Source: a bacterium
GTDB taxonomy: Bacteria; Hinthialibacterota; Hinthialibacteria; H5-UNCL2
Direction of reading: 5' to 3'
NCBI GenBank assembly: GCA_015075175.1
Contig: JABTUV010000004.1
Span: forward strand, 124,001-188,000
Length of the DNA: 64,000 nt
This document shows positions 1 through 64,000 of the stretch, one piece after another (position 1 is the first letter of the stretch; the number at the start of each line of letters is the position of its first letter). Under the pieces are notes generated by a model, which saw only the letters and a program-made list of their open reading frames with translations, did no database searches and was not told the DNA's origin. The position numbers and the translations under genes are program-made.

Positions 1-1023
1 GTGCCCGGATAGCCTGACTCCAGCCCGATAGCCAGCGTGTGGTGCACCGTTCCACGTCAGGCTGGTGGTATACTGAACCACTGGTCGTTGCTGCTGTCGT
101 TGGTGGCGAGAAGACGCGCACTCGCTCCAGGCGTTGCGCGTAATCAGGGCCATAATCGTTGGCGGCGCCCTGCTCCAGGGCTTATAGCGCGTCTCCATCT
201 CGTACCGCTTGCCCGAACCCGTCGGCAGGCCATGCGCACGCGGATGCGGATGATATGCCCGCGCGCGCCGCCATGTCGGGAACCAGGAAGCCGCGATGGT
301 CCGCGCTGTCACCCTGGATGGACCGCCCGCAGGCGAAGCTGTCCTGATAGCGGTTGTGGGCGGTCCCAGGCGGCGTGCTGGTCGCCCCACGCGGATTGAT
401 AGGTCCACGAAATCGGCTCGGTCTCCACTTTACGGAGAGAGCGGCGGCGTCCAGGTCCTCGACAATCAGGCTGTCCCAGCGCACCACCGGCGAGCCGCCC
501 GAGTCTTCAATGCTGCCCGACTCCAGACCCACGGCCAGAATGTCGTTGGTCCCGTTCCAAGTGAACGTGACCGAATACTCCTCCCACTGGTTGTTGTTGC
601 CGTCGTTGGAATCGTCGAACCACTTGACCTCGTTCCAGCCCGTGGCGTAATCCTCGCCATAGTTGGCCGGAGGAGGCGAAAGCCTTGTGGAGGTCTCCAT
701 CCAGTACAGCTACCGGAGCCGGAGGACAGGCCATGCGCACGCGGATGCGCAGCGTGTAGCCGCCGCGTCCCGACAGGCCGGAGAGCACAAAGCCGCGATT
801 GTCGGCGGAATCGCCGGTGGGATGGCTGGCCTGCAGCGCTTTGCCCGTATAGCCGCCCGCAGTGCGCGTCCGCGAATGTTGATCGCCCCAGGTGGACTGC
901 AGGTAGGTCCATGGTAGGTGGGTTCGCCGTCCCAATCCACGCACAAAAGGGTCTCCCGCGCCTCTGACGCGACCAGCATCAACCCAGCCATGCACCAGAG
1001 GCTCAGTCGCCGCCACAACGCAT
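1..1023 (-). CDS. Secreted protein with tandem ~165-residue repeats (5' part, frameshifted, runs off window)
   Basis: The minus-strand reading starts near 1023 with a signal-peptide-like segment (basic LWRRLSLW, then MAGLMLVASEA). It continues into a domain containing TYLQSTWGDQHS, DNRGFVLSGL, YTLRIRVRMAC and then YSVTFTWNGTNDILAVGLES. A second, diverged copy follows about 500 bases further on (SAWGDQHA, SADHRGFLVPDM, then NDSSNDQW and WNGAPHTLAIGLESG near position 1). This is a tandem repeat of a beta-rich, carbohydrate-binding-like domain, but I cannot name the family. The reading moves between frames at about 910, 715 and in the second repeat, so indels are present. The C-terminus lies outside the window. 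Function unknown; secretion and repeat structure are visible, ligand binding is only inferred. Confidence 0.5.
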
Positions 1024-1657
1024 GGTGATACCAGGCGCGCGGTCGTGGCACGCGGTTGGGTGCATGAGCGCAGGAGCCTCCCGACGAAAGCGCAGGCTCA
1101 GACGAAAAAGACTGTCCGGCGTTCGCTGTCCTAAGAGCGAGACCAATAAGCAATGTTGGCAAAAGTGCCCAGGGTCAACGGCTTTCCCGTGTCACCTGGT
1201 TATGAGAGATGGCAAGGTTTTTGCGTAGTGAATAGAAACATAACGCAATCAGGCGATTTGCGATATATACCGACATAATGCGTTTCTTTGCCTACGATCA
1301 ATGACTGTGCCAGCCAGAAAGAACAATTGTTGTAGGCTTTGCTGACGTGCTGTAGGGGCCGCGATAATCAGGTTCAGGCCGTTTTTCATCTTTTTCACCT
1401 GCGGCGCTGCCGACAGGACATGTGGGATCTGGAGTGCGGGCTGTTTGCTGCCGCGGTATTGCTCCTTCCAACTGTCATGATGAATACGGTAGCAGCCGCA
1501 CTCAGATGGGGAGAGGCGGCGCAAACAGCCGCACTCAACGGGCTGGCCTGCACGAGCCTGAGGCGGCTGGTAACACCAATCGAGGTCGCGGTCGCACACG
1601 CAGGACGCGCGACAAAGTCATGGATCACGCGTGTCTGGTTCCTTCTGAGGTACGGTT
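1024..1657. other. Intergenic region between divergent secreted-protein genes
   Basis: No convincing gene. The stretch 1200-1340 is less GC-rich than its surroundings and probably holds the promoters for the two divergent genes, but I could not pick a well-spaced -35/-10 pair. From 1340 to 1657 the sequence is open in several frames without recognisable protein similarity. An 11-base motif, AGCCGCACTCA, occurs twice near 1494 and 1528. Confidence 0.4.
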
Positions 1658-4600
1658 ATGTCGTTTTCACTCCGTCTCTTATCACGTCCAAATCTCGTGG
1701 TCGCCGAAGAGGACCCTGCGGCGGATGCCTGACGATTCTCCTGGCGCCGTGGGCGGGCGCACCATCGTTCGTCACCGATTGCGAGCTGGTTCCGGTCGGG
1801 GAGGGCACGATGACGCTCAAAGTGTCCCTGTCAGGGCAACCGGACGACAACGTCACGGCCAGCGTGACGCGGGTGTCCGGCGATACCGACCTCTCCGTAC
1901 AGTCGGGCGCGACCATCTCGATCCCCAAGGGGTCGTGGGATACGCCGGTCAACGTGGTGCTGTCGGCCAGCGAGGATGCCGACAACCTCTGCTCGCGGGC
2001 TCTTTCAGATCACGGAAACCTGCCAACGGCATCGCCGCGGCGACGGTCGAGCACTGGAAGTGGACAACGACGCGACTACCGCGGTCGGGGGCGACATCAC
2101 CACCAACACGACATGGGCGGATACCACGCAGGCGTACTTGATTACCTCGACCGTGGTCGTCAAGGAGGGCGTCAAGCTGACCATCGCGCCGGGGGTGACG
2201 GTGCGGCATGAGAACAACGGCTTCTCGGCGTTTTCGCTGGAGGGCGACCTGGAAGCGCAGGCCGGGGCGACGCTCCTCATGCGTACGCGTGCCTATTGGA
2301 GCGAAAGTCTCCGCCGCCACGCCATCGTGGTGAAGGAGGGCGCGCAGGCGAGCTTCGCCGGCGCCAACGTGCTGACGACGGAGACGGACAGCTACAGCAC
2401 GGAAGGCGTGGACCGCTGGGCGGCGGCGGTGCGGGCCGAGGAGGGCAGCCAGATCGTCGTCTCCGGCGCGCTCTTCCAGTCCATGAACACCAACAGCAAC
2501 TGGCGCACCGGTTACGGCGTCTATATCGATCAGACCTTCGCCAGTTTCACCAACGTACCCGTAGAGAACCGGTTTCGCGGGTTCCGGGTAGCCGTCTTCC
2601 AGCACGCGGCCGACGTGCAGCAGGTGATCCAGCCGCTGGCAATGATCCAGTGCGAACGCAACCACATGTTCTCCGGCACGATCGTGCGCGACATGACCAT
2701 CCAGAACCACGACGTGCAGCTCTACGGCGATGTGACGGTGGAAGTGACGGCGACGCTGACGCTGGCGCCCGGCTCTGAACTGGAAACCGGCGAAGGCGAG
2801 CGGCTTTACGTCAAGGGGGCGATTGTGGGAACCGATGCGCAGGTGACCGCGCGCTCGCGCGCCTACTGGAACCTGAATGATCGGCGGCACGTGATCTATC
2901 TCATTAACAACGGCCGGGGCGAGTTCCAGCGCTGCCGCTTCGAGACCACGGAGACGAACGGCTACGCGACCGACGGCGACTCGAGTTACTGGGCGGCGGT
3001 CCTGTATGCGGAGGCGGGCGCGCAACTGACGGTGCGGGGATGCACATTCGTTTCGACCAATAGCATCAACAGCTGGCGCGTCGGTTACGGCATCCGGTTG
3101 GAGGGGGCGACGGCCGAGGTCTCCGACGACGGCGCCATCCGCAACAGCTTCACCGGCTTCCGCGCGGGAATCTACCAGTTCTTCAGCGGCGCCTCGCAGG
3201 AGATCGCCGTCTGCGATTTCAGCGACTGCGAGTGGAACGTGTGGATCAACGGCGACGTGATTCGCAACCAGACGCTGCGCAATTCCTCGACGCACGCGGT
3301 CGGCAGCTTCACGGTGGGAGCGACGTCCACGTTGACGCTGGCGCCCGGCAGCCAGCTTTACAAGAGCGAGGGCGTGCGCATCACCGTGCGCGGGCGGGTG
3401 GAGGCGGATTCGGCGCATTACGTGCCGCGCACGCGCGCCTACTGGAACGAGACGTCACGCCAGCACGGCCTGTACTTCGTGGAGGGCGGCGGCGGTTCCT
3501 TCGACGACTGCACCCTCACGTGCACCGAGGTGGACGGCTACGCCAACGACGGCAATACCAGCTACTGGGCGGCGGCGTTGTACGGCGACGCGACGGCGGA
3601 ACTGTCCATTCGCGGCTGCACCTTTGAATCGACCAACACGGTCAACAACTATCGCACCGGCTACGGCGTGCGGGTGGAGGGCGGCGCGATCACGCTGGGG
3701 GACCTTGCGGGAGCGATGACGCGCATGACGGGATTCCGCTGCGGCATCCCCCAGCAGTTCGGATCGCGCCCGCAGGAGATCTCACTTTTCCAGCAGAATG
3801 ATCTGCAGATCGGCATGTACCTGGTGGGAGACCTGGTGTCCGACGCGACGTTGGTGAACCGCAACCTGCGCATGATCGGCAACCTGACGGTGGGGCCGGG
3901 TGCGACGTTGACCATGACGCCGGGTAGCGACCTGTACGTGCCGGGCTACTCGCTGACGTTTCTCGTGCAGGGCGCGCTGGTGGCGCGCGACGCAACCTTG
4001 ACTTTGGAGACGCGCGCGCACTGGCAAGACAGCACGCGCCGACACGGCCTGTGGGTGCGCAACGGCGGGCGCTGCGACCTGGAGGACTGCCGTCTCGTCG
4101 CCACGGAATACGATGGTTACGCCAACGACAACAACTCCGATTACTGGGCCGGCGCCATCTACGCCGACAATACGGCCACGCTGCTGGTGCGCGCCTGCCG
4201 GTTCATTTCCACGCGGGCCACCAACAATTATCCGGTGGGCTACGGCATCCGGCTGGAAGGGGCCACGGCGGAGATTGCGGGCGGGGGCGTGCCCAGCTCC
4301 ATGCAGGGCTTTCGCACGGGCGTTCTGCAAGTGTTCAGCAGCAACCAGCAGAACATCGAGACGCTCGCGCTTGCCGACACGCCGTGGGGCGTGCGCATCC
4401 GCGGCACGCTCTCCGGCGATCTCACCCTGCGCAACGGCAACATGCTGGTGGACCGCGACCTGACCATTACCGGCAACACCACGCTCTCCGTGGCTCCCGA
4501 TTCGTATCTTTACACCAATGGTTATCTCATCACGGTGGATCCAGGATCGGGGTTTTCCATCGCGTCCTCGACCATGGAAATCTGGCGGCACGTGCGCAAC

Positions 4601-7600
4601 CGAGGGGTGGTCTCGGCGACGGACACCAAGTTCATCGTGCGTACGTATGCCCATCCCAATGCCAACGATCGGTTCTTCGGCTTCGACCTGCGCAACAGCA
4701 GCCAGTCCACATTCAGGAACTGCTCGTTTTACACCACCGAAACCCGCACGACCGGCGACAACAACGACTGGTCGGCGTTGTTCTATCTGGCGGACACGGC
4801 GCGGCTGGCGCTTTACGGCTGCTACGCGACCAACGCGCCCTCGGGGGCGGGGCACTACACGCGCTTTGTGGTCCGCAGCTTCAGCCAGGGCGCGCTCACG
4901 CTCCAAGACAGCATTTTCACCCAGAATTACATCGCGTTGCAGGTGGACGCGGTTCCCGGCCAGACGCTGGTGAAGAACAACGACTTCCACGGCAACACGT
5001 GGGCGATCATCAACAACACGCAGCCCGATTTCGTGGCGCGGGAGAACTGGTGGGGTTCGCCCACGGGTCCGACGCACATCGAGAATCCGGGCGGGAGCGG
5101 CGACCGCGTCTCGGACCGCGTGGATTACGGCCAGAGCAGCCTGGAGCAGCCGGAGACGCTCCTGTCGGTCCACAACCCGTTGGTGGGCCAGGAGCATAGC
5201 AACCTGATCGCCTCCGGCACGCAGCTGGGCGTGGAACTGATGGGCGTACGCTTCGAGCCTTTCTCCTCCAACATCGCGCAGGTCGCATTTCGCCTTACTA
5301 ATCGCTCGGGCGTGGAATGGGCGGACATCCGCAACTATCGTCTGATGGTGGACGCCAACGGCAACGGGACGATTGATCCGGGCGAGACGGTGCGGGTGGG
5401 TGGAAGCTGGTTGGGAGGGCAGGACGCCGGGACCTTTATCGTGCGTTTCGCGGGCGCCTTCGTGTCCCATGCCGATGCCACCCCCGCGTATATTCTCGTG
5501 GCCGACTTCCACAACATGGAGGCGGGCGACACGGTGACGGTCAACGTGGACGGCGCGCAGACGCAGGCGGGCGAACCGGGGGTGGGCGTGTCGGTGCTGA
5601 CCACGCCGGTGACACACGTGGCGGGGGCGCAGGTGTTCGTGATCGACCGGCTGGGAGGCCAGGTGCCCGACGCGCTCAATGGCTACGGTCGCCAGAACAA
5701 CGTGGCCCTGTGCGCCTTCCGCCTGACCGGCACGCAGCAGTCCATCAAGGTGCTTGAGTTCACGCTCACCAACCTGGTGGGCCTGTCGCGGGGGAACTTC
5801 ATCGCCGCCTCGCTCTATCTGGACGCCAACGGCGATGGGGTGCTGGACGCGGGGGATACACGCATCGGCGGGGCGACCGAGATCAGCATCAGCGGCAGCA
5901 CGGGCAAGATCGTCTTCGGCAGCGCCTTCAATACGGGTGGGAGTTACCTCTTGACCGCCAACCTGCGCGGCCTGGAAGCGGGCGACCACATGGTGGTCAA
6001 CCTGACGGGCGACAAGATTCAGACCGACGCGGTCGTACCCGTGTACGGGGCGGTGACACCCGCCGTTCACGACGTAGATATGCCTTACAGCCTCGCGCTT
6101 TCCGAGGTCTGGAACAAACCTACGCACTTCGGCCAGCAGATCGACCAGGCGCGGTACCCGCTCATGGGAATGCGGCTTTTGCCGCTCTCGCGCACGGTCA
6201 ACGGAATCACCCTGCGCCTCTCCGGCATCGTGGGCATTGGCACGAGCGAGATGGTCAATGCGCGCATTTATTGGGACAAGAACGACAACGGCGTCCTGGA
6301 TGCCGCGGACGAACCGGTTTCGAGCACGGGCGTGGTGAGCATGGCCGGCAATACGGGCAGCGTCCTCTTCGCCGCTCCCTTCATCGTTCGCGGCAACTAC
6401 ATCATCGCCGCGGACATGCGCACGCTGGCCAACGGCGACGAGATCACCGTGAGCATGGACTCCTCCGACGTGATCGTGCCGGAGGGCTACGTGGTGACGG
6501 GGGCGATTCCCGGCATTCGCTACGTGGTGCAACAGGGGGTGGCCGACAGCCGCACCCGCAACCAGCGCTGGACCCTCACTTTCCGCAGTCCCGGCGGCAC
6601 TTCCGTCAACGGACGCTTCAACAACGCCGGTGACAAGGTGATTCTGGGTTACGACACCGGTTCCGCGTGGATATACGACTCCCAGGCCAACGTGCCGCTC
6701 TTGATGCTGAAGGATCATTACGACCGGGTGGAGTACGCGGGCTTCTCCAGCGACGACTCGGCGGCCATCACGGTCACGCGCGACGGGGCGGTGTATGTCT
6801 GGGACTTGGCGACCGGCTCGCAGCGCTCCTCTCTCTTCTCCGATCTTTTGGTGACCAGCGCCGTGCCTTCGCCCGATTTTTCCAAGCTCATGGTGATCAC
6901 CGAGGGCAAGGGAATCCTCCTGGACATCGATAACGAGCAGCGGCTGTGGGAGTACGTGCCCGGGCAGGCGACGGTCAACGCCATCGCCTATTCGCCCAAC
7001 GGCGAGTACGTTTTGATCGGTTCCAGCGACAAGCGCGCTTATCTCTTGGACGCGGCCACGGGCGTGGAGGTGCGGCGCTTCATCGGCCATACCCAACCGG
7101 TGACGGCGGTCGCCTTCACCGGCGACGGCAGCACGCTCATGACCAGCAGCACCGACGCGGTCGTGCAACTCTGGGCGACGGACAACGGGCAGCCGCTGGG
7201 CGGACCGCCGATTACGACGATCTCGCTGCAAGGCCAGTCGTCACAAGGCGCGGCGGTGAGCCGCGACGGCAGTCGCGTGGCCATGGTCACGGGCAGCGGC
7301 GGTTCCGCGCAGATGCGCATGTTCGCCGCCAACGGTTTGGAGCTTTTCGCCGTCAATATTGATCAGAAGTCGGGCGGCAACTGGACGGGTTCGTTGGACT
7401 CGCTCTCCTTCGACGCGCAGGGCACGCGGGTACTCATCACCTCGGGCAACAACCCCTGGGGACGCAATGCCAGCTTCCGCGTGGACAACGGCGACTATCT
7501 GGTCAGTTGGGGGCCTCAGGGGCGCTTCTGGGGCAACCAGGATGGCCGTCCCCGCATGTCGCGCACCGGCGACCGCATTTTCATGATGACCGACTGGGGC

Positions 7601-10600
7601 CTGAATGTAGTCTCGACCACCATGGAGAAACCGATCCTGCGTTCGCCCAATATTCCCGGCGACCGCGGCTTCGACGTGTCCGCGGACGGCGGCAAGGTGG
7701 CCTGGTTCACGGCCGGCGGCAACCTGCGCGTCGATGCAGTCGCCGACTCGGGTTTCTCGACGCTTTTGGACCGTGCCGTCGGAGCCAACAATCATAATGC
7801 CGTCACCATGTCGCCCGGCGGCGACATGGTGATCGACGGCGACCGGCTGTTCTCGGCGCATACCGGCGACCTGTTGGCCAACTATGCGCTGCCCGACCGC
7901 GAGGCGCGCAGCGCCTTCTCGCCCGACGCAAGCCGCTGGGGCTTCGCCATTCCGCAGGACAAATCGCTCATCACGCTGCGCACCAATGATCCCAACGCGG
8001 TTCTCCAGAACCTGATGCAGACGGATCCCTACACGCCCTACAAGATGTTCTATTTCCCCGACAACAAGCGCATCGCCGCGGTTGATGGAGGGACGGGCGT
8101 GCAGGCGTATGACATGACGACCGACCTGCCGGTTGGGCTCTACCGTTATCCCTCCAATTCGGACGCCGCGCTGTCGGAGGACGGGACGCTGCTCCTGTTG
8201 GGTGGGACCAACCACGTGCGGCTGATCGAGACGCGCACGGGCCGGATTCTGCGCTACTTCTATCCGCAGCATTCCAGCATCCAGACGGTAGGCGTTTACG
8301 GTGCAGTTCGCCGACCATGACTCGGTGATCATGATCGGCTGGAGTTACAACTGGAGACCTACCGGCGGAGCCGGGCGGCGGGGCTGGAGATCACGCCGGC
8401 GGTGCGCAAGTTGGCGGCGGGCGAGAGCCAAGCCTTCCACGTGGACGTGATCTACGACGACGGCACGCGCTCGGACGTGACGCCCAGCAGCGCGGCGCCC
8501 GAGGATCGCGCCATTCTGCGCGTGGAACCGCCGACCGCCGCGACCGTCTCGGGCAACGTGATCACCGTGGCCGCCGGGGCGACCGGCAGCTTCGTGGTGC
8601 GCGCCCTCTACCGCGAAGGCAGCGACACCTTCTCCGACGAAGCCGTGGTGACCGTCGGCCTGTCGCATCTGGTCGAGCTGGTCCCCTCGCCTGTCAAGAT
8701 GACCGTCGTACCCGGCGTGTTCCGCAGCATCAACTACACGGCGCGCTACGACGACGGGTACGAGACCGACGTCTCCACGCTGGTTTCGGTGGTTACGGAC
8801 CGGCCCGAGGACATGGTGGTGGCAGTCCAGTGCGTGAAAGTCAACCTGACGGCGATTCCCGGCGACTTCCTTTGCACCGGAACCTACACCGACAGCCACA
8901 ACGACACGCGACAAGCGGTGACGACGGTGACCATGGTCGGGCCCAAGACGGCCTGGGAGCGCTATCGCGTGACCGGCGGCGGTTACGGACTTTCGGGTGA
9001 CTTCAGTCCCAACGGGCAGAAGCTGGCGGCCGGCTCCGGCTCGGGCGCGATCAATCTCTATTCCGTCGGCGTCACGCCCAGCCAGTATCAGCTTACGCAC
9101 GTGATTCCCGCGCACGAAGGCTCCATCTCGTATCTTAAGTTCATCAACAACGACAAGATCATCAGCGTGGGCGGCGACGGCAGCATCGCCGTCTGGGACC
9201 TGATCGTTTCAAGCACCACGCCGGTCACGCGCTTTTATCACGATGCGCCGATTACCGCCGCTCAGTTGTCGGGCGCCAAGCTGGCCTTCGGCGACAGCCT
9301 GGGCAACGTCGGCGTTTATGACTATCCGTCCGACGCGACTGAGTGGTTGTCGCCGATACACAGCGGGCCGGTGACGGCGATCGCGGTCGACGTGGACACG
9401 ATTCTGTCCGGCGGCGACGACCACCGCGTCAAGGTCATCAAGCGCAGCGATGGGACGGTCCTGAAGACCATTGTGGCGCATACCGAGGCCATTCAGAGCG
9501 TGGGGTGGATGGGCGCCTCCAAGTTTTTCATTTTGGGCGGCGACAACAGTCTCTCCTTCTGGCGCAAGTCCGACCTGGAGATCATCGACCGCTATGACTA
9601 TCCGGCGGAGACCAGCCACGCGGAGTACATCGGGGACCAGTTGTACGTGGGGACGAACGAGCCGGTAGCGACGTGGGTGTACAACAGCGATGGATTGCTC
9701 CTGCGCTGGCTGGAGCATCCGCCTTCCGAGGGCAAGGTCAAGAAGTACCTGATCGACCCGAGCGGCAAGTACATCCTGACGGGCCGCGCCAGCTCGAAGG
9801 TGGTCGTGGAGACGTTCTTCGGCGCGGTCGAGAAGGTGAGCAAATTCTCCTCCTTCCAGTTCTGGGAGGTGGGGCGCGGCATCTTCCGAGGTTCCTTGGC
9901 GCACAGTTTCCCGCTCGGAACGGCGTTCACCTCGGCGGACGGGGGCAAGATCTTCACCCAGGATCCGAAGCGCACCATGAGCTGGAGCTTCGATGTAGCC
10001 AGCGGCACGACGGAGGGCCGGGTTCTTCTGGAGACGGGATACTTCATCGCGCCGGCGTTTGCGGGCTTGGACTTCACCGCCGACACCCGCATCCTGGCGA
10101 CGCGCGTGGACGTATCGATCTACATGTTCGACACGTTCACGAACCTCTTGTGGAAAACGCTGCACACGCCGGGCGCGGGTCCGTTCGCCATCTCGCCGGA
10201 CGGCAGCCGCATGGCGACCAGCGACTTTCGCACGCGGCTGTGGGACCTGGGCAACCTGTCGCTGATCCGCGAGGACACGCGTGTCGCCAGCTCGCTGGAC
10301 TTCCGCGGCAACGACCGCTTCCTGGGCGGCATCAGCGGCTCGTCTTTCGTCGCCATCTTCAACCAGGACGGGCTGTTCTTCAACGGCTTCGACACGGCCT
10401 ATCCGCCCGCGCATCTGTTCGTGAATGCGCTGGGGACGCGCGCGGCGGTGGTGACCGTGCAAATTGTCGGCGACCTTTTCGATGTTTCATATAATTATTT
10501 CCTGGAGGTGTTCGACATCTCGAATCTGTCCATCGAAATCCCGCGGGTGACGCCGCCGATTTACCTTCTGACGACCAAGGAGGACATCTTCGGCGGCGGC

Positions 10601-11419
10601 GAGGGACAGGTGGGGTTCCGGCTGGCGGTGTCGGAGGATACGGCGCTGGCGCTGGTGGGCGCGGAGGGCGACCGGCCGGTGCGGTTGGTCAATCTCAATG
10701 ACGGCTCGACCATCCGAGAGTTCCTGCCGCCAGGCGGTGGGGGCGACCTGAACCTGGGCGCAGCGGCCGTCGGGTTTACGGATAACGACGACAGCGTGAT
10801 GATCGCGTGGGCGGAGGGATTCGCCGAGCTGCATCGCAGGGTGCGTCCCAACGATCTGGATCTCCTGGTCAGCCGGGTCGAATCGGGCAAGGCCCCGCAC
10901 CCTGGCCCTCTCCCCCAGGGAGAGGGGAAGGGCATGGTCGAGCGTTTCCTGGCACGGATGAAAACCGGCGGCACGCTCTACGTGGACGCGGGCGCGGTCT
11001 ACAGCACCCAATCCATCGCGCAGTATGCCAACGGCGCACAGCTCAACGTGACCTCGACGGCGTCGCTGGTTTCCGACAATACCGCGGTAGCGACCGTTTC
11101 CGGTCGGTACGTGACCATCGCCGCCAACGCCCCCGATGGCGCGGTCGCCGCTCTTACCGCCAGCTATGACGAGCTGGGCGACGAACTCTCGGCCACGGTC
11201 ACGCTGAAAGTGGGCGAGCCGCCGCGGCTTCCCGGCGACCTTAACGGCGACGGCAAGACCGACCGGCTGGACCTCTTCATCTTCTCCATGTGGTGGATGC
11301 AGCCCGACTCCGGCACGGGCGCGAACCATCTGGCTGACATGATTGACGACGATCAGATCAACGCCAACGACCTGTTGGAGCTGATCAAGTGGTATCATGG
11401 AGCGCTGCCGGGCGAGTAG
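1658..11419 (+). CDS. Giant secreted beta-helix / double WD40 / dockerin-like protein (~3250 aa, frameshifted)
   Basis: The likely start is ATG 1658, with GAGG upstream. An N-terminal Calx-beta-like module (TASVTRVSGDTDLSVQSGA, then SEDAD) lies at 1790-1985. Five repeats of about 193 residues follow from 2280 to 5060, each opening with R/ETRAYW-like and RRH motifs and carrying a GYGIRLEG-type motif; this is a right-handed beta-helix pattern. Three modules with Ca-loop-like motifs (DANGNGTIDPGE, DANGDGVLDAGD, DKNDNGVLDAAD) span 5200-6520. A WD40-type propeller follows (6560-8300), then Ig-like domains (8400-8940), a second propeller (8950-10850), another Ig-like domain and a dockerin-like end (GDLNGDGKTDRLDLFIF). 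Frames are disturbed at 1980-2065 and at 8300-8340. The second break ends at TGA 8318, but the downstream frame reads back into LEITPAVRKL and the lost end matches the second propeller's DDSVMIAW motif, so I read this as one gene. A cell-surface binding or adhesion role is inference. Confidence 0.75.
10893..10936. repeat. Family D palindromic element in frame inside the giant gene
   Basis: CCCTCTCCCCCAGGGAGAGG-type inverted repeat. It is translated as PHPGPLPQGEGKG, a peptide that recurs as a translation of this kind of element and not as part of any fold. It interrupts the segment between the second propeller and the last Ig-like domain without breaking the frame. Confidence 0.8.
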
Positions 11420-11425
11420 AAGAAA

Positions 11426-11514
11426 GAAAATTAGGGTCAGCGCCTAATTTTCCAGATCGTCCACTGATGGTTCCACGCTCCTACCGGAAAATTAGGCGCT
11501 GACCCTAATTTTCC
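11426..11514. repeat. Family A palindromic element, copy 1
   Basis: 89-base inverted repeat. It has AAAATTAGGGTCAGCGCCTA at one end, its complement at the other, and a conserved centre with CCACTGATG and TTCCAC. It fills the space between the convergent stop codons of the giant gene (11419) and phoU. The phoU stop (TAG, 11505-11507 on the minus strand) lies inside the element. A transcribed hairpin here could end transcripts from both sides. Confidence 0.9.
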
Positions 11515-12161
11515 CTGTGGCGGGTGATTTCGCCCTCGACCAGATAGATGACGTCTTCGGCGATGTTGGTCGCCATGTCGCCGAGCCGTTCCAGATGGCG
11601 GAAGATGTTGGAAAGGCCCATAAGCGCCTCGGCGTCGTCGGGATGGGCGCGAATCTCGTCCAGCACGCGGCGCTGCATGCGCTTGCGAAAGCCGTCCAGT
11701 TCATCGTCGCCCGCGCACACTTGGCGGGCCAGGGTGGCGTCCATGTTGACCAGCGCGTCCAGGCTGCTCTTGACCATGGCCTGCGCGTTCCGGGCCATGG
11801 TCGGCAGCTCGGCCGGCAACTCCACGCCCGGCTGCCGCATGATTTCGACCGCCCGTTTGGCGATATTGGCTGCCAAGTCCCCCATCCGCTCCAGGTCGTT
11901 GTTCATTTTCAAGACGGCGATCACAAAGCGCAGGTCGGAGGCCACGGGTTGGTAGAGGGCCAGAATCTTCAGGCAGTCCTCCTCCACTTCGACCTCCATC
12001 TGGTCGATCTCGCGGTCCGAGGCGATCACGCGCTTAGCGGCCTTTTCGTCACGCGACAGAAGCGCGGCGATGGCGGCGGAAATCGCCTCCTCGACCATGG
12101 CGCCGAGCGATAAAACCTTCTTTTTCAGGCGCTCGATGTCGCGATGCAGGTGGACGGACAT
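11505..12161 (-). CDS. phoU: Phosphate-signalling protein PhoU
   Basis: 218 residues, the usual PhoU length, with two tandem three-helix halves. Each half carries the metal-binding type motif (DLRFVIAVLKMNNDLERMGD and FRHLERLGDMATNIAED). PhoU links the Pst transporter to the PhoR kinase and represses the Pho regulon when phosphate is plentiful. The start is taken at ATG 12161 (MSVHLHRDIE) because AGGAG lies about 10 bases upstream. The reading frame stays open to 12242 only through a family A repeat and should not be extended. It is the last gene of pstSCAB-phoU. Its stop codon is supplied by another family A repeat. Confidence 0.95.
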   Translation of the reverse strand: MSVHLHRDIERLKKKVLSLGAMVEEAISAAIAALLSRDEKAAKRVIASDREIDQMEVEVEEDCLKILALYQPVASDLRFVIAVLKMNNDLERMGDLAANIAKRAVEIMRQPGVELPAELPTMARNAQAMVKSSLDALVNMDATLARQVCAGDDELDGFRKRMQRRVLDEIRAHPDDAEALMGLSNIFRHLERLGDMATNIAEDVIYLVEGEITRHREN

Positions 12162-12183
12162 GATGCTTGCTCCTCTTGTGGTG

Positions 12184-12272
12184 GGAAAATTGGGGTCAGC
12201 GCCTAATTTTCCAAATCGTCCACTGATGTTTCCACCCTCCAATCGGAAAATTAGGCGCTGACCCTAATTTTC
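12184..12272. repeat. Family A palindromic element, copy 2
   Basis: 89-base inverted repeat, the same family as the copy at 11426, lying between the pstB stop (12274) and the phoU start. Because it sits inside the pst-phoU transcript, a hairpin here could protect the upstream pstB message or reduce phoU expression. Confidence 0.9.
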
Positions 12273-12273
12273 T

Positions 12274-13128
12274 CTAACCGAAGCGGCCGGTGATGTAATC
12301 TTCCGTGCGTTTCTGGCTCGGCTTGGTGAATATCTGGGGCGTCGGGCCGAACTCGATGAGTCTACCCTCGTAGAAAAAGGCCGTAAAGTCGGAGACGCGG
12401 CTGGCCTGCTGCATGTTGTGAGTGACGATCACGATGGTGTAGTCCTCGCGCAGCTCGCCGATGAGATCTTCGATGCGGGCGGTGGAACGGGGATCCAGCG
12501 CGGAGGCGGGCTCGTCCATGAGCACGATCTCGGGATCGACGGCCAGGGCGCGGGCGATGCAGAGGCGCTGCTGCTGGCCGCCGGAGAGGTCCAATGCGCT
12601 CGTGCCCAGTCGGTCCTTGACCTCGTCCCAGAGTCCCGCGCGCAATAGGCTGCGCTCCACGATCTCCACCAGCTCCTGCCGGCTGCGGACGCCGTGGATG
12701 CGCGGCCCGTAGGCCACGTTCTCAAAGATGCTCTTGGGGAACGGGTTGGACTTCTGAAACACCATCCCCACCCGTTTGCGCAGAGCGACCACGTCGGTAT
12801 GGTCGTGGTAGAGGTCCTGGCCGTCGATGCTGACCGAGCCGGAGATGCGCACGCCTTCAATGATGTCGTTCATGCGGTTGAGCGTGCGCAGGAAGGTGGA
12901 CTTGCCGCAGCCGGAGGGGCCGATCAGCGCCGTGACCTGGCGGGCGGGGATGTCCATGCTCACCTCGAACAGCGCCTGCACCGGTCCGTAAAAGAGCGAC
13001 AGCTCGCGCACGCGAATCTTGATCGGCCCTTCGACAGGCTCGGGGCCGGCGGCGGACACTGCCGACGTGACATCCGCGGTCGCCTGGGGTTGTTGTGGCA
13101 TCGTCATGGTCATCGTGCTCGTAATCAT
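12274..13128 (-). CDS. pstB: Phosphate ABC transporter ATP-binding protein PstB
   Basis: 284 residues. Walker [11 protein letters not shown]-loop region [19 protein letters not shown], signature LSGGQQQR, Walker [14 protein letters not shown] and the switch VTHNMQQA are all present, and the sequence is typical of PstB. It energises phosphate import through PstC/PstA at the inner membrane. The N-terminal 30 residues before [13 protein letters not shown] are unusual. They include GPEPVEGP, the translation of a short repeat (CCTTCGACAGGCTCGGGGCC, about 13027-13046), so the true conserved protein starts near there. ATG 13128 is kept as start because AAGGAA lies just upstream. The frame is intact. 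Confidence 0.96.
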
Positions 13129-13135
13129 AATTCCT

Positions 13136-13215
13136 TGTCATTTCAGCCGAGAATCTCAAATCCTCCCGCCGCCGCCCGCTTTGTGCGGAAGGGTTTCTCC
13201 TTCAGTCGAAATGAC
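13136..13215. repeat. Family B palindromic element between pstA and pstB
   Basis: An imperfect copy with TGTCATTTC at one end and GTCGAAATGAC at the other. The pstA stop codon lies inside it: the minus strand reads GTCATTTCGACTGA, translated RHFD then stop. Confidence 0.75.
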
Positions 13216-15070
13216 GAGCTGCGCAATCCTGCCCGTGCTCGTAATCAGGCACGAGCAGGATGCGATAATGTACATCAAAGCGCCTCGCATGTACCTTCCG
13301 CAGCCGCTCGCGGATCAGGATCCGCGCCAGATTGAGCATCACCACCAGCACGATCAGGAGCAGCGTCGTGGCGAAGACCATGGGTTGGGCGGCCTCGGAA
13401 TCCGGCGACTGAAAACCCAGGTCGTAGATGTGAAACCCCAGATGCATGAACTTGCGTTCCAGGTGGATGAAGGGATAGAGGCCGTCCAGGGGCAGGCTGG
13501 GGGCGAGTTTCACCACGCCGACGAGCATGAGGGGGGCGACTTCGCCGGCGCCGCGGGCCATGGCCAGAATGAGGCCGGTCAACATGCCGGGGCTGGCGGC
13601 GGGCAGGACTACGCGTTGCACGGTCTGCCACTGCGAGGCGCCGCAGGCCAGCGAGGCCTCGCGCATTCCCCGCGGCACGGCCGCCAGTCCTTCTTCCGTG
13701 GCCACGATCACGACCGGCACGGTCATCAACGCCAGCGTGAGCGAGGCCCAGAGAACGCCGCCGGTTCCAAACGTGGGCGTGGGCAGCCGGTCTCTGAAGA
13801 AGAGCGAGTCGAGGGCGCCGCCCGTGGTATAGACGAAAAAGCCCAGCCCGAACACGCCGAACACGATGGACGGCACGCCCGCCAGGTTGTTGACGGCGAT
13901 GCGCACCAGCCGCACGAACAGCCCCTGCCGCGCGTACTCGCGCAGGTATACGGCGGCGACCACGCCGAAGGGCATGACCACGATGCTGAGCAGAAGGGTC
14001 ATCACGAAGGTTCCGAAGAGGGCGGGGAAGATGCCGCCCTCGGTGTTGGCGTTGCGCGGCTCCTCGGTGAGAAAGCGCCAGCCATTAAGGCAGAAATGTC
14101 CGACGCGCTGCGCGCCCGACAGCCGGTTGGGATACAGGCGGCCCTTTATGTCGCCGAGCGGCAGCGTCTCCCGCTGTCCGGAGAGAAGTTGCAGGGTGAG
14201 CGTGGATTCCTGTTGCTGGGAGCGCAGCTCGCGGACCTGGGCGGCGAGTTCCTCGTAAGCCTCCGTGAGGGCGGCGACGCGCCGGTCGATTTCGGTCAGT
14301 TCCGGAGCGGCGTCGGGCAGGTTTCGCCTCTCCAGCGTGCGCCTTTGCAGGCGCAGGTTTTCCAGTTGGGCGTTAATCGCGCCGATTTGGCCGCGTTCAA
14401 TGCGCCGGATGGCCTTCCAGCGCGCTCCACACTCGGAGAGAAGATGCGACAATCGTTCGTCGAAGCGTTCATCGCCGGCGGGAAGGTCGCCCAGGTGGGG
14501 CGCGTAGAGCGAGACGGGCAAGCCGATCAAAGCGCCCTTCTCGCGCCGCTCCAGGCGCAAAACGTCGCAGGGATGGCTGACGGCGATGATTTCGGACTCG
14601 GCGATCCACTTGAAGGAGAATCCGTAATAGTCGCGATTGCCGACAAACAGCTGCCACTCGCGGGCCGTTCCCTCTCCCTCTGGGAGAGGGTTAGGGCTCG
14701 TTCCCTCTCCCTCTGGGAGAGGGTTAGGGTGAGGGACGCCTGGCGTACGGATTCTCGCGTTCCTGACCAGTTCGCCGCCAGACACGCGACTACCGAGGAC
14801 GGTGTTGGCGCGCGGGCGACACCTCGATCTCGACGATGCGCGCCAGGGGCCAGAAGGTGACGATGCCGTTAACGAAGATCACCGCCAGAGTCCGACGATC
14901 AACAATACGCCAGCCGAAGGCCCATGGCCGTGAGCCAGACGAACGGCTCGCCAGTTTCAGCCGCCAGCGGCGAGGGACCCTCACGCGGCCCTCACCTAAC
15001 CCTCTCCGGAGAGAGAGGGGATTTCACACCCTGAGCCTGTCCCAGAGGAGGGATGGTTGGAAGTGGGTTC
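13202..15070 (-). CDS. pstA: Phosphate ABC transporter permease PstA, long form (frameshifted N-terminus)
   Basis: The C-terminal half is a standard PstA permease: TM helices from FGTFVMTLLLSIVVMPFGVV, the EAA-type loop EASLACGASQWQTVQRVVLP, and GAGEVAPLMLVGV. It is preceded by a large N-terminal domain (GNRDYYGFSFKWI, then a coiled coil of about 110 residues from LIGLPVSLYAP to LRSQQQE), as in Pseudomonas-type long PstA. The first membrane helix (AVIFVNGIVTFWPLARIVEI) is in another frame at 14850-14920, so one or more indels lie at 14780-14990. Start near 15070 is approximate. Two family D repeats are inserted in frame at 14666-14731 (PNPLPEGEG twice). The last residues after the final helix come from unrelated repeat sequence. 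Confidence 0.85.
14666..14731. repeat. Family D element, tandem pair inside pstA
   Basis: Two head-to-tail 33-base copies of CGTTCCCTCTCCCTCTGGGA plus a GAGGGTTAGGG tail. 66 bases is 22 codons, so the insertion keeps the pstA frame open. Confidence 0.85.
14988..15020. repeat. Family D element near the pstC/pstA junction
   Basis: CTCACCTAACCCTCTCCGGA followed by GAGAGAGGGG, a degenerate inverted repeat. It is in the poorly framed 5' end of pstA. A fragment like the PstB GAGCCTGTC repeat follows at about 15032. Confidence 0.7.
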
Positions 15071-15091
15071 ATACGGTCTTGACACTTCTCC

Positions 15092-17522
15092 TCAGAGTGT
15101 TGGCGCAGAAACCGCGGCAGTGACGATGAAGGTCAGAATGAAGGCAGGGTACGCCCAAAACAAGTGATACAGCGTTCCTCCCGAAAGGGCTTCGGGCTTG
15201 AGATTTCGGCCAGCGGTATGGCGGAAAGCGTCCTCATGCGTTGAAGGGGTTGAGGCTGAGAGAGGATGGGGGTGTTGCCGGTAGCCATGACGACGATCAT
15301 GGTTTCGCCGATGGCGCAGCCCAGGCCGATCATACTGCCGGAGAAGATGCCGGGCGAGGCGGTCGGCAGGACGACCAGGAGGGCCGTCTGCCAGCGGTTG
15401 GCGCCCAGCGCCATGGAACCGAGCGCAGGGCGTAGGGCACGTTGGAAAGCGCGTCTTCGGCGATGGTGAAGATGACAGGGTGTGCAAAGCCCAATCTGAC
15501 CAAACCACGGAACTGTTGCGCTGCTGGAAGTCGCTTCCCGTCACAGCCGACCACCAATGTGAAGTCGGCAGCTTTTCGCCAGTCGTGGGGTCGGTCGTGA
15601 CGCACAGCCAACGTTCCAAGGTGGGGCCGAACGACCAGGCCAAGTAAGCGACCATGAAAAGACGGAGCTCCAATATGAGTCCATTCATGGCCGGGCCGGA
15701 AGCGAAACAGCGAGCGCTGCGCGAGTTGCGACCCCCTCTCCTCTGGGGAGACGGTTGCATCCACCACTCCCATCACCAGCGCCGCCAGCAGGACCACCGA
15801 GGAGGACGCACAAGAGCGAGGCACGCGCGACTCCAACCGCGGCGCCAGCCATAGCGCGCCGAGAAATCCGAAGCACGACCGATGGCAGCGAAGCCATGAT
15901 CTCCATGGTAGGTTTGACCCAGACGCGCCAGCAGCATAATGCAGGAGCCAGACGTGTAGACGGCGGCCAGCAGCATGAGGGCAACAAAGAGCATCGCAAA
16001 CAGCGTTCCCTTCAGCGTGCCCCAGATGAGCGGAATCATGGAGGAAACTGGAAACCGAAGTCGTCGGTTCCTCCCGCCGACTGCCAAACGTACTGGGGAT
16101 GGCTGTAGCCTTCGTACCAGAGCGCGAGCGCCATGGGCTGGCCTCAGGATGCGGATCGGAGAGCCGGTAGCGACGCAGGGTGTGCGCGTCGTCGAGGACG
16201 AGCAGGCGATCGTACTTGGCGGAGAGCGCCGCCAGCCTGGGGACGCCGGCGACGTCCGCCTCCCAGCGCACCGACTGGGTAGTACCGAAACGGAGTGACA
16301 GATGCGAGCCGGAACCGATCAGAAAGGCCTTGTTGCGAAGGCTGGGAGCGTAGAGCGACGCAGGACCAGGTAGGGAAGGGAACACCTTTGTCTGTCGAAC
16401 AGCCGCAGCAGCGTGGAACCCTCAGGTGGTACAGGCTCAGATGCGGATTAGCCGGATTGTGAGGTGAGCACAGGCGAAACGCCATAGAAGAAGAAGTCCA
16501 CCTGCGACAGGGCCTGTGTCAGGTCGTAGAAAAGGATGGAAGCGCTGGCGCAGCGGCGTGACGGAACCGCCTTCCGATAAATGTACTTCTCCACTCTCAC
16601 GCCTTCACGCGAGATGATCGCCGGAGCTTGCTGACAGCGACGCGTTCAGGCGTGTCCTCTGGGTCGGGCAATGAGTTCGTAGGTCGCCGTAAGCGGTAGA
16701 GCGTCGCCAGCCAGCAGCCCGCAGGAGGCTGGTGAGCGCGCGGCCTCATCGTCCCCCGTGTATGGAGTGCGCCGGCGAGCCGCCATCCCCTCACCTGCCC
16801 TCTCCCTCGGGAGAGGTCGCAAGTGCGCCAGCGTGTCGCCATCCCCTCCGCCTGCCCTCCTCCTCAGGAGAGGGTCACTGGTACGCCAGCGTGTCGCCGG
16901 TCGCGTCCAGGATCAGGAGGACCATCTTCTCGTCACGCCGCCGCCCGGCCATTAACCGCACCTGTCCGAAGCAGTGGCGGCCGCGCTGGGGAGATCAAAG
17001 AGGGGCGTGGCGGTCGTTCCTGGCGAACCACGCGGCATGCGTCTTCGTAGTCCGCGCGTGCCCGGCGAGGGAGGCCGAACCGTCCGTCAGCGGTTCAGCG
17101 CTAATTCCTGCGTGAGCGGTTGGTAGACGAGGCCGTCCGCCCCTGCGCGACCCTCTCCCCGGGAGAGGGCGCTTTCCTCCACAGTTGACCGACCGCAGGT
17201 TTCACGTTCGCCGTGGAATCAATGAACGTAGGCAGCCGTCCCGGCGGACAAGACCGAACGGTACGCCGCTCCCTCGTCCGTTCCCAGCGCGCGATAATCT
17301 CCGGATGGCGAGAATGTCGCCCTCAAAGGGTGATTTGCCCCTGGAAGAGCGGGATGATCTGCCATAGGATGAAGATAAAGTGCCCGTGACGACGGCGATG
17401 TCGTCAGTCCGCGAACTGACGAACCAGGTCATGAGGCGGTCGATCAGGGTGTTGTGCGCGCGACGAGGCGCGGAACCTGGGGAAGGGCTGGACTGGAGGT
17501 GCCGTCCGGAGGACTGCGTCAT
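15092..17522 (-). CDS. pstC: Phosphate ABC transporter permease PstC, long form (heavily frameshifted)
   Basis: Pieces in all three minus-strand frames follow the long PstC plan. The N-terminus has NTLIDRLMTWF, then a first helix containing LIFILWQIIPLFQGQI (about 17340-17490). An extracytoplasmic propeller-like region includes RWEADVAGVPRLAALSAKYD and LLVLDDAHTLRRYRLSDPHP (about 16150-16280). The permease core has LIWGTLKGTLFAMLFVALML, then ALGANRWQTALLVVLPTASP and GETMIVVMATGNTPIL (15270-15410). The gene lies between pstS and pstA on the same strand. At least eight frame changes are needed, and several family D repeats interrupt the middle. The downstream end may extend beyond 15092 in another frame (FLRQHSEEK). 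All features of a working gene are present apart from the frame, so base errors are more likely than decay. Confidence 0.75.
16768..16898. repeat. Family D elements alternating with a 17-base direct repeat inside pstC
   Basis: Three copies of TGCGCCAGCGTGTCGCC or close variants (16768-16784, 16824-16840, 16882-16898) alternate with two CCCTCTCC...GGAGAGG elements. Periods are 56 and 58 bases. The direct repeat looks like a duplicated target or a tandem amplification of element plus flank. Confidence 0.75.
17151..17169. repeat. Family D element in the 5' part of pstC
   Basis: CCCTCTCCCCGGGAGAGGG, a perfect 19-base inverted repeat in the propeller-like N-terminal part of pstC. Confidence 0.75.
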
Positions 17523-17546
17523 GGGCGAGTTGGTTGCATGGGACTA

Positions 17547-17631
17547 GAAAGAGTGGGGTCAGCGCCCTGGTACCAGATCGTCCACTGATGTTTCCGCCAC
17601 TCAACCGGAAAGTGGGCTGGTACCATTTTCC
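17547..17631. repeat. Family A-like element between pstS and pstC
   Basis: It keeps the family A core (GATCGTCCACTGATGTTTCC and CGGAAA) and the GGGTCAGCGCC arm. The outer arms differ: CCTGGTACCA pairs with TGGTACCA. This is a diverged copy or a subfamily. Confidence 0.75.
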
Positions 17632-17689
17632 ATGTTTTCTGCGGGATGGACGGTTGGCGTGATGGGTGACAGTCCAGGCGTCCTGCCTG

Positions 17690-18713
17690 GTCCCCCAACT
17701 CGTCGGTTACGACCGACGCGGGCGGGGTAATAAATCCTGTACCGACCGCCAGCTCGCGAGAAGTGCATGCGCAGGGTTGAGCGTCAAGCTGTCCAGGCCT
17801 TGCGGTTCGCAGTTGACGTAGTGCTGAAACGCGCCAGCGGATAGTCGCGGAGAGGCAATTCTCCAGCGAGGCAAGAACCGGCCCGCCTCCATGCCCAAGG
17901 GGACGGCCTTCACATCGGAGGTGAGATAGCCGATGCCCGAATAGCCGACGCCGCCGATCTCTTCAGCCACGCCACCACAGAGGACAGTGAGCGCCGCCCA
18001 ACAGGTTCTTGTAGTCACCCTTGTCGAGCGCGTGCTCTTTAAATTATCCATGCGTAGGTTCCCGAGGCGCTGTTGCGGCCGTACAGCGAGAGGGGACGAT
18101 TGGCCCAATCGCCGGTGAGGCCGACGCCTCCCCAAACCTGGATGGGCTGGCCGCCCCGCTTGTAGGTACTGGAGAAGATGGCGTCCACCTGCTGCAGCGT
18201 GAGGCCCGCGATGGGATTGTCCTTGTGGACGAACACCGCCAGGGCGTCGATGGCGACCCGGACGGCCGTGGGCTTGTAGCCGAAGCGCTTCTCGAACTCG
18301 TCCATCTCGGTGGACTTCATCTCGCGGCTCATCGGCCCCAGTTGCGCCGTCTTTTCGATGAGGGCCGGCGGAGCGGTGTTAGATCCCTTGCCCTCGACCT
18401 GAATGTTGACGTTGGGATAGAACTTGCGGAAACTCTCGCTCCATAGGGTCATCAGGTTGTTGAGGGTATCCGAGCCGATGCTGTTGAGATTGCCGGCGAC
18501 GCCCTCGACGCGCGCGTAGGGTGGGATGGCGGGATCGACTTTGACGGCTTGTGCGTGCCCTGAAACGATAGCCCAAGCGACCACGGCGGCGGCAAGCAGC
18601 CGCAGTCCAAGAACCCTCTCCCTGCGGGAGAGGGCAGGGTGAGGGGGTGCGGCAGCAAGCAGCCGCAGTCCAGAATGGGCGCAAACGGCCAGGGACCGAG
18701 GGTGATTGAACAT
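17690..18713 (-). CDS. pstS: Phosphate-binding protein PstS (frameshifted C-terminal half)
   Basis: Start ATG 18713 with AGGAGGAG upstream. The signal peptide is hydrophobic and ends near SGHAQA. The mature protein shows LNSIGSDTLNNLMTLWSESF, VEGKGSNTAPPALIEKTAQL with PMSREM, and FVHKDNPIAGLTLQQVDAIF followed by GRNSASGTY, all PstS hallmarks for phosphate binding in the periplasm. The frame breaks at about 18045 and again near 17900-17990. The remaining pieces (GVGYSGIGYLTSDVKAVPL, GTGFITPPASVVTDEL) complete the family. The signal peptide contains a 63-base in-frame insertion with a family D repeat, giving a duplicated GLRLLAAA segment. Confidence 0.9.
18592..18672. repeat. Family D element flanked by an 18-base direct repeat in the pstS signal peptide
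   Basis: GCAAGCAGCCGCAGTCCA occurs at 18592-18609 and 18655-18672, with CCCTCTCCCTGCGGGAGAGG plus tail between. The offset is 63 bases, so the frame is kept. A related sequence (GCGGCAGCAACGGCCGCAGT, about 20542) ends phoR, so the flanks may themselves be a small repeat (family H) and not a target duplication. Confidence 0.8.
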
Positions 18714-18980
18714 GGACGTTTCTCCTCCTTGTGGGCTCCCCGGAGGCCCGATTCATGTTTATCCGCCGCGATTCTCGTTCGATACGTTAGGGACGTGTGA
18801 AGAACGCGCAAGTTCTCGGCTAACGGTAGGATGGGCTTCACCCACCAGTCGGCGGTGGGTGAAGCCCCCAAATTATTGTTCTTGACAATCTTTACGATGG
18901 TCAGTAATCTGTTGATATAAGGCAACTTAAGTACTTGCCCGCAAGTCAGTCTCAATCCCACTCCGGGGAGGGAAAGGACC
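18714..18980. promoter_or_regulatory. Divergent promoter region pstS / protease gene
   Basis: For the plus-strand protease gene, TTGACA (18884-18889) and TAATCT (18907-18912) are separated by 17 bases. The -10 match is weak. An inverted repeat (GGGCTTCACCCACC ... GGTGGGTGAAGCCC, about 18833-18869) lies just upstream and resembles the other mobile palindromes. A Pho box for pstS is expected here, but I could not identify one convincingly. Confidence 0.4.
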
Positions 18981-20523
18981 ATGGAACATCTTCCGTTCCG
19001 TTGTTTGAGCGCGCGCCCTTGGGCGATGATCGTGCTCGCAGGCGCCCTTGCCATAGCGCCCCACGTCTGGACCGACAGCGGCCCCATGCATCAGATCGAA
19101 CAGACGCGCCCCATCTGGCTGGGTTCGTCCGGCGGCAGCATGAACGACATCACGTCACGCTATTGCTGCGGCGGAACGCTGGGTGCGCTCGTCAAGGACG
19201 GTAATGGGATTCTCTACATCCTGAGCAACAACCATGTGCTGGCACGTTCCAACAACGGCACAATCGGCGACGCCATCCTGCATCCGGGGCTGATCGACCA
19301 GGACGCATCGGACGGCGATTCGGTGTGCACCCAGGACCCCTCGGACACCGTGGCCTATCTGGCCGGGTTCATCCCGCTGCAATTCAAGAAGGGATTGGGA
19401 CCGGGCGCGCCGACCAACCAGGCGGACGCGGCCATCGCCATGATCGACACCTCGGCGGTCAGGAATGACGGGGCCATCCTGGACATCGGGACGCTGAGCG
19501 GGAACACGTTGGCGGCGGTCGTGGGGCAGCCGGTGCAAAAAAGCGGGCGCACCACGGGCCAGACCTTCGGGCAGGTCGCCGCCGTGAACGTGACGGTGGA
19601 CGTGGGTTATTCGACTGAGTGCGGTGGCGCAGCCAACCTGGTGGCGCGATTCGTCAATCAGATTCGCATCACGCCCGGCAGCTTCAGCGCGGGCGGGGAT
19701 TCAGGCTCGGTGATCGTCGAGTCGGACGGGGTGGATCCGGGCGACGGACGGCCGCGCGCCATCGGACTCCTCTTTGCCGGCAGCAGCAGCTCGACGCTGG
19801 CCAATCCGATTGACGCGGCGTTGGCCGGACTGAACACGACCATGGTCGGCGGGTCAGGCGGCGGACCGCAACCAACCCCCACGCCGACGCCTACTCCGAC
19901 GCCCGGGGGAAGCGGGCAGGCGATCGTGCAGTGCATTACGTTCAGTACTGACGGAGGCAAGAACGCTGATAAGCACCTGAACATTTCCGTGCTCGTGCAG
20001 GACGATTCCAGCAGTCCCGTGTCGGGTGCGGCGGTGTCGATTGATCTCTTCCGCGACGGTTCGCCCGTCGGTTCGGGAACGGCGACCACGGGCTCGTCGG
20101 GCCAGGCGCTTTTCAGCCTCAAGAACGCGGCCAACGGCGCCTACAACGTGGTGGTGACCAACGTGGTCGCGTCGCTTGCCTTTGAGGGCACGACGCCGGA
20201 GAATCTCTTTCGCAAGGGCACGGACGCCAGTCCGGACGCGGACTGCCGGGGCGACGCGCCGCAGCCGTCGGAGGCCGTGGTGATGCGGCGCGGCTGGCAG
20301 TTGGACGCGGGTATGCACCAGGCGGCCAAGATCAAGGCGCGGCATGAGGATCGGCTGTTCGGCCTGGCCGGCGTGGTCGGGACGGGACTGAGTCGGGACG
20401 AGCGGGGACGACCGGTGGTCGAAATCTACGTGGAGAAAGCCGGTGGGGGAGCGGGCGCGCCCGCCACGCTGGAAGGGCGGTGCCACGCGGGTCGTCGTCA
20501 CGGGGCCGTTTACGGCGTATTGA
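18981..20523 (+). CDS. Secreted trypsin-like serine protease with PT linker (C-terminal frameshift)
   Basis: Start ATG 18981 with GGGGAGGGAAAGG upstream and a signal-type N-terminus. A chymotrypsin-fold domain of the bacterial NAL1-like sort follows. The catalytic His is in LSNNHVLA, Asp in NQADAAIAMI and Ser in SAGGDSGSVIV. A linker ([13 protein letters not shown]) leads to a beta-sandwich domain (VQDDSSSPVSGAAVSIDLF). A C-terminal module follows, with RHEDRLFGLAGVVGTGLSRD and VVEIYVEKAG. That module is common as an N-terminal or neighbouring domain in such proteases. The open frame runs to 20567, but restoring one base near 20490 gives VP-x-RVVVTGPFTAY and TGA at 20521-20523, which I take as the real end. 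It sits inside the phosphate locus on the opposite strand. A link to phosphate is not supported by sequence. Confidence 0.8.
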
Positions 20524-20567
20524 CGAGTCTTCGTTTGGAGTGCGGCAGCAACGGCCGCAGTCCATAG

Positions 20568-22357
20568 TCATGCCGGCAGGTGATGGAGAAGAGTGCTTCG
20601 CCAGCCGGGGTGCTCTCGACCTCGATGCGGCCTTTGTGCGCCTGCACGATGTGTGACGATGGCTGGTCCTCAAACCCGTGCCTCCCAGTTGCGGCTGCGC
20701 GCGTTGTCGACGCGATAGAACCGCTCAAACAGGCGTGGCAGATGCTCCGCCGGAATGCCGCATCCCTGGTCGATAACTCTTACCACGACTTCACCGTCCC
20801 GCTTTTCGGCTGTGACCTGGACGCGGGTCCCGGCATCGCTGTACTTGACGGCGTTGTCGATCAGGTTGATGACGGCCTGCTCGAAGGTGGCGGAATTGAG
20901 GCGGGCGGAGAGGTCGTCGGAGCAGGTGAGCTGAGCGCGATCCGCTTGGCGTGGGCGGCAGGCTGGCAGTTCTCGAGGGCGGCGGCCAGCACGGATCGCA
21001 GGGCGTAGAGGGCGATGGCCTCGCGCTGGCCCTCCTCCGATGGCGAGAGCGCCGTCGGATGATGGCGCCCAGCGGTCGGCCTGCTTGGCGATGATGGTTA
21101 GGAACCGCGCAGCGTCGTCGGGGCGCTGGAGCGCGCCCTCCAGAAGCGTTTCCACGAAACCTTTTATGGAGGTGATGGGGGTGCGGATTTCGTGCGAGAC
21201 GTTGGCGACGAAATCGCGGCGGATGTTCTCAGGCGGCGGGCAGGTCACGTCGTTGAGCACCACGAGCGCACCGATGGCGCGGCCGGCGGCGTCGTGGAGG
21301 ACGCTTGCACGCGCCTGGATATGGCGCTCCGCCGGCTCACGGAACACCAGGTCGCCTTCCACCGCCTCACCCACCGCCAGGGCGCGCGCCACGAAGCGCA
21401 GGAGATCGGCGTTGCGCACCGAGCTCCTGAATAGGGCGGCCGTGTATCCGCATGGTCTGGATGTCCAACAGTTCCGCCGCCGCGCGGTTGAGCGAAAGCA
21501 CGCGCTCTTCGATCCACGGCGAAGACGCCTTCCGCCATGCTGGCCAGGACCGCTTGCAGTTCGTTGCGCTGGCGGGTCATGCGGTCGATGCGGTCGGAGA
21601 GCTCGCGGGCCATCTGGTTGAGGGCCTCGGCAGAAACAGCGATTCCTCGAATGGGGAACGGGCAGGCGGACCGACAGATCGCCGCAAGGCCAAGCGAGCA
21701 GCGCCTAGCGCAGTCCTTCCAGGGGCCGACTGAGCCGCCGGGACACCAGCCAGACGACTGCGGAGGCTCCCGCCGCCACGGCCAACCCGACGAGCAGTAC
21801 GTGCAGGTACATGCGGGCTAGATCGGCCTCGATATGGGTGAGGGCGATGCCCGGCCATCCACGCCCGTGAGGGCGCCGTCGCCGCCATGCACGGGCAGGG
21901 CCGCGTACATCATGGTCGCGGAGACGGTCCGGCTGTAGCGTTCGGCGTAACTACGGCCGGCGAGCGCCTGGACTTCGGACAGGCCGCGTGGTTGTCCATG
22001 CGCGCGGAACCCTCGTCGAGTCCGCGACCACGCAACCGTCCGGCAGGATGACGGTGACGCGTACGCCCGCCTGCCGGCCGAGTCTTTGCGCCGTCGCTTG
22101 CGCCTCCGCCGACGCTTCGCGGTCGCTTTGCAGCCCCTGAGCGTGTCGAAGGGCGCCAGTCTCCTGCGGGAGATAGTCTTGCATGGGTTCTACCACGAGA
22201 CGCGCTGGAAGAAGCAGCTCCGAACCTGCCGTTCGTACGGCTGCGCTGAACGTGAAACGCGTGAAGGCGACCGCCATGACCGAAACCAGCACGATGAGGA
22301 GGTAGTACAGCTGCCAGAGGATGCGTCGGCAGCCCCAGCATTGCGGCTATTCCTTCA
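20568..22357 (-). CDS. phoR: Phosphate-regulon sensor kinase PhoR (frameshifted)
   Basis: Membrane-bound sensor kinase. The N-terminal helix (LYYLLIVLVSVMAVAFTRF) and extracytoplasmic segment (VTVILPDGCVVADSTR) are followed by a HAMP-like segment and a PAS region (ELSDRIDRMTRQRNELQAVL, then ASMAEGVFAVD). The H-box is FVANVSHEIRTPITSIKGF. The ATPase domain has LIDNAVKYSDAGTRV, VIDQGCGIPAEHLPRLFERF, and HIVQAHKGRIEVESTPAG. Several single-base indels break it at about 22340, 22000, 21850-21620, 21450, 21030 and 20690. Restoring a C at the end gives FSITLPA and TGA at 20568. The start overlaps the phoB stop in an ATGA arrangement (ATG 22359-22357), typical of phoBR. A short repeat (CTGAGCGTGTCGAAGG, 22137-22152) is inserted within the sensor region. 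Confidence 0.85.
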
Positions 22358-23018
22358 TCGGTAGCCGACGCCGCGCACGGTCTCGATGTACTTGCCGTAG
22401 CTGCCCAGCTTGCGCCGCAGACCGACGATGTGCACGTCCACCGAGCGGTCGGTGATAGTCGCTTGCGCAGGCGTCGACGATCTGCGAGCTGTACACAGCC
22501 CGGCCGCCGCGCCAGAAGGTGCAGGAGCTTCGAGCTCGGTATACGTGAGTTCCAGGCCAGCCCCGCACGAGCACCTCGTGGCGTCCGGGATGGATGACGA
22601 TGTCGTGGATGGAGACGGTGGATTGTCCGTCCAACGGCTCGCGCGCGCGGCGGCGCAGGACGGCGCGCACCTTGGCGATCATCACCTTGGGGCTGAACGG
22701 CTTGGGTATGTAGTCGTCCGCGCCCACTTCCAGTCCGGTCACGATGTCGGACTCTTCTCCCTTGGCCGAGAGCATGACCACGGGGATGCCGGCGGTCCGG
22801 GGGTCGTTCTTGAGCAGCTTGCAGATTTCCAGGCCGTCCAGGCCGGGAAGCATGATGTCGAGCAGCACCAGGTTGGGCCGCTTCTGGTGCGCCGCCTTGA
22901 TGCCTTCTTCGCCGGTCGCGACGGCGGCGACGGTGTAGCCGTTGCGGGTCAAGTTATACTCCACCAGCTCGCGGATGTCGTCGTCGTCTTCCACGACCAG
23001 GATGTGTTCTTTGGCCAC
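22355..23018 (-). CDS. phoB: Phosphate response regulator PhoB (C-terminal frameshift)
   Basis: The receiver domain is complete: acidic DDDD near the N-terminus, phospho-acceptor Asp in NLVLLDIMLPGLDGLEI, and Lys in DDYIPKPFSP. The OmpR-type winged helix starts at HDIVIHPGRHEVLV. The open frame is disturbed at 22560-22440, then resumes as TDRSVDVHIVGLRRKLGSYG and YIETVRGVGYR with TGA at 22355. That is the canonical PhoB end, so two small indels are inferred. Partner of PhoR; regulates pst and probably itself. Confidence 0.92.
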
Positions 23019-23279
23019 GTTCCGACCGCCTTGAAAGGGTGATTGCAGGCGTGGCGATTCTAGCGTGGGCTACGGTTAAGATTGCATCAGGAGAGTATGA
23101 AATCTTAATGAACCCACGGCGGCATGGTAGCACGGCGGGCCTCTCTTGGCGACGGGGCAATGAACGGAAGGGCGGTCTTCCATGCGGGCGGCCTGCGCGC
23201 AGGCTCAATCCCCCCCCGTCGCGCTTCGCTCAGGGCCTTCGGTTCTGTTTTTCGCGGCCTACGAGCCCTGTCGCACTCA
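23019..23279. promoter_or_regulatory. phoB upstream region with inverted and direct repeats
   Basis: TTAAGATT (23076-23083) and AATCTTAA (23101-23108) form an inverted repeat. On the coding (minus) strand TTCATTAAGATTTCATACT (23094-23112) carries TTCAT twice with an 11-base period, the spacing of a PhoB half-site pair. It is a candidate Pho box for autoregulation; the match to TGTCA is partial. The rest (23125-23279) is repeat-like and shows no gene. Confidence 0.3.
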
Positions 23280-24953
23280 TCACGCCGTGGCGGAGGAGAG
23301 CGGCAGGGGTGCGGCCAGGAGGCGCTCCAACTGCCTCACGAAGCGCACGAGATCGTCCTGGCTGGGGTGGCTGTAGAGGGCGACTTGCAGCCAGTTGCGC
23401 TGCAAAAGGTAACGGCTGCGGGCGGCGACGTGAAAGCCCTCGGACTCCAGCCGCGCGGTGAGGGCCTCCGCCGAGAGGTCCGGCGGCAAGGTCAACGTGA
23501 AAACAGCGGGGGAGGCGTACTCCCGGCCCGCCAGCGGCGGCAGGCCCAATCGGACCAGTTCCTCGCGCAGCCAGTCGGCCGCCTCGGCCAGCGGCGGCCG
23601 CCGCCGGCAGACCTGGATGGCCGCGTGCAGAGCCGCCAACTGATTGGACGACAGGGTAAAGGGCACGCCTCCGCCGGCGTCATACAGAGCCAGGTCGAGA
23701 TAGCGCGGGAGGCGCCGAGAGGCCGTCGGCAGGTCCTCTTGATGGAAAACCAACGTTAGGCCGGGATAGGAACCGAGCGCCTTGCCGCTCACGGCGGACG
23801 CCAGATACACCTGGGACAGGTCGATGGGCATGGTTCCCAGCGAGCTGACGCAGTCCACGGCCAGGCGCAAGCCGGCGGCGCGCGCGAGCGCGACGAGTCG
23901 CGGCAGGTCGTTCTGGATGCCCGTGGACGTTTCACAATGCACAAACCACAGCCAACTGAAGCCGTTGGGGTTGGCGCCGGCCCTCCTGTCCGTAGTTGCG
24001 CAGCGTGCTGCGCCGATCGAGGAGTGCGCGCCCATGAGAAGGGATTCCACCTTTGCATAGTCCAAAGGCCGGCCCCAATCCACCGAGAGCGTCTCGAAGT
24101 CCAGGTTGAAGCGGGCGGCATGATCGATGAGGCGTTCGCCGAACTCGCCGTTGGAAAGAACCAATCCACGGCCGGAGAGCAATGAGAGTTGCGCGGCGAC
24201 CACGTCGTTGGCCAGCGTTCCCGAGCCGGTGAGGATCTCTACGGCGTCCGCTCCCGTCCACTCACACAACATGCGGCGCGTGTCGGAGAGGAGGCGCTGG
24301 AACTCGGAACTACGATGCGAAAGCGGAGCGGCGGCGAAGGCGCGGGCGACTTCCGGCGCGATGGCGACCGGACCCGGCAGAAGGTTGACGGGCCCGGGAC
24401 GCGTCGCGTTTTCGACGATCAGCGACAGCTTGGGTCGGCGCTCGGTGAATCGCTCCAGCGTGAGGTACATGGGTTGATACCAGGCGCCGGGGGTACCCAC
24501 CAGCGGCCCGAAGGGGATGAAGCCCATGCGCGAGTAGAGCTTGAGTTGGCGGGTTGTGCCCGAGATGACGGCCAGATCGAAGCCCTGTGCGATGCAGTAC
24601 TCGCCGATGCGCGCCAGGAGTTGCTGGGTCAGGCGGCCGCCGCGATACTCGGGTCGCACCGCCAAGAGGCGCAGTTCGCACACCCGATGGTGCGGCGGCA
24701 GGTAGTGGTCCAGCTCGGGCAGCTTGCCGTCCAGCGAAAAGGGGCGCCGGTCGCGGATGGCCATCATGCCCGCCAGCGTGCTCCCCTCCAGCGCGACCAG
24801 ATAAACGTTTTCCCCGTGGAACTTGTCCGTCAGCGTCCGCTCGGGATTGGGCGGATGCTGCGGGATTTCCTCGACGAAGGTGCGATAGAGCAGGCGGCCG
24901 ATCTCCTCCAGTTCCCAGGGCTGGTCGGCCAGCTTAAACGTGAGTGGGCGCAT
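23280..24953 (-). CDS. GNAT N-acyltransferase-like domain fused to class V aminotransferase
   Basis: 557 residues from ATG 24953, chosen because GGGAGG precedes it; the frame is open to 25016. Residues 1-180 are GNAT-like: LYRTFVEEIPQHPPNPE, VYLVALEGSTLAGMMA, then the acyl-CoA loop type LRLLAVRPEYRGGRLTQQLL and LYSRMGFIPFG. The pattern resembles FeeM-type N-acyl amino acid synthases. Residues 200-557 are a class V, alanine-glyoxylate-type PLP enzyme: PGPVAIAPEV, LTGSGTLANDVVA, VDCVSSLGTMPID, and the PLP lysine in AVSGKALGSYPG. The first bases overlap the end of the radical SAM gene by 20 nt, so the two are co-translated. A family F repeat is inserted in frame at 23990-24013 (GAARCATT) before HCETSTG. 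Substrate unknown. Confidence 0.8.
   Translation of the reverse strand: MRPLTFKLADQPWELEEIGRLLYRTFVEEIPQHPPNPERTLTDKFHGENVYLVALEGSTLAGMMAIRDRRPFSLDGKLPELDHYLPPHHRVCELRLLAVRPEYRGGRLTQQLLARIGEYCIAQGFDLAVISGTTRQLKLYSRMGFIPFGPLVGTPGAWYQPMYLTLERFTERRPKLSLIVENATRPGPVNLLPGPVAIAPEVARAFAAAPLSHRSSEFQRLLSDTRRMLCEWTGADAVEILTGSGTLANDVVAAQLSLLSGRGLVLSNGEFGERLIDHAARFNLDFETLSVDWGRPLDYAKVESLLMGAHSSIGAARCATTDRRAGANPNGFSWLWFVHCETSTGIQNDLPRLVALARAAGLRLAVDCVSSLGTMPIDLSQVYLASAVSGKALGSYPGLTLVFHQEDLPTASRRLPRYLDLALYDAGGGVPFTLSSNQLAALHAAIQVCRRRPPLAEAADWLREELVRLGLPPLAGREYASPAVFTLTLPPDLSAEALTARLESEGFHVAARSRYLLQRNWLQVALYSHPSQDDLVRFVRQLERLLAAPLPLSSATA
23990..24013. repeat. Family F repeat inside the aminotransferase gene
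   Basis: CCGTAGTTGCGCAGCGTGCT followed by GCGC. The same sequence is found twice at 32788-32862, with an inverse copy at 32902. It adds residues in a loop between the FETLSVDWGRPLDY region and the conserved HCETSTG and does not break the frame. Confidence 0.8.
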
Positions 24954-26319
24954 ACGACGGCCTCCCTTGCGCCGCCGACTCCCGCGCGCGGGCGGGGTCG
25001 TGGCCGGCAATCCCAAACGTGCGCACGCGATTCCAATAGGCCATATTGACGGGAAGACTGAAGAACAGCGTACCTGATAAACCCAGTTGTGGCAAGGCGC
25101 GGATGCTGCGGGCCGCGATGCGCCGCGGGGAATAGAACTGGGAGATGAGCCAGTCGGCGCCCGCTTGCAGTTCCTCCGGCGTCATGCCGCGCGGCTCGAC
25201 CACCACGTGGCGGTAGTCGTAGTGCTCCCAGTTGTGGTCGAAGATGCGTTTTGCCCGCTCCATTTGGGCGAAGAGCGGCGTGCCGGGCAGGGGAGTAAAG
25301 ACCGCTACTTGCACGGCGTCGATGCCCGCGTCGTCGGTGAAGCGCAGCGTGCGCTCGAACACGTCGGGGCGGTCGTGGTCCAGTCCCAGCACGATGCCGG
25401 TCTCGACTCCGATGCCGGCGCGATGCAGCGTGTCGATCTGGCGCTTGAAGCGGTCGATGCGGTTGAACTGCTTGGACACGTCGGAGAGGTTCTCCGGGGA
25501 AAGCGTCTCCAGGCCGACGAAGAGGCCCTTGCAGCCGCTCTTCGCCGCCAGCGCGACCAGCTCGGGATGGTCGGCGATGGAGAGGGTGGTCTGGCTGATC
25601 CATTGCTTCTCCAGGGGGACGAGGGCCGTAAAGAGCTCGCGGGCGAAGGCGCGGTTGGCGGCCAGGTTGTCGTCGATGAACATGACGTGATGGCCGGGCA
25701 GGCGTGATACTTCATCAATGACGTGTGCGACCGCACGTTGCCGCTGGCCGTTGCCGTGAAAGGCGGCGATGGAGCAGAACCGGCAGCGATGGGGGCAGCC
25801 GCGCGTCGCCTGGACGGTGTTGAGCGTCACGTAATGCGGTCCACGCGGGGAGAGATGCCGGGGCAGGCGCGGCAGTTGAGCCAAGTCGAACGGCGCATGA
25901 GCTGCGTAGCGGGGCTGCATCCGGCCGGCCAGCAAGTCGGCGATCAGCGCCGGCCAGACAGGCTCCGCCTCGCCCATGACGATGGCGTCGGCGTGGCGGC
26001 CCGCTTCCTCGGGCAGGAAGGTGGGATGCATCCCGCCCAAGACGACGGGTATACCCCGGCGGCGAAACTCGGCCGCGAGCTGGTACGCCCGCGGCGCTGT
26101 CGCCGTCATGACGGTTATGCCGACCAGGTCGCGCGGGCGATCCAGGTCCAGATCGTCTACTTGTTCATCGATAATCTCGATTTCCCAATCCGGCGGCGTC
26201 ACGGCGGCGACGGACAAGACGGACAGGAGCGAGAACCGGAACCACTTGCCGTTGCGTTTGCCTTTGGCCTTGCGGGCGGCCCAGAGGCCGCTGGCGGGAA
26301 CGATCAGGGTTAGTTTCAT
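24934..26319 (-). CDS. B12-binding-domain radical SAM protein
   Basis: 461 residues from ATG 26319. The N-terminal 150 residues look like a cobalamin-binding Rossmann domain (LVGITVMTATAPRAYQLAAE, then GIPVVLGGMHPTFLPEEA, though without the DxHxxG motif). The radical SAM core has the 4Fe-4S motif CPHRCRFC (RGCPHRCRFCS), FIDDNLAANRAFA, and LGLDHDRPDVFERTLRF. A C-terminal domain of unknown role ends near the start of the downstream GNAT-aminotransferase gene, which it overlaps. The pair probably acts on one small molecule or lipid. The exact reaction (methyl transfer or other) cannot be read from sequence. Confidence 0.85.
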   Translation of the reverse strand: MKLTLIVPASGLWAARKAKGKRNGKWFRFSLLSVLSVAAVTPPDWEIEIIDEQVDDLDLDRPRDLVGITVMTATAPRAYQLAAEFRRRGIPVVLGGMHPTFLPEEAGRHADAIVMGEAEPVWPALIADLLAGRMQPRYAAHAPFDLAQLPRLPRHLSPRGPHYVTLNTVQATRGCPHRCRFCSIAAFHGNGQRQRAVAHVIDEVSRLPGHHVMFIDDNLAANRAFARELFTALVPLEKQWISQTTLSIADHPELVALAAKSGCKGLFVGLETLSPENLSDVSKQFNRIDRFKRQIDTLHRAGIGVETGIVLGLDHDRPDVFERTLRFTDDAGIDAVQVAVFTPLPGTPLFAQMERAKRIFDHNWEHYDYRHVVVEPRGMTPEELQAGADWLISQFYSPRRIAARSIRALPQLGLSGTLFFSLPVNMAYWNRVRTFGIAGHDPARARESAAQGRPSYAPTHV

Positions 26320-26346
26320 GGCGTTAACGTCTCCCCTCCCATCCCT

Positions 26347-26559
26347 TGTCATTTCGACCGACTTATTCTGTCATTTCGACTGACGTATTCTGCCATTCCG
26401 TCCGACGTATTCTGTTCGACCGACGTATTCTGTCATTTCGACCGACGTATTCTGTCATTTCGACTGACGTATTCTGTCATTTCGACCGAAGGGAGAAATC
26501 TTCTGCTCGCGCTGGACCCGCGGCAACGGCGGAAGATTTCCCTTCGGTCGAAATGACAG
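26347..26559. repeat. Family B element with tandem 22-base tail amplification
   Basis: About six copies of a TGTCATTTCGACCGACGTAT-TC unit (some shortened) run from 26347 to about 26475. They lead into one complete palindromic unit (TGTCATTTCGACCGAAGGGA ... TCGAAATGACAG) ending at 26559. Confidence 0.85.
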
Positions 26560-26810
26560 CCCACTGCCCGGTCGCTTTTCCCATCGATCACGTTCCGTGC
26601 GCACTTAGATGGTCTTTCTAAGACGCTCAAATGACGGAGAGTTAAGAATGGGTGCGATGCGGGGTGGGAAGCCGGCGGCTCGGAGGAGAGGGTGGTTGAG
26701 TAGTTGCGTTCGCAGGCGTTTGCATACACTGGGCGAGCGACAGAGGGACTTCTGCCGACACCCGGGACTTGGCGTCCCTGATTCATCGCCAAATCGACAA
26801 GCACTTACGT

Positions 26811-27721
26811 GGACTATCAAAAAAAGCGCGAACTGATTGAACGTGGTGAACTGAAGTACTGAGCAAGCGGCCTGGGTCCACAACCGGCGGCGCTTTCGCA
26901 GCTTGAAGATGATGCTGCAGGCGGGCTCTGATCACCGGCCTGCGGTATTTCGGGCAGCGCAACGCCGCTAACATCCGCGTGCGCGTACGCTCGCCTGCAA
27001 GAGGCGCCTGCCGCCTTCGACGGCTTTCGCATCTGCATCTGTCCGATTTTCACGCTGACGGCATACGGGCCTCGACCTGGCCGTCTCGTGCCGGGTGCGC
27101 GACCTTCCCGCCGACCTGTGCGTGTTGACCGGCGACTACCATTTCCACCTGCATGGTGCATCGGAGGAAGCGTATCCCGTGATGGAGCGGATCGTGGGGA
27201 GCATCCGGGCGCGGCATGGGATTGTGGGAGTGCTGGGCAATCACGACGGCCGTGAGACCGCGCCGGAGCTCGAGAAGCTGGGCGTTCGCATGTTGGTCAA
27301 CTGTGCGCATGAAATCCGGCGCGGGGGCGACAGCCTGTGGGCACTCGGCTTGGATGATCCCCACTATTACGGATGCGACGATCTCGCCGGAACGCTTTCC
27401 GACGTGCCCGGCGACGCCTTCAAGGTCCTGCTCGTGCACACGCCGGAGCTGGTGCAAGAAGCGGCGGCACGGGGCGTCGATTTGTACTTGTGCGGACATA
27501 CGCACGGGGGTCAGGTCCGCGTGCCGGGGATGAAACCGCGGCTGGTCAATACGAGACTGGGCGTCGAATTGCACCACGGCCCGTGGCGGTACCATGGAAT
27601 GAAGGGTTACACATCCGCTGGCGTGGGCTGCTCGGTCGCGCCGGTGCGATTCTTCTGCCCGCCGGAGATCACGCTGATCGAACTGGTGAGAATGGGGTCG
27701 GCGCCTGTTATGGCGGAGTGA
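26811..27721 (+). CDS. Metallophosphoesterase, calcineurin type (frameshifted N-terminus)
   Basis: Binuclear-metal phosphoesterase of the YkuE/YaeI-like group. The motif FRICHLSDFHADGI (metal ligands D and H) is recovered by joining frames at 27020-27060. Then come LCVLTGDYHFH, VGVLGNHDGRE (NHD), LLVHTPEL and LYLCGHTHGGQV (GHTHGGQ). Such enzymes hydrolyse phosphodiesters or lipid pyrophosphates. The first part (YQKKRELIERGELK, RITGLRYFGQRNAANIRV) also appears only in pieces, so the start near 26811 is approximate. The last residues, VRMGSAPVMAE, are probably read from a palindromic element at 27692-27762 and not native. Confidence 0.7.
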
Positions 27722-27762
27722 CTTCCGCCGGGTCGTTGGGCGCGGCTCCCATTTTTCCTTTT
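27692..27762. repeat. Possible diverged family A element at the phosphoesterase 3' end
   Basis: GAGAATGGGGTCGGCGCC pairs imperfectly with GGCGCGGCTCCCATTTTTCC. The arms resemble family A but the centre does not. It supplies the last codons and the stop of the phosphoesterase. Confidence 0.45.
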
Positions 27763-27789
27763 TGAGTACCAAGGGGCCGCGCCAGGTCA

Positions 27790-30700
27790 TCAACCCACGG
27801 CGTCGGCGCGATAATCCGCTCCGCCGTGGGCCGCCGGATGCCCCAGATATCCCCCCAGCATCCCCGCCAGCGGCCATGCCTCTTCCACCACGAGGCCGCG
27901 CCAGGCGCCGATGCCGGAGAGCGGGCCGCGCACGATCAGCGCCGGCTGCGTGAGGAGATCGCCGAACCGCTCCTGGACCGGCGGTTTGATGACGCACTGC
28001 AACATGCCGGTTTCGTCTTCCAGAGTAATGAACATGACACCCTTGGCGGTGGGAGGCTTCTGGCGCAGGATGACGATGCCGGCGGTCGTCGCCGATGGCG
28101 CACCATCCCCCCCGGCCCCCCTTATTAGCGGGGAGTGCTGCCGCCCCTTCGACTTCGGCCTTGGCCTCGCTCAGGCTTTCGGCATGGACGATCCTGGCGG
28201 CGTCGGCTCCCCCCTTGAGCCGGGGGGTCGAGGGGGATTTCGCAGCATGTGAAAGCACGTTTCGATGGAGGGCACGCACAAGGCGTCCAGCGCGCGGCGG
28301 GCGAGCGTCATGGGATGGACGCGCGCCGCGTCGTGGCTGCGATAATCCCAGGAGAGGCGCTCGTGCGGCAGAAGCGCGGGCAGATCGGGGATATCCTCGG
28401 GTTGTAACGCGGGCAGGTCCACGAGCGTGGGATGGCTGTCGCCTCCCGCCGGTCCCAGCTTGTTGGCCAGAACGCCGATCTCCCACAAAGCGCGGCGGCT
28501 GTCGCCGGCGAGGACATCGAGCGCGCCGGAAATCGCCAGGCCCTCCAGCGCCTCGCGCGACAGTTCGACGCGGCGATAGAGGTCCTCCACGCTGGTGAAG
28601 GGAGCGCGCAGCCGCTGCCAGAGGATGCGCCGGGCCGCTTCGCCGGAGACCTCCTTCACGCTCGTCAGCGGCTTGCGGATCGCCAGTCGTCCCGCCGGAT
28701 CGCGCTCGAGATCGTAGCGCAGGCCCGAGCGGTTGATCTCGGGCAGGAGCGTCGCCACGCCGCAGCGGCGCGCCTCCTCCTCCAGCGTCATCGGATTGTA
28801 CATGCCCGGACGATGCTGCATGACCGCCGCCATGTAAGCCGCCGGATGGTACAGCTTCATCCAGGCCGACTGATACACAGTGCGCGCAAAGGCCGCCGCA
28901 TGGCTCTTGCAGAAGCCGTAGCCCACGAAATTAGCGACCTTGTCGAAGACGGCGTGCGCGATCCTCTCGGGCACGCCCCGTCCCACCGCGCCCGCGACGA
29001 ACCTCGTGCGCATCGCCTCCATCTGGCCCGGATCGCGGAACTTGGACATGAGCGAGCGGAACTCGTCCGCCTCCTCCATCGACATGCCCGCAAAATGATA
29101 GGCGAGCTCCAGGATCTGCTCCTGAAAGAGAATGATGCCGTAAGTGTCTTTCAAGACGGGTTCCAGATCGGGATGGTCGTATTGCACCGGCTCCTGGCCG
29201 CGACGGCGGCGAATGAAGGGATTGACCATGCCCCCCTGCAGCGGGCCGGGGCGGAAAAGCGCCACTTCACTGACCAGGTCGGCGAAACACTCAGGTTGAT
29301 GCTGCGCCAGAAGATGCAACTGGCCCTGTGATTCGATCTGAAACACGGCCAGCGTGCGGCTCTCCTGGATCATTTAGTACATGGGGATCGTCCAGGGTGA
29401 GGCGTCGATGTCCACGGGGCCTTCTGGCGGTTGGCCAGTTCCACGGCCTCCGAGAGGTCGCCATCATGCGCAGGCCCAGCACGTCCAGCTGGTCAGGCCC
29501 AGCGCCCACGTCGTGCTTGTCGAGCTGGGCGATCTTAACGCCGTTGGCGGAGACTTACGGGGCGTATGATGCAGCGGCCGCGACAGCAACATGCCGCCAG
29601 GTGCTGCCCGAGATGGCGGGGCACTCGTCCAGGCTCGGCGGTCATTTGGGAGGACCTCAAACATGGGGAGGCTCAAGCACGGAGAGGAGGCGCTGCGATG
29701 CTCCTCGACGTGGCAGGCGCGGCTGGGCACGACGCGGGACAACTGTCGACCGTCTCCATCAGCCACCCAGCGCCTTGGCCACGTCGCGCAGCGCCGAGCG
29801 CAACTGGTAGGTGACGACGGTCGCGGTCATGGCCGTCTTTCCTGTCCGAAGGTCTCCTCCATCCAGGCGATGATCTCAGCGCGCCGGTGGAGTCGAAATC
29901 GATGTCGATGTCGGGGATGTCCTTGCGCCGCCGTGCAGAAGCGCTCAAAGAGCAAGTTGTGTTCGAGCGGATCCACGGCGGTGATCTCCAGGAGATAGGT
30001 GACGATGGGTTGGCGGCGGAGCCGCAGCCGGCGCAGCGGATGCCGCGCCGCCGCGCCCTCGACGACGACCTGGTGGACGGTGAAAGTATTCCTCGGTCAA
30101 GCCCCAGGATGACTTCGAGCTCTTCGAGGCTGGGCTGCGCGCGCGCGCATTCAGGGGCGCTAGCAGCGGGGAGGGCGGCGCGCAGAGCCAGGCCAGATAC
30201 TCGCCGGCGGACTGGCCGTCGGACAGGAGCGCCGCGGGCGGATGATGTAGCCGGGAAGCAGATCGAGATCACACTGGGCGGCGAGGGCGGCGGCGTTCTC
30301 AAACGCCTCGGGGAAAGGAATACGGCGGCGCAGGGCGGCTTCGGACGCCAGGCAGGCCTCGGCGTTGAGGGGCCGCTCGGGCCGGCGCTCGAACAGCGTG
30401 CAGCCGAGCCGGATGCAGGTTAGGAGATCATAGCGGCGATAGTCGCGTCGCGCCGCGTGGCGCACGTCGCCGGAAGCGACGACGGGAAGGGAGAGCTCGC
30501 GCGCCAGCTGGCGGAGCTGGACGAGGCGCGCGCGCTCGCCGGCGCGCCGATGCTGCGACAGCTCGACGTAGAGGCGCTCGCCGAAGATTTCCACTGGAAA
30601 GCCAGCGGCCGGCGGCCTGGCGCCGTCCGCTTCCACGAGTTGATCCAGCTGGCTCTCGCGTCCTCCGACAGGCAGAAGAGGTCCCGTGATGCGCCGCCAG

Positions 30701-31028
30701 CGCGCCAGCGTGGCCTGAGGCTGGAGGCGCGGGCAGGTGGGCCTGGGTGAGCAGCCGGCAAAGTTGACTGTAGCCATACGGCGAACGCGCCAGAGCACGA
30801 GCGACGCCCCTCGACCACGACTTCGCGCCCACGATGGGTTTGACACCCGCCATCCGGCAGGCTTTTGAAAGCGCACGGCGCCGTAGACGCCGTGCCGGTC
30901 GGTCAACGCCAGCGCGGCGACGCCCAACTGCGCCGCGCACCGCCAGCGCCTCGGAGGTGAGCCCCGGCCAGAAACGAAAACCAACTGCGAACGCAGATGC
31001 GCAAATGATATGATCTGTAGCGCGGCAT
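27790..31028 (-). CDS. dnaE2: Error-prone DNA polymerase DnaE2/ImuC (frameshifted N-terminal half)
   Basis: C-family polymerase alpha subunit. The PHP domain is seen in pieces (ISFAHLRSQLVF, AALALTDRHGVYGAVRF, about 30850-31010). The palm is marked by the catalytic Asp motif DIPDIDIDF (about 29905) and by AVFQIESQGQLHLL. The fingers follow with FRPGPLQGGMVNPFIRRRRG, DTYGIILFQEQILE and FVGYGFCKSHAAAFARTVYQ. Helix-hairpin-helix and OB-fold parts follow (VFITLEDETGML-like MFITLEDETGMLQCVIKP). The region 28171-29373 is intact. The rest needs several indels. Family E repeats (28103-28136 and 28208-28240) separate the thumb/HhH part from the OB fold. DnaE2 normally acts in mutagenic lesion bypass with ImuA/ImuB, which are not in the window. 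Confidence 0.85.
28103..28240. repeat. Two family E palindromic elements inside dnaE2
   Basis: CCCCCCTT...AAGGGG-type units: CCCCCCTTATTAGCGGGG at about 28117-28134 and CCCCCCTTGAGCCGGGGGG at about 28209-28227. A third copy lies at 62620. Together with the sequence between them they disrupt the dnaE2 frame. Confidence 0.7.
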
Positions 31029-31029
31029 C

Positions 31030-31175
31030 ACGTTTTCGGCCGTAGCGCCGGCATCCTGCCGGCTGGCGTGGGTGGCGTCCCGCCCCCACGCTTCGCTGCG
31101 GGTTGCGAGCACGCTGATCAAACGTGTGGGCGATGCCCACACGCAAGCCGGCAGGATGCCGGCGCTGACGGTCAA
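31030..31175. repeat. Palindromic repeat between the DUF6504 gene and dnaE2
   Basis: GCCGGCATCCTGCCGGC at one end and GCCGGCAGGATGCCGGCGCT at the other, with GTGTGGGCGATGCCCACAC inside. It is a compound inverted repeat that separates the DUF6504 stop from the dnaE2 start, so it lies in the leader of dnaE2. Confidence 0.75.
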
Positions 31176-31402
31176 TCCACCGTGCGCCAGTTTCCAGCTC
31201 TGTTCTTGCGATAGACTTCCAATACCGCGCGATTCGTGCGCACGCGGAAGTAGACGCGCCTCCTCCCTCCCACCAGCGGCCTGCACGATCCATTCATCCA
31301 GGATCTCGCGCACCGGGTCGCGACAGTTGCGCCACGTGATGAAAGCAGGCTTGGCCTGCACTTCCACCTCGATGGACTGCAAGCCAGCTTGGGCGCCTCC
31401 AT
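31172..31402 (-). CDS. Small DUF6504-like protein (frameshifted)
   Basis: About 75 residues. Joining two frames gives MEAPKLAC, IEVEVQAKPAFITWRNC, DPVREILDEWIVQAAGG, then RRVYFRVRTNRAVLEVYR and GNWRTVD. This matches the DUF6504 pattern (a short beta-rich domain with KPxxFxWR, a W in the middle, and YFRVRT...LY near the end), which is often encoded next to dnaE2/imuB genes. Start ATG 31402 with GGAAAGGGAG upstream. Two small indels (about 31375 and 31260) are inferred. Role unknown, probably with the mutasome; upstream of dnaE2 on the same strand. Confidence 0.6.
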   Translation of the reverse strand: MEAPKLACSPSRWKCRPSLLSSRGATVATRCARSWMNGSCRPLVGGRRRVYFRVRTNRAVLEVYRKNRAGNWRTVD

Positions 31403-31523
31403 GACTCCCTTTCCGAGCGGAGGGCCAGTATACCAAGGCCGACCTGGCCAGGCAAGAACTTTACCCCAATGTATTGGGTTTTAATGGAGGGGGTTTCAGG
31501 CTTGCCTCCGATCAAGATTGTCC

Positions 31524-31552
31524 TTGTTTCTTGCGACCAGGTCGCATATAAT
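31524..31552 (+). promoter_or_regulatory. Promoter of the URO-D-like gene with palindrome in the spacer
   Basis: TTGTTT (31524-31529), 17 bases, TATAAT (31547-31552). The spacer contains the perfect odd palindrome GCGACCAGGTCGC (31533-31545), a candidate operator. The gene starts 33 bases downstream of the -10 box. Confidence 0.6.
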
Positions 31553-31584
31553 AACGTTAACATGAGTCAAAAAGAGGTGCCTTC

Positions 31585-32787
31585 ATGCCCGAAATGACCC
31601 GCAAGCAGCGGCTTATGGCCGTCCTAAAGGGGGAACCCATCGACCGCCTGCCGTTTGCGCCCAATGCCGAGCAGTGGTTTTACGCCCGGAAGTACAACGG
31701 AACCCTGCCGCCGGAGTACCAGGACTGCGAGGACGGCCTCCAGTTTCACATCAAGCTGGGAGCGGACGTGATGACGCGCTGGGAGGGCCAGGTCAAGGGG
31801 AAGGCGGGGATCGGCGCGCACGTGCGTTTCCCCCACTGCAAGTACACCGTCGAAGAAATCGGCCCGGGTCGCGTCGACATGCCGATCACGACGGCGTTCA
31901 ACGAGTACCAGTACTGGAACCGCGTCAAGCGCACGCTGGAGACGCCGTTCGGCACGCTTACGCAGGTCTGGCGCTTCACGCCCGAGAGCTGCGCCGACTT
32001 CGAGGAGAAGTATTGGATTTCCGACATGGAGAAAGAATGGGACGCGCTGCGCTTCATGGTCCAGGATCGCACCTATGACTACGACATGAGCGAGTGGAAG
32101 CGCGATTACGCGCGGCTGGGCGACGCCGGGTTGATCCTGATCGAGATTCCCGAGAATCCCATCAAGATGCTGCATTGGCTGATGGGCCCGGAAAAGGCTA
32201 CCCTGGCCCTGATCGATCAGTACGATCGATGCATGGAACTGTTTGCCATGCACACGGACCTGACCTTGCGTTTCGTGGACGAGGTCTGCAAGCGCACGAC
32301 GTACGAAGAGGCGCCGATCCTGTTGTCCAACGACAATCTGGACGCCATGCTGATGCCGCCGGCGTGGTTCGACCTTGTGCTTTACGACCACTATCGGAAG
32401 GTCGCCGAGAGGATTCACGGGCACGGGCGGATTTTCTCCGTGCACTCCTGCGGGAACAACTGGCACATCCGGCATTGCATCAAGGCGTCCAACATCGACC
32501 TGATGGAGGGGTTGACGCCGCCGCCGCTGGGCAACTTTCCCCTGCATCTGGCGCGCCAGGAGATGGGCGAGGACTTCATCGTCGAGGGCGGCATGTATTG
32601 CACCCACCAGGAGATGAAGGAGGGGGCGAGGGAGGCCATCGAGCAGTACACGATCCAGCTCTTCGATCAGATGAAGGACACCAAGCGGTTCATTTACAGC
32701 ACGAGCTGCAACATCAGCCCCCGAACGCCGACGGACAACCTGCACTATTTCAGGGACTTCTGCTTCAAGTACGGGAAACGCGGGTGA
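31585..32787 (+). CDS. Uroporphyrinogen decarboxylase-family (methyltransferase-like) protein
   Basis: 400 residues, start ATG 31585 with AAAGAGG upstream. URO-D fold of the MtaA/CmuA type: it has RLPF near the N-terminus (residues 21-24) and the zinc-type His-x-Cys in SVHSCGNN (H287, C289), with a later Cys in STSCNISP (C375). In MtaA/CmuA a HxC...C set binds zinc and activates a thiol or corrinoid methyl acceptor, so this is more likely a methyl-transfer enzyme than a haem enzyme. No corrinoid protein or other partner is adjacent, so the substrate is open. It has its own promoter with a palindromic spacer. Confidence 0.85.
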   Translation: MPEMTRKQRLMAVLKGEPIDRLPFAPNAEQWFYARKYNGTLPPEYQDCEDGLQFHIKLGADVMTRWEGQVKGKAGIGAHVRFPHCKYTVEEIGPGRVDMPITTAFNEYQYWNRVKRTLETPFGTLTQVWRFTPESCADFEEKYWISDMEKEWDALRFMVQDRTYDYDMSEWKRDYARLGDAGLILIEIPENPIKMLHWLMGPEKATLALIDQYDRCMELFAMHTDLTLRFVDEVCKRTTYEEAPILLSNDNLDAMLMPPAWFDLVLYDHYRKVAERIHGHGRIFSVHSCGNNWHIRHCIKASNIDLMEGLTPPPLGNFPLHLARQEMGEDFIVEGGMYCTHQEMKEGAREAIEQYTIQLFDQMKDTKRFIYSTSCNISPRTPTDNLHYFRDFCFKYGKRG

Positions 32788-32922
32788 CCGTAGTTGCGCA
32801 GCGTGCTGCGCGTGCCTGCAAGGATGCCGGCGGTACGGCGTAGTTGCGCAGCGTGCTGCGCTTTGGCGTCGTGCGGTGCATCACACCGGTACGCACCCCG
32901 CGCACCACGCTGCGCAACTACG
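32788..32922. repeat. Family F repeats after the URO-D-like gene
   Basis: Two direct copies of CGTAGTTGCGCAGCGTGCTG (32789 and 32839) and one inverse copy (ACCACGCTGCGCAACTACGG, about 32904) form a large hairpin. It sits between the convergent URO-D-like gene and the DUF433 gene. Confidence 0.8.
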
Positions 32923-32924
32923 GC

Positions 32925-33119
32925 TTATTGAGGCGCGTACCATCGGCAAGCGCGGATATCTGCTTCTTCGATTCCGGGATAGTTATCGAGAATTTCGGCC
33001 TCGCTCCATCCATCCGCAAGCAATCCGACAATGTACTCGACGGTGAGCCGGGTCCCCCGGATGACCGGCTTGCCCACCATCACTTTCGGATCGACCGTGA
33101 TTCTCTCCTCCCACGTCAT
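32925..33119 (-). CDS. DUF433 antitoxin-like protein (second copy)
   Basis: 64 residues: MTWEERITVDPKVMVGKPVI, RGTRLTVEYIVGLLADGWS, DNYPGIEEADIRAC. DUF433 proteins are small winged-HTH-like antitoxins, usually paired with DUF5615 PIN-like toxins. RBS AGGAAGGTAG lies upstream. It is a paralogue of the gene at 33591, with nearly identical upstream DNA. It follows the toxin and is not followed by another. Confidence 0.85.
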   Translation of the reverse strand: MTWEERITVDPKVMVGKPVIRGTRLTVEYIVGLLADGWSEAEILDNYPGIEEADIRACRWYAPQ

Positions 33120-33210
33120 GGGACCGCTACCTTCCTCTTATACGTACCTGATCATTCTGACACGCGCCTGGGCGCGGCGCAAGGGCGGATGTTACGGACC
33201 CATTCAACTA
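33113..33210. repeat. Duplicated promoter region of the two DUF433 genes (copy at 33113; other at 33815)
   Basis: About 80 bases (containing GGGACCGCTACCTTCCT and TTATACGTACCTGATCATTC) occur upstream of both DUF433 starts with only a few differences, whereas the coding parts differ more. The palindrome TGATCA and an A/T-rich TTATA suggest an operator/promoter. Confidence 0.7.
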
Positions 33211-33231
33211 CGAGAAACGGGGGAGTTCAGG

Positions 33232-33591
33232 TTAATGACGCTTCAAGAGCGCCGTCCGTACGCGACTCGCCTCAATGACAGAAAATCGCCCTTCCCAATC
33301 CGACCGGGACTTTATGGCAGCAGACACGGCGTCGACAATCTCGGACCGGGAAAGGTCGCCAAGACGGAGAAGGATCACCCCGTGGGCCGGCCTGGCAGCA
33401 ACGCCGAATACCAAGTCCCCGAAATGCCGGTCGAACGTCAATAACACGCGACGTTCGCGGTAGGCTCGTTCGAGTACTTCGCCATCTTTCATTCCAGGTG
33501 AATCGCTTCGGACCCAGGCCACTTCGTGTCCCATATCGCGCAGGGCGCACACCAAGGGGTAGGAGACATTTTCATCGGCGAGGATACGCAT
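33232..33591 (-). CDS. DUF5615 PIN-like toxin
   Basis: 119 residues starting MRILADENVSYPLVCALRDM. PIN-like acidic residues are visible: D6 and E7 in LADENV, D in VRSDSPGMKDGEVLERA, and D in VLLTFDRHFGDLVF. These fit a Mg-dependent RNase of the DUF5615 (Mut7-C related) group. The start overlaps the stop of the preceding DUF433 gene (TGATG), the usual translational coupling of such modules. Confidence 0.85.
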   Translation of the reverse strand: MRILADENVSYPLVCALRDMGHEVAWVRSDSPGMKDGEVLERAYRERRVLLTFDRHFGDLVFGVAARPAHGVILLRLGDLSRSEIVDAVSAAIKSRSDWEGRFSVIEASRVRTALLKRH

Positions 33592-33821
33592 CACGCGGAA
33601 AGCGGATAGACTTTCACCATTCTGAGTTGCTCGCTGGCGTAGGCCAGGCACGCCCGGATATCGGCTTCCTCAATTCCGGGGTAGTCCTCGAGTATCTGCT
33701 GCGGCGTCCAGCCGTTGGCCATGAGTTGAAGAATGAACTCCACGGCCAGACGCGTCCCCTTGATAACCGGCTTGCCGACCAGAATATCTGGATCGACCGT
33801 GATTCTCTCCTCCCACGTCAT
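33591..33821 (-). CDS. DUF433 antitoxin
   Basis: 76 residues: MTWEERITVDPDILVGKPVI, KGTRLAVEFILQLMANGWT, EDYPGIEEADIRACLAYASE. First gene of a DUF433-DUF5615 pair; likely binds the toxin and the shared promoter region (33815-33900). Confidence 0.88.
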   Translation of the reverse strand: MTWEERITVDPDILVGKPVIKGTRLAVEFILQLMANGWTPQQILEDYPGIEEADIRACLAYASEQLRMVKVYPLSA

Positions 33822-33893
33822 GGGACCGCTACCTTCCTGTTATACGTACCTGATCATTCTGACACGCGCCTGCGGGCGGCGCAAGGGCCATTG

Positions 33894-35222
33894 CTACGGC
33901 CCCATTGCGATCAGGTCCAACTTGACCTCGACCGGGCTTGTCGAGCTGAAATCGACCTCCTTGGAGCGCGGCTTGTAATCGAGCTTGCTGAAGGTGACGA
34001 CCTGCCGGCCCAAAATGCCCATGCCGGAAAGGTCGAAACGGCCGGCGGCGTCGGTCTCGGTCGTGATGCCATAGGCGGGCACGGCGACGCGCACGCCCGG
34101 AACGCCGGCGTCGGCGGCATCGACGATTTGACCGGTCACGCTCGCGCCTAGGCCGGCCTGCGCTGCGCCAGCGGACAACTTGGCGAAGTCGCTGGAAGTC
34201 GCGTAACGCGCATGGTCGCCGCGCTTGATGTCCCCGGCCTTGCCGGCGGTCAACTTCGCCATGCTGAAGCGCGGCTGCACGTCGGTGATGGTGATGATGG
34301 CGCTCGTGCTCCCCATCGTGCCCAGCACCTCGCCGGTCTCGGGATCGGTGATCGCCTGGCCCTTGGATTCGACTACCAGGTTGTCTCCGACGCGGATCTG
34401 CTCGTCCGCGCCAGCGGAGACGATGATCTGCCCGTTGTCGGCGATCTGCGAGACGTTGGTGCGCCAGGGAGTCTGGTCGTCGCCGGTCAGGATGGACTGC
34501 ACGGCCTGGTAGATGCAACTGCGGATGGCCGCCTGGCGCGGTTCGGAGCTGGACTGGCTCTGGCCGAACGAGATGCCGGCGATGCCGAAGTCGAACCCGC
34601 TCGCCTTGTCGCCGGCCTGTCCCACGATGGACTCGGAGTGGATGACCTGGCCGGTCTCGGCGTTGATGACGCGCAGGTCGATGGCCATGTGTGCCTTGCT
34701 GCTGGCGGTTCCGCCGCCCGCATGGGTACTGCGGAGGACGCGGTCGCCGCTGCGGCTGCCCGTACGAACGCCGAAGGTCCCCATCATGCGGCCCACGTTC
34801 ACGCCGCCCGCCTGCTGCTTGGTCTCAACGCCCTCCTGATACTCGGTGATGGCGCCGCGCACGATCAACTGGGCGCCCGTGACTTTACCCCTTGCGGGCG
34901 CCGTCTCCGGGTTGGCCAGGCCCGAGGCGACGAGGTTCTGCTCGGTCACGAGATCGTCCAGCGCCTGCCGTTCCAGCACGATGAAACGGTTGGTCTTCAC
35001 CAGCGCCGTCGTCAGCATCTCCGTGAAACCATGGCCGAGATTGATGCCGGAGAGAAAGCCGCTCTTGTCCTCAAATCCGGCCACGGCCACGCGCTTCTTG
35101 GGACCGGAGTAGCCGGGATAGTCCAGTTTGACCATCTGGGCCTGGGCTCCTCCCAACAGGAGACACAACGCGGCCGCTACCAGGGCCCGGAGATGGTCAG
35201 GGGCGAACATGCCGCGAATCAT
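33894..35222 (-). CDS. CsgG-family secreted protein with C-terminal carboxypeptidase-regulatory-like domain
   Basis: 442 residues from ATG 35222 (GAGGAG upstream) with a signal peptide (LRALVAAALCLLLGGAQAQ). CsgG-like core: KKRVAVAGFEDKSGF, LTTALVKTNRFIVLERQALD, GAQLIVRGAITEYQEG, IDLRVINAETGQVIHSESI. The last 85 residues (VTGQIVDAADAGVPGVRVAV, TDAAGRFDLSGM) are a CarboxypepD_reg-like beta-sandwich. CsgG itself is a lipoprotein secretion pore of the outer membrane. No lipobox cysteine is visible here, so this may be a periplasmic homologue. The frame is intact. Confidence 0.82.
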   Translation of the reverse strand: MIRGMFAPDHLRALVAAALCLLLGGAQAQMVKLDYPGYSGPKKRVAVAGFEDKSGFLSGINLGHGFTEMLTTALVKTNRFIVLERQALDDLVTEQNLVASGLANPETAPARGKVTGAQLIVRGAITEYQEGVETKQQAGGVNVGRMMGTFGVRTGSRSGDRVLRSTHAGGGTASSKAHMAIDLRVINAETGQVIHSESIVGQAGDKASGFDFGIAGISFGQSQSSSEPRQAAIRSCIYQAVQSILTGDDQTPWRTNVSQIADNGQIIVSAGADEQIRVGDNLVVESKGQAITDPETGEVLGTMGSTSAIITITDVQPRFSMAKLTAGKAGDIKRGDHARYATSSDFAKLSAGAAQAGLGASVTGQIVDAADAGVPGVRVAVPAYGITTETDAAGRFDLSGMGILGRQVVTFSKLDYKPRSKEVDFSSTSPVEVKLDLIAMGP

Positions 35223-35392
35223 CGAAGACTCCTCGCTTGGATAAGGTTGCGGCCCTAGTTTTGTCGCGCGGGCGGCGGTTGTCAAGCCAAAGTGGAGAGT
35301 TCTCGGGGCGATTGACACCTGTGAAGGTGTTGACTATTGTGCGGTGAACGCGAGCGCCCCTCCGTTTGAGAATCCTGTTGCCGGAGATCGAG

Positions 35393-36911
35393 ATGCGCCG
35401 AGCGCGCCGTGGGTTGGGACTGGCTCTTGCGGCGTGCCTGTGGGCGGCGGGAACGGCGGCGCGCGGGGGCGATTATACCTGGGTCGCGCCGGGCGCGGGC
35501 AGCTGGAGCACGGCCTCCAACTGGTCGCCGCCGGTCGGGCCGCCGCGCAGCGCCGGCGACCGGGCCATCTTCAGCGCCAGCGGAGGCGGCAATTGCACCG
35601 CGCTCCTGCCGGTGGACTGCGGAACGCTGGAGGTCCGCGCCGGTTATGCCGGCACGCTGGCGGGGCTTTCGCTCAAGTTCAAGCAAGTCTTCGTCGGCGG
35701 CGGGACGGTACTGGCGGCGGTCACGTGCAACGGCGACGTGGAGTACGCTTCCGGCGTCCTTACCAGTCTCATTCTGGAGGGCGAAGGCGTCTTTTCCGGC
35801 ACGAACGGCGCGGCCCTCTTTTCATTGAGAATCGCTCCGGCGTGCATACGCAGAAGAATCTTTTGAAGCGGCGAGTTTGGCGTCAGCGCAGGAACCTACG
35901 TCTTGATACGCTCTCCGCGCTCATCGCCAGAGTGGTCAATATCCACGCTCCCGGCCGACTGGTCTTGCGCCCGGGAAGCGGCTTGGCCAGCCTCGGGGCC
36001 GTGAACGTCGCAGGGACGGTAGATGCGCGCGCGCGCCAGGAACAGCCTTGGCCTCCGCCGGCGACTGGACGTGTTCGGGACCGTACCTCACTTCCGGCAC
36101 TTGCTGAATCAACTGATCTCTCATGCAGGCCGACGGCGGGTTGGTGAATCACGGCGACAATCCCGCCGACAACGTGGTCATCCGCGGCGCGACGGCCCAA
36201 ATCACGCGCTGGCAAAGCAGCAATGCGCTGGTCGGACTGCGCAGGTACTGCCGGATACGACGCTGCAACTGGAGTCAGGCGCCATCGTAACTGTGACGGA
36301 AGTGATGGTCAATCTCAGCCGCATCATAGAAGTCACGCCCGCACATCTGGCCGTGGCCTCGTCCTTGACGCTCAGCGTCTCCGGCGACCGGCCGCAACCC
36401 AGGTGACGCTCAACCAAGGACTGGCCGTGACGCTTGCGGATCGGACGAGAACCTGGATGGAACCGTATTTGACACGGTCGAGGTGCAACTCTTTAATCCT
36501 CGCAACGGCGACCGCGTGGCCGTTTCTCTGATCGAGTCGGGCAGCGCGGCGACCGGCGTGTTCAATAACGCTCATGAATCCGTGCTTGTCCACTGGGGCG
36601 GCCCGGCGGCGGCCGACGGCCGCATCCAGGCGCTGCCGGGCGACCGCATCGAGGCCCGCTACCAGGATGCGGAGGACCGGCTCGACTCGTCCATCGCCGT
36701 CATCGAAGTGGCCGACATCGGCGCGCCCACGCCCACACCCCCGCCGGGTTTCTCCGCCGCCGACTTCAATCGCGACGGCGCCGTCGACGAGCTGGACCTG
36801 TTGATGCTGGTCGAGCGAAATCCAGGTTCTGAATCGAGTTATGATCTGGACCGCAGCGGCGATCTCGATCACCTGGACCTGTTCATGTTTGCGAAGCAGT
36901 GGAAGGAATAG
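35393..36911 (+). CDS. Secreted beta-rich protein with C-terminal dockerin-like domain (frameshifted middle)
   Basis: Start ATG 35393 with GGAG upstream; signal peptide LGLALAACLWAAGTAARGG. The N-terminal domain opens with DYTWVAPGAGSWSTASNWSP, an autotransporter-associated-repeat-like motif, and continues as beta repeats (LEVRAGYAGTLAG, GVLTSLILEGEGVF). The frame is lost at 35840-36480, where pieces such as LQLESGAIVTVTEVMVNLS remain. The last 143 residues are intact: VFNNAHESVLVHWGGPA, a PTPTPPP linker, then ADFNRDGAVDELDLLMLVER and DLDRSGDLDHLDLFMF, a pair of Ca-binding loops as in dockerin type I. Probably cell-surface or exported; ligand unknown. Confidence 0.7.
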
Positions 36912-37060
36912 CGCCGTTTCAAGAAGAGTCGTAGCGACCCCGTCGTCCTCTCGATACGCGGAGTACCGCTACTCGAGGACTCGGTGTCTCATTTCTCGTA
37001 ACTGCTTTTTTCGAAACGACGCCAGTTGATGTGTTACATCGCAACATAGGAGTAGGCAGC

Positions 37061-38692
37061 ATGAAGAAGTATGACGTTATTCTGCGCAACGGAACCATCT
37101 ACGACGGCGGCGGCGGGCCGGCGATCGTGGGCGACGTGGCGATTTCGGGCGACCGCATCGCCGCCGTCGGCCAGGTGCATAATGCCGCCGGAAAGACGGA
37201 AATTGACGTGGAGGGCCTTGCGGTCGCGCCCGGTTTCATCAACATTCTTTCGTGGGCGCCGGTCAGCTTGATCGTGGATGGACGCTCGCAGGGCAACATC
37301 CGGCAGGGAGTCACGCTGGAGGTCGTGGGGGAAGGCTCGTCGATGGGTCCGCTCAGTCCCACGATGAAGAAGAACATGCAGGAACGCCAAAACGACATCA
37401 AATTCGACGTGGCGTGGAATACGCTGGGGGAATATCTGGAGCACATGGAAAGGCGCGGTATTTCCACCAACCTCGCGTCGTTCGTGGGCGCGACCACGGT
37501 GCGCGTCAACGAAGTCGGCTACGAGGATCGCGCCCCGACGGCGGCGGAACTGGACCGAATGCGCGAGCTCGTGCGCGAGGCGATGCGGGAGGGCGCGGTG
37601 GGCATGTCCACTGCGCTGATCTACGCCCCGGCATGTTATGCGAAGACGGACGAGCTGATCGAATTGTGCAAGGTGGTCGCCGAGCACGACGGGCTTTACA
37701 TCTCCCACATTCGCAGCGAAGGTGACGAAATTCTCACCGCGCTCGAGGAGTTTTTTACGATTGCGCGCGAGGCGACCGTGCGGTCCGAGATCTATCATTT
37801 AAAGGTGATGGGCAAACATAATTGGCATCTTATGGACGAGGTGATCAAGCGCGTCGAGGCGGAGCGGGCGCGGGGACTGGCGGTTACTGCGGATATGTAC
37901 ACGTATCCGGCCAATGGGACGGGACTCAACGCGACCATGCCGCCGTGGGTGCAGGAGGGCGGCTTTCCGGCCTGGCACGCGCGCCTCAAAGACCCCGAGA
38001 TTCGCAAGCGCGTGGCGGCTGAGATGCGCGCGCCCAGCAGGGACTGGGAAAACATTTTGTTGCTGGCGGGTTCCCCGGAGCGCGTGCTCCTGGTGGACCT
38101 CAAGAAACCCGAGAACAAGCCGCTCATCGGCAAGACACTGGCGGACGTGGCGCGGCTGTGGAGCTTGTCGCCGGAGGAAGCTGCGATGGAGCTGGTGGTG
38201 CGGGATGAGACGCGCGTCGAGTGCGTCTACTTTACCATGTCGGAAGACAACGTGCGACGGCAGGTCGCCCTGCCGTGGGTCTGCTTCGGCTCGGATGCTC
38301 CCAGCATGGCGCCGGAGGGCGTGTTTCTCAAGTCCAGTACGCATCCACGCGCTTACGGGACTTTCGCGCGCGTGTTGGGCAAGTATGTGCGGGATGAAAG
38401 AGTGATGCCGATGGAGAAGGCCATTCGCAAGCTCGCTGCGCTTCCGGCGGACAGCCTCCGACTCGACCGCCGCGGTCGGCTCGCCCCCGACTACTTCGCG
38501 GACGTGGTCGTCTTCGATCCGCTCAAAGTGCAGGACTACGCGACATTCGAGAATCCGCATCAGTATTCCACCGGCTTCGTGCACGTGTTCGTCAACGGCG
38601 GACAGGTGCTGCGGGACGGGGAACATACGGATGCGAGGCCGGGACGCGTCGTGCGAGGACCCGGCTGGGTTGGACAAAGGGCAAAGACGTGA
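37061..38692 (+). CDS. D-aminoacylase-like amidohydrolase 1 lacking HxH
   Basis: 543 residues, start ATG 37061 with AGGAGTAGGCAGC upstream. N-acyl-D-amino-acid deacylase family, amidohydrolase fold (MKKYDVILRNGTIYDGGGGP, GDRIAAVGQV). Retained site residues: the histidines in YISHIRSEG and IYHLKVMG, and the Asp in CFGSDAPSM. The strand-1 HxH is replaced by VAPGFINILSWAP, and the position of the metal-bridging Cys (GNCG in D-aminoacylase) by VVGEGSSMGP. Metal binding must therefore differ from the characterised enzyme. It overlaps or abuts a paralogue downstream. Physiological substrate unknown; D-amino-acid or peptidoglycan fragment use is inference. Confidence 0.85.
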   Translation: MKKYDVILRNGTIYDGGGGPAIVGDVAISGDRIAAVGQVHNAAGKTEIDVEGLAVAPGFINILSWAPVSLIVDGRSQGNIRQGVTLEVVGEGSSMGPLSPTMKKNMQERQNDIKFDVAWNTLGEYLEHMERRGISTNLASFVGATTVRVNEVGYEDRAPTAAELDRMRELVREAMREGAVGMSTALIYAPACYAKTDELIELCKVVAEHDGLYISHIRSEGDEILTALEEFFTIAREATVRSEIYHLKVMGKHNWHLMDEVIKRVEAERARGLAVTADMYTYPANGTGLNATMPPWVQEGGFPAWHARLKDPEIRKRVAAEMRAPSRDWENILLLAGSPERVLLVDLKKPENKPLIGKTLADVARLWSLSPEEAAMELVVRDETRVECVYFTMSEDNVRRQVALPWVCFGSDAPSMAPEGVFLKSSTHPRAYGTFARVLGKYVRDERVMPMEKAIRKLAALPADSLRLDRRGRLAPDYFADVVVFDPLKVQDYATFENPHQYSTGFVHVFVNGGQVLRDGEHTDARPGRVVRGPGWVGQRAKT

Positions 38693-38730
38693 ATTTAAAG
38701 CACATCCAAGACGAGGAGTGGGTTTCGTCC

Positions 38731-40323
38731 ATGACTTCCCGACACTATGACATCATTGTGCGCTCCGGGACAATTTACGACGGTGGAGGAGAGGCCCCAT
38801 TTGTGGGAGACGTGGCGATCTTGGGCGACCGGATCGAGTCGGTTTCGTCGAGGATCGGCGGTTCGGCGAAACTTGAAATCGACGCCGGCGGCATGGCGGT
38901 CGCGCCCGGCTTCATCAATATGCTCAGCTGGGCCAATGTCTCGTTGCTGCATGACGGCCGCAGCCAGGGCGACATCCGCCAGGGCGTCACGCTGGAGGTG
39001 CTGGGCGAGGGCAACTCGATGGGCCCGCTGAACGACGCGATGAAGCGGGAAATGCTGGAGCGCCAGACGGATATCAAGTATGACGTGACATGGACCACGC
39101 TGGCGGAGTACCTCAACACCCTCGAGCGGCGCGGCGTATCCTGCAACGTGGCGTCGTTCGTGGGCGCGACCACCGTGCGCATTCATGAGCTTGGGCACGA
39201 GAATCGCCGTCCGACGCCTGCGGAGCTGTCGCGCATGGTCGCGCTGGTGCAAACGGCGATGGCGGACGGCGCCATGGGACTCTCCTCGGCGCTCATTTAC
39301 GCGCCGGCTTCCTACGCTGAGACTGATGAGTTGATCGCCCTGGCTCGTCCGGTAGGTGAGTGCGACGGCCTTTATATCTCTCACATCCGCAACGAGGGCG
39401 GGCAGCTCTTTGCGGCGCTGGAGGAGTTCTTCACCATTCTGCGGCGCGCCCGAGTTCGCGGTGAAATCTATCACATGAAGATCACGGGCGAGTCGAATTG
39501 GGACAAGTTGCCGGAATATGTGCGCCGAATTGAGGCGGCACGCTCGGACGGGCTCTCGGTGACGGCGAACATGTACAATTACGTGGCGGCGGGAACCGGC
39601 CTGGGAACCATCGTTAACATGCCGCTTTGGGCCTATGAGGGCGGACATCGCGCCATGATGGAGCGGCTCTCGGACGCGGCGACACGCGCGCGCATTCGGG
39701 CGGAGATGAAGATCAGGAACTCGGATCACGTCGTGTTGGTAGCCTTTAAGAATGAAGCGCTGAAACCGCTTCACGGCCGGACACTGACCGAGGTTGCGGC
39801 CATGCGCGGGCAGGCGCCGGAGGACGCCGCGATCGACTTGATACTAGAGGACGACAGCCGCGTGGGCGCGGTGCATTTCGCCATGTCTGAAGACAACGTG
39901 CGGCGCGAGATCGCGCTGCCGTGGGTCAGCTTTGGTTCCGACGGCGCCAGCATGGCGCCGGAGGGCGCTTTTCTTGCCTCGGGATGCCATCCGCGCGCGT
40001 ATGGGAACTTCGCGCGGCTTCTGGGAAAATACGTGCGCGAGGAGAAGATCATCACTTTGCAGGAGGCGGTGCGCAAGTTGGCGGCGCTGCCCGCGGAGAA
40101 TCTTCGCATCAAGGATCGGGGACGATTGGCGGAGGGAATGCTGGGGGACGTAGTCGTCTTCGATCCTTTGACCATCGCGGACAAGGCGACGGTTGAGCAG
40201 CCGCATCAATACGCCGTGGGCGTGCGCGACGTGCTGGTGAACGGCGTGCCGGTATTGCGCGACGGCGAGCATACGGGGGCGACCCCCGGGCGAGTGGTGC
40301 ACGGGCCGGGACGAAGTGGCTGA
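38731..40323 (+). CDS. D-aminoacylase-like amidohydrolase 2 lacking HxH
   Basis: 530 residues from ATG 38731, preceded by GAGGAG at 12 bases; an alternative GTG start at 38689 would overlap the upstream stop by 4 nt. Clear paralogue of the preceding gene, sharing IRQGVTLEVLGEGNSMGPLN, the SHIRNEG and EIYHMKITG histidines, and FGSDGASMAPEGAF. It also lacks HxH (GFINMLSWANVS). The Asp of GSD is kept. Two divergent copies in one operon suggest different substrates or a heteromer. Confidence 0.85.
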   Translation: MTSRHYDIIVRSGTIYDGGGEAPFVGDVAILGDRIESVSSRIGGSAKLEIDAGGMAVAPGFINMLSWANVSLLHDGRSQGDIRQGVTLEVLGEGNSMGPLNDAMKREMLERQTDIKYDVTWTTLAEYLNTLERRGVSCNVASFVGATTVRIHELGHENRRPTPAELSRMVALVQTAMADGAMGLSSALIYAPASYAETDELIALARPVGECDGLYISHIRNEGGQLFAALEEFFTILRRARVRGEIYHMKITGESNWDKLPEYVRRIEAARSDGLSVTANMYNYVAAGTGLGTIVNMPLWAYEGGHRAMMERLSDAATRARIRAEMKIRNSDHVVLVAFKNEALKPLHGRTLTEVAAMRGQAPEDAAIDLILEDDSRVGAVHFAMSEDNVRREIALPWVSFGSDGASMAPEGAFLASGCHPRAYGNFARLLGKYVREEKIITLQEAVRKLAALPAENLRIKDRGRLAEGMLGDVVVFDPLTIADKATVEQPHQYAVGVRDVLVNGVPVLRDGEHTGATPGRVVHGPGRSG

Positions 40324-40394
40324 AGCCTGGACTGCCGGGAGCGCCGGATGAGATTTCGTTGACACGAGGCGATTCAGCCGTTAAATCAAACAAC

Positions 40395-40898
40395 ATGCCT
40401 GCGCGAGGGACGCTCTACGACGCCTTGACGTGCGGCGGGATCGTATATGACCTGCCCGGAAACGACCGCGACGGCGTTCTGGCCGCATAGGTCGCGGCCA
40501 TGCAGTTGCCGGCGGACGCCGACCGTGCGCTGCTTCTGAAAACTTTGCGCGAGCGCGAGGAGATGGCATCGACCGGCGTGGGTGACGGCGTCGCGTTGCC
40601 GCACGTGCGCAATCCCGTGCTCCTTTCTGTGCCCAAGCCGATTGTCACGCTGGCCTTTCTGGCGCGGCCGGTGGACTGGGAGGCCCTGGACAAGAAACCC
40701 GTGTCCGTGGTGTTTTCGCTGGTGTCGCCATGCGTGCGCAGCCATCTCCACATGTTGTCGCGGCTCGTGTTTGCGCTCAAGGATGCTGGTTTTCGCGAGG
40801 CGCTGGCGCGACGAGGCTCGCCGGACGAGATTCTGCGCGAGGTCGCGCGCGTCGAGTCCATGCTTCTGCCTTCGCCCGCTTTTCCCGTACTGGAGTGA
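40395..40898 (+). CDS. PTS EIIA type-2 (PtsN-like) protein with an in-frame amber codon
   Basis: From ATG 40395 the protein reads MPARGTLYDALTCGGIVYDL, PGNDRDGVLAA, then TAG (40488-40490), then VAAMQLPADADRALLLKTLR and GDGVALPHVRNP with the phospho-accepting His. Everything around the stop fits the EIIA(Ntr/Fru) family, so the stop is an interruption of a real gene. It could be a base error, a young nonsense mutation, or read-through. An internal ATG at 40500 would give a truncated domain lacking the first strand and helix. No EIIB/EIIC or HPr is nearby; a regulatory role is more likely than sugar transport. Confidence 0.7.
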
Positions 40899-40902
40899 AC
40901 AC

Positions 40903-41700
40903 ATGCCCATCGAACTTGAACGCAGGCAATCGTTCGACGCCGTCGCGCAGGATTACCTCATGCACAGGCCGGGGTATCCTGAGGAGATGGTCGACGACAT
41001 CGTAGCTTATTCGCGCATCCCGCCGCGGGGCGCGGTGCTGGAGATCGGAGCCGGGCCGGGGCAGGCCACGGCGCCGTTCGCGGCGCGCGGATTCCGCATG
41101 ACCTGCGTCGAGCTGGGCGCGCGGTTGGCGCAAGTTCTGCGCGAACGCTTCGCCCACCTGGGCAACGTCACCGTTGTGAACGCGGCGTTTGAAGACTGGG
41201 ACGCGTCCGGGCACGCTTTTGATCTGGCCGTTTCAGGCAGTGCGTTTCACTGGATCGACCCGGTTGTGGGACTGCCGAAAGTCGCGCGCGCGCTGGTGGC
41301 CGAAGGGACCCTGGCGCTCTTCTGGAACCACCACCTGCCCGCCGATATGGACCTGTACGCCCGAATGCGTGAAGTTTGCCGGCGATGCGCGCCCGGCCGC
41401 TGGGAGAGGCGAATGGACGAGAATCCCGCCGCGCGCATGGAGGAGAAAGTCGCGCGTCGGCGCGCCGGCATCGATGCCTGCGGTCTGTTTTCACCGTTGG
41501 AAATCCGGCGTTATCCCTGGAACGCCAGCTATGATACAACTCAGTATCTTGAATTGATTTCCACTTACTCGGACCACATTACCATGGAGGCGGAGACGCG
41601 GGCGCGACTGATAACCGAATTGGCGCGGGTGATCGATGCGGCGGGCGGCCGCGTCGCGCGCGACTACTGCACCACGTTGTTTCTTGCGCGCCGGTTGTAG
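40903..41700 (+). CDS. Class I SAM-dependent methyltransferase
   Basis: 265 residues, start ATG 40903, four bases after the EIIA stop. Motif I AVLEIGAGPGQATAPF, acidic post-I residue in MTCVELGARL, then VVNAAFEDWD, and LAVSGSAFHWIDP, typical of small-molecule methyltransferases of the Methyltransf_11/25 type. The stop codon TAG is the first part of the family C repeat array (TTGTAGGGTGCGC). Confidence 0.88.
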   Translation: MPIELERRQSFDAVAQDYLMHRPGYPEEMVDDIVAYSRIPPRGAVLEIGAGPGQATAPFAARGFRMTCVELGARLAQVLRERFAHLGNVTVVNAAFEDWDASGHAFDLAVSGSAFHWIDPVVGLPKVARALVAEGTLALFWNHHLPADMDLYARMREVCRRCAPGRWERRMDENPAARMEEKVARRRAGIDACGLFSPLEIRRYPWNASYDTTQYLELISTYSDHITMEAETRARLITELARVIDAAGGRVARDYCTTLFLARRL

Positions 41701-42807
41701 GGTGCGCGCGGCGCACCGAGAATCCGGTCCAATCGGCGAGTCGCATAGGGACGCGGTGCGCCGGTTGTAGGGTGCGCACGGCGCACCGAGAATCCGATCC
41801 AAACGGCGAGTCGCATAGGGACGCGGTGCATGGAGGGTGCGAACCGAGAATCGATCCAATCGGCGAGTCGCATAGGGACGCGGTGCGCCGGTTGTAGGGT
41901 GCGCACGGCGCACCGAGAATCCGATCCAAACGGCGGGTCGCAAAGGGACGCGGTGCGCCGGTTGTAGGGTCACGGCGCACCGAGAAAATCAAACGGCGGG
42001 TCGCAAAGGGACGCGGTGCGCCGGTTGTAGGGTGCGCACGGCGCACCGAGAATCCGATCCAAACGGCGGGTCGCAAAGGGACGCGGTGCGCGGTGCGCAC
42101 CCTACAGGATGAAGCCGGCGTCGGCCCAGTCGGCGTGATCGCAGTTGATGCCGTCGCCGGCGTCGGTCGCACCGATCCAACGGCGAGTCAAGGGACGCGG
42201 TGCGCCGGTTGTAGGGTGCGCACGGAGGCGGATCAAACGGCGGGCGCATAGGGACGCGGTGCGATAAGGTGCGCACGGCGACCGAGAACCTGATCCAAAC
42301 GGCGGGCGGGTGACGCAGTGCGCGGTGCGCACCCTACAGGATGAAGCCGGCGTCAAGCCTCCAGGCGTGATCGCAGTTGATGCCGTCGCCGGCGTCGGTC
42401 GCAACCAGAATCCGATCCAATCGGCGAGTCGCATAGGGACGCGGTGCGCCGGTTGTAGGGTGCGCACGGCGCACCGAGAACCCGATCCAAACGGCGGGTC
42501 GCATAGGGACGCGGTGCGCCGGTTGTAGGGTGGGCACGGCGCACCGAGAACCCGATCCAATCGGCGGGTCGCATAGGGACGCGGTGCGCCGGTTGTAGGG
42601 TGCGCACGGCGCACCGAGAATCCGGTCCAAACGGCGAATCGCATAGGGACGCGGTGCGCCGGTTGTAGGGTGCGCACGGCGCACCGAGAATCCGATCCAA
42701 ACGGCGAGTCGCATAGGGACGCGGTGCGCCGGTTGTAGGGTGCGCACGGCGCACCGAGAACCCGATCCAAACGGCGGGTCGCATAGGGACGCGGTGCGCG
42801 GTGCGCA
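41690..42807. repeat. Family C tandem array 1 (~70-bp unit, about 13 units)
   Basis: Unit begins GTAGGGTGCGCACGGCGCAC and continues with CGAGAATCCGATCCAAACGG and CGCATAGGGACGCGGTGCGC. Starts at 41698, 41768, 41895, 41966, 42028, 42212, 42455, 42525, 42595, 42665 and 42735 show exact 70-base spacing in the intact runs; other copies are decayed. Two blocks (42101-42172, 42332-42407) repeat the 3' end of the neighbouring glycosidase gene. Confidence 0.92.
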
Positions 42808-45800
42808 CCCTGCGGGATGAAGCCGGCGTCGGCCCAGTCGGCGTGATCGCAGTTGATGCCGTCGCCGGCGTCGGTCGCAACCAGGCGCACCATCTTACCA
42901 CCGGGCGGGAGCGGCACGTCCAGGTGCCAGGCGTCGTTGGCGCGCACCAGGGGACTTTCGGCCAGCAGCTTGTCGTCCATCCAGACTTGAAATATCACGC
43001 TGGCTCCGCGTAGTCCTTCATCTCATCTATCGATGCCGACGACGGCGACGAAACGCTGATATTCAGGCTTCATGGGATAGGCGAGTTCGAGGTGGGCGGA
43101 TGTCCCCATACCCCGGGCAAACGTCTCGCCCCGCAGCGTGAGCGGTCTGGGACCGATGGAGCGGTCTTTCTTGACCGCTCCACCCCAGCCGGTCGTAGCC
43201 GTGGCAGGCTGGAGGTCGGAAATAAACACGTCGGGCCTGGGCGGGCGCGGCGGACGGCGATATACGCGGAGCCGGAGATGGAGGCTGGGCGTTGCACCGG
43301 AAAGGAAGGCGCGCGCCGAATGATGCGACTCTCGCTCACGGACAAGGGATGTTCATACTTTGGAAAGTTAGACTCGGTTCGCCGCCGTCGAGCGTAGTGA
43401 AGGGTCGCCCGGCCGGCGGTGCATTCGAGTCGCACTTGCTCGGATTCGTCGAAAATCGACCGGGCGCAGATGATGCGCGGGGCAGGGAGGGGAAGTTTGG
43501 TGAACTGCGCCGCCCCATGCACGTCGATGCCCTCCTTCCAGAGTTGCGCGAGGATTTGCAGTCGAGTCGTCTCCGTGAGAGTCAGGGGGCCGGTGTAGGG
43601 CACGGTCTGCGAGCTGGAAACCTCCTTCGGTAGAAGGCAGAGATGCGCATTGGGGATGGCCGTGCGAATCTCGACCTTTTGCTGGTCGAAGAAATACGTG
43701 GATGCGGGTTCCGTCCACACCTGCTTGAGCCGCAGCATGGCGCAACCCCGCGCGACGGGTACGTCGAGGAGCATGTCGTCGCCGCGGCGCTCGGCCTTGA
43801 TCTTGACTGCCTGAGTCGCGCCCGGATGCAGCGCGTCGACTTCAAATCCGTCCGCCTTGACCAGGCGGGACACGCCGCGCACGACGACACGGACGCGGTC
43901 CGTCTTGGCATGAATCACGGGCGCGACCAAGCCACCGGGAACTTCAAAGAGATTGGCCAGCGCCTCGCCCCCAAGGACCTCTATCACGTGTGGCGCCAGC
44001 ACCCACTTCTTGCCGCGCATCGCGTCCATGAGCGGTCCGTAATCGATGAAAAGCCGCTCGACGTCGGGATGGGGGAGGTTGGAGTGGTCGTTGCCGGGAA
44101 ACGGCGCCATGGGATAGCAGCCCATGTAAAGGTTTTGCTGCATGAAGGCGTCGGGCGCGCTCCAGAACTCCTCCTGGCGCGGTTCGATCCAACCGATCAG
44201 GGGCTTACGCAGGCACATGAACGCGCACTTGTTCAGATGTGAGGGTATGAACGTGAATTCGTCGAACATGCCGTCCACGTCGCTCATGAGATCCACGCGG
44301 CCCATGGCGTTGTTGATGTAAATGAGCTTGTCAGCCTCGTGGAAGCGGCGGCCCAGCTCGGCCATGATCTCCCGCCAGGACAGAAAGAGAGAGGCGACCG
44401 GGCGGTCCCACATCCAGCTTGCGCCGTCGTCGCGCTTGGGATTGTAATAGCGCAGCCAGTCGGTGCGATCGATGCAGATGCCCGCGCTGTCGGGCAGGCG
44501 CTTGATATGCGCGTTCGCCTGCTCCAGAAGAAAGCGCTGATAGTCGGATCCGCCGGGATCCATTACGACGCAGCGAAACCAGGAGTAGAAAGGGGACCTG
44601 CCGTCGGAGGCGTAGAGAATCCCGTCGGCGACCGCTTGTTGTATGAAGCTGCCGGAATCCTTCCATAGTTCACTCTTGTCGGTGATCCGGGGCGGGGGCA
44701 GGGGAAAGCGGAGATGGGCGCCGAATTCGGTGACGTTGAAATAATTGAGAACGAAAAAGCCCAGTTCCTTCATGCGGCGCGAGTAATCGGCCATCTGACG
44801 GATCGAGGTCGGCTTGTCGCGGAAATTGATCCAGGTTTCCTCTTCGGGAACCGGCGGCAGGAACATGCCCATGTAGGGAAAGTCAAAGCTGGCCTTCCAG
44901 TTGACGCGAAAGGACATCTGATGAAAGCGGGCGGCGTCCAGTTCACCCGCGTACCACGAGTAGGCGCCCGTACCGGCGACCTGGTGGGCTCTTGGATTGG
45001 GCGGGTCGAAGTAATCGGGATGCAGGGCGACCACGCGGCCCAAGGCGGCGCGGGCGTCGGCCTCGTGGGCGACCAGGCGGTACACGATGCGCACGGGACG
45101 GTCCCCGCCTATGCGATGATGTTGATGCGAGAAGACCAGGTTGCCATCCGAAGCAGTGTCAAGCGAGAGATCAAGGATAACGTCGTCAAGCGATTGAATA
45201 ATGGTGAAGGCCGCGTCGCGCGTGGCGTCCATGATGGTCGCCATGGGAATGGAGAACAGCCGGTGATAATTGAAGTGGAATCCCAGGTAGGGCATGGCCT
45301 CGTAGGAGGGTTGGCCGTACCAGAGCGACAAGTCGCGGAATGGCTGCGGTTGAAGAGGATCGTTCCAGCCGCGTTGTAGTTTGGGATCGACCCAAGAGGT
45401 CCAGAAGCCGAGGCCGGCGGCGTCGGCGATGCCGAGCCGGGTTTCGATCGAGCTGCTCCAGGGTTCGCCCGAGCCGGTGATTTCAAGCGTCCAGGTGAGG
45501 GCTTCCGGCGAACCTGAAAAGTGCTGGCGGAGGGTGCAGGCGTGGTCCGCGAGGGCGAGCCGACGAATAGTCTCGACGGCTCCGTCGGGCGCCTGGGCGG
45601 TCGCGGCCGTGCCGCCGTCGCGCACGCCGGCGATCGATGCGCCGCCGGCAACGCGCCAGACGCGGCCGGTGGCGTCGTGCTCGATGCCGGTAATCTCTCC
45701 GGCGTCGCTGAGCGTGAGGGTAAGCCCGCCGCCCTTGACAACGTATGCATCTGCCTGCATGGTCAGTACCTCCGGGACGATAAAGAACATGATAATGAGC

Positions 45801-45832
45801 ACCGGGCGGATCCGTCGCGGCGAGAGGTTCAT
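42808..45832 (-). CDS. Large secreted glycosidase-like protein with NPCBM domain (frameshifted 3' end)
   Basis: Start ATG 45832 with GAGG upstream and a signal-anchor segment (VLIIMFFIVPEVLTMQADA). An N-terminal beta-sandwich leads to a TIM-barrel region with FVLNYFNVTEFGAH, GICIDRTDWLRYYNP and VDGMFDEFTFIP, whose Asp/Glu residues are candidate catalytic groups. The fold resembles GH36/GH31-type clans but I cannot assign a family. Then come two chitobiase-C-like beta domains (VPYTGPLTLTETTRLQILAQ; ATLHY) and an NPCBM domain (MFISDLQPATATTGWGGAV, GTSAHLELAYPM, VIFQVWMDDKLLAES-like, then DAGDGINCDHADWADAGFI). Frame changes lie at about 43350, 43230 and 43020. The original stop is lost and the frame runs into array 1 down to 42102. 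Confidence 0.75.
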
Positions 45833-45898
45833 GGCGTGACCTCGCAATTGAAGGTTGATGAATCAATCCGGAAGGCAAGATAACGCGAACGGAGTCGG

Positions 45899-46726
45899 AT
45901 GACAATGGGAACCCGAGGCAGTCGTCGCAGGGGCCGGCGCGCCGAGGTGCTGGCGCTGGAAGGGGTGGCGCTGCAGCGCGGGCCGCGACGCATTCTCCAC
46001 CGCGTGAACTGGGAAGTCCAGGCGGGCGAACACTGGGCGATCCTGGGCGCAAACGGCTCGGGCAAGACGACGCTCTTGCGCGTGGTGATGGGCTACGAAT
46101 GGCCGACGGACGGGCGTGTGCGCGTGCTGGGTCGGGTTTTCGGCGAGACGGAACTGGCGGAGTTGCGCAAGCACGTCGGATGGGTCAGTTCCAGCCTGGA
46201 GCAGCGCGTACATCCCGACGATACGGCGTTGGAAGTCGTGGTTTCAGGGCTGGAGGCGGCGCTCAGCGTGTATCGCGTTTACAGCGACAACGAGTGGCGA
46301 CTGGCGCAGCGCGCGCTGGAGCTCGTGAACGTGGGAGAACTGGCGGATCAAAGTTACGGCACGCTTTCGCAAGGGGAACGCCAGCGCGTGCTGGTCGCGA
46401 GAGCCTTGGTGGGACGTCCCGGCCTGCTCATTCTGGATGAAGCCTGCGCCGGCCTGGACCCGGTCGCGCGCGAGGCGCTCCTGTCCGATCTGGGCGAGCT
46501 GGCCCAGGACCCCGATGCGCCGACCCTCCTCGTCGTCACTCATCACCTGGAAGAGATCGGCCCTTGGATTACGCACGTACTTCTGCTTGCGAGGGGGGAA
46601 GTCCTGGCTGCGGGACCGCTGCGCGAGACGCTCACTTCACACAACCTCTCCCAAGCCTTCGGGCGGCCGTGTGAACTGCACTGGCAGGACGGGCGTTGCC
46701 GGCTGCGCCTGGTTGAGGGTGCGTGA
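45899..46726 (+). CDS. Lone ABC transporter ATPase
   Basis: 275 residues, ATG 45899 (alternative 45905). Walker A GANGSGKTTLL, signature LSQGERQR, Walker B GLLILDEACAGLD, switch His in LLVVTHHLEEI. Resembles the ModF/YfmL-like single-domain or iron/molybdate class, but no permease or binding protein is nearby, so the partner is unknown. Divergent from the glycosidase with 66 bases between. Confidence 0.85.
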   Translation: MTMGTRGSRRRGRRAEVLALEGVALQRGPRRILHRVNWEVQAGEHWAILGANGSGKTTLLRVVMGYEWPTDGRVRVLGRVFGETELAELRKHVGWVSSSLEQRVHPDDTALEVVVSGLEAALSVYRVYSDNEWRLAQRALELVNVGELADQSYGTLSQGERQRVLVARALVGRPGLLILDEACAGLDPVAREALLSDLGELAQDPDAPTLLVVTHHLEEIGPWITHVLLLARGEVLAAGPLRETLTSHNLSQAFGRPCELHWQDGRCRLRLVEGA

Positions 46727-46823
46727 GTTGGGCGGGCCGGGCATCCTTGCCTGGCCGACAAACAAGAATGTCTGTGCCGCCCCGCACAATATTCTTGGTG
46801 GGTGGGACCCACCCGACAATTAC
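46727..46823. repeat. Palindrome between convergent genes
   Basis: CAAGAATGTCTGTGC pairs imperfectly with GCACAATATTCTTG, followed by GGTGGGTGGGACCCACCC. It lies between the ABC ATPase and the kinase and could act as a terminator for both. Confidence 0.5.
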
Positions 46824-48894
46824 TCATATCTCGCCCAGCGCCTGGCGGACGGCCCGCGCCAGCTCGTCCATGCGATAGGGCTTCTGGATGAAGCCCGCCA
46901 GGCCCTTGCCGGCGAAGCGATGGGTGGCCTCGTGCTCGTTGTAGCCGCTGGACAGCACCACGGTCACGTCCGGACGGATGTGGCGCAGTTCCCGAAAAGT
47001 CTCCTCGCCGTCCATGTTGGGCATGGTCATGTCCAGAAGCACCAGGCGAAAGGCGGCGGGATCGCGGCGGAAGATTTCCAGCGCCTCGCGGCCGTCGCTG
47101 GCCAGCGTGACTTCGAAGCCACAACGCGACAGCATACGTTGGGCCAGCGCGCGTACCATGGGCTCGTCGTCCACCACGAGGATGGCGCCGTGGCCCTGCC
47201 ATGCGTCGGTCGCATGGCGGGGGACGGCGCCCTCGGCCCTGACCGGCGCGGCGGGAAAGAGCACTTTGAACGTGCTGCCGCGTCCCGGCTCGCTATAAAC
47301 CTTGATGGCGCCGCGATGCGCGCGCACGATCCCCAGCACCGCCGCCAGGCCCAGTCCGCGCCCTGTGAACTTGGTGGAAAAGAAGGGATCGAACACGCGC
47401 GCGCGCGTCTCTCCGTCCATCCCGCAACCCGTGTCGGCCACTTCCAGGTAGACGTAGTCGCCCTCCGGCAGGCCCTCGTCCAGGTAACTCTCCGACAGGT
47501 ACTTGGCGTCGCAGTGCATCACGCCGGTACTGAGGGTGATGACGCCGCTCTTGTCGCCGATGGCCTCGGACGCATTGACGACCAGGTTCATCACCACCTG
47601 CCGCAGTTGCGCGACGTCCACTTCGATGGAGGGAACGTCGGGACGAAAGCGGTACTTGAGGACGCACTTGGGCGAGACGGAGATCTCCAGCAGCCGCACC
47701 ATTTCGTTGATGACTTCGCCGATCCGGGTGGTCTGGACGAAGTAGCGGCCGCGGCCGGAGTAAGCGAGCATTTGGCGGGTGAGTTCGGCGGCGCGGCGGG
47801 CGGAGGCCTCGATCTGTTCGAGGTTCTCGCGTGCGGGCGAGACGGGCGACAGTTCGGCCAGCGCCAAGTCGGCATGACCCAGGATGCCGGTGAGCAGGTT
47901 GTTGAAGTCGTGCGCGATGCCGCCCGCCAGGACGCCCAGGCTCTCCAGCTTGGCGGCATACTGCACTTGCGCCTCCAGCTTGCGCTGGCGTTCCTCGGCC
48001 CCTTTGGCCTCGGTGATGTCCTCGTAGACCCCCAACACGCCCACCACCTGCCCCTCCGCGTCGAACAGGGGTACCTTGCTGACCCTGAGCCATCGCAGGC
48101 TGCCGTCGGGACGCACCAGCGGCTCCTCGTAGCCGAGCTTGGCATTGATGTTCTCGACGACCCAGCGGTCGTCGGCGTGATAGAGTTCCGCTATGTCGCG
48201 CCAGTGGAGGTCCAGATCGGTCTTCCCGATCAATTGCGAGGGGTCGGACAATCCCGCGTCCTCAAGGAAGGCTCGGTTGCATCCCAGGTAGCGGTAATCG
48301 CGGTCCTTCCAGAAAACGCGCTGGGGAATGGTGTTGAGGACCCATTGGAACATGTGCTGGGACTGGAAGAGGGCGTGCTCGGCCGAGGTGTACGCGGTGA
48401 TGTCGTGGATGACCGCCAGCACCGCGGGCCGTTGCGCGTGGCGGCACTGGCAAAGGAACACTTCGGCGTCAACGGTCTCCCGGTCGTTGCGCAGGTGGCG
48501 CCAGTAGAAGCGCTGCGCGCGTCCCGCGGCCGCTTCCGCCAGGTGCTGGGCGGCCGCGGCGGCCGAGCGGCGTCCATCCGGCTGCAGCTCCGGGGAAAAT
48601 TCGAGGGGCCCATGCCCAGAAGTTGCTCGCGCGGGTAGCGAGCATGGCGGCCAGTTCGTGGTTGCAGTCCACGATCCGGCCCTCGACCAGGATGGCTCTC
48701 CCGGCCGACGCGATGTTGAAGAGCGTCGCGCAGCGGTCTTGCATCTCCCGCAGCTCTTCGCGCAAGTTGGTGACGTGCTGCGTCAGCTGTTCCCAGAGTT
48801 GAACGGAGTCGCCGGGGGGCGGCTCGCCTTCCAAGAGGGAAAGCAGCCGGCGCAGCCGGCGCAGAGATTCGGAGTCCGACATTTCATTGTCCAT
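46824..48894 (-). CDS. Hybrid PAS histidine kinase with C-terminal receiver (one frameshift)
   Basis: About 690 residues, cytoplasmic, no membrane segment seen. From ATG 48894: coiled-coil, a first PAS (FNIASAGRAILVEGRIVDCN), frame change near 48600-48660, a second PAS (VLNTIPQRVFWKDRDYRYLG, then LRWLRVSKVPLFDAEGQVVG). The H-box is AGGIAHDFNNLLTGILGHAD; ATPase N-box VMNLVVNASEAIGDKS, VADTGCGMDG, FFSTKFTGRGLGLAAVLGIV. The receiver follows with DDEP and phospho-acceptor in VLLDMTMPNMDGEE. No partner is adjacent. Target unknown. Confidence 0.88.
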
Positions 48895-49045
48895 GAATGA
48901 CACCCCAGTGTGAAACTGAGTAAGGCAAGAGAACGCGTCCTGCCAGAAGGGCAAGCCCAGGTCGTGCAGGCCGCGTGGATTTTATACATGACACAAGTGC
49001 TTCTGACAAGCTGTGATTATGAGCGGCGGCGGCGTATCGCACTCC

Positions 49046-49158
49046 TGTCATTTCGACCGCAGGGAGAAATCCTTGGCCCTGGACCGGCGCCCCCGGTAAC
49101 GCTGGGAAAGATTTCTCCCTGCGGTCGAAATGACAGGATGGTCGAAATGACAGGATGG
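49046..49158. repeat. Family B element with repeated tail
   Basis: TGTCATTTCGACCGCAGGGA ... TCTCCCTGCGGTCGAAATGA, followed by two extra copies of a CAGGATGGTCGAAATGA tail. Lies between the kinase and oxidoreductase genes. Confidence 0.85.
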
Positions 49159-49169
49159 TCGCAACCGTG

Positions 49170-50543
49170 TCAGGCTTTGCCGATGTCGATCTCCGTCACC
49201 CGACCGCCCGCCAAGCGGCTTTCTTCCGCGGCGAAGGCCATCAGATGGCTTTCCATGGAAGCCTCGATGGTGGAAGAGAGAAGCGTGGGGTCCTGGCGGC
49301 TGACCGCCTGTACGAAGTCGCGTACCAGGCCGTAGTCGCCGCCGCCGTGGCCGGAGGTGACGGGCGCAGTGCGCCGGTCCCAGGTCGTGCGCTTGCGGGT
49401 GGAAAAATCGAACACCGTCAGGGTTTCTTCGTCCCCGACCAGGTCGCCGGCCGTGCCCATGATGCGCGTGCGCCGGCCGCCGTAGGACGTGAGCGCCTCC
49501 AGCGAGAACGCGACCGTGATGTCGTCGTCGAACTCCAGGTTGGTGATCTGGTGGTCGGGGACGTTGTTGTCGCAATGGTAGACGCAGCGGCCGTAAGGCC
49601 CCTCGCGCAGGGCTGCCAGCACCGCCTCGGGGGAGTCGTCTTTGGCGTTGAGGTGGAAGCGCGACCAGAGCTTCTCGCGCACGTAGATGCGCGGGGCGGA
49701 GAAGGGACAGGTTGCTTCGACCGGGCAGCCGTCCGTGCAGCGCGCCGTCGCTCCCGGAGGGGCCATCTCCGGCCGGAACAGCGTCAGCGAGCCGAACGAC
49801 GACGCCTTGCGGCAGGGGCGATCCACGATCCAGCGCAGGATGTCCAGGTCGTGACATGACTTGGACAGAATGATCGGCGTCGAAGACTCGGTATTGCGCC
49901 AGTTGCCGCGCACGAAGGAGTGGGACATGTGGACGTGCTCGACCGGCTCCAGATGCTGCACGCTGACCAGCCGGCCCAACCGGCCGCCGGCCACGATCCG
50001 CTTCATCTCGCGGAAATAAGGGGTGTAGCGCAACACGTGGCAGACGGCCACGATGCGGCCCTTCTTCTGGGACCTGCGCAGGATGTCCTTGCACTCCGGC
50101 CAGGTCTGGGCGATGGGTTTCTCCAAGAGAAGGTCGTAACCCCTCTCCAGCGCCGCCATGGCCGGCCCGTGATGCAGGTTGTCGGGGGTAGTAATAATAC
50201 AGACGTCGGCGAACTTCGGCTTCTCGAAGACATGCTCCCAGGTGACGAAGCGATGCTCGTCGGGGATGCCGTAGGTTTCCGCCATGCGCTGGTTGCGGTC
50301 GGGGATGGGTTCGGCGACGCCCACGATCTTCCACTCGTCGGGGTGGCCGCGTTGATAACCGGCATAGACGTTGCCGCGACTGCCGGCGCCGATGACGATG
50401 CAGGTGATGGGCCGGGGCGGCTTGGGAGGTTCCGCGTCCGGCGTGGCCGGGTTTTGGGCCAGGCTGCGGGGGACCACCGAAGCTCCGGCCGCCCATCCGG
50501 CCGCCAACAGAAGCTCGCGCCGAGTCCAGTTTGCGTTTTGCAT
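49170..50543 (-). CDS. GFO/IDH/MOCA-family oxidoreductase, Tat-type leader
   Basis: 457 residues, intact. N-terminal TRRELLLAAGWAAGASVV is a twin-arginine-type leader. The Rossmann domain shows VIGAGSRGNVYAGY, IITTPDNLHHGPAM and LLLEKPIAQTWPE (catalytic-type EKP). Unusual for the family is a Cys-rich insertion (ARCTDGCPVEATCPFSAPRIY). NAD(P)-dependent sugar or sugar-acid oxidoreduction in the periplasm is the family inference; the substrate is unknown. RBS AAGGAAGGGG. Single gene. Confidence 0.88.
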   Translation of the reverse strand: MQNANWTRRELLLAAGWAAGASVVPRSLAQNPATPDAEPPKPPRPITCIVIGAGSRGNVYAGYQRGHPDEWKIVGVAEPIPDRNQRMAETYGIPDEHRFVTWEHVFEKPKFADVCIITTPDNLHHGPAMAALERGYDLLLEKPIAQTWPECKDILRRSQKKGRIVAVCHVLRYTPYFREMKRIVAGGRLGRLVSVQHLEPVEHVHMSHSFVRGNWRNTESSTPIILSKSCHDLDILRWIVDRPCRKASSFGSLTLFRPEMAPPGATARCTDGCPVEATCPFSAPRIYVREKLWSRFHLNAKDDSPEAVLAALREGPYGRCVYHCDNNVPDHQITNLEFDDDITVAFSLEALTSYGGRRTRIMGTAGDLVGDEETLTVFDFSTRKRTTWDRRTAPVTSGHGGGDYGLVRDFVQAVSRQDPTLLSSTIEASMESHLMAFAAEESRLAGGRVTEIDIGKA

Positions 50544-51369
50544 GGTAAAAAACCCCTTCCTTGGTTCACATGCTCAGGATAGCAGAGTTGTCGCGCCCAA
50601 GCGACTCAAAGAGGAACGCGAAGTTATTAGTTGTATTACTACAATGAATATCGCCCGGCTGCAAGGCCGGAAACGGGTGCAACTGTGCGGAACTGCTCCG
50701 GGAGGTCGTCCCGGTTAGGACGGAGCTGAGCTGTCATTTCGACCGCAGGGAGAAATCCTTGGCCCTGTACCGGCGCCCCCGGTAACGCTGGGAAGGATTT
50801 CTCCCTGCGGTCGAAATGACAGGATCGTCGAAATGACAGGATGGTCGAAATGACAGTTATTACGTCGGGCACGTTTTACCTGGCATGGAGACGCCGAGTT
50901 GCGCAGCGCCTTGCCCCGAGTGGGCCGAAGGCCGTATCGAGGGGTGCTGCGCCTGCAACCGCCAGAAAAACGGCATTAAGAGTACAGGCTTTAGCCTGTG
51001 ACAGCAAACTGAAGTTTGTACTGCGGGCAAAACCGCATGTTATATTATTGATGTTATTATCTTTTATGATATAAAAATACGTTGCAGCTTGGATAGTTTT
51101 TCTTGGCGGGGAACAAGACTCATGCTAGATTAACAACGTTACATAATATTCGTTTGTCCACCTGCCTTGTGGTATCGCATGGGTAGAGGCGTTTCGGGGA
51201 GCGGGACGCGGCTACATTCGCACAATCGGGACCGCCGGGATCGGCGGCGGATCTCACCAACAAGAAAACTGGGGGAAAACCGGACTCGCCCGGGCAAGGC
51301 GGGTCGCTGCTGTTGAACGCGGGTTCAAGAGCGAGCAACCGAAGTCGCATGAGGAGACAGTACGACCAG
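50544..51369. other. Long intergenic region with repeats and a promoter
   Basis: It contains a family B element (50732-50856), a degraded family F-like hairpin (about 50893-50960), and the inverted repeat AGTACAGGCTTTAGCCTGT / CAAACTGAAGTTTGTACT (50980-51022). The AT-rich stretch 51035-51110 carries TTGATG (51048-51053), 16 bases, TATAAA (51070-51075), a promoter candidate for the beta-helix gene. No gene is seen. Confidence 0.5.
50732..50856. repeat. Family B element with repeated tail
   Basis: Nearly identical to the 49046 copy in arms and centre (GGCGCCCCCGGTAACGCTGG), and again with an amplified tail of GTCGAAATGACAGGATGGTC-like copies. Confidence 0.85.
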
Positions 51370-54300
51370 ATGAGAAGCAGACGCTCCGAATGGATTCTGG
51401 CCGCGCTGGCCGCCATCGTCCTGGCTGTCGGAGCCGACGGCGCCACGTATTACGTAGACGCGGCGTTGGGCGACGACAACCATCCCGGAACCCAGGCCCT
51501 CCCGTGGAAAACCATCGCCAAGGTCAATGCGTTTACGTTCAGCGAGGGCGACGTCGTCTACTTCAAGCGCGGCGAGACCTGGCGCGAGGAACTCTCCAAC
51601 GACACCGGCCTTGCGGTCGTCACACACGCGGCCTACGGATCGGGTCCGGCGCCGCGCATCCTGGGCGGCGAGAACTACCCGTACACGGCGTTTTCGCTGC
51701 ACAACGGCTCCACCTATCGCACCGCGCACAGCGATCCGGCGGGAATCTTCTCCATCCAGAACCAGGCGGGCGATCATGGAGTCTGGTACGTGGCGCCGGA
51801 CGGGACCGTGACCATTCTCCGCCGCGGCAACAACACCAATCTGTCCGCCGGCCAGTGGTATTACTCCAGCGGCTGGCTCTATGTCAATCTGGGGGCGCCG
51901 CTCTCGTCCGGTTCGTTCGAGGTCGCCAAGCGTGTCAAGTGCGTCGAGGTCTGGACCGGCACGCGCTTCTACGATCTGGTCTTCCGTTACGGGCTGGACG
52001 GCAACTTCAACCTGGGTTGCAGCAACTTCATCTTCCAGAACTGCGAGTTCGCCTACAACGCTCAGGACGGCGTTGACACCGGCTGCAACGGCTCGGTCGG
52101 CCCGGGCTACTTCTACCGCTGCAACATCCACCACAATGGACGCTACGGCACGTACCATCATTACAGCTCGGTGACGGGCAAGTTCTTTCTGGACTACTGC
52201 TTGATCCACAACAACCGGCGCGACGGCGTGTTCGAGGACACCAACAACAACGTGGAGACCTGGGCCAACTGGGTGCGCAATTGCGCCATCTGGAACAACG
52301 GCGGCTGGGGCGTCAACGTGGACAACAACAACTTGACGCTGTTCTTCAAGGTGTACAACACGCTCTCGATCGCCAACGGTTCAGGTTCGTTCTACGCGAC
52401 CAACCATCCTGATCTCAACCTGATCGTGGGTCACAACGCGGCGGGCGGCGGGACGTATGGGGGCAAGTGGAGCGGGGCCAGCTATCGCACGACGGATATT
52501 TTGGGGGATCCCCTCCTGGTCAACCTGGCGGGGGACGATGTGCGGCTCTCCTCGACCGCGTCCCCCTGCTACAACGCGGGGGTGAGCTTGGGGTTGACCG
52601 CGGATTACGCAGGCGCGCCCATCGTGGGCGCGCCGGACGTGGGCGCCTACGAGTATGCGCCCCTGGGAACGCCGACTCCCACGCCCACGCCCACGCCGAC
52701 CGTGCCGCTGGGGGCGTGGCAGGTGCTCTGGAGCGCCGCCGGCCAGACGGGCGCGCAACCCAGCATCAATTCACTTACCGACCGTAATTATCGTAACTGG
52801 ATTCGCGGCCCGGCCATCACCGGCTCCGCCGCCTATGTCCGGTTGATCCTGCGCTCCATTTCGGCGACTACGGGAACCTTCGTCGACGCGGCGGCGGTGG
52901 GGGAACGCGCGAGTGAAGGCGATCCCTACGACTTCCAGGCCCCGCCCGCAATTGTGACCTTCGGCGGCGCGCCGTTCGTCATGATTCGCGCCGGCGAGTC
53001 GGTCGCCAGCGATCCCGTGGCGCTCACGTTCCAACCCGGCCGGGATTACATCGTTGCGCTGTATCTCGGCGGCAGTGAAGTGGTCGCTCAGTGGACCCAA
53101 GCGGGCGCGACCAACGCACACCACAAGATGATCGCGCAGAACGAGACGGGCGTCGTGGACGCGGCGGGATACTATCCGGCAAGCAGCATCTTCGTGCTGG
53201 AGGCCATCGAGGGCGGTTCCGGCGGCGACGACTCGACTCCGACGTGGACGCCCACGCCGACCTTCACGGCCACGCCCACACGCACCCCCACACCCACGGC
53301 GACGCCGACCCGGACGCCCACGCCGACCGCGACCAACACGCCGGGCGGAAGCGGCCATTGGGAAGTACTATGGAGCGCGTCGGAGCAAACCGGAGCCGCC
53401 GCGCCGGTCCTCAATTCGCTCTCCAACCGCAACTATCGCAACTGGATCAAGGCCGGCAGCATCAACGGCTCGGCGGCGTCGATCCGCCTGCGCCTACGCT
53501 CGGCCGCCCGGTATACCGCGACTCACGTCGACGCCGTGACGCTTGGGCGTCAGGCCGGCGCCGGCGATCCCTTCGACTTCGAGGCTGCCCCGCTGTCCGT
53601 GACGTTCGGCGGTTCGCCGTCGGTGACGGTTCCGCCCTCCAGCAGCGTCTACAGCGATCCGGTAGCCGTTGACTTTTCGCCTGCCGGCGACTGGCTGGTC
53701 GCGCTGTATCTGGAGGGCACGGAGCTGCTGGCGCAATGGAACCAGTGGGGCGCCGTGCACAGCCACGTCAAGATGATCGCCGTGGATGAGACGTCGCTGG
53801 CCGATGTGGAGAACTACGTCGAGGCCATGAGCATCTTCATGGTCGAGGCCATCGAAGGTTGGGTCGGAGACGGACCGACGTCCGCGGCAGAAGAGCCCGT
53901 CCGCGTGGGCGCGTTGCAGTCGAGACCCCACCTGGAGGAGGGAACGGCCTACTACGTCGATGCGACCCTGGGCGATGACGCCAATCCGGGGACCGAGGCG
54001 CTCCCTTGGAAGAGCATTGCGCGCGTACAGGCGCAGACCTACCTGGACGGCGATCTGGTTCTCTTCAAGCGGGGGGAGACCTGGCGGGAGGAGCTGTCCA
54101 ATGACACGGGGCGGGTGAAGGTCCTGCACGCCGCCTACGGCATGGGTCCACCTCCGCGGATTCTGGGGAGCGTGAACCGCTCGGCGACCGAGTTCACACT
54201 CATCTCCGGGGCGGTTTACGCGGCCAGCCACACGGACCCGGCGGGAGTGCTGGGGGGGCTTGACGCCGTGGGCGACCACGGCGTTTGGTTTTTGAGCAGC

Positions 54301-55946
54301 GGCGGCGCGGTTACCTCGCTGGTGCGCGCGGCAAGCGAGAACGTCGCTCCGGGTGAGTGGTTCTTTTCAACGGACACGCTTTACGTCAACCTCGGCCAGA
54401 CCCTCTCCGAAGGCGAATTGGAAATCTGCGCGCGTCCCAAGTGCGTCGAGGTCTGGACCAGCACGGACTTCCGCGACCTGGTTTTTCGCCACGGCCTGGA
54501 CGGCAACTTCAACCTAGGATGCAGCGACTTCACCTTCGAGAATTGCGAGTTCGCCTACAACGCCGAGGATGGCATCGACACCGGCAGCAACGGTTCGGTG
54601 GGGCCGGGGCGGTTCTTTCGCTGCGACATCCACCACAACGGGCGCCACGGCATCGTGCATCATTATTCGTCGATCACCGGTAAGTTTTTCGTGGACGCCT
54701 GTCTCGTGCACGACAACGGCGGCCACGGTCTCTATGCCTACACGAACAACAACGTGGAGAGCTGGGCCAACTGGGTGCGACACACGACCTTTTGGAACAA
54801 CGGCGGCTGGGGCGTCTACGCTGACAACGATGGGGCCACGCTGCATTTCAAGGTGTACAATACGATCTCCGTGGACAACGGCATGGGGGCGTTTTATGCG
54901 GTGGATCATGCGGAAATGTTTCTATACGCGGGCCACAATGCGCCCGGTTCGGCGGGAGCATACGGCGGCAAGTGGAGCGAGGCGGCCCATCGGATTAACG
55001 ACGTGGTCGAGGACCCGCTCTTCGTCGCACCGGATGACGCGCGGTTGGCGGCCGGCTCGCCATGCATCAACGCGGGCAGCGAGCTGGGGCTGAGCCTCGA
55101 TTTCGGCGGTCGTCCCATCCCCTACGGCGAGTTTACCGACATCGGCGCGCATGAGTGGTATCCCCTGCCGACGCCGACCCCGACTGCGACTCCCACTTCC
55201 ACGGCGACGGCGACCCCGACGCCGACCCACACGGCGACGGCCACGCCGACCTACTCGCCCACGGCGACCTGGACGGAGACGTTTACGCCGACGGCCACAT
55301 TTACTCACACGCCGACTCCCACTCCGACCCACACGCCCTCGCCGACGCCCACATATACGGCGACCGAGACTTCGACGGATACGCCCACGGCGACGGCGAC
55401 CGCCACGCCCACGTTCACTCCGACGGCGACTCCGACGCATACGGCGACCGCGACCGCAACTGCGACGCCGACGGACACATCTACGCCCACGCTGACGCCG
55501 ACGGCTACTTACACCATCACGCCCACCCATACGGGCACTCCCACGCCGACGCCGACGGTGACGCCGACGAGACGTGGACAGCTTCGCCGACGCCGACCGC
55601 CCGTTTACGCCCGAAAGTACGCCCACCCCGACGGCGACCGGCACGGCGACCGCGACGCTGACTCACGCCGACGCACCGACACGCCGACGGCCACGTTTAC
55701 CCCAGCAGCACCCCCGCCGACGCCCAAGGCGCCGATTTCAATCATGACAATCGCGTCGACAGGGCCGATCTCCCTGTATCTCTTGCGGCAGCTGCGGACA
55801 GGTGGAGGCGTGCGGATCTGAACGGAGACGGACGGCGGGATTATCGGGATTGGCTGATGTTGGCGGCGTGGTGGGGACGGACGACTCGTCCGCGGCTGAC
55901 TGATCTTAATCTTAATCGTGATCTTGCTCGTAATCGAGGCGCGTAG
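51370..55946 (+). CDS. Secreted beta-helix protein with duplicated modules, PT linkers and dockerin-like end
   Basis: Start ATG 51370 (alternative 51349); signal peptide [17 protein letters not shown]. Two homologous modules of about 440 residues (51430-52680 and 53940-55160) share YYVDAxLGDDxxPGTxALPW, [16 protein letters not shown], [20 protein letters not shown] and IHHNGRxGxxHHYSSxTGKF. This is a parallel-beta-helix architecture with possible lyase-like activity, but no catalytic set is identified. Between them are two copies of a beta-sandwich ([40 protein letters not shown]) and PT linkers. After a long TPT linker (from 55165) the frame shifts at about 55570. The other frame gives [14 protein letters not shown] and [20 protein letters not shown], a dockerin-like pair, and ends at TAG 55944, which is part of a family C repeat. 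Confidence 0.78.
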
Positions 55947-56447
55947 GGTGCGCATTGCGCACCGACGTGGAGCGCCGTCGCTGCCCGTTCGCCGCCCTCG
56001 TGCTCGTAATCGAGGCGCGTAGGGTGCGCATTGCGCACCGACGTGCAGCGCCGTCGCTGCCTGTTCGCCGTCCTCGTGCTCGTAATCGAGGCGCGTAGGG
56101 TGCGCATTGCGCACCGACGTGGACGCCGTCGCTGCCTGTTCGCCGTCCGGCGGTGCGCGGTGCGCACCCTACGGCGAGCCAGTGGAGCGCCGTCGCTGCC
56201 TGTTCGCCGTCCTCGTGCTCGTAATCGAGGCGCGTAGGGTGCGCATTGCGCACCGACGTGCAGCGCCGTCGCTGCCCGTTCGCCGTCCGGCGGTGCGCGG
56301 TGCGCACCCTACGGCGAGCCAGTGGAGCGCCATCGCTGCCCGTTCGCCGTCCGGCGGTGCGCGGTGCGCACCCTACGGCGAGCCAGTGGAGCGCCGTCGC
56401 TGCCCGTTCGCCGTCCGGCGGTGCGCGGTGCGCACCCTACGGCGAGC
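55926..56447. repeat. Family C tandem array 2
   Basis: Repeats of GCTCGTAATCGAGGCGCGTA then GGGTGCGCATTGCGCACCGA (starts near 55927, 56009, 56081, 56216), mixed with inverse units (GGTGCGCGGTGCGCACCCTA then CGGCGAGCC; 56152, 56293, 56356, 56420). The unit includes the last codons of the dockerin gene, just as array 1 includes the ends of its neighbours. Confidence 0.9.
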
Positions 56448-56846
56448 CAGGAAGCGTTGGATGCAGGCGAGGGTTTCCGCGCTGATGTGGTGCTCGATGC
56501 CTTCGCTGTCCTCCTCGGCGACCTTGGCCGAGACGCCGAGGGCGCGGAGGAACGCAACCACAATGCGATGGCGATTGCGGGTCTCCTCGGCCAGGCGCCG
56601 GCCGCGCGCCGTCAGGCGCAGGGAGCGGTACGGCTCGGATTCAATGAGGCCCGCCTTCTCCAGCCGGCGGGCGGTCTTGGTGACGGTGACGCTGGTCACG
56701 CCCAGGCGGGCCGCCAGGTCCACCGTGCGCGCCTCGCCCGCGCCTCGATCAGCTCGGCGATCAGCTCGACGTAGTCCTCTCCCGTCTCGCCGGTGTGGTC
56801 GCGGCGCGCGCGCGCGTAGGGTTGTGGGGCCTCTTGGAACGCACCA
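56373..56846 (-). CDS. mntR: Mn-responsive DtxR-family regulator MntR (frameshifted; reads into array 2)
   Basis: Joining two frames gives FQEAPQPYARARRDHTGETG, EDYVELIAELIEA (MntR D8/E11-type metal ligands), VDLAARLGVTSVTVTKTARR (HTH), PYRSLRLTARG, then RHRIVVAFLRALGVS (His ligand) and AEEDSEGIEHHISAETLACI (Glu and His ligands). This is the full MntR metal site. The indels lie at about 56730-56840. The native end is near QRFLA (56447); the open frame runs on through array 2 units to 56373 because no stop falls in this frame. It is divergent from the mntABCD operon, which it most likely represses with manganese. Confidence 0.85.
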   Translation of the reverse strand, partial: WCVPRGPTTLRARAPRPHRRDGRGLRRADRRADRGAGEARTVDLAARLGVTSVTVTKTARRLEKAGLIESEPYRSLRLTARGRRLAEETRNRHRIVVAFLRALGVSAKVAEEDSEGIEHHISAETLACIQRFLARRRVRTAHRRTANGQRRRSTGSP

Positions 56847-56863
56847 TCACCGGCTACCCGCCT

Positions 56864-56953
56864 GGAAAATTAGGGTCAGCGCCTAATTTCCCGGCTCATT
56901 CACTCATGTTTCCACCCCTCCAACCGAAAATTAGGCGCTGACCCTAATTTTCC
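56864..56953. repeat. Family A palindromic element, upstream of mntR and mntA
   Basis: 90-base copy (arms GGAAAATTAGGGTCAGCGCC and complement), here with a less conserved centre. It lies between the divergent mntR and the promoter/operator of mntA. Confidence 0.9.
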
Positions 56954-56955
56954 GG

Positions 56956-57000
56956 TTGACAGACCCGCCGTCCCGATATTAGCCTGAGGTAACTTTACCT
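56956..57000 (+). promoter_or_regulatory. Candidate mntA promoter and MntR operator
   Basis: TTGACA (56956-56961) is followed by TATTAG (56977-56982), 15-base spacer, and directly downstream by AGGTAACTTTACCT (56987-57000), a perfect 6-base inverted repeat with 2-base spacer. It is a site expected for a DtxR-type dimer; binding by MntR is inference. The family B element (57077-57200) then lies in the leader before mntA. Confidence 0.5.
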
Positions 57001-57076
57001 GACGGGGAGGCCGCTGCAAGTGCAATTTGGGCTGCCGCGCCGCGAGGCCGACATTTTGAGGGGGGCGGTGTGCGGC

Positions 57077-57200
57077 TGTCATTTCGACCGCGGGGAAATC
57101 CTGTGTCCCTCGCCCGGCCTGCGAAACGCTGGGAAAGATTTCTCCCTGCGGTCGAAATGACAGGATCGGTCGAAATGACAGGATCGGTCGAAATGGCAGG
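57077..57200. repeat. Family B element in the mntA leader
   Basis: TGTCATTTCGACCGCGGGGA ... TCTCCCTGCGGTCGAAATGA with an amplified CAGGATCGGTCGAAATGA tail. The last copy is 37 bases upstream of the mntA start. Confidence 0.85.
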
Positions 57201-57236
57201 ATGGTGCGAAGTGACGGATGGATGGCGGAGGACGAA

Positions 57237-58229
57237 ATGGTGAGTTTCGGCGGCGTTCTGCGACGACTGTGCGTGTGGGGGCTGGCCGGCTTGTCCCTGC
57301 TGCTTACGACCGAGGCAGCCCGGCCTTACAGCGGTTCCTATCCCTACAAGGCGGTCGCGACCGTCGGGATGGTGGGCGACCTGGTGCAAAACGTGGCCGG
57401 AGCGCGCGCCCGGATCACCCAGATCATCGGCTCCGGCGTCGATCCGCACCTCTACAATCCCACCCGGTCCGACGTCGCGGCGCTCCTGTCCGCCGACGTC
57501 GTCTTCTACTCCGGGCTGCTCCTGGAGGGTCGCATGACGGATACCTTCGTGAAGATCGCCCGCCAGCGTCCCGTCTACGCGGTCACCGAGCGCATCGCCC
57601 CCGAGTATCTTCTGCCCGTCGGCAGCGGCCATTTCGATCCCCACGTCTGGATGGACGTGCAGGGCTGGATCAAGGCGCTGGAGGCCGTAGTCGTGGCGCT
57701 TTCCGAGTTCGATTCCGCCCATCGCGCCGAGTATGAAGCGAACGGCAAGACTTACCGCGCGCAGCTGGAGGAACTGGACGCCTACGCACGCAAGGTTCTC
57801 GGCTCGATTCCCAAACCGCAGCGCGTCATGATTACCGCCCACGACGCCTTTAACTACCTGGGCCGCGCCTACGGGCTGGAAGTGATGGGCATCCAGGGGA
57901 TTTCGACCGAGTCCGAAGCCGGCCTGGCGGACGTGAACCGGCTCGTGGACGAGATCGTGCGGCGCAAGCTGCCGGCCGTATTCGTGGAGACGAGCGTGTC
58001 CGACAAGAACGTGCGCGCACTGATCGAAGGCGCCCGCGCCCGCGGCCATACGGTCGCCATCGGCGGCCAGCTCTTTTCCGACGCCATGGGCGCTGCCGGA
58101 ACCTACGAGGGAACTTACGTCGGCATGATCGACCACAACGTCACCACCATCGCGCGTGCCCTCGGCGGTTCCGCTCCCCCCAAGGGAATGCAGGGGAAAC
58201 TGCAGGATGTCTCCCTGCAGTCGAAATGA
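57237..58229 (+). CDS. mntA: Metal ABC transporter substrate-binding protein MntA/ZnuA type
   Basis: 330 residues from ATG 57237 (GGAGG 6 bases upstream); signal peptide VWGLAGLSLLLTTEAA. Cluster A-I metal-binding protein: ligands are His in DPHLYNPTRSD, His in HFDPHVWMDV, Glu in GISTESEAGLAD and Asp in GMIDHNVTTIA, the usual manganese/zinc set. No His-rich loop typical of ZnuA is present, which together with MntR favours Mn. The last 14 residues (MQGKLQDVSLQSK) come from half a family B repeat that also supplies the stop. Confidence 0.9.
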   Translation: MVSFGGVLRRLCVWGLAGLSLLLTTEAARPYSGSYPYKAVATVGMVGDLVQNVAGARARITQIIGSGVDPHLYNPTRSDVAALLSADVVFYSGLLLEGRMTDTFVKIARQRPVYAVTERIAPEYLLPVGSGHFDPHVWMDVQGWIKALEAVVVALSEFDSAHRAEYEANGKTYRAQLEELDAYARKVLGSIPKPQRVMITAHDAFNYLGRAYGLEVMGIQGISTESEAGLADVNRLVDEIVRRKLPAVFVETSVSDKNVRALIEGARARGHTVAIGGQLFSDAMGAAGTYEGTYVGMIDHNVTTIARALGGSAPPKGMQGKLQDVSLQSK

Positions 58230-58230
58230 G
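58186..58230. repeat. Partial family B element forming the mntA 3' end
   Basis: GGATGTCTCCCTGCAGTCGA then AATGA; one half of the inverted repeat plus a small hairpin (CTGCAGG / TCCCTGCAG). The mntA stop TGA is within it. Confidence 0.7.
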
Positions 58231-58232
58231 AG

Positions 58233-59009
58233 ATGATGAACGCCGCCGTGCCCCTCCATATCTCCGATCTTACAGTCGCCTACCATCGCAAGCCGGTGCT
58301 GTGGGACGTGAATATCGCCCTGCCGGAAGGCAAGCTGGTGGGATTGGTCGGCCCCAACGGCTCGGGCAAGAGTACGCTGCTCAAGTCCGTCTTGGGGCTT
58401 GTGCCGCGGAGCTCGGGGCGGATTCTCGTGTACGGCAAGCCGGCGACGCGCAACCGCGCTTTGGTCGGTTACGTGCCGCAGCGCGAGACGGTGGATTGGG
58501 ACTTTCCCGTCTCCGCGCTGGACGTGGTTGTGATGGGACTCTACCGCGAGATCGGTTGGTGCGTGCCGGTGCGACGCCGGCAAAAAGAGAAGGCGCTGGC
58601 GGCGCTGGAGACCGTGGGCCTCGCCGAGTATGCGCATCGTCAGATCAGCCAGCTGTCGGGCGGCCAGCAGCAGCGCGTCTTTCTGGCGCGCGCGCTGGTG
58701 CAGGATGCGCGCCTCTATCTCATGGACGAGCCGTTTGCGGGCGTGGATGCGGCGACCGAACAGGCCATCATCGCGCTGCTTCTGGAACTGCGCGCCGCCG
58801 GTCGCACCGTCCTGGTCGTGCATCACGACATTCAGACCGTGCCCACCTACTTCGACCACGTGGTCCTGCTCAACATGCGGGTAGTGGCGCAGGGGCCGAC
58901 GGAGGACGTTTTCACCGAAGAGAACCTGCGGCGGACTTACGGCGGCAAGTTGACGCTGCTCTCGGACGCGGCGGAGGCGCTGGCGCGTCGCGGCGCGCAG
59001 CGGGGATGA
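58233..59009 (+). CDS. mntB: Manganese ABC transporter ATPase MntB
   Basis: 258 residues, starting 3 bases after mntA. Walker A GPNGSGKSTLL, VPQRETVDWDFPVSALDVVV (a segment typical of Mn/Zn ATPases), signature LSGGQQQR, Walker B YLMDEPFAGVD, switch VVHHDIQTV. Powers MntC/MntD. Confidence 0.94.
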   Translation: MMNAAVPLHISDLTVAYHRKPVLWDVNIALPEGKLVGLVGPNGSGKSTLLKSVLGLVPRSSGRILVYGKPATRNRALVGYVPQRETVDWDFPVSALDVVVMGLYREIGWCVPVRRRQKEKALAALETVGLAEYAHRQISQLSGGQQQRVFLARALVQDARLYLMDEPFAGVDAATEQAIIALLLELRAAGRTVLVVHHDIQTVPTYFDHVVLLNMRVVAQGPTEDVFTEENLRRTYGGKLTLLSDAAEALARRGAQRG

Positions 59010-59013
59010 GGCG

Positions 59014-60423
59014 ATGGGCGACTCGCTTACGCGGCTGCTCTTTCTATCGGATTACAATACCCGCGTGGTTGTGGCCGGAACGTTACTGTTCGGCGCGGGC
59101 GCGGGGCTGGTGGGGACCTTTCTGCTCCTGCGCAGGCGGGCCTTGTTGACCGACGCCCTGGCTCACGCCACTCTGCCGGGAATCGTTCTGGCCTTCATGC
59201 TCTTCGCCGCGCTGGAGGGCGGCGGCAAGCGCCTGCCGATCCTCCTCGTGGGCGCGGCGCTCTCCGCACTGGTCGGCATGTTGGCGGTCGTCCTGATCCG
59301 GCGTTTCTCACGGCTGGCCGACGACGCGGCGCTGGGCATCGTGCTCTCGGTCTTCTTCGGGTTGGGCATGGCGCTCCTGGGTATGGCGACCCGCATGGAG
59401 ACCGGCCACGCCGCCGGTTTGTCGTCGTTCATTTACGGCAAGACCGCCTCCATGCTGCTCTTCGACGCCGTCCTGATCGGCGTGGTCGCGCTGGCCGTGG
59501 TATTGGGCTGCCTCCTCTTGTACAAAGAGTTCACGCTGCTCTGCTTCGACTCCGATTACGCCGCCGCGCAAGGCTGGCCGGTCCTCCTGCTCGACATTCT
59601 CCTGATGTTCCTCGTGGTCACGGTCACGGTGATCGGACTGTCGGCGGTGGGACTGATCCTGGTGGTTGCCATGCTGGTGATTCCGCCGTCGGCGGCGCGT
59701 TTCTGGACGCATCGCCTGTCGCGCACGCTGATGATTTCCGCCGCCGTCGGCGCGCTCTCGGGCGGGCTGGGAGCGGGCGCGTCGGCGCTGGCGCAGGACC
59801 TGCCGGCGGGCGCCATCATCGTCTTGGTCGCCGCCGCCCTGTTCGGATTCAGTCTGCTTTTCGGAACCGAACGGGGCCTGGTCAAGCGCGCGCGGGAGGC
59901 GGCCCGCCTGCGTCGACGCATCGAGGAGCAGCATCTGTTACGGGCCGTTTACGAACTCCTGGAGGGCGGAAAATTGGGGTCAGCGCCTAATTTTCCAGAT
60001 TATCCACTCATGTTTCCACCCTCCACCCCAAAATTAGGCGCTGACCCTAATTTTCCCGGTCAGGAGGGCGTTCCCATTTCGGCGTTGCTGGAAGCGCGCT
60101 CGTGGCACCCCCGCCAACTGCGGCGCGCCATGCGCCGCGCGACGGGTCGCGGCTTGATCGCCGTTTTACCCGGAGATGCCTGCACCCTTACTACCGAGGG
60201 ATGGAACGAGGCGCGGCGCGTGGTGCGCAACCATCGTTTGTGGGAACTCTTTCTCATTACCCACGCCGACATTGCTCCCGCCCAAGTGGACCGCGACGCC
60301 GATCGCATCGAGCACGTGCTGGATCCCGACATGATCCGCAAACTGGAGGCGCTCTTGCCGGCTCAAACGGCAGGCATCCCCGCCAGTGCGCATGAACTGG
60401 CGGGTCGAGGAGGCGCATCGTGA
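59014..60423 (+). CDS. mntC: Manganese permease MntC fused to DtxR-like domain, with family A insertion
   Basis: 469 residues. Residues 1-285 are an ABC-3 permease of about nine helices (RRALLTDALAHATLPGIVLA, LLYKEFTLLCFDSDYAAAQG, VGLILVVAMLVIPPSAARFW). The C-terminal part (from about 310) resembles a DtxR regulator: HTH-like MRRATGRGLIAVLPGD, then NHRLWELFLITHADIAP (H and E) and DRDADRIEHVLDPDM (E and H), the equivalents of metal ligands. Between them lies a family A element in frame (59968-60056; GGKLGSAPNFP). B. subtilis MntC and Chlamydia YtgC-R have comparable C-terminal parts. Confidence 0.9.
   Translation: MGDSLTRLLFLSDYNTRVVVAGTLLFGAGAGLVGTFLLLRRRALLTDALAHATLPGIVLAFMLFAALEGGGKRLPILLVGAALSALVGMLAVVLIRRFSRLADDAALGIVLSVFFGLGMALLGMATRMETGHAAGLSSFIYGKTASMLLFDAVLIGVVALAVVLGCLLLYKEFTLLCFDSDYAAAQGWPVLLLDILLMFLVVTVTVIGLSAVGLILVVAMLVIPPSAARFWTHRLSRTLMISAAVGALSGGLGAGASALAQDLPAGAIIVLVAAALFGFSLLFGTERGLVKRAREAARLRRRIEEQHLLRAVYELLEGGKLGSAPNFPDYPLMFPPSTPKLGADPNFPGQEGVPISALLEARSWHPRQLRRAMRRATGRGLIAVLPGDACTLTTEGWNEARRVVRNHRLWELFLITHADIAPAQVDRDADRIEHVLDPDMIRKLEALLPAQTAGIPASAHELAGRGGAS
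59968..60056. repeat. Family A element inserted in frame in mntC, flanked by 8-bp direct repeats
   Basis: 89-base copy in coding sequence. GGAGGGCG is present at 59961-59968 and 60063-60070, 102 bases apart (34 codons). Removing one repeat plus the element restores a plausible LLEGVPISALLEARS. Confidence 0.85.
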
Positions 60424-60453
60424 GATTGAAGACGGGTGAGGTTTGACTCCGAC

Positions 60454-61773
60454 ATGCAATGGATGGCTCTTGACACGTGGATCGTCGTGGTCGGAGCGTT
60501 GTGCGCGATGTCCTGCGCGCTCCTCGGCAACTATCTCGTCCTGCGCAGGATGAGCATGATGGGCGACGCCATCAGCCATGCCGTCCTGCCGGGGCTGGCG
60601 GCGGCCTATCTACTGACCGGCAGCCGCGACAGCGTGACCATGTTCGCGGGGGCGGCCGTGGTCGGGGTACTCACCGCGCTGCTCGTACAAGGACTCTATC
60701 GCCTGGGGCGGCTGGAGGAAGGCGCGGCCATGGGCGTGGTCTTCACCTCGCTTTTTGCGCTGGGGTTGATCCTGCTGCGCCAGGCCGCCGACCACGTGGA
60801 CCTGGATCCCGGCTGCGTGCTCTACGGCGCGGTGGAATTGTCGCCGCTGGATACCATCCGGCTGTGGGGATGGGACGTGCCGCGCGCCGCCATCGTCAAC
60901 GGCGCCACGCTGGCCTGCAACGCGCTGTTCGTGCTGCTTTTTTATAAAGAATTGCGCCTCAGCTCGTTCGATCCGGCGCTGGCGACGGCGCTGGGGATCA
61001 ACGCGCAGGTCATGCACTATCTGCTCATGACCTTGGTCGCCGCTACCGCGGTCGCGGCGTTTGAGAGCGTGGGCAGCATTCTGGTGATCGCCATGCTGAT
61101 CGTGCCGCCCGCCACGGCCTACCTGCTCACGCGGCGGTTGGGGGTGATGATCGGCCTCAGTTTGGTCTTGGCCGCACTGTCGGCCCTGCTTGGACATCTC
61201 TCGGCGATTACGGTTCCCGGCTGGTTCGGCTTTTCCGACACGAGTACGGCGGCGATGATGGCGGTCGCGGCGGGGGCGATTTTTTCAGTTGCATGTTTTG
61301 CAAAATCGTGCTACGCATGGGGGCGTCGTGGGATCGAGCGGATGTCGTTTTCGCTGCGATCGGTAGGAGAGGACGTGCTGGCGGCGCTGTATCGCCGGCG
61401 TGAGGCGGGCGATGAGGCGCCCGTGAGCGCCGGCGCGCTGCGCGCCGCGTTAGCCCGCCCGGGCTGGACCGCGCTGGCCCTGTGGGACCTGGCGCGCCGC
61501 CGGGCCGTCACCCGGCTGCCGGGCGGTTATGCGCTCACGCCTGCGGGATTGCGCCAGGCTGAAGAACTGGTGCGCTCCCATCGCCTGTGGGAGACTTTTC
61601 TCGTCAACATCGCCGGTCAGTCGCCGGCCGACGCGCACGGCAGCGCCATGCGCGTCGAGCACGTCATCGACGCCGCCATGCAGAGTGAGCTGGCTCGTCA
61701 GACCGGCTTTCCCGAGCTTGATCCTCACGCCAAACCCATCCCGCGAGGATCATCCTCGGGAGGAGAGCCATGA
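60454..61773 (+). CDS. mntD: Manganese permease MntD fused to DtxR-like domain
   Basis: 439 residues from ATG 60454 (a GTG at 60436 is possible). ABC-3 permease (LRRMSMMGDAISHAVLPGLA, FYKELRLSSFDPALATALGI, GSILVIAMLIVPPATAYLLT). C-terminal DtxR-like part: ALAPGW-type HTH segment LALWDLARRRAVTRLPGGYA, then SHRLWETFLVNIAGQSPADA (H, E) and AMRVEHVIDAAM (E, H). Both permeases of the operon thus carry this domain. It overlaps the downstream barrel gene by ATGA. Confidence 0.9.
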   Translation: MQWMALDTWIVVVGALCAMSCALLGNYLVLRRMSMMGDAISHAVLPGLAAAYLLTGSRDSVTMFAGAAVVGVLTALLVQGLYRLGRLEEGAAMGVVFTSLFALGLILLRQAADHVDLDPGCVLYGAVELSPLDTIRLWGWDVPRAAIVNGATLACNALFVLLFYKELRLSSFDPALATALGINAQVMHYLLMTLVAATAVAAFESVGSILVIAMLIVPPATAYLLTRRLGVMIGLSLVLAALSALLGHLSAITVPGWFGFSDTSTAAMMAVAAGAIFSVACFAKSCYAWGRRGIERMSFSLRSVGEDVLAALYRRREAGDEAPVSAGALRAALARPGWTALALWDLARRRAVTRLPGGYALTPAGLRQAEELVRSHRLWETFLVNIAGQSPADAHGSAMRVEHVIDAAMQSELARQTGFPELDPHAKPIPRGSSSGGEP

Positions 61774-62606
61774 CGCACCTATGTCCTCGTCCGCCGCGCC
61801 GCTCGTTCGGTTGTTTGTTCCTTCCCTCGTTCGCACCACTGATATTCGTACTTCTACCGGCATCCATCGACTTGCGGGCCGAAGAGTCCGAGCCTCCCGA
61901 CATCGTAGCGCCGGGTTATTTCCAGATCGAGTCGCGCTGGGTTCACGCCGAGGACGATGAAGACGGCCTCCGCACCCGCTGGGACGAGTGGCCCAGTACC
62001 CTTCTACGCGTCGGGCTCGTCGAGGAGCGGCTGGAACTGCGCCTGGTGTGGTTCGGCTACCATTGGGAGGAAGTACACGACGATACCGGACCCGATAGCC
62101 GCCTTTCCGGCGCCGGCGACGCCGAGATCGGCTTCAAGCTTCGGCTGTGGGAGGCGGACGGCCTGCTGCCGCAAGCGGCCTGGGTCACGCACCTCTCCCT
62201 GCCCGTCGGTTCCGACGCATACAGCACCGACCATGCGGATCCGAGCACGTTTCTTTTTCTCACCTATCCGTTTTCCGACCGCTGGTCCTGGAACATCAAT
62301 CTGGGCGTGGTCTGGTCGACGGAACCCAATTACAACGGCGGCGGCGAGACCGGCGCGACCTTTTTTCACGCGACCAGCTTGGACTGCTGTCTCACCGACC
62401 GCCTGATGTTGTATCTGGAGTTTTTCGGCGAGAATCCCCTTCACTGGGTTCACGTGGATCAGGATGACCATCATTTCGTGGACGCCGGTGTGGCCTACAG
62501 CCTGCGCGACAATCTCTCCCTCGACCTGGAGGTCGGGGTGGGCGTGGACGACGACACGGAGGATTGGTTCACGGCGCTGGAGTTTGTGTGGCGCCTGCCC
62601 CGCTGA
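61770..62606 (+). CDS. Predicted outer-membrane beta-barrel, fifth gene of the mnt operon
   Basis: 278 residues, start ATG 61770 (GGAGGAG upstream) overlapping the mntD stop. Signal peptide LPSFAPLIFVLLPASIDLRA. The rest alternates hydrophobic and polar residues in strands (LVWFGYHWEEVHDDT, AEIGFKLRLWEADGL, WSWNINLGVVWSTEPNY, LSLDLEVGVGVDDDTEDW) and ends in W-R-L-P-R. This is like MetA-pathway-of-phenol-degradation / transporter-type barrels. Co-translation with mntD suggests an outer-membrane role in metal passage, which is inference. Confidence 0.75.
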   Translation: MTHLCPRPPRRSFGCLFLPSFAPLIFVLLPASIDLRAEESEPPDIVAPGYFQIESRWVHAEDDEDGLRTRWDEWPSTLLRVGLVEERLELRLVWFGYHWEEVHDDTGPDSRLSGAGDAEIGFKLRLWEADGLLPQAAWVTHLSLPVGSDAYSTDHADPSTFLFLTYPFSDRWSWNINLGVVWSTEPNYNGGGETGATFFHATSLDCCLTDRLMLYLEFFGENPLHWVHVDQDDHHFVDAGVAYSLRDNLSLDLEVGVGVDDDTEDWFTALEFVWRLPR

Positions 62607-62619
62607 GGCGATTTCCGGC

Positions 62620-62653
62620 GCCCCCCTTAACAAGGGGGGTGGGGGGATTCCAC
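62620..62653. repeat. Family E palindromic element
   Basis: GCCCCCCTTAACAAGGGGGG plus TGGGGGGATTCCA. Lies 14 bases after the barrel stop and could act as an operon terminator hairpin. Confidence 0.75.
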
Positions 62654-62730
62654 GGCGCGAGTTGGGGCCTGGCGGTCGCGTCGAGGAAGTTGACGGTGTA
62701 GATGCGGTTTTTCATACTTCGCGGCGTCGC

Positions 62731-62820
62731 TGTCATTTCGACCGAAGGGAGAAACCTTTCTTGCCGTTACCGCGAGTCGCGTGCGAGGCGGGAGATTTCT
62801 CCCTTCGGTCGAAATGACAG
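62731..62820. repeat. Family B element
   Basis: TGTCATTTCGACCGAAGGGA ... TCTCCCTTCGGTCGAAATGA, 90 bases, in the intergenic region before the GH106-like gene. No tail amplification. Confidence 0.88.
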
Positions 62821-62903
62821 CTCAACTCCGAAGTTGACGGGCGGTTGCGGGGAGCTGGGCGCTTTGCTAAGATGCGCCGACTCTTGATGTCAGGAGGCCG
62901 GCC

Positions 62904-64000
62904 ATGATCTCTCCCGCAATCCTTGCGGCGTTCTGGAGCACGCTGGCGTTGGCGGTGATGGCTTACGCGCGAGCCGAAAGTCCGCTCGAGCAACACGCCG
63001 ACACCCTTGTTGACGTCAAGGCGCACTTTGCCGACCCCCCCGCCGCCTTCCGCCCCGCTCCGCTCTACGTCTGGAATGACGACATGCAGGAAGAAGAGAT
63101 CGCCCGGCAATTGAACGAGTTCAAGGCGCAGGGCATCGGCTCGCTCTTCATCCACCCGCGTCCCGGTTTGATCACTCCCTATCTTTCGCAGCGATGGCTG
63201 GAGTTGTTCCGTTTTACCGCCAAGGAGGCGGAAAAGCGCGGGCTGCTCCTGCACATCTATGACGAGAACAGCTATCCGTCGGGATTTGCGGGCGGACTGG
63301 TGCCGGAGGCGTCGCCCGACTCGCGCCTGCACTACCTGCGCGAGGAGTGGTTTGCCGCTGAACGCTTCGGCGAGTTGACCGCCGACGCGGACACGCTGGC
63401 GCTCTTCCGCGACCGGGGTTCCGTCTCGGAGCCGCCGGAAAGGTTCAAGCTCACGGTTGAACCCGACGGTCGCAGCGGGCGGCTGGAGATCGATGGGCGC
63501 GTGGCGGGCGCGTTCACCTGCCGCGAACCGCTGGTAGGCGGCGTCGGCTTCCGCTCCATCGTGGGGCGAAACGCCAGAATCGACGACGTACGCTTCTATC
63601 AACTGGACTCCGAGGGCCGCGCCAAGGTGTTTGTCGCCGACAACTTCGACCGCTACCAGCTCGGGGATGCCTGGATCGTCGAGAACCTGGCTGTGACCGA
63701 CGCCACCCCACCGGCGCTCACCGCCGGCTGCGAGGGCGGCGTCCTCGATCTCAAGCACTCCGGCGGGATGCGCGACACCTGGATTCGCACCGCGACCGGC
63801 GTCCGATTCGAGGGCATGACGACGGTGTTCGAGTTCCGCCTGATAGAAATTTCGGGGGACCGCTCGCACAATCCCGCCCTGGTCGTGGGAACGCGTCCTT
63901 ATGCGGGACGCGCCAGCCAAGGCGCCATGCTCGTGGACATCCGCGACCGGACCCCGGTGTTCGGCCCCGCCATGGTGGACGGCGAGTGGCGCGACGGACA
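62904..64000 (+). CDS. GH106-like glycoside hydrolase (5' part, runs off window)
   Basis: Start ATG 62904 with AGGAGG upstream; signal peptide AILAAFWSTLALAVMAYARA. The start of the barrel reads FRPAPLYVWNDDMQEEEIAR, GIGSLFIHPRPGLITPYLSQ, LLLHIYDENSYPSGFAGG. This is the pattern of GH106 alpha-L-rhamnosidases and relatives (WNDD, R/H-PGL, Y-DE-x-x-PSG-AGG). The frame is open for 365 codons to the window end. The later part contains a concanavalin-like beta insertion (GRSGRLEIDGRVAGAFTC; FEFRLIEISG). Confidence 0.85.
   Translation, partial: MISPAILAAFWSTLALAVMAYARAESPLEQHADTLVDVKAHFADPPAAFRPAPLYVWNDDMQEEEIARQLNEFKAQGIGSLFIHPRPGLITPYLSQRWLELFRFTAKEAEKRGLLLHIYDENSYPSGFAGGLVPEASPDSRLHYLREEWFAAERFGELTADADTLALFRDRGSVSEPPERFKLTVEPDGRSGRLEIDGRVAGAFTCREPLVGGVGFRSIVGRNARIDDVRFYQLDSEGRAKVFVADNFDRYQLGDAWIVENLAVTDATPPALTAGCEGGVLDLKHSGGMRDTWIRTATGVRFEGMTTVFEFRLIEISGDRSHNPALVVGTRPYAGRASQGAMLVDIRDRTPVFGPAMVDGEWRDG

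Follow-up and report, generated by a model that had tools for sequence, protein, structure and literature searches.

The locus described here raises two questions: what kind of element has been multiplied between two convergent genes, and whether one of these genes now runs on through the copies and encodes a protein with a repetitive tail. In the window (the whole 64,000-nt stretch of DNA that was analysed), a gene for a class I SAM-dependent methyltransferase (40903..41700, + strand; Pfam Methyltransf_25/11) faces a gene on the - strand whose main ORF, as defined from the ORF list and a frame comparison, comprises 925 aa in frame 1 modulo 3 (43070..45847). This ORF matched no Pfam family, and the name glycosidase is the label of a preliminary description made from the sequence alone; an NPCBM domain (PF08305) is encoded in another frame at 42810..43232 (-). 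That description had counted about 13 copies of a 70-bp palindrome-containing unit between the two genes, and our inspection of the sequence and its repeats agreed, giving 13-14 copies at positions 41689-42880. It had further proposed that an anonymous, local palindrome picked up the two gene ends through slippage or unequal exchange, that the stop codon of the glycosidase was then lost, and that the protein runs on through the array.

The palindrome proved to be neither anonymous nor local. The core of the 70-bp unit, GTAGGGTGCGCACNGCGCACC, is a REP element whose head reads GTAG, for which 20 matches were found in the window at up to 3 mismatches (0.04 expected). The exact palindrome pattern, GTAGGGTGCGCNNNGCGCACC, matched the genome 203 times, and the reversed control pattern 0 times; in the window itself the same REP family forms a second array at 55925-56450, so that the element is not confined to the site between the convergent genes. 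The GTAG head was present in 126 of the 158 REP matches that allowed 2 mismatches. The family consensus folds into a 7-bp stem with a 3-nt loop, the stem starting directly after GTAG, and a REP paired with an inverted REP folds into one long hairpin (z = -6.7). Rfam gave no match anywhere in the window, and the exact REP was absent from all 40 other genomes compared, most of them distant.

A gene for a REP-associated tyrosine transposase (RAYT) was found on contig C3 at 4106-4680 (-), with a score of 171 bits against the NF047646 model (cut-off 80); its extent is also given more narrowly as 4223-4675. It sits between + REPs at 3906-4052 and - REPs at 4708-4867 of the same family, which is the arrangement of a REPtron (a RAYT flanked by inverted REPs), here predicted from sequence. 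Relatives of this RAYT that are 42-52% identical and belong to other phyla, with Verrucomicrobiia, Haliea, Electrothrix and Truepera among their hosts, adjoin very similar or identical GTAGGGTGCGC...GCGCACC palindromes (for example at loci L077, L128, L130 and L142); the palindrome of the Haliea locus (L130) is identical. The unit is therefore a GTAG-type REP, since it combines a GTAG-plus-palindrome structure, a high copy number and a predicted cognate RAYT with inverted REPs. Because its core is the genome-wide GTAG REP, which also lies in inverted orientation on either side of the RAYT, the 41689-42880 array, with REPs in both orientations and repeated inter-REP segments, is a BIME. Two further Y1 transposase-like genes (on contigs C46 and C5) were considered as the cognate enzyme and rejected, as they score below the RAYT cut-off and lack copies of the present REP in their vicinity. 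The one on C46 (locus L009, 1-3327, of the same genome, G000) has a different repeat on both sides, which translates as KLGADPNF, and this repeat may represent a further REP family.

The array is a mosaic. With A for the unit on the methyltransferase side and B for an inverted REP joined to the NPCBM end, its layout is approximately [A x6, B][A', A'', B'][A x6, B], and the 70-bp period spans 41688-42091 and 42400-42799. The sequence CGCCGGTTGTAG starts 11 of the units, and ACGCGGTGCG is present in 13 exact copies, besides degenerate units at about 41830 and 42265. By repeat inspection, the left block (41689..42091, +) consists of six 70-bp units, each made up of CGCCGGTT, the REP and a 44-bp spacer; two of the six are degenerate, within segments of 127 bp and 63 bp. 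Its first REP, GTAGGGTGCGCGCGGCGCACC, occupies 41697..41717 (+), as located by the REP-core search and the family consensus hairpin. The same search, together with the sequence, placed an inverted REP with the outermost copy of the NPCBM 3' end at 42085..42172 (-), and another with a middle, altered copy at 42317..42405 (-); both terminate in CTG-TAG, and two degenerate units lie between them in the sequence (42203..42316, +). The right block (42400..42799, +; repeat inspection) is built of nearly identical 70-bp units (94% matches), and the inverted REP attached to the glycosidase follows at 42793..42813 (-), its head reading GCAG, not GTAG, with loss of the stop. In minus-strand 5'-to-3' direction, the three NPCBM 3'-end blocks run from about 42170 to 42102, 42402 to 42334 and 42878 to 42810. 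The preliminary description had placed these blocks correctly, but the middle one does not carry the same peptide: it encodes DHAWRLDAGFI instead of DHADWADAGFI, and lies inside a long ORF that is read there in another frame. The codons that it had given for the block ends also held, namely ATC CTG TAG in the outer two and ATC CCG CAG in the attached one, with no TAG after GFI in the copy at 42808.

The capture of host sequence that it had postulated was likewise seen, in that short 3' ends of both genes have been copied. On the methyltransferase side, 9 nt 5' of the REP are common to the first and later copies, and the two outer NPCBM copies have 17 nt in common 5' of the REP; at the sampled loci most other arrays have 0-6 nt in common there, and a few have 8. 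The stop codon of the methyltransferase (TAG, 41698-41700) coincides with the TAG within the GTAG head of the first REP (offset 0). The 11 units that start with CGCCGGTTGTAG had been read as beginning with the last codons and the TAG of this gene; since GTAG REP heads sit at many other gene ends in the genome, the TAG is most likely REP sequence and not something captured from the gene, and the gene-derived part of these units is best read as only the approximately nine bases preceding it. No methyltransferase relative that would provide an array-free allele was found in the GTDB contigs.

The relation between REPs and stop codons was then analyzed in a sample that comprised the first 100 exact REP sites of the listing (contigs C1-C15) and the window. 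At 44 of the 78 leading GTAG-head REPs, the TAG terminates an upstream frame of 100 codons or more, whereas among other GTAG sites the figure is 161 of 1122 (Fisher p = 2e-16); some of the upstream frames counted may be spurious, and the control rate of 14% reflects that. When the threshold was raised to 300 codons, a frame was closed by 26 of the 78 leading REPs and by 36 of the 1122 other sites. Near the RAYT relatives from other phyla, a weaker tendency of the same kind was observed (16 of 91 versus 91 of 1530, p = 2e-4). It could be argued that the REPs were inserted beside stop codons that already existed instead of bringing the TAG with them. IS200/IS605-type enzymes insert beside short target sequences, and two of the genome's three NPCBM paralogs, those whose sequence extends to a stop, end 2-7 residues past the domain, so that the stop of the glycosidase would have stood at a native-like place. 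Against this, REPs that close no long frame carry GTAG too, and the conserved GTAG head is what TnpA-REP recognises, with cleavage at CT or CA (PMC8266576). We therefore regard prior stops as a possible but somewhat doubtful origin of the association, and the supply of the TAG by the REP agrees with the report that GTAG REP termini "often provide" the ORFs beside them with a TAG stop (Di Nocera 2013, PMC3733652).

In the second array, revealed by the repeat and REP-core searches (55925..56450), units of 76/64 bp lie between the end of a dockerin-like gene (+) and a regulator gene (-), and 3' ends of the flanking genes have been copied here as well: 18 nt and 10 nt are in common with the flanking gene ends, the stretch of about 18 nt being the last bases of the + gene. 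The regulator, MntR/DtxR-like (PF02742; 56373-56723, -), has a frame that crosses the first REP, is closed by the TAG of the copy after it, and thus includes about 21 array-encoded residues. Among the frames that read through REPs, this is the one checked with Pfam support; most of the others listed look like spurious GC-rich frames and were set aside. The dockerin-like end (55740-55946) is in a different frame from the 1502-aa beta-helix ORF before it (51313-55821, +), which has Thr/Pro-rich repeats, and the frameshift lies in or near a low-complexity stretch. Another short repeat family, GGTCGAAATGACAGGAT / TGTCATTTCGACC, forms small tandem groups in the window at 26347-26489, 49123-49161, 50810-50856 and 57149-57219.

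Does the glycosidase, then, continue into its array? The loss of its stop, as had been claimed, is real. Because the two NPCBM paralogs stop 2-7 residues past the domain, the ancestral stop very probably stood directly after GFI, as judged from these sequences, and CAG is the derived state, since the paralogs stop there and TAG is what the head of this REP family has as its consensus. The further claim, that the protein runs on through the array, found no support. An expressed tail would be consistent with the CCG-CAG at the attached copy, with an ORF on the - strand (42102..42998 in the ORF list) that is open up to the outermost TAG, and with the frame of the MntR/DtxR-like regulator, which indicates that short REP tails occur in this genome. 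However, when a continuous frame from the enzyme into the array was sought, it was found to be broken twice. The main ORF terminates at 43070 in a frame other than that of the NPCBM domain (frame 2), which places one or more frameshifts between about 43390 and 43240. The domain itself is in one frame save for an in-frame TGA at about 43018-43020, which splits the PF08305 match into positions 4-69 and 78-136; read through this single TGA, the match has an E-value of 1e-36. The ORF 42998-42102 begins downstream of the TGA and is thus discontinuous with the main ORF. Moreover, its openness is automatic, given that the 70-bp unit has no stop triplet on the glycosidase strand, and hence an open frame across the array is no evidence of coding; 22% of shuffled units were equally free of stops. 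Since the frameshift and the TGA already break the glycosidase frame upstream of the array, the repetitive tail is probably not made, assembly errors at these two breaks apart, and in the sequence as given the loss of the stop is without consequence for the enzyme. As the palindrome is also a genome-wide REP, an anonymous palindrome that captured gene ends by slippage and, after the stop loss, gave rise to an expressed glycosidase tail is a very improbable account of the region. We suggest the regulator gene as a better candidate for a real REP-encoded tail than the glycosidase, judging from its predicted frame.

The frame breaks themselves might reflect decay of the gene or be consensus errors. 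In its broadest form, the latter explanation holds that the locus is an artefact of local assembly or consensus, with errors near a repeat accounting for the frame breaks and for part of the irregular units, and it is favored by the fact that both REP arrays of the window adjoin frame-broken genes (the glycosidase and the 51313-55821 ORF) and by a genome completeness of 84%. The array, on the other hand, is interior to a 433-kb contig, its units differ by substitutions, arrays similar to it were found elsewhere in the genome, and an artefact would not create 203 REPs and a matching RAYT. Parts of the array could be misassembled, but as an explanation of the locus an artefact is unlikely. We give hardly any credence to the more specific proposal that only the frame breaks are errors and that the enzyme has a tail of approximately 240 residues from the REP array in three rotating frames. 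Predicted array-tail peptides include TASLCDSPFGSDSR and AHPTTGAPRPYATR, and were this reading true, changes in REP copy number would alter a protein C-terminus. A search of the other 13 genomes of its class for glycosidase homologs found none.

Taken as a whole, the region is, with a probability of about 0.9, a locally expanded BIME of the genome's GTAG REP, which arose from facing REPs that closed both genes and in which the attached head was later mutated. The starting point would have been two opposed REPs at the facing 3' ends of the convergent genes, the TAG of each closing its gene. Tandem amplification would then have multiplied each REP together with a short stretch of flanking DNA that contained the final codons of the adjoining gene; RAYT-linked processing could have brought this about, and so could slippage or unequal exchange at the hairpins. 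At a later stage, the head of the glycosidase-attached REP would have changed from GTAG to GCAG, so that the NPCBM frame was no longer ended by that copy. This order of events is the one suggested by a single genome. A RAYT-driven rolling-circle model has been proposed for the growth of BIMEs, slippage and recombination alone seeming insufficient, although the catalysis by RAYT is a hypothesis in that work (PMC2817692).

Published GTAG REP/BIME arrays (PMC2817692; PMC3733652) resemble the one described here in having the GTAG head followed directly by a short palindrome, in their hundreds of copies, in occurring as solitary, paired and tandem elements at gene 3' ends, with TAG as stop, and in their captured 3' ends. 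Both the frequent supply of a TAG stop by GTAG REPs and the ability of BIMEs to take up a gene's 3' end are thus already in the literature; four BIMEs had captured the 3' ends of rayt genes (Nunvar 2010, PMC2817692). Here, in contrast, both convergent neighbours and not a rayt gene have been captured, and one attached head has mutated with loss of the stop. A REP-containing repeat can also alter or extend a C-terminus, as with QMITE2, a repeat with a GTAG REP that Coxiella burnetii Dugway has at the 3' end of enhC (PMC5896051), but that is a single insertion, whereas here there is a tandem array at a gene that was already frame-broken. The array is therefore a fresh instance of a known element, in which the capture of both neighbours' 3' ends is unusually complete. 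The finding is otherwise ordinary, apart from the figure for stop supply: more than 50% of the leading REPs in the sample furnish a likely stop codon, a strong figure where the literature says only "often". For this genome, the locus illustrates clearly how the 3' ends of genes are remodelled by RAYT-linked REPs, which supply stops and copy neighbouring coding ends as an array grows.
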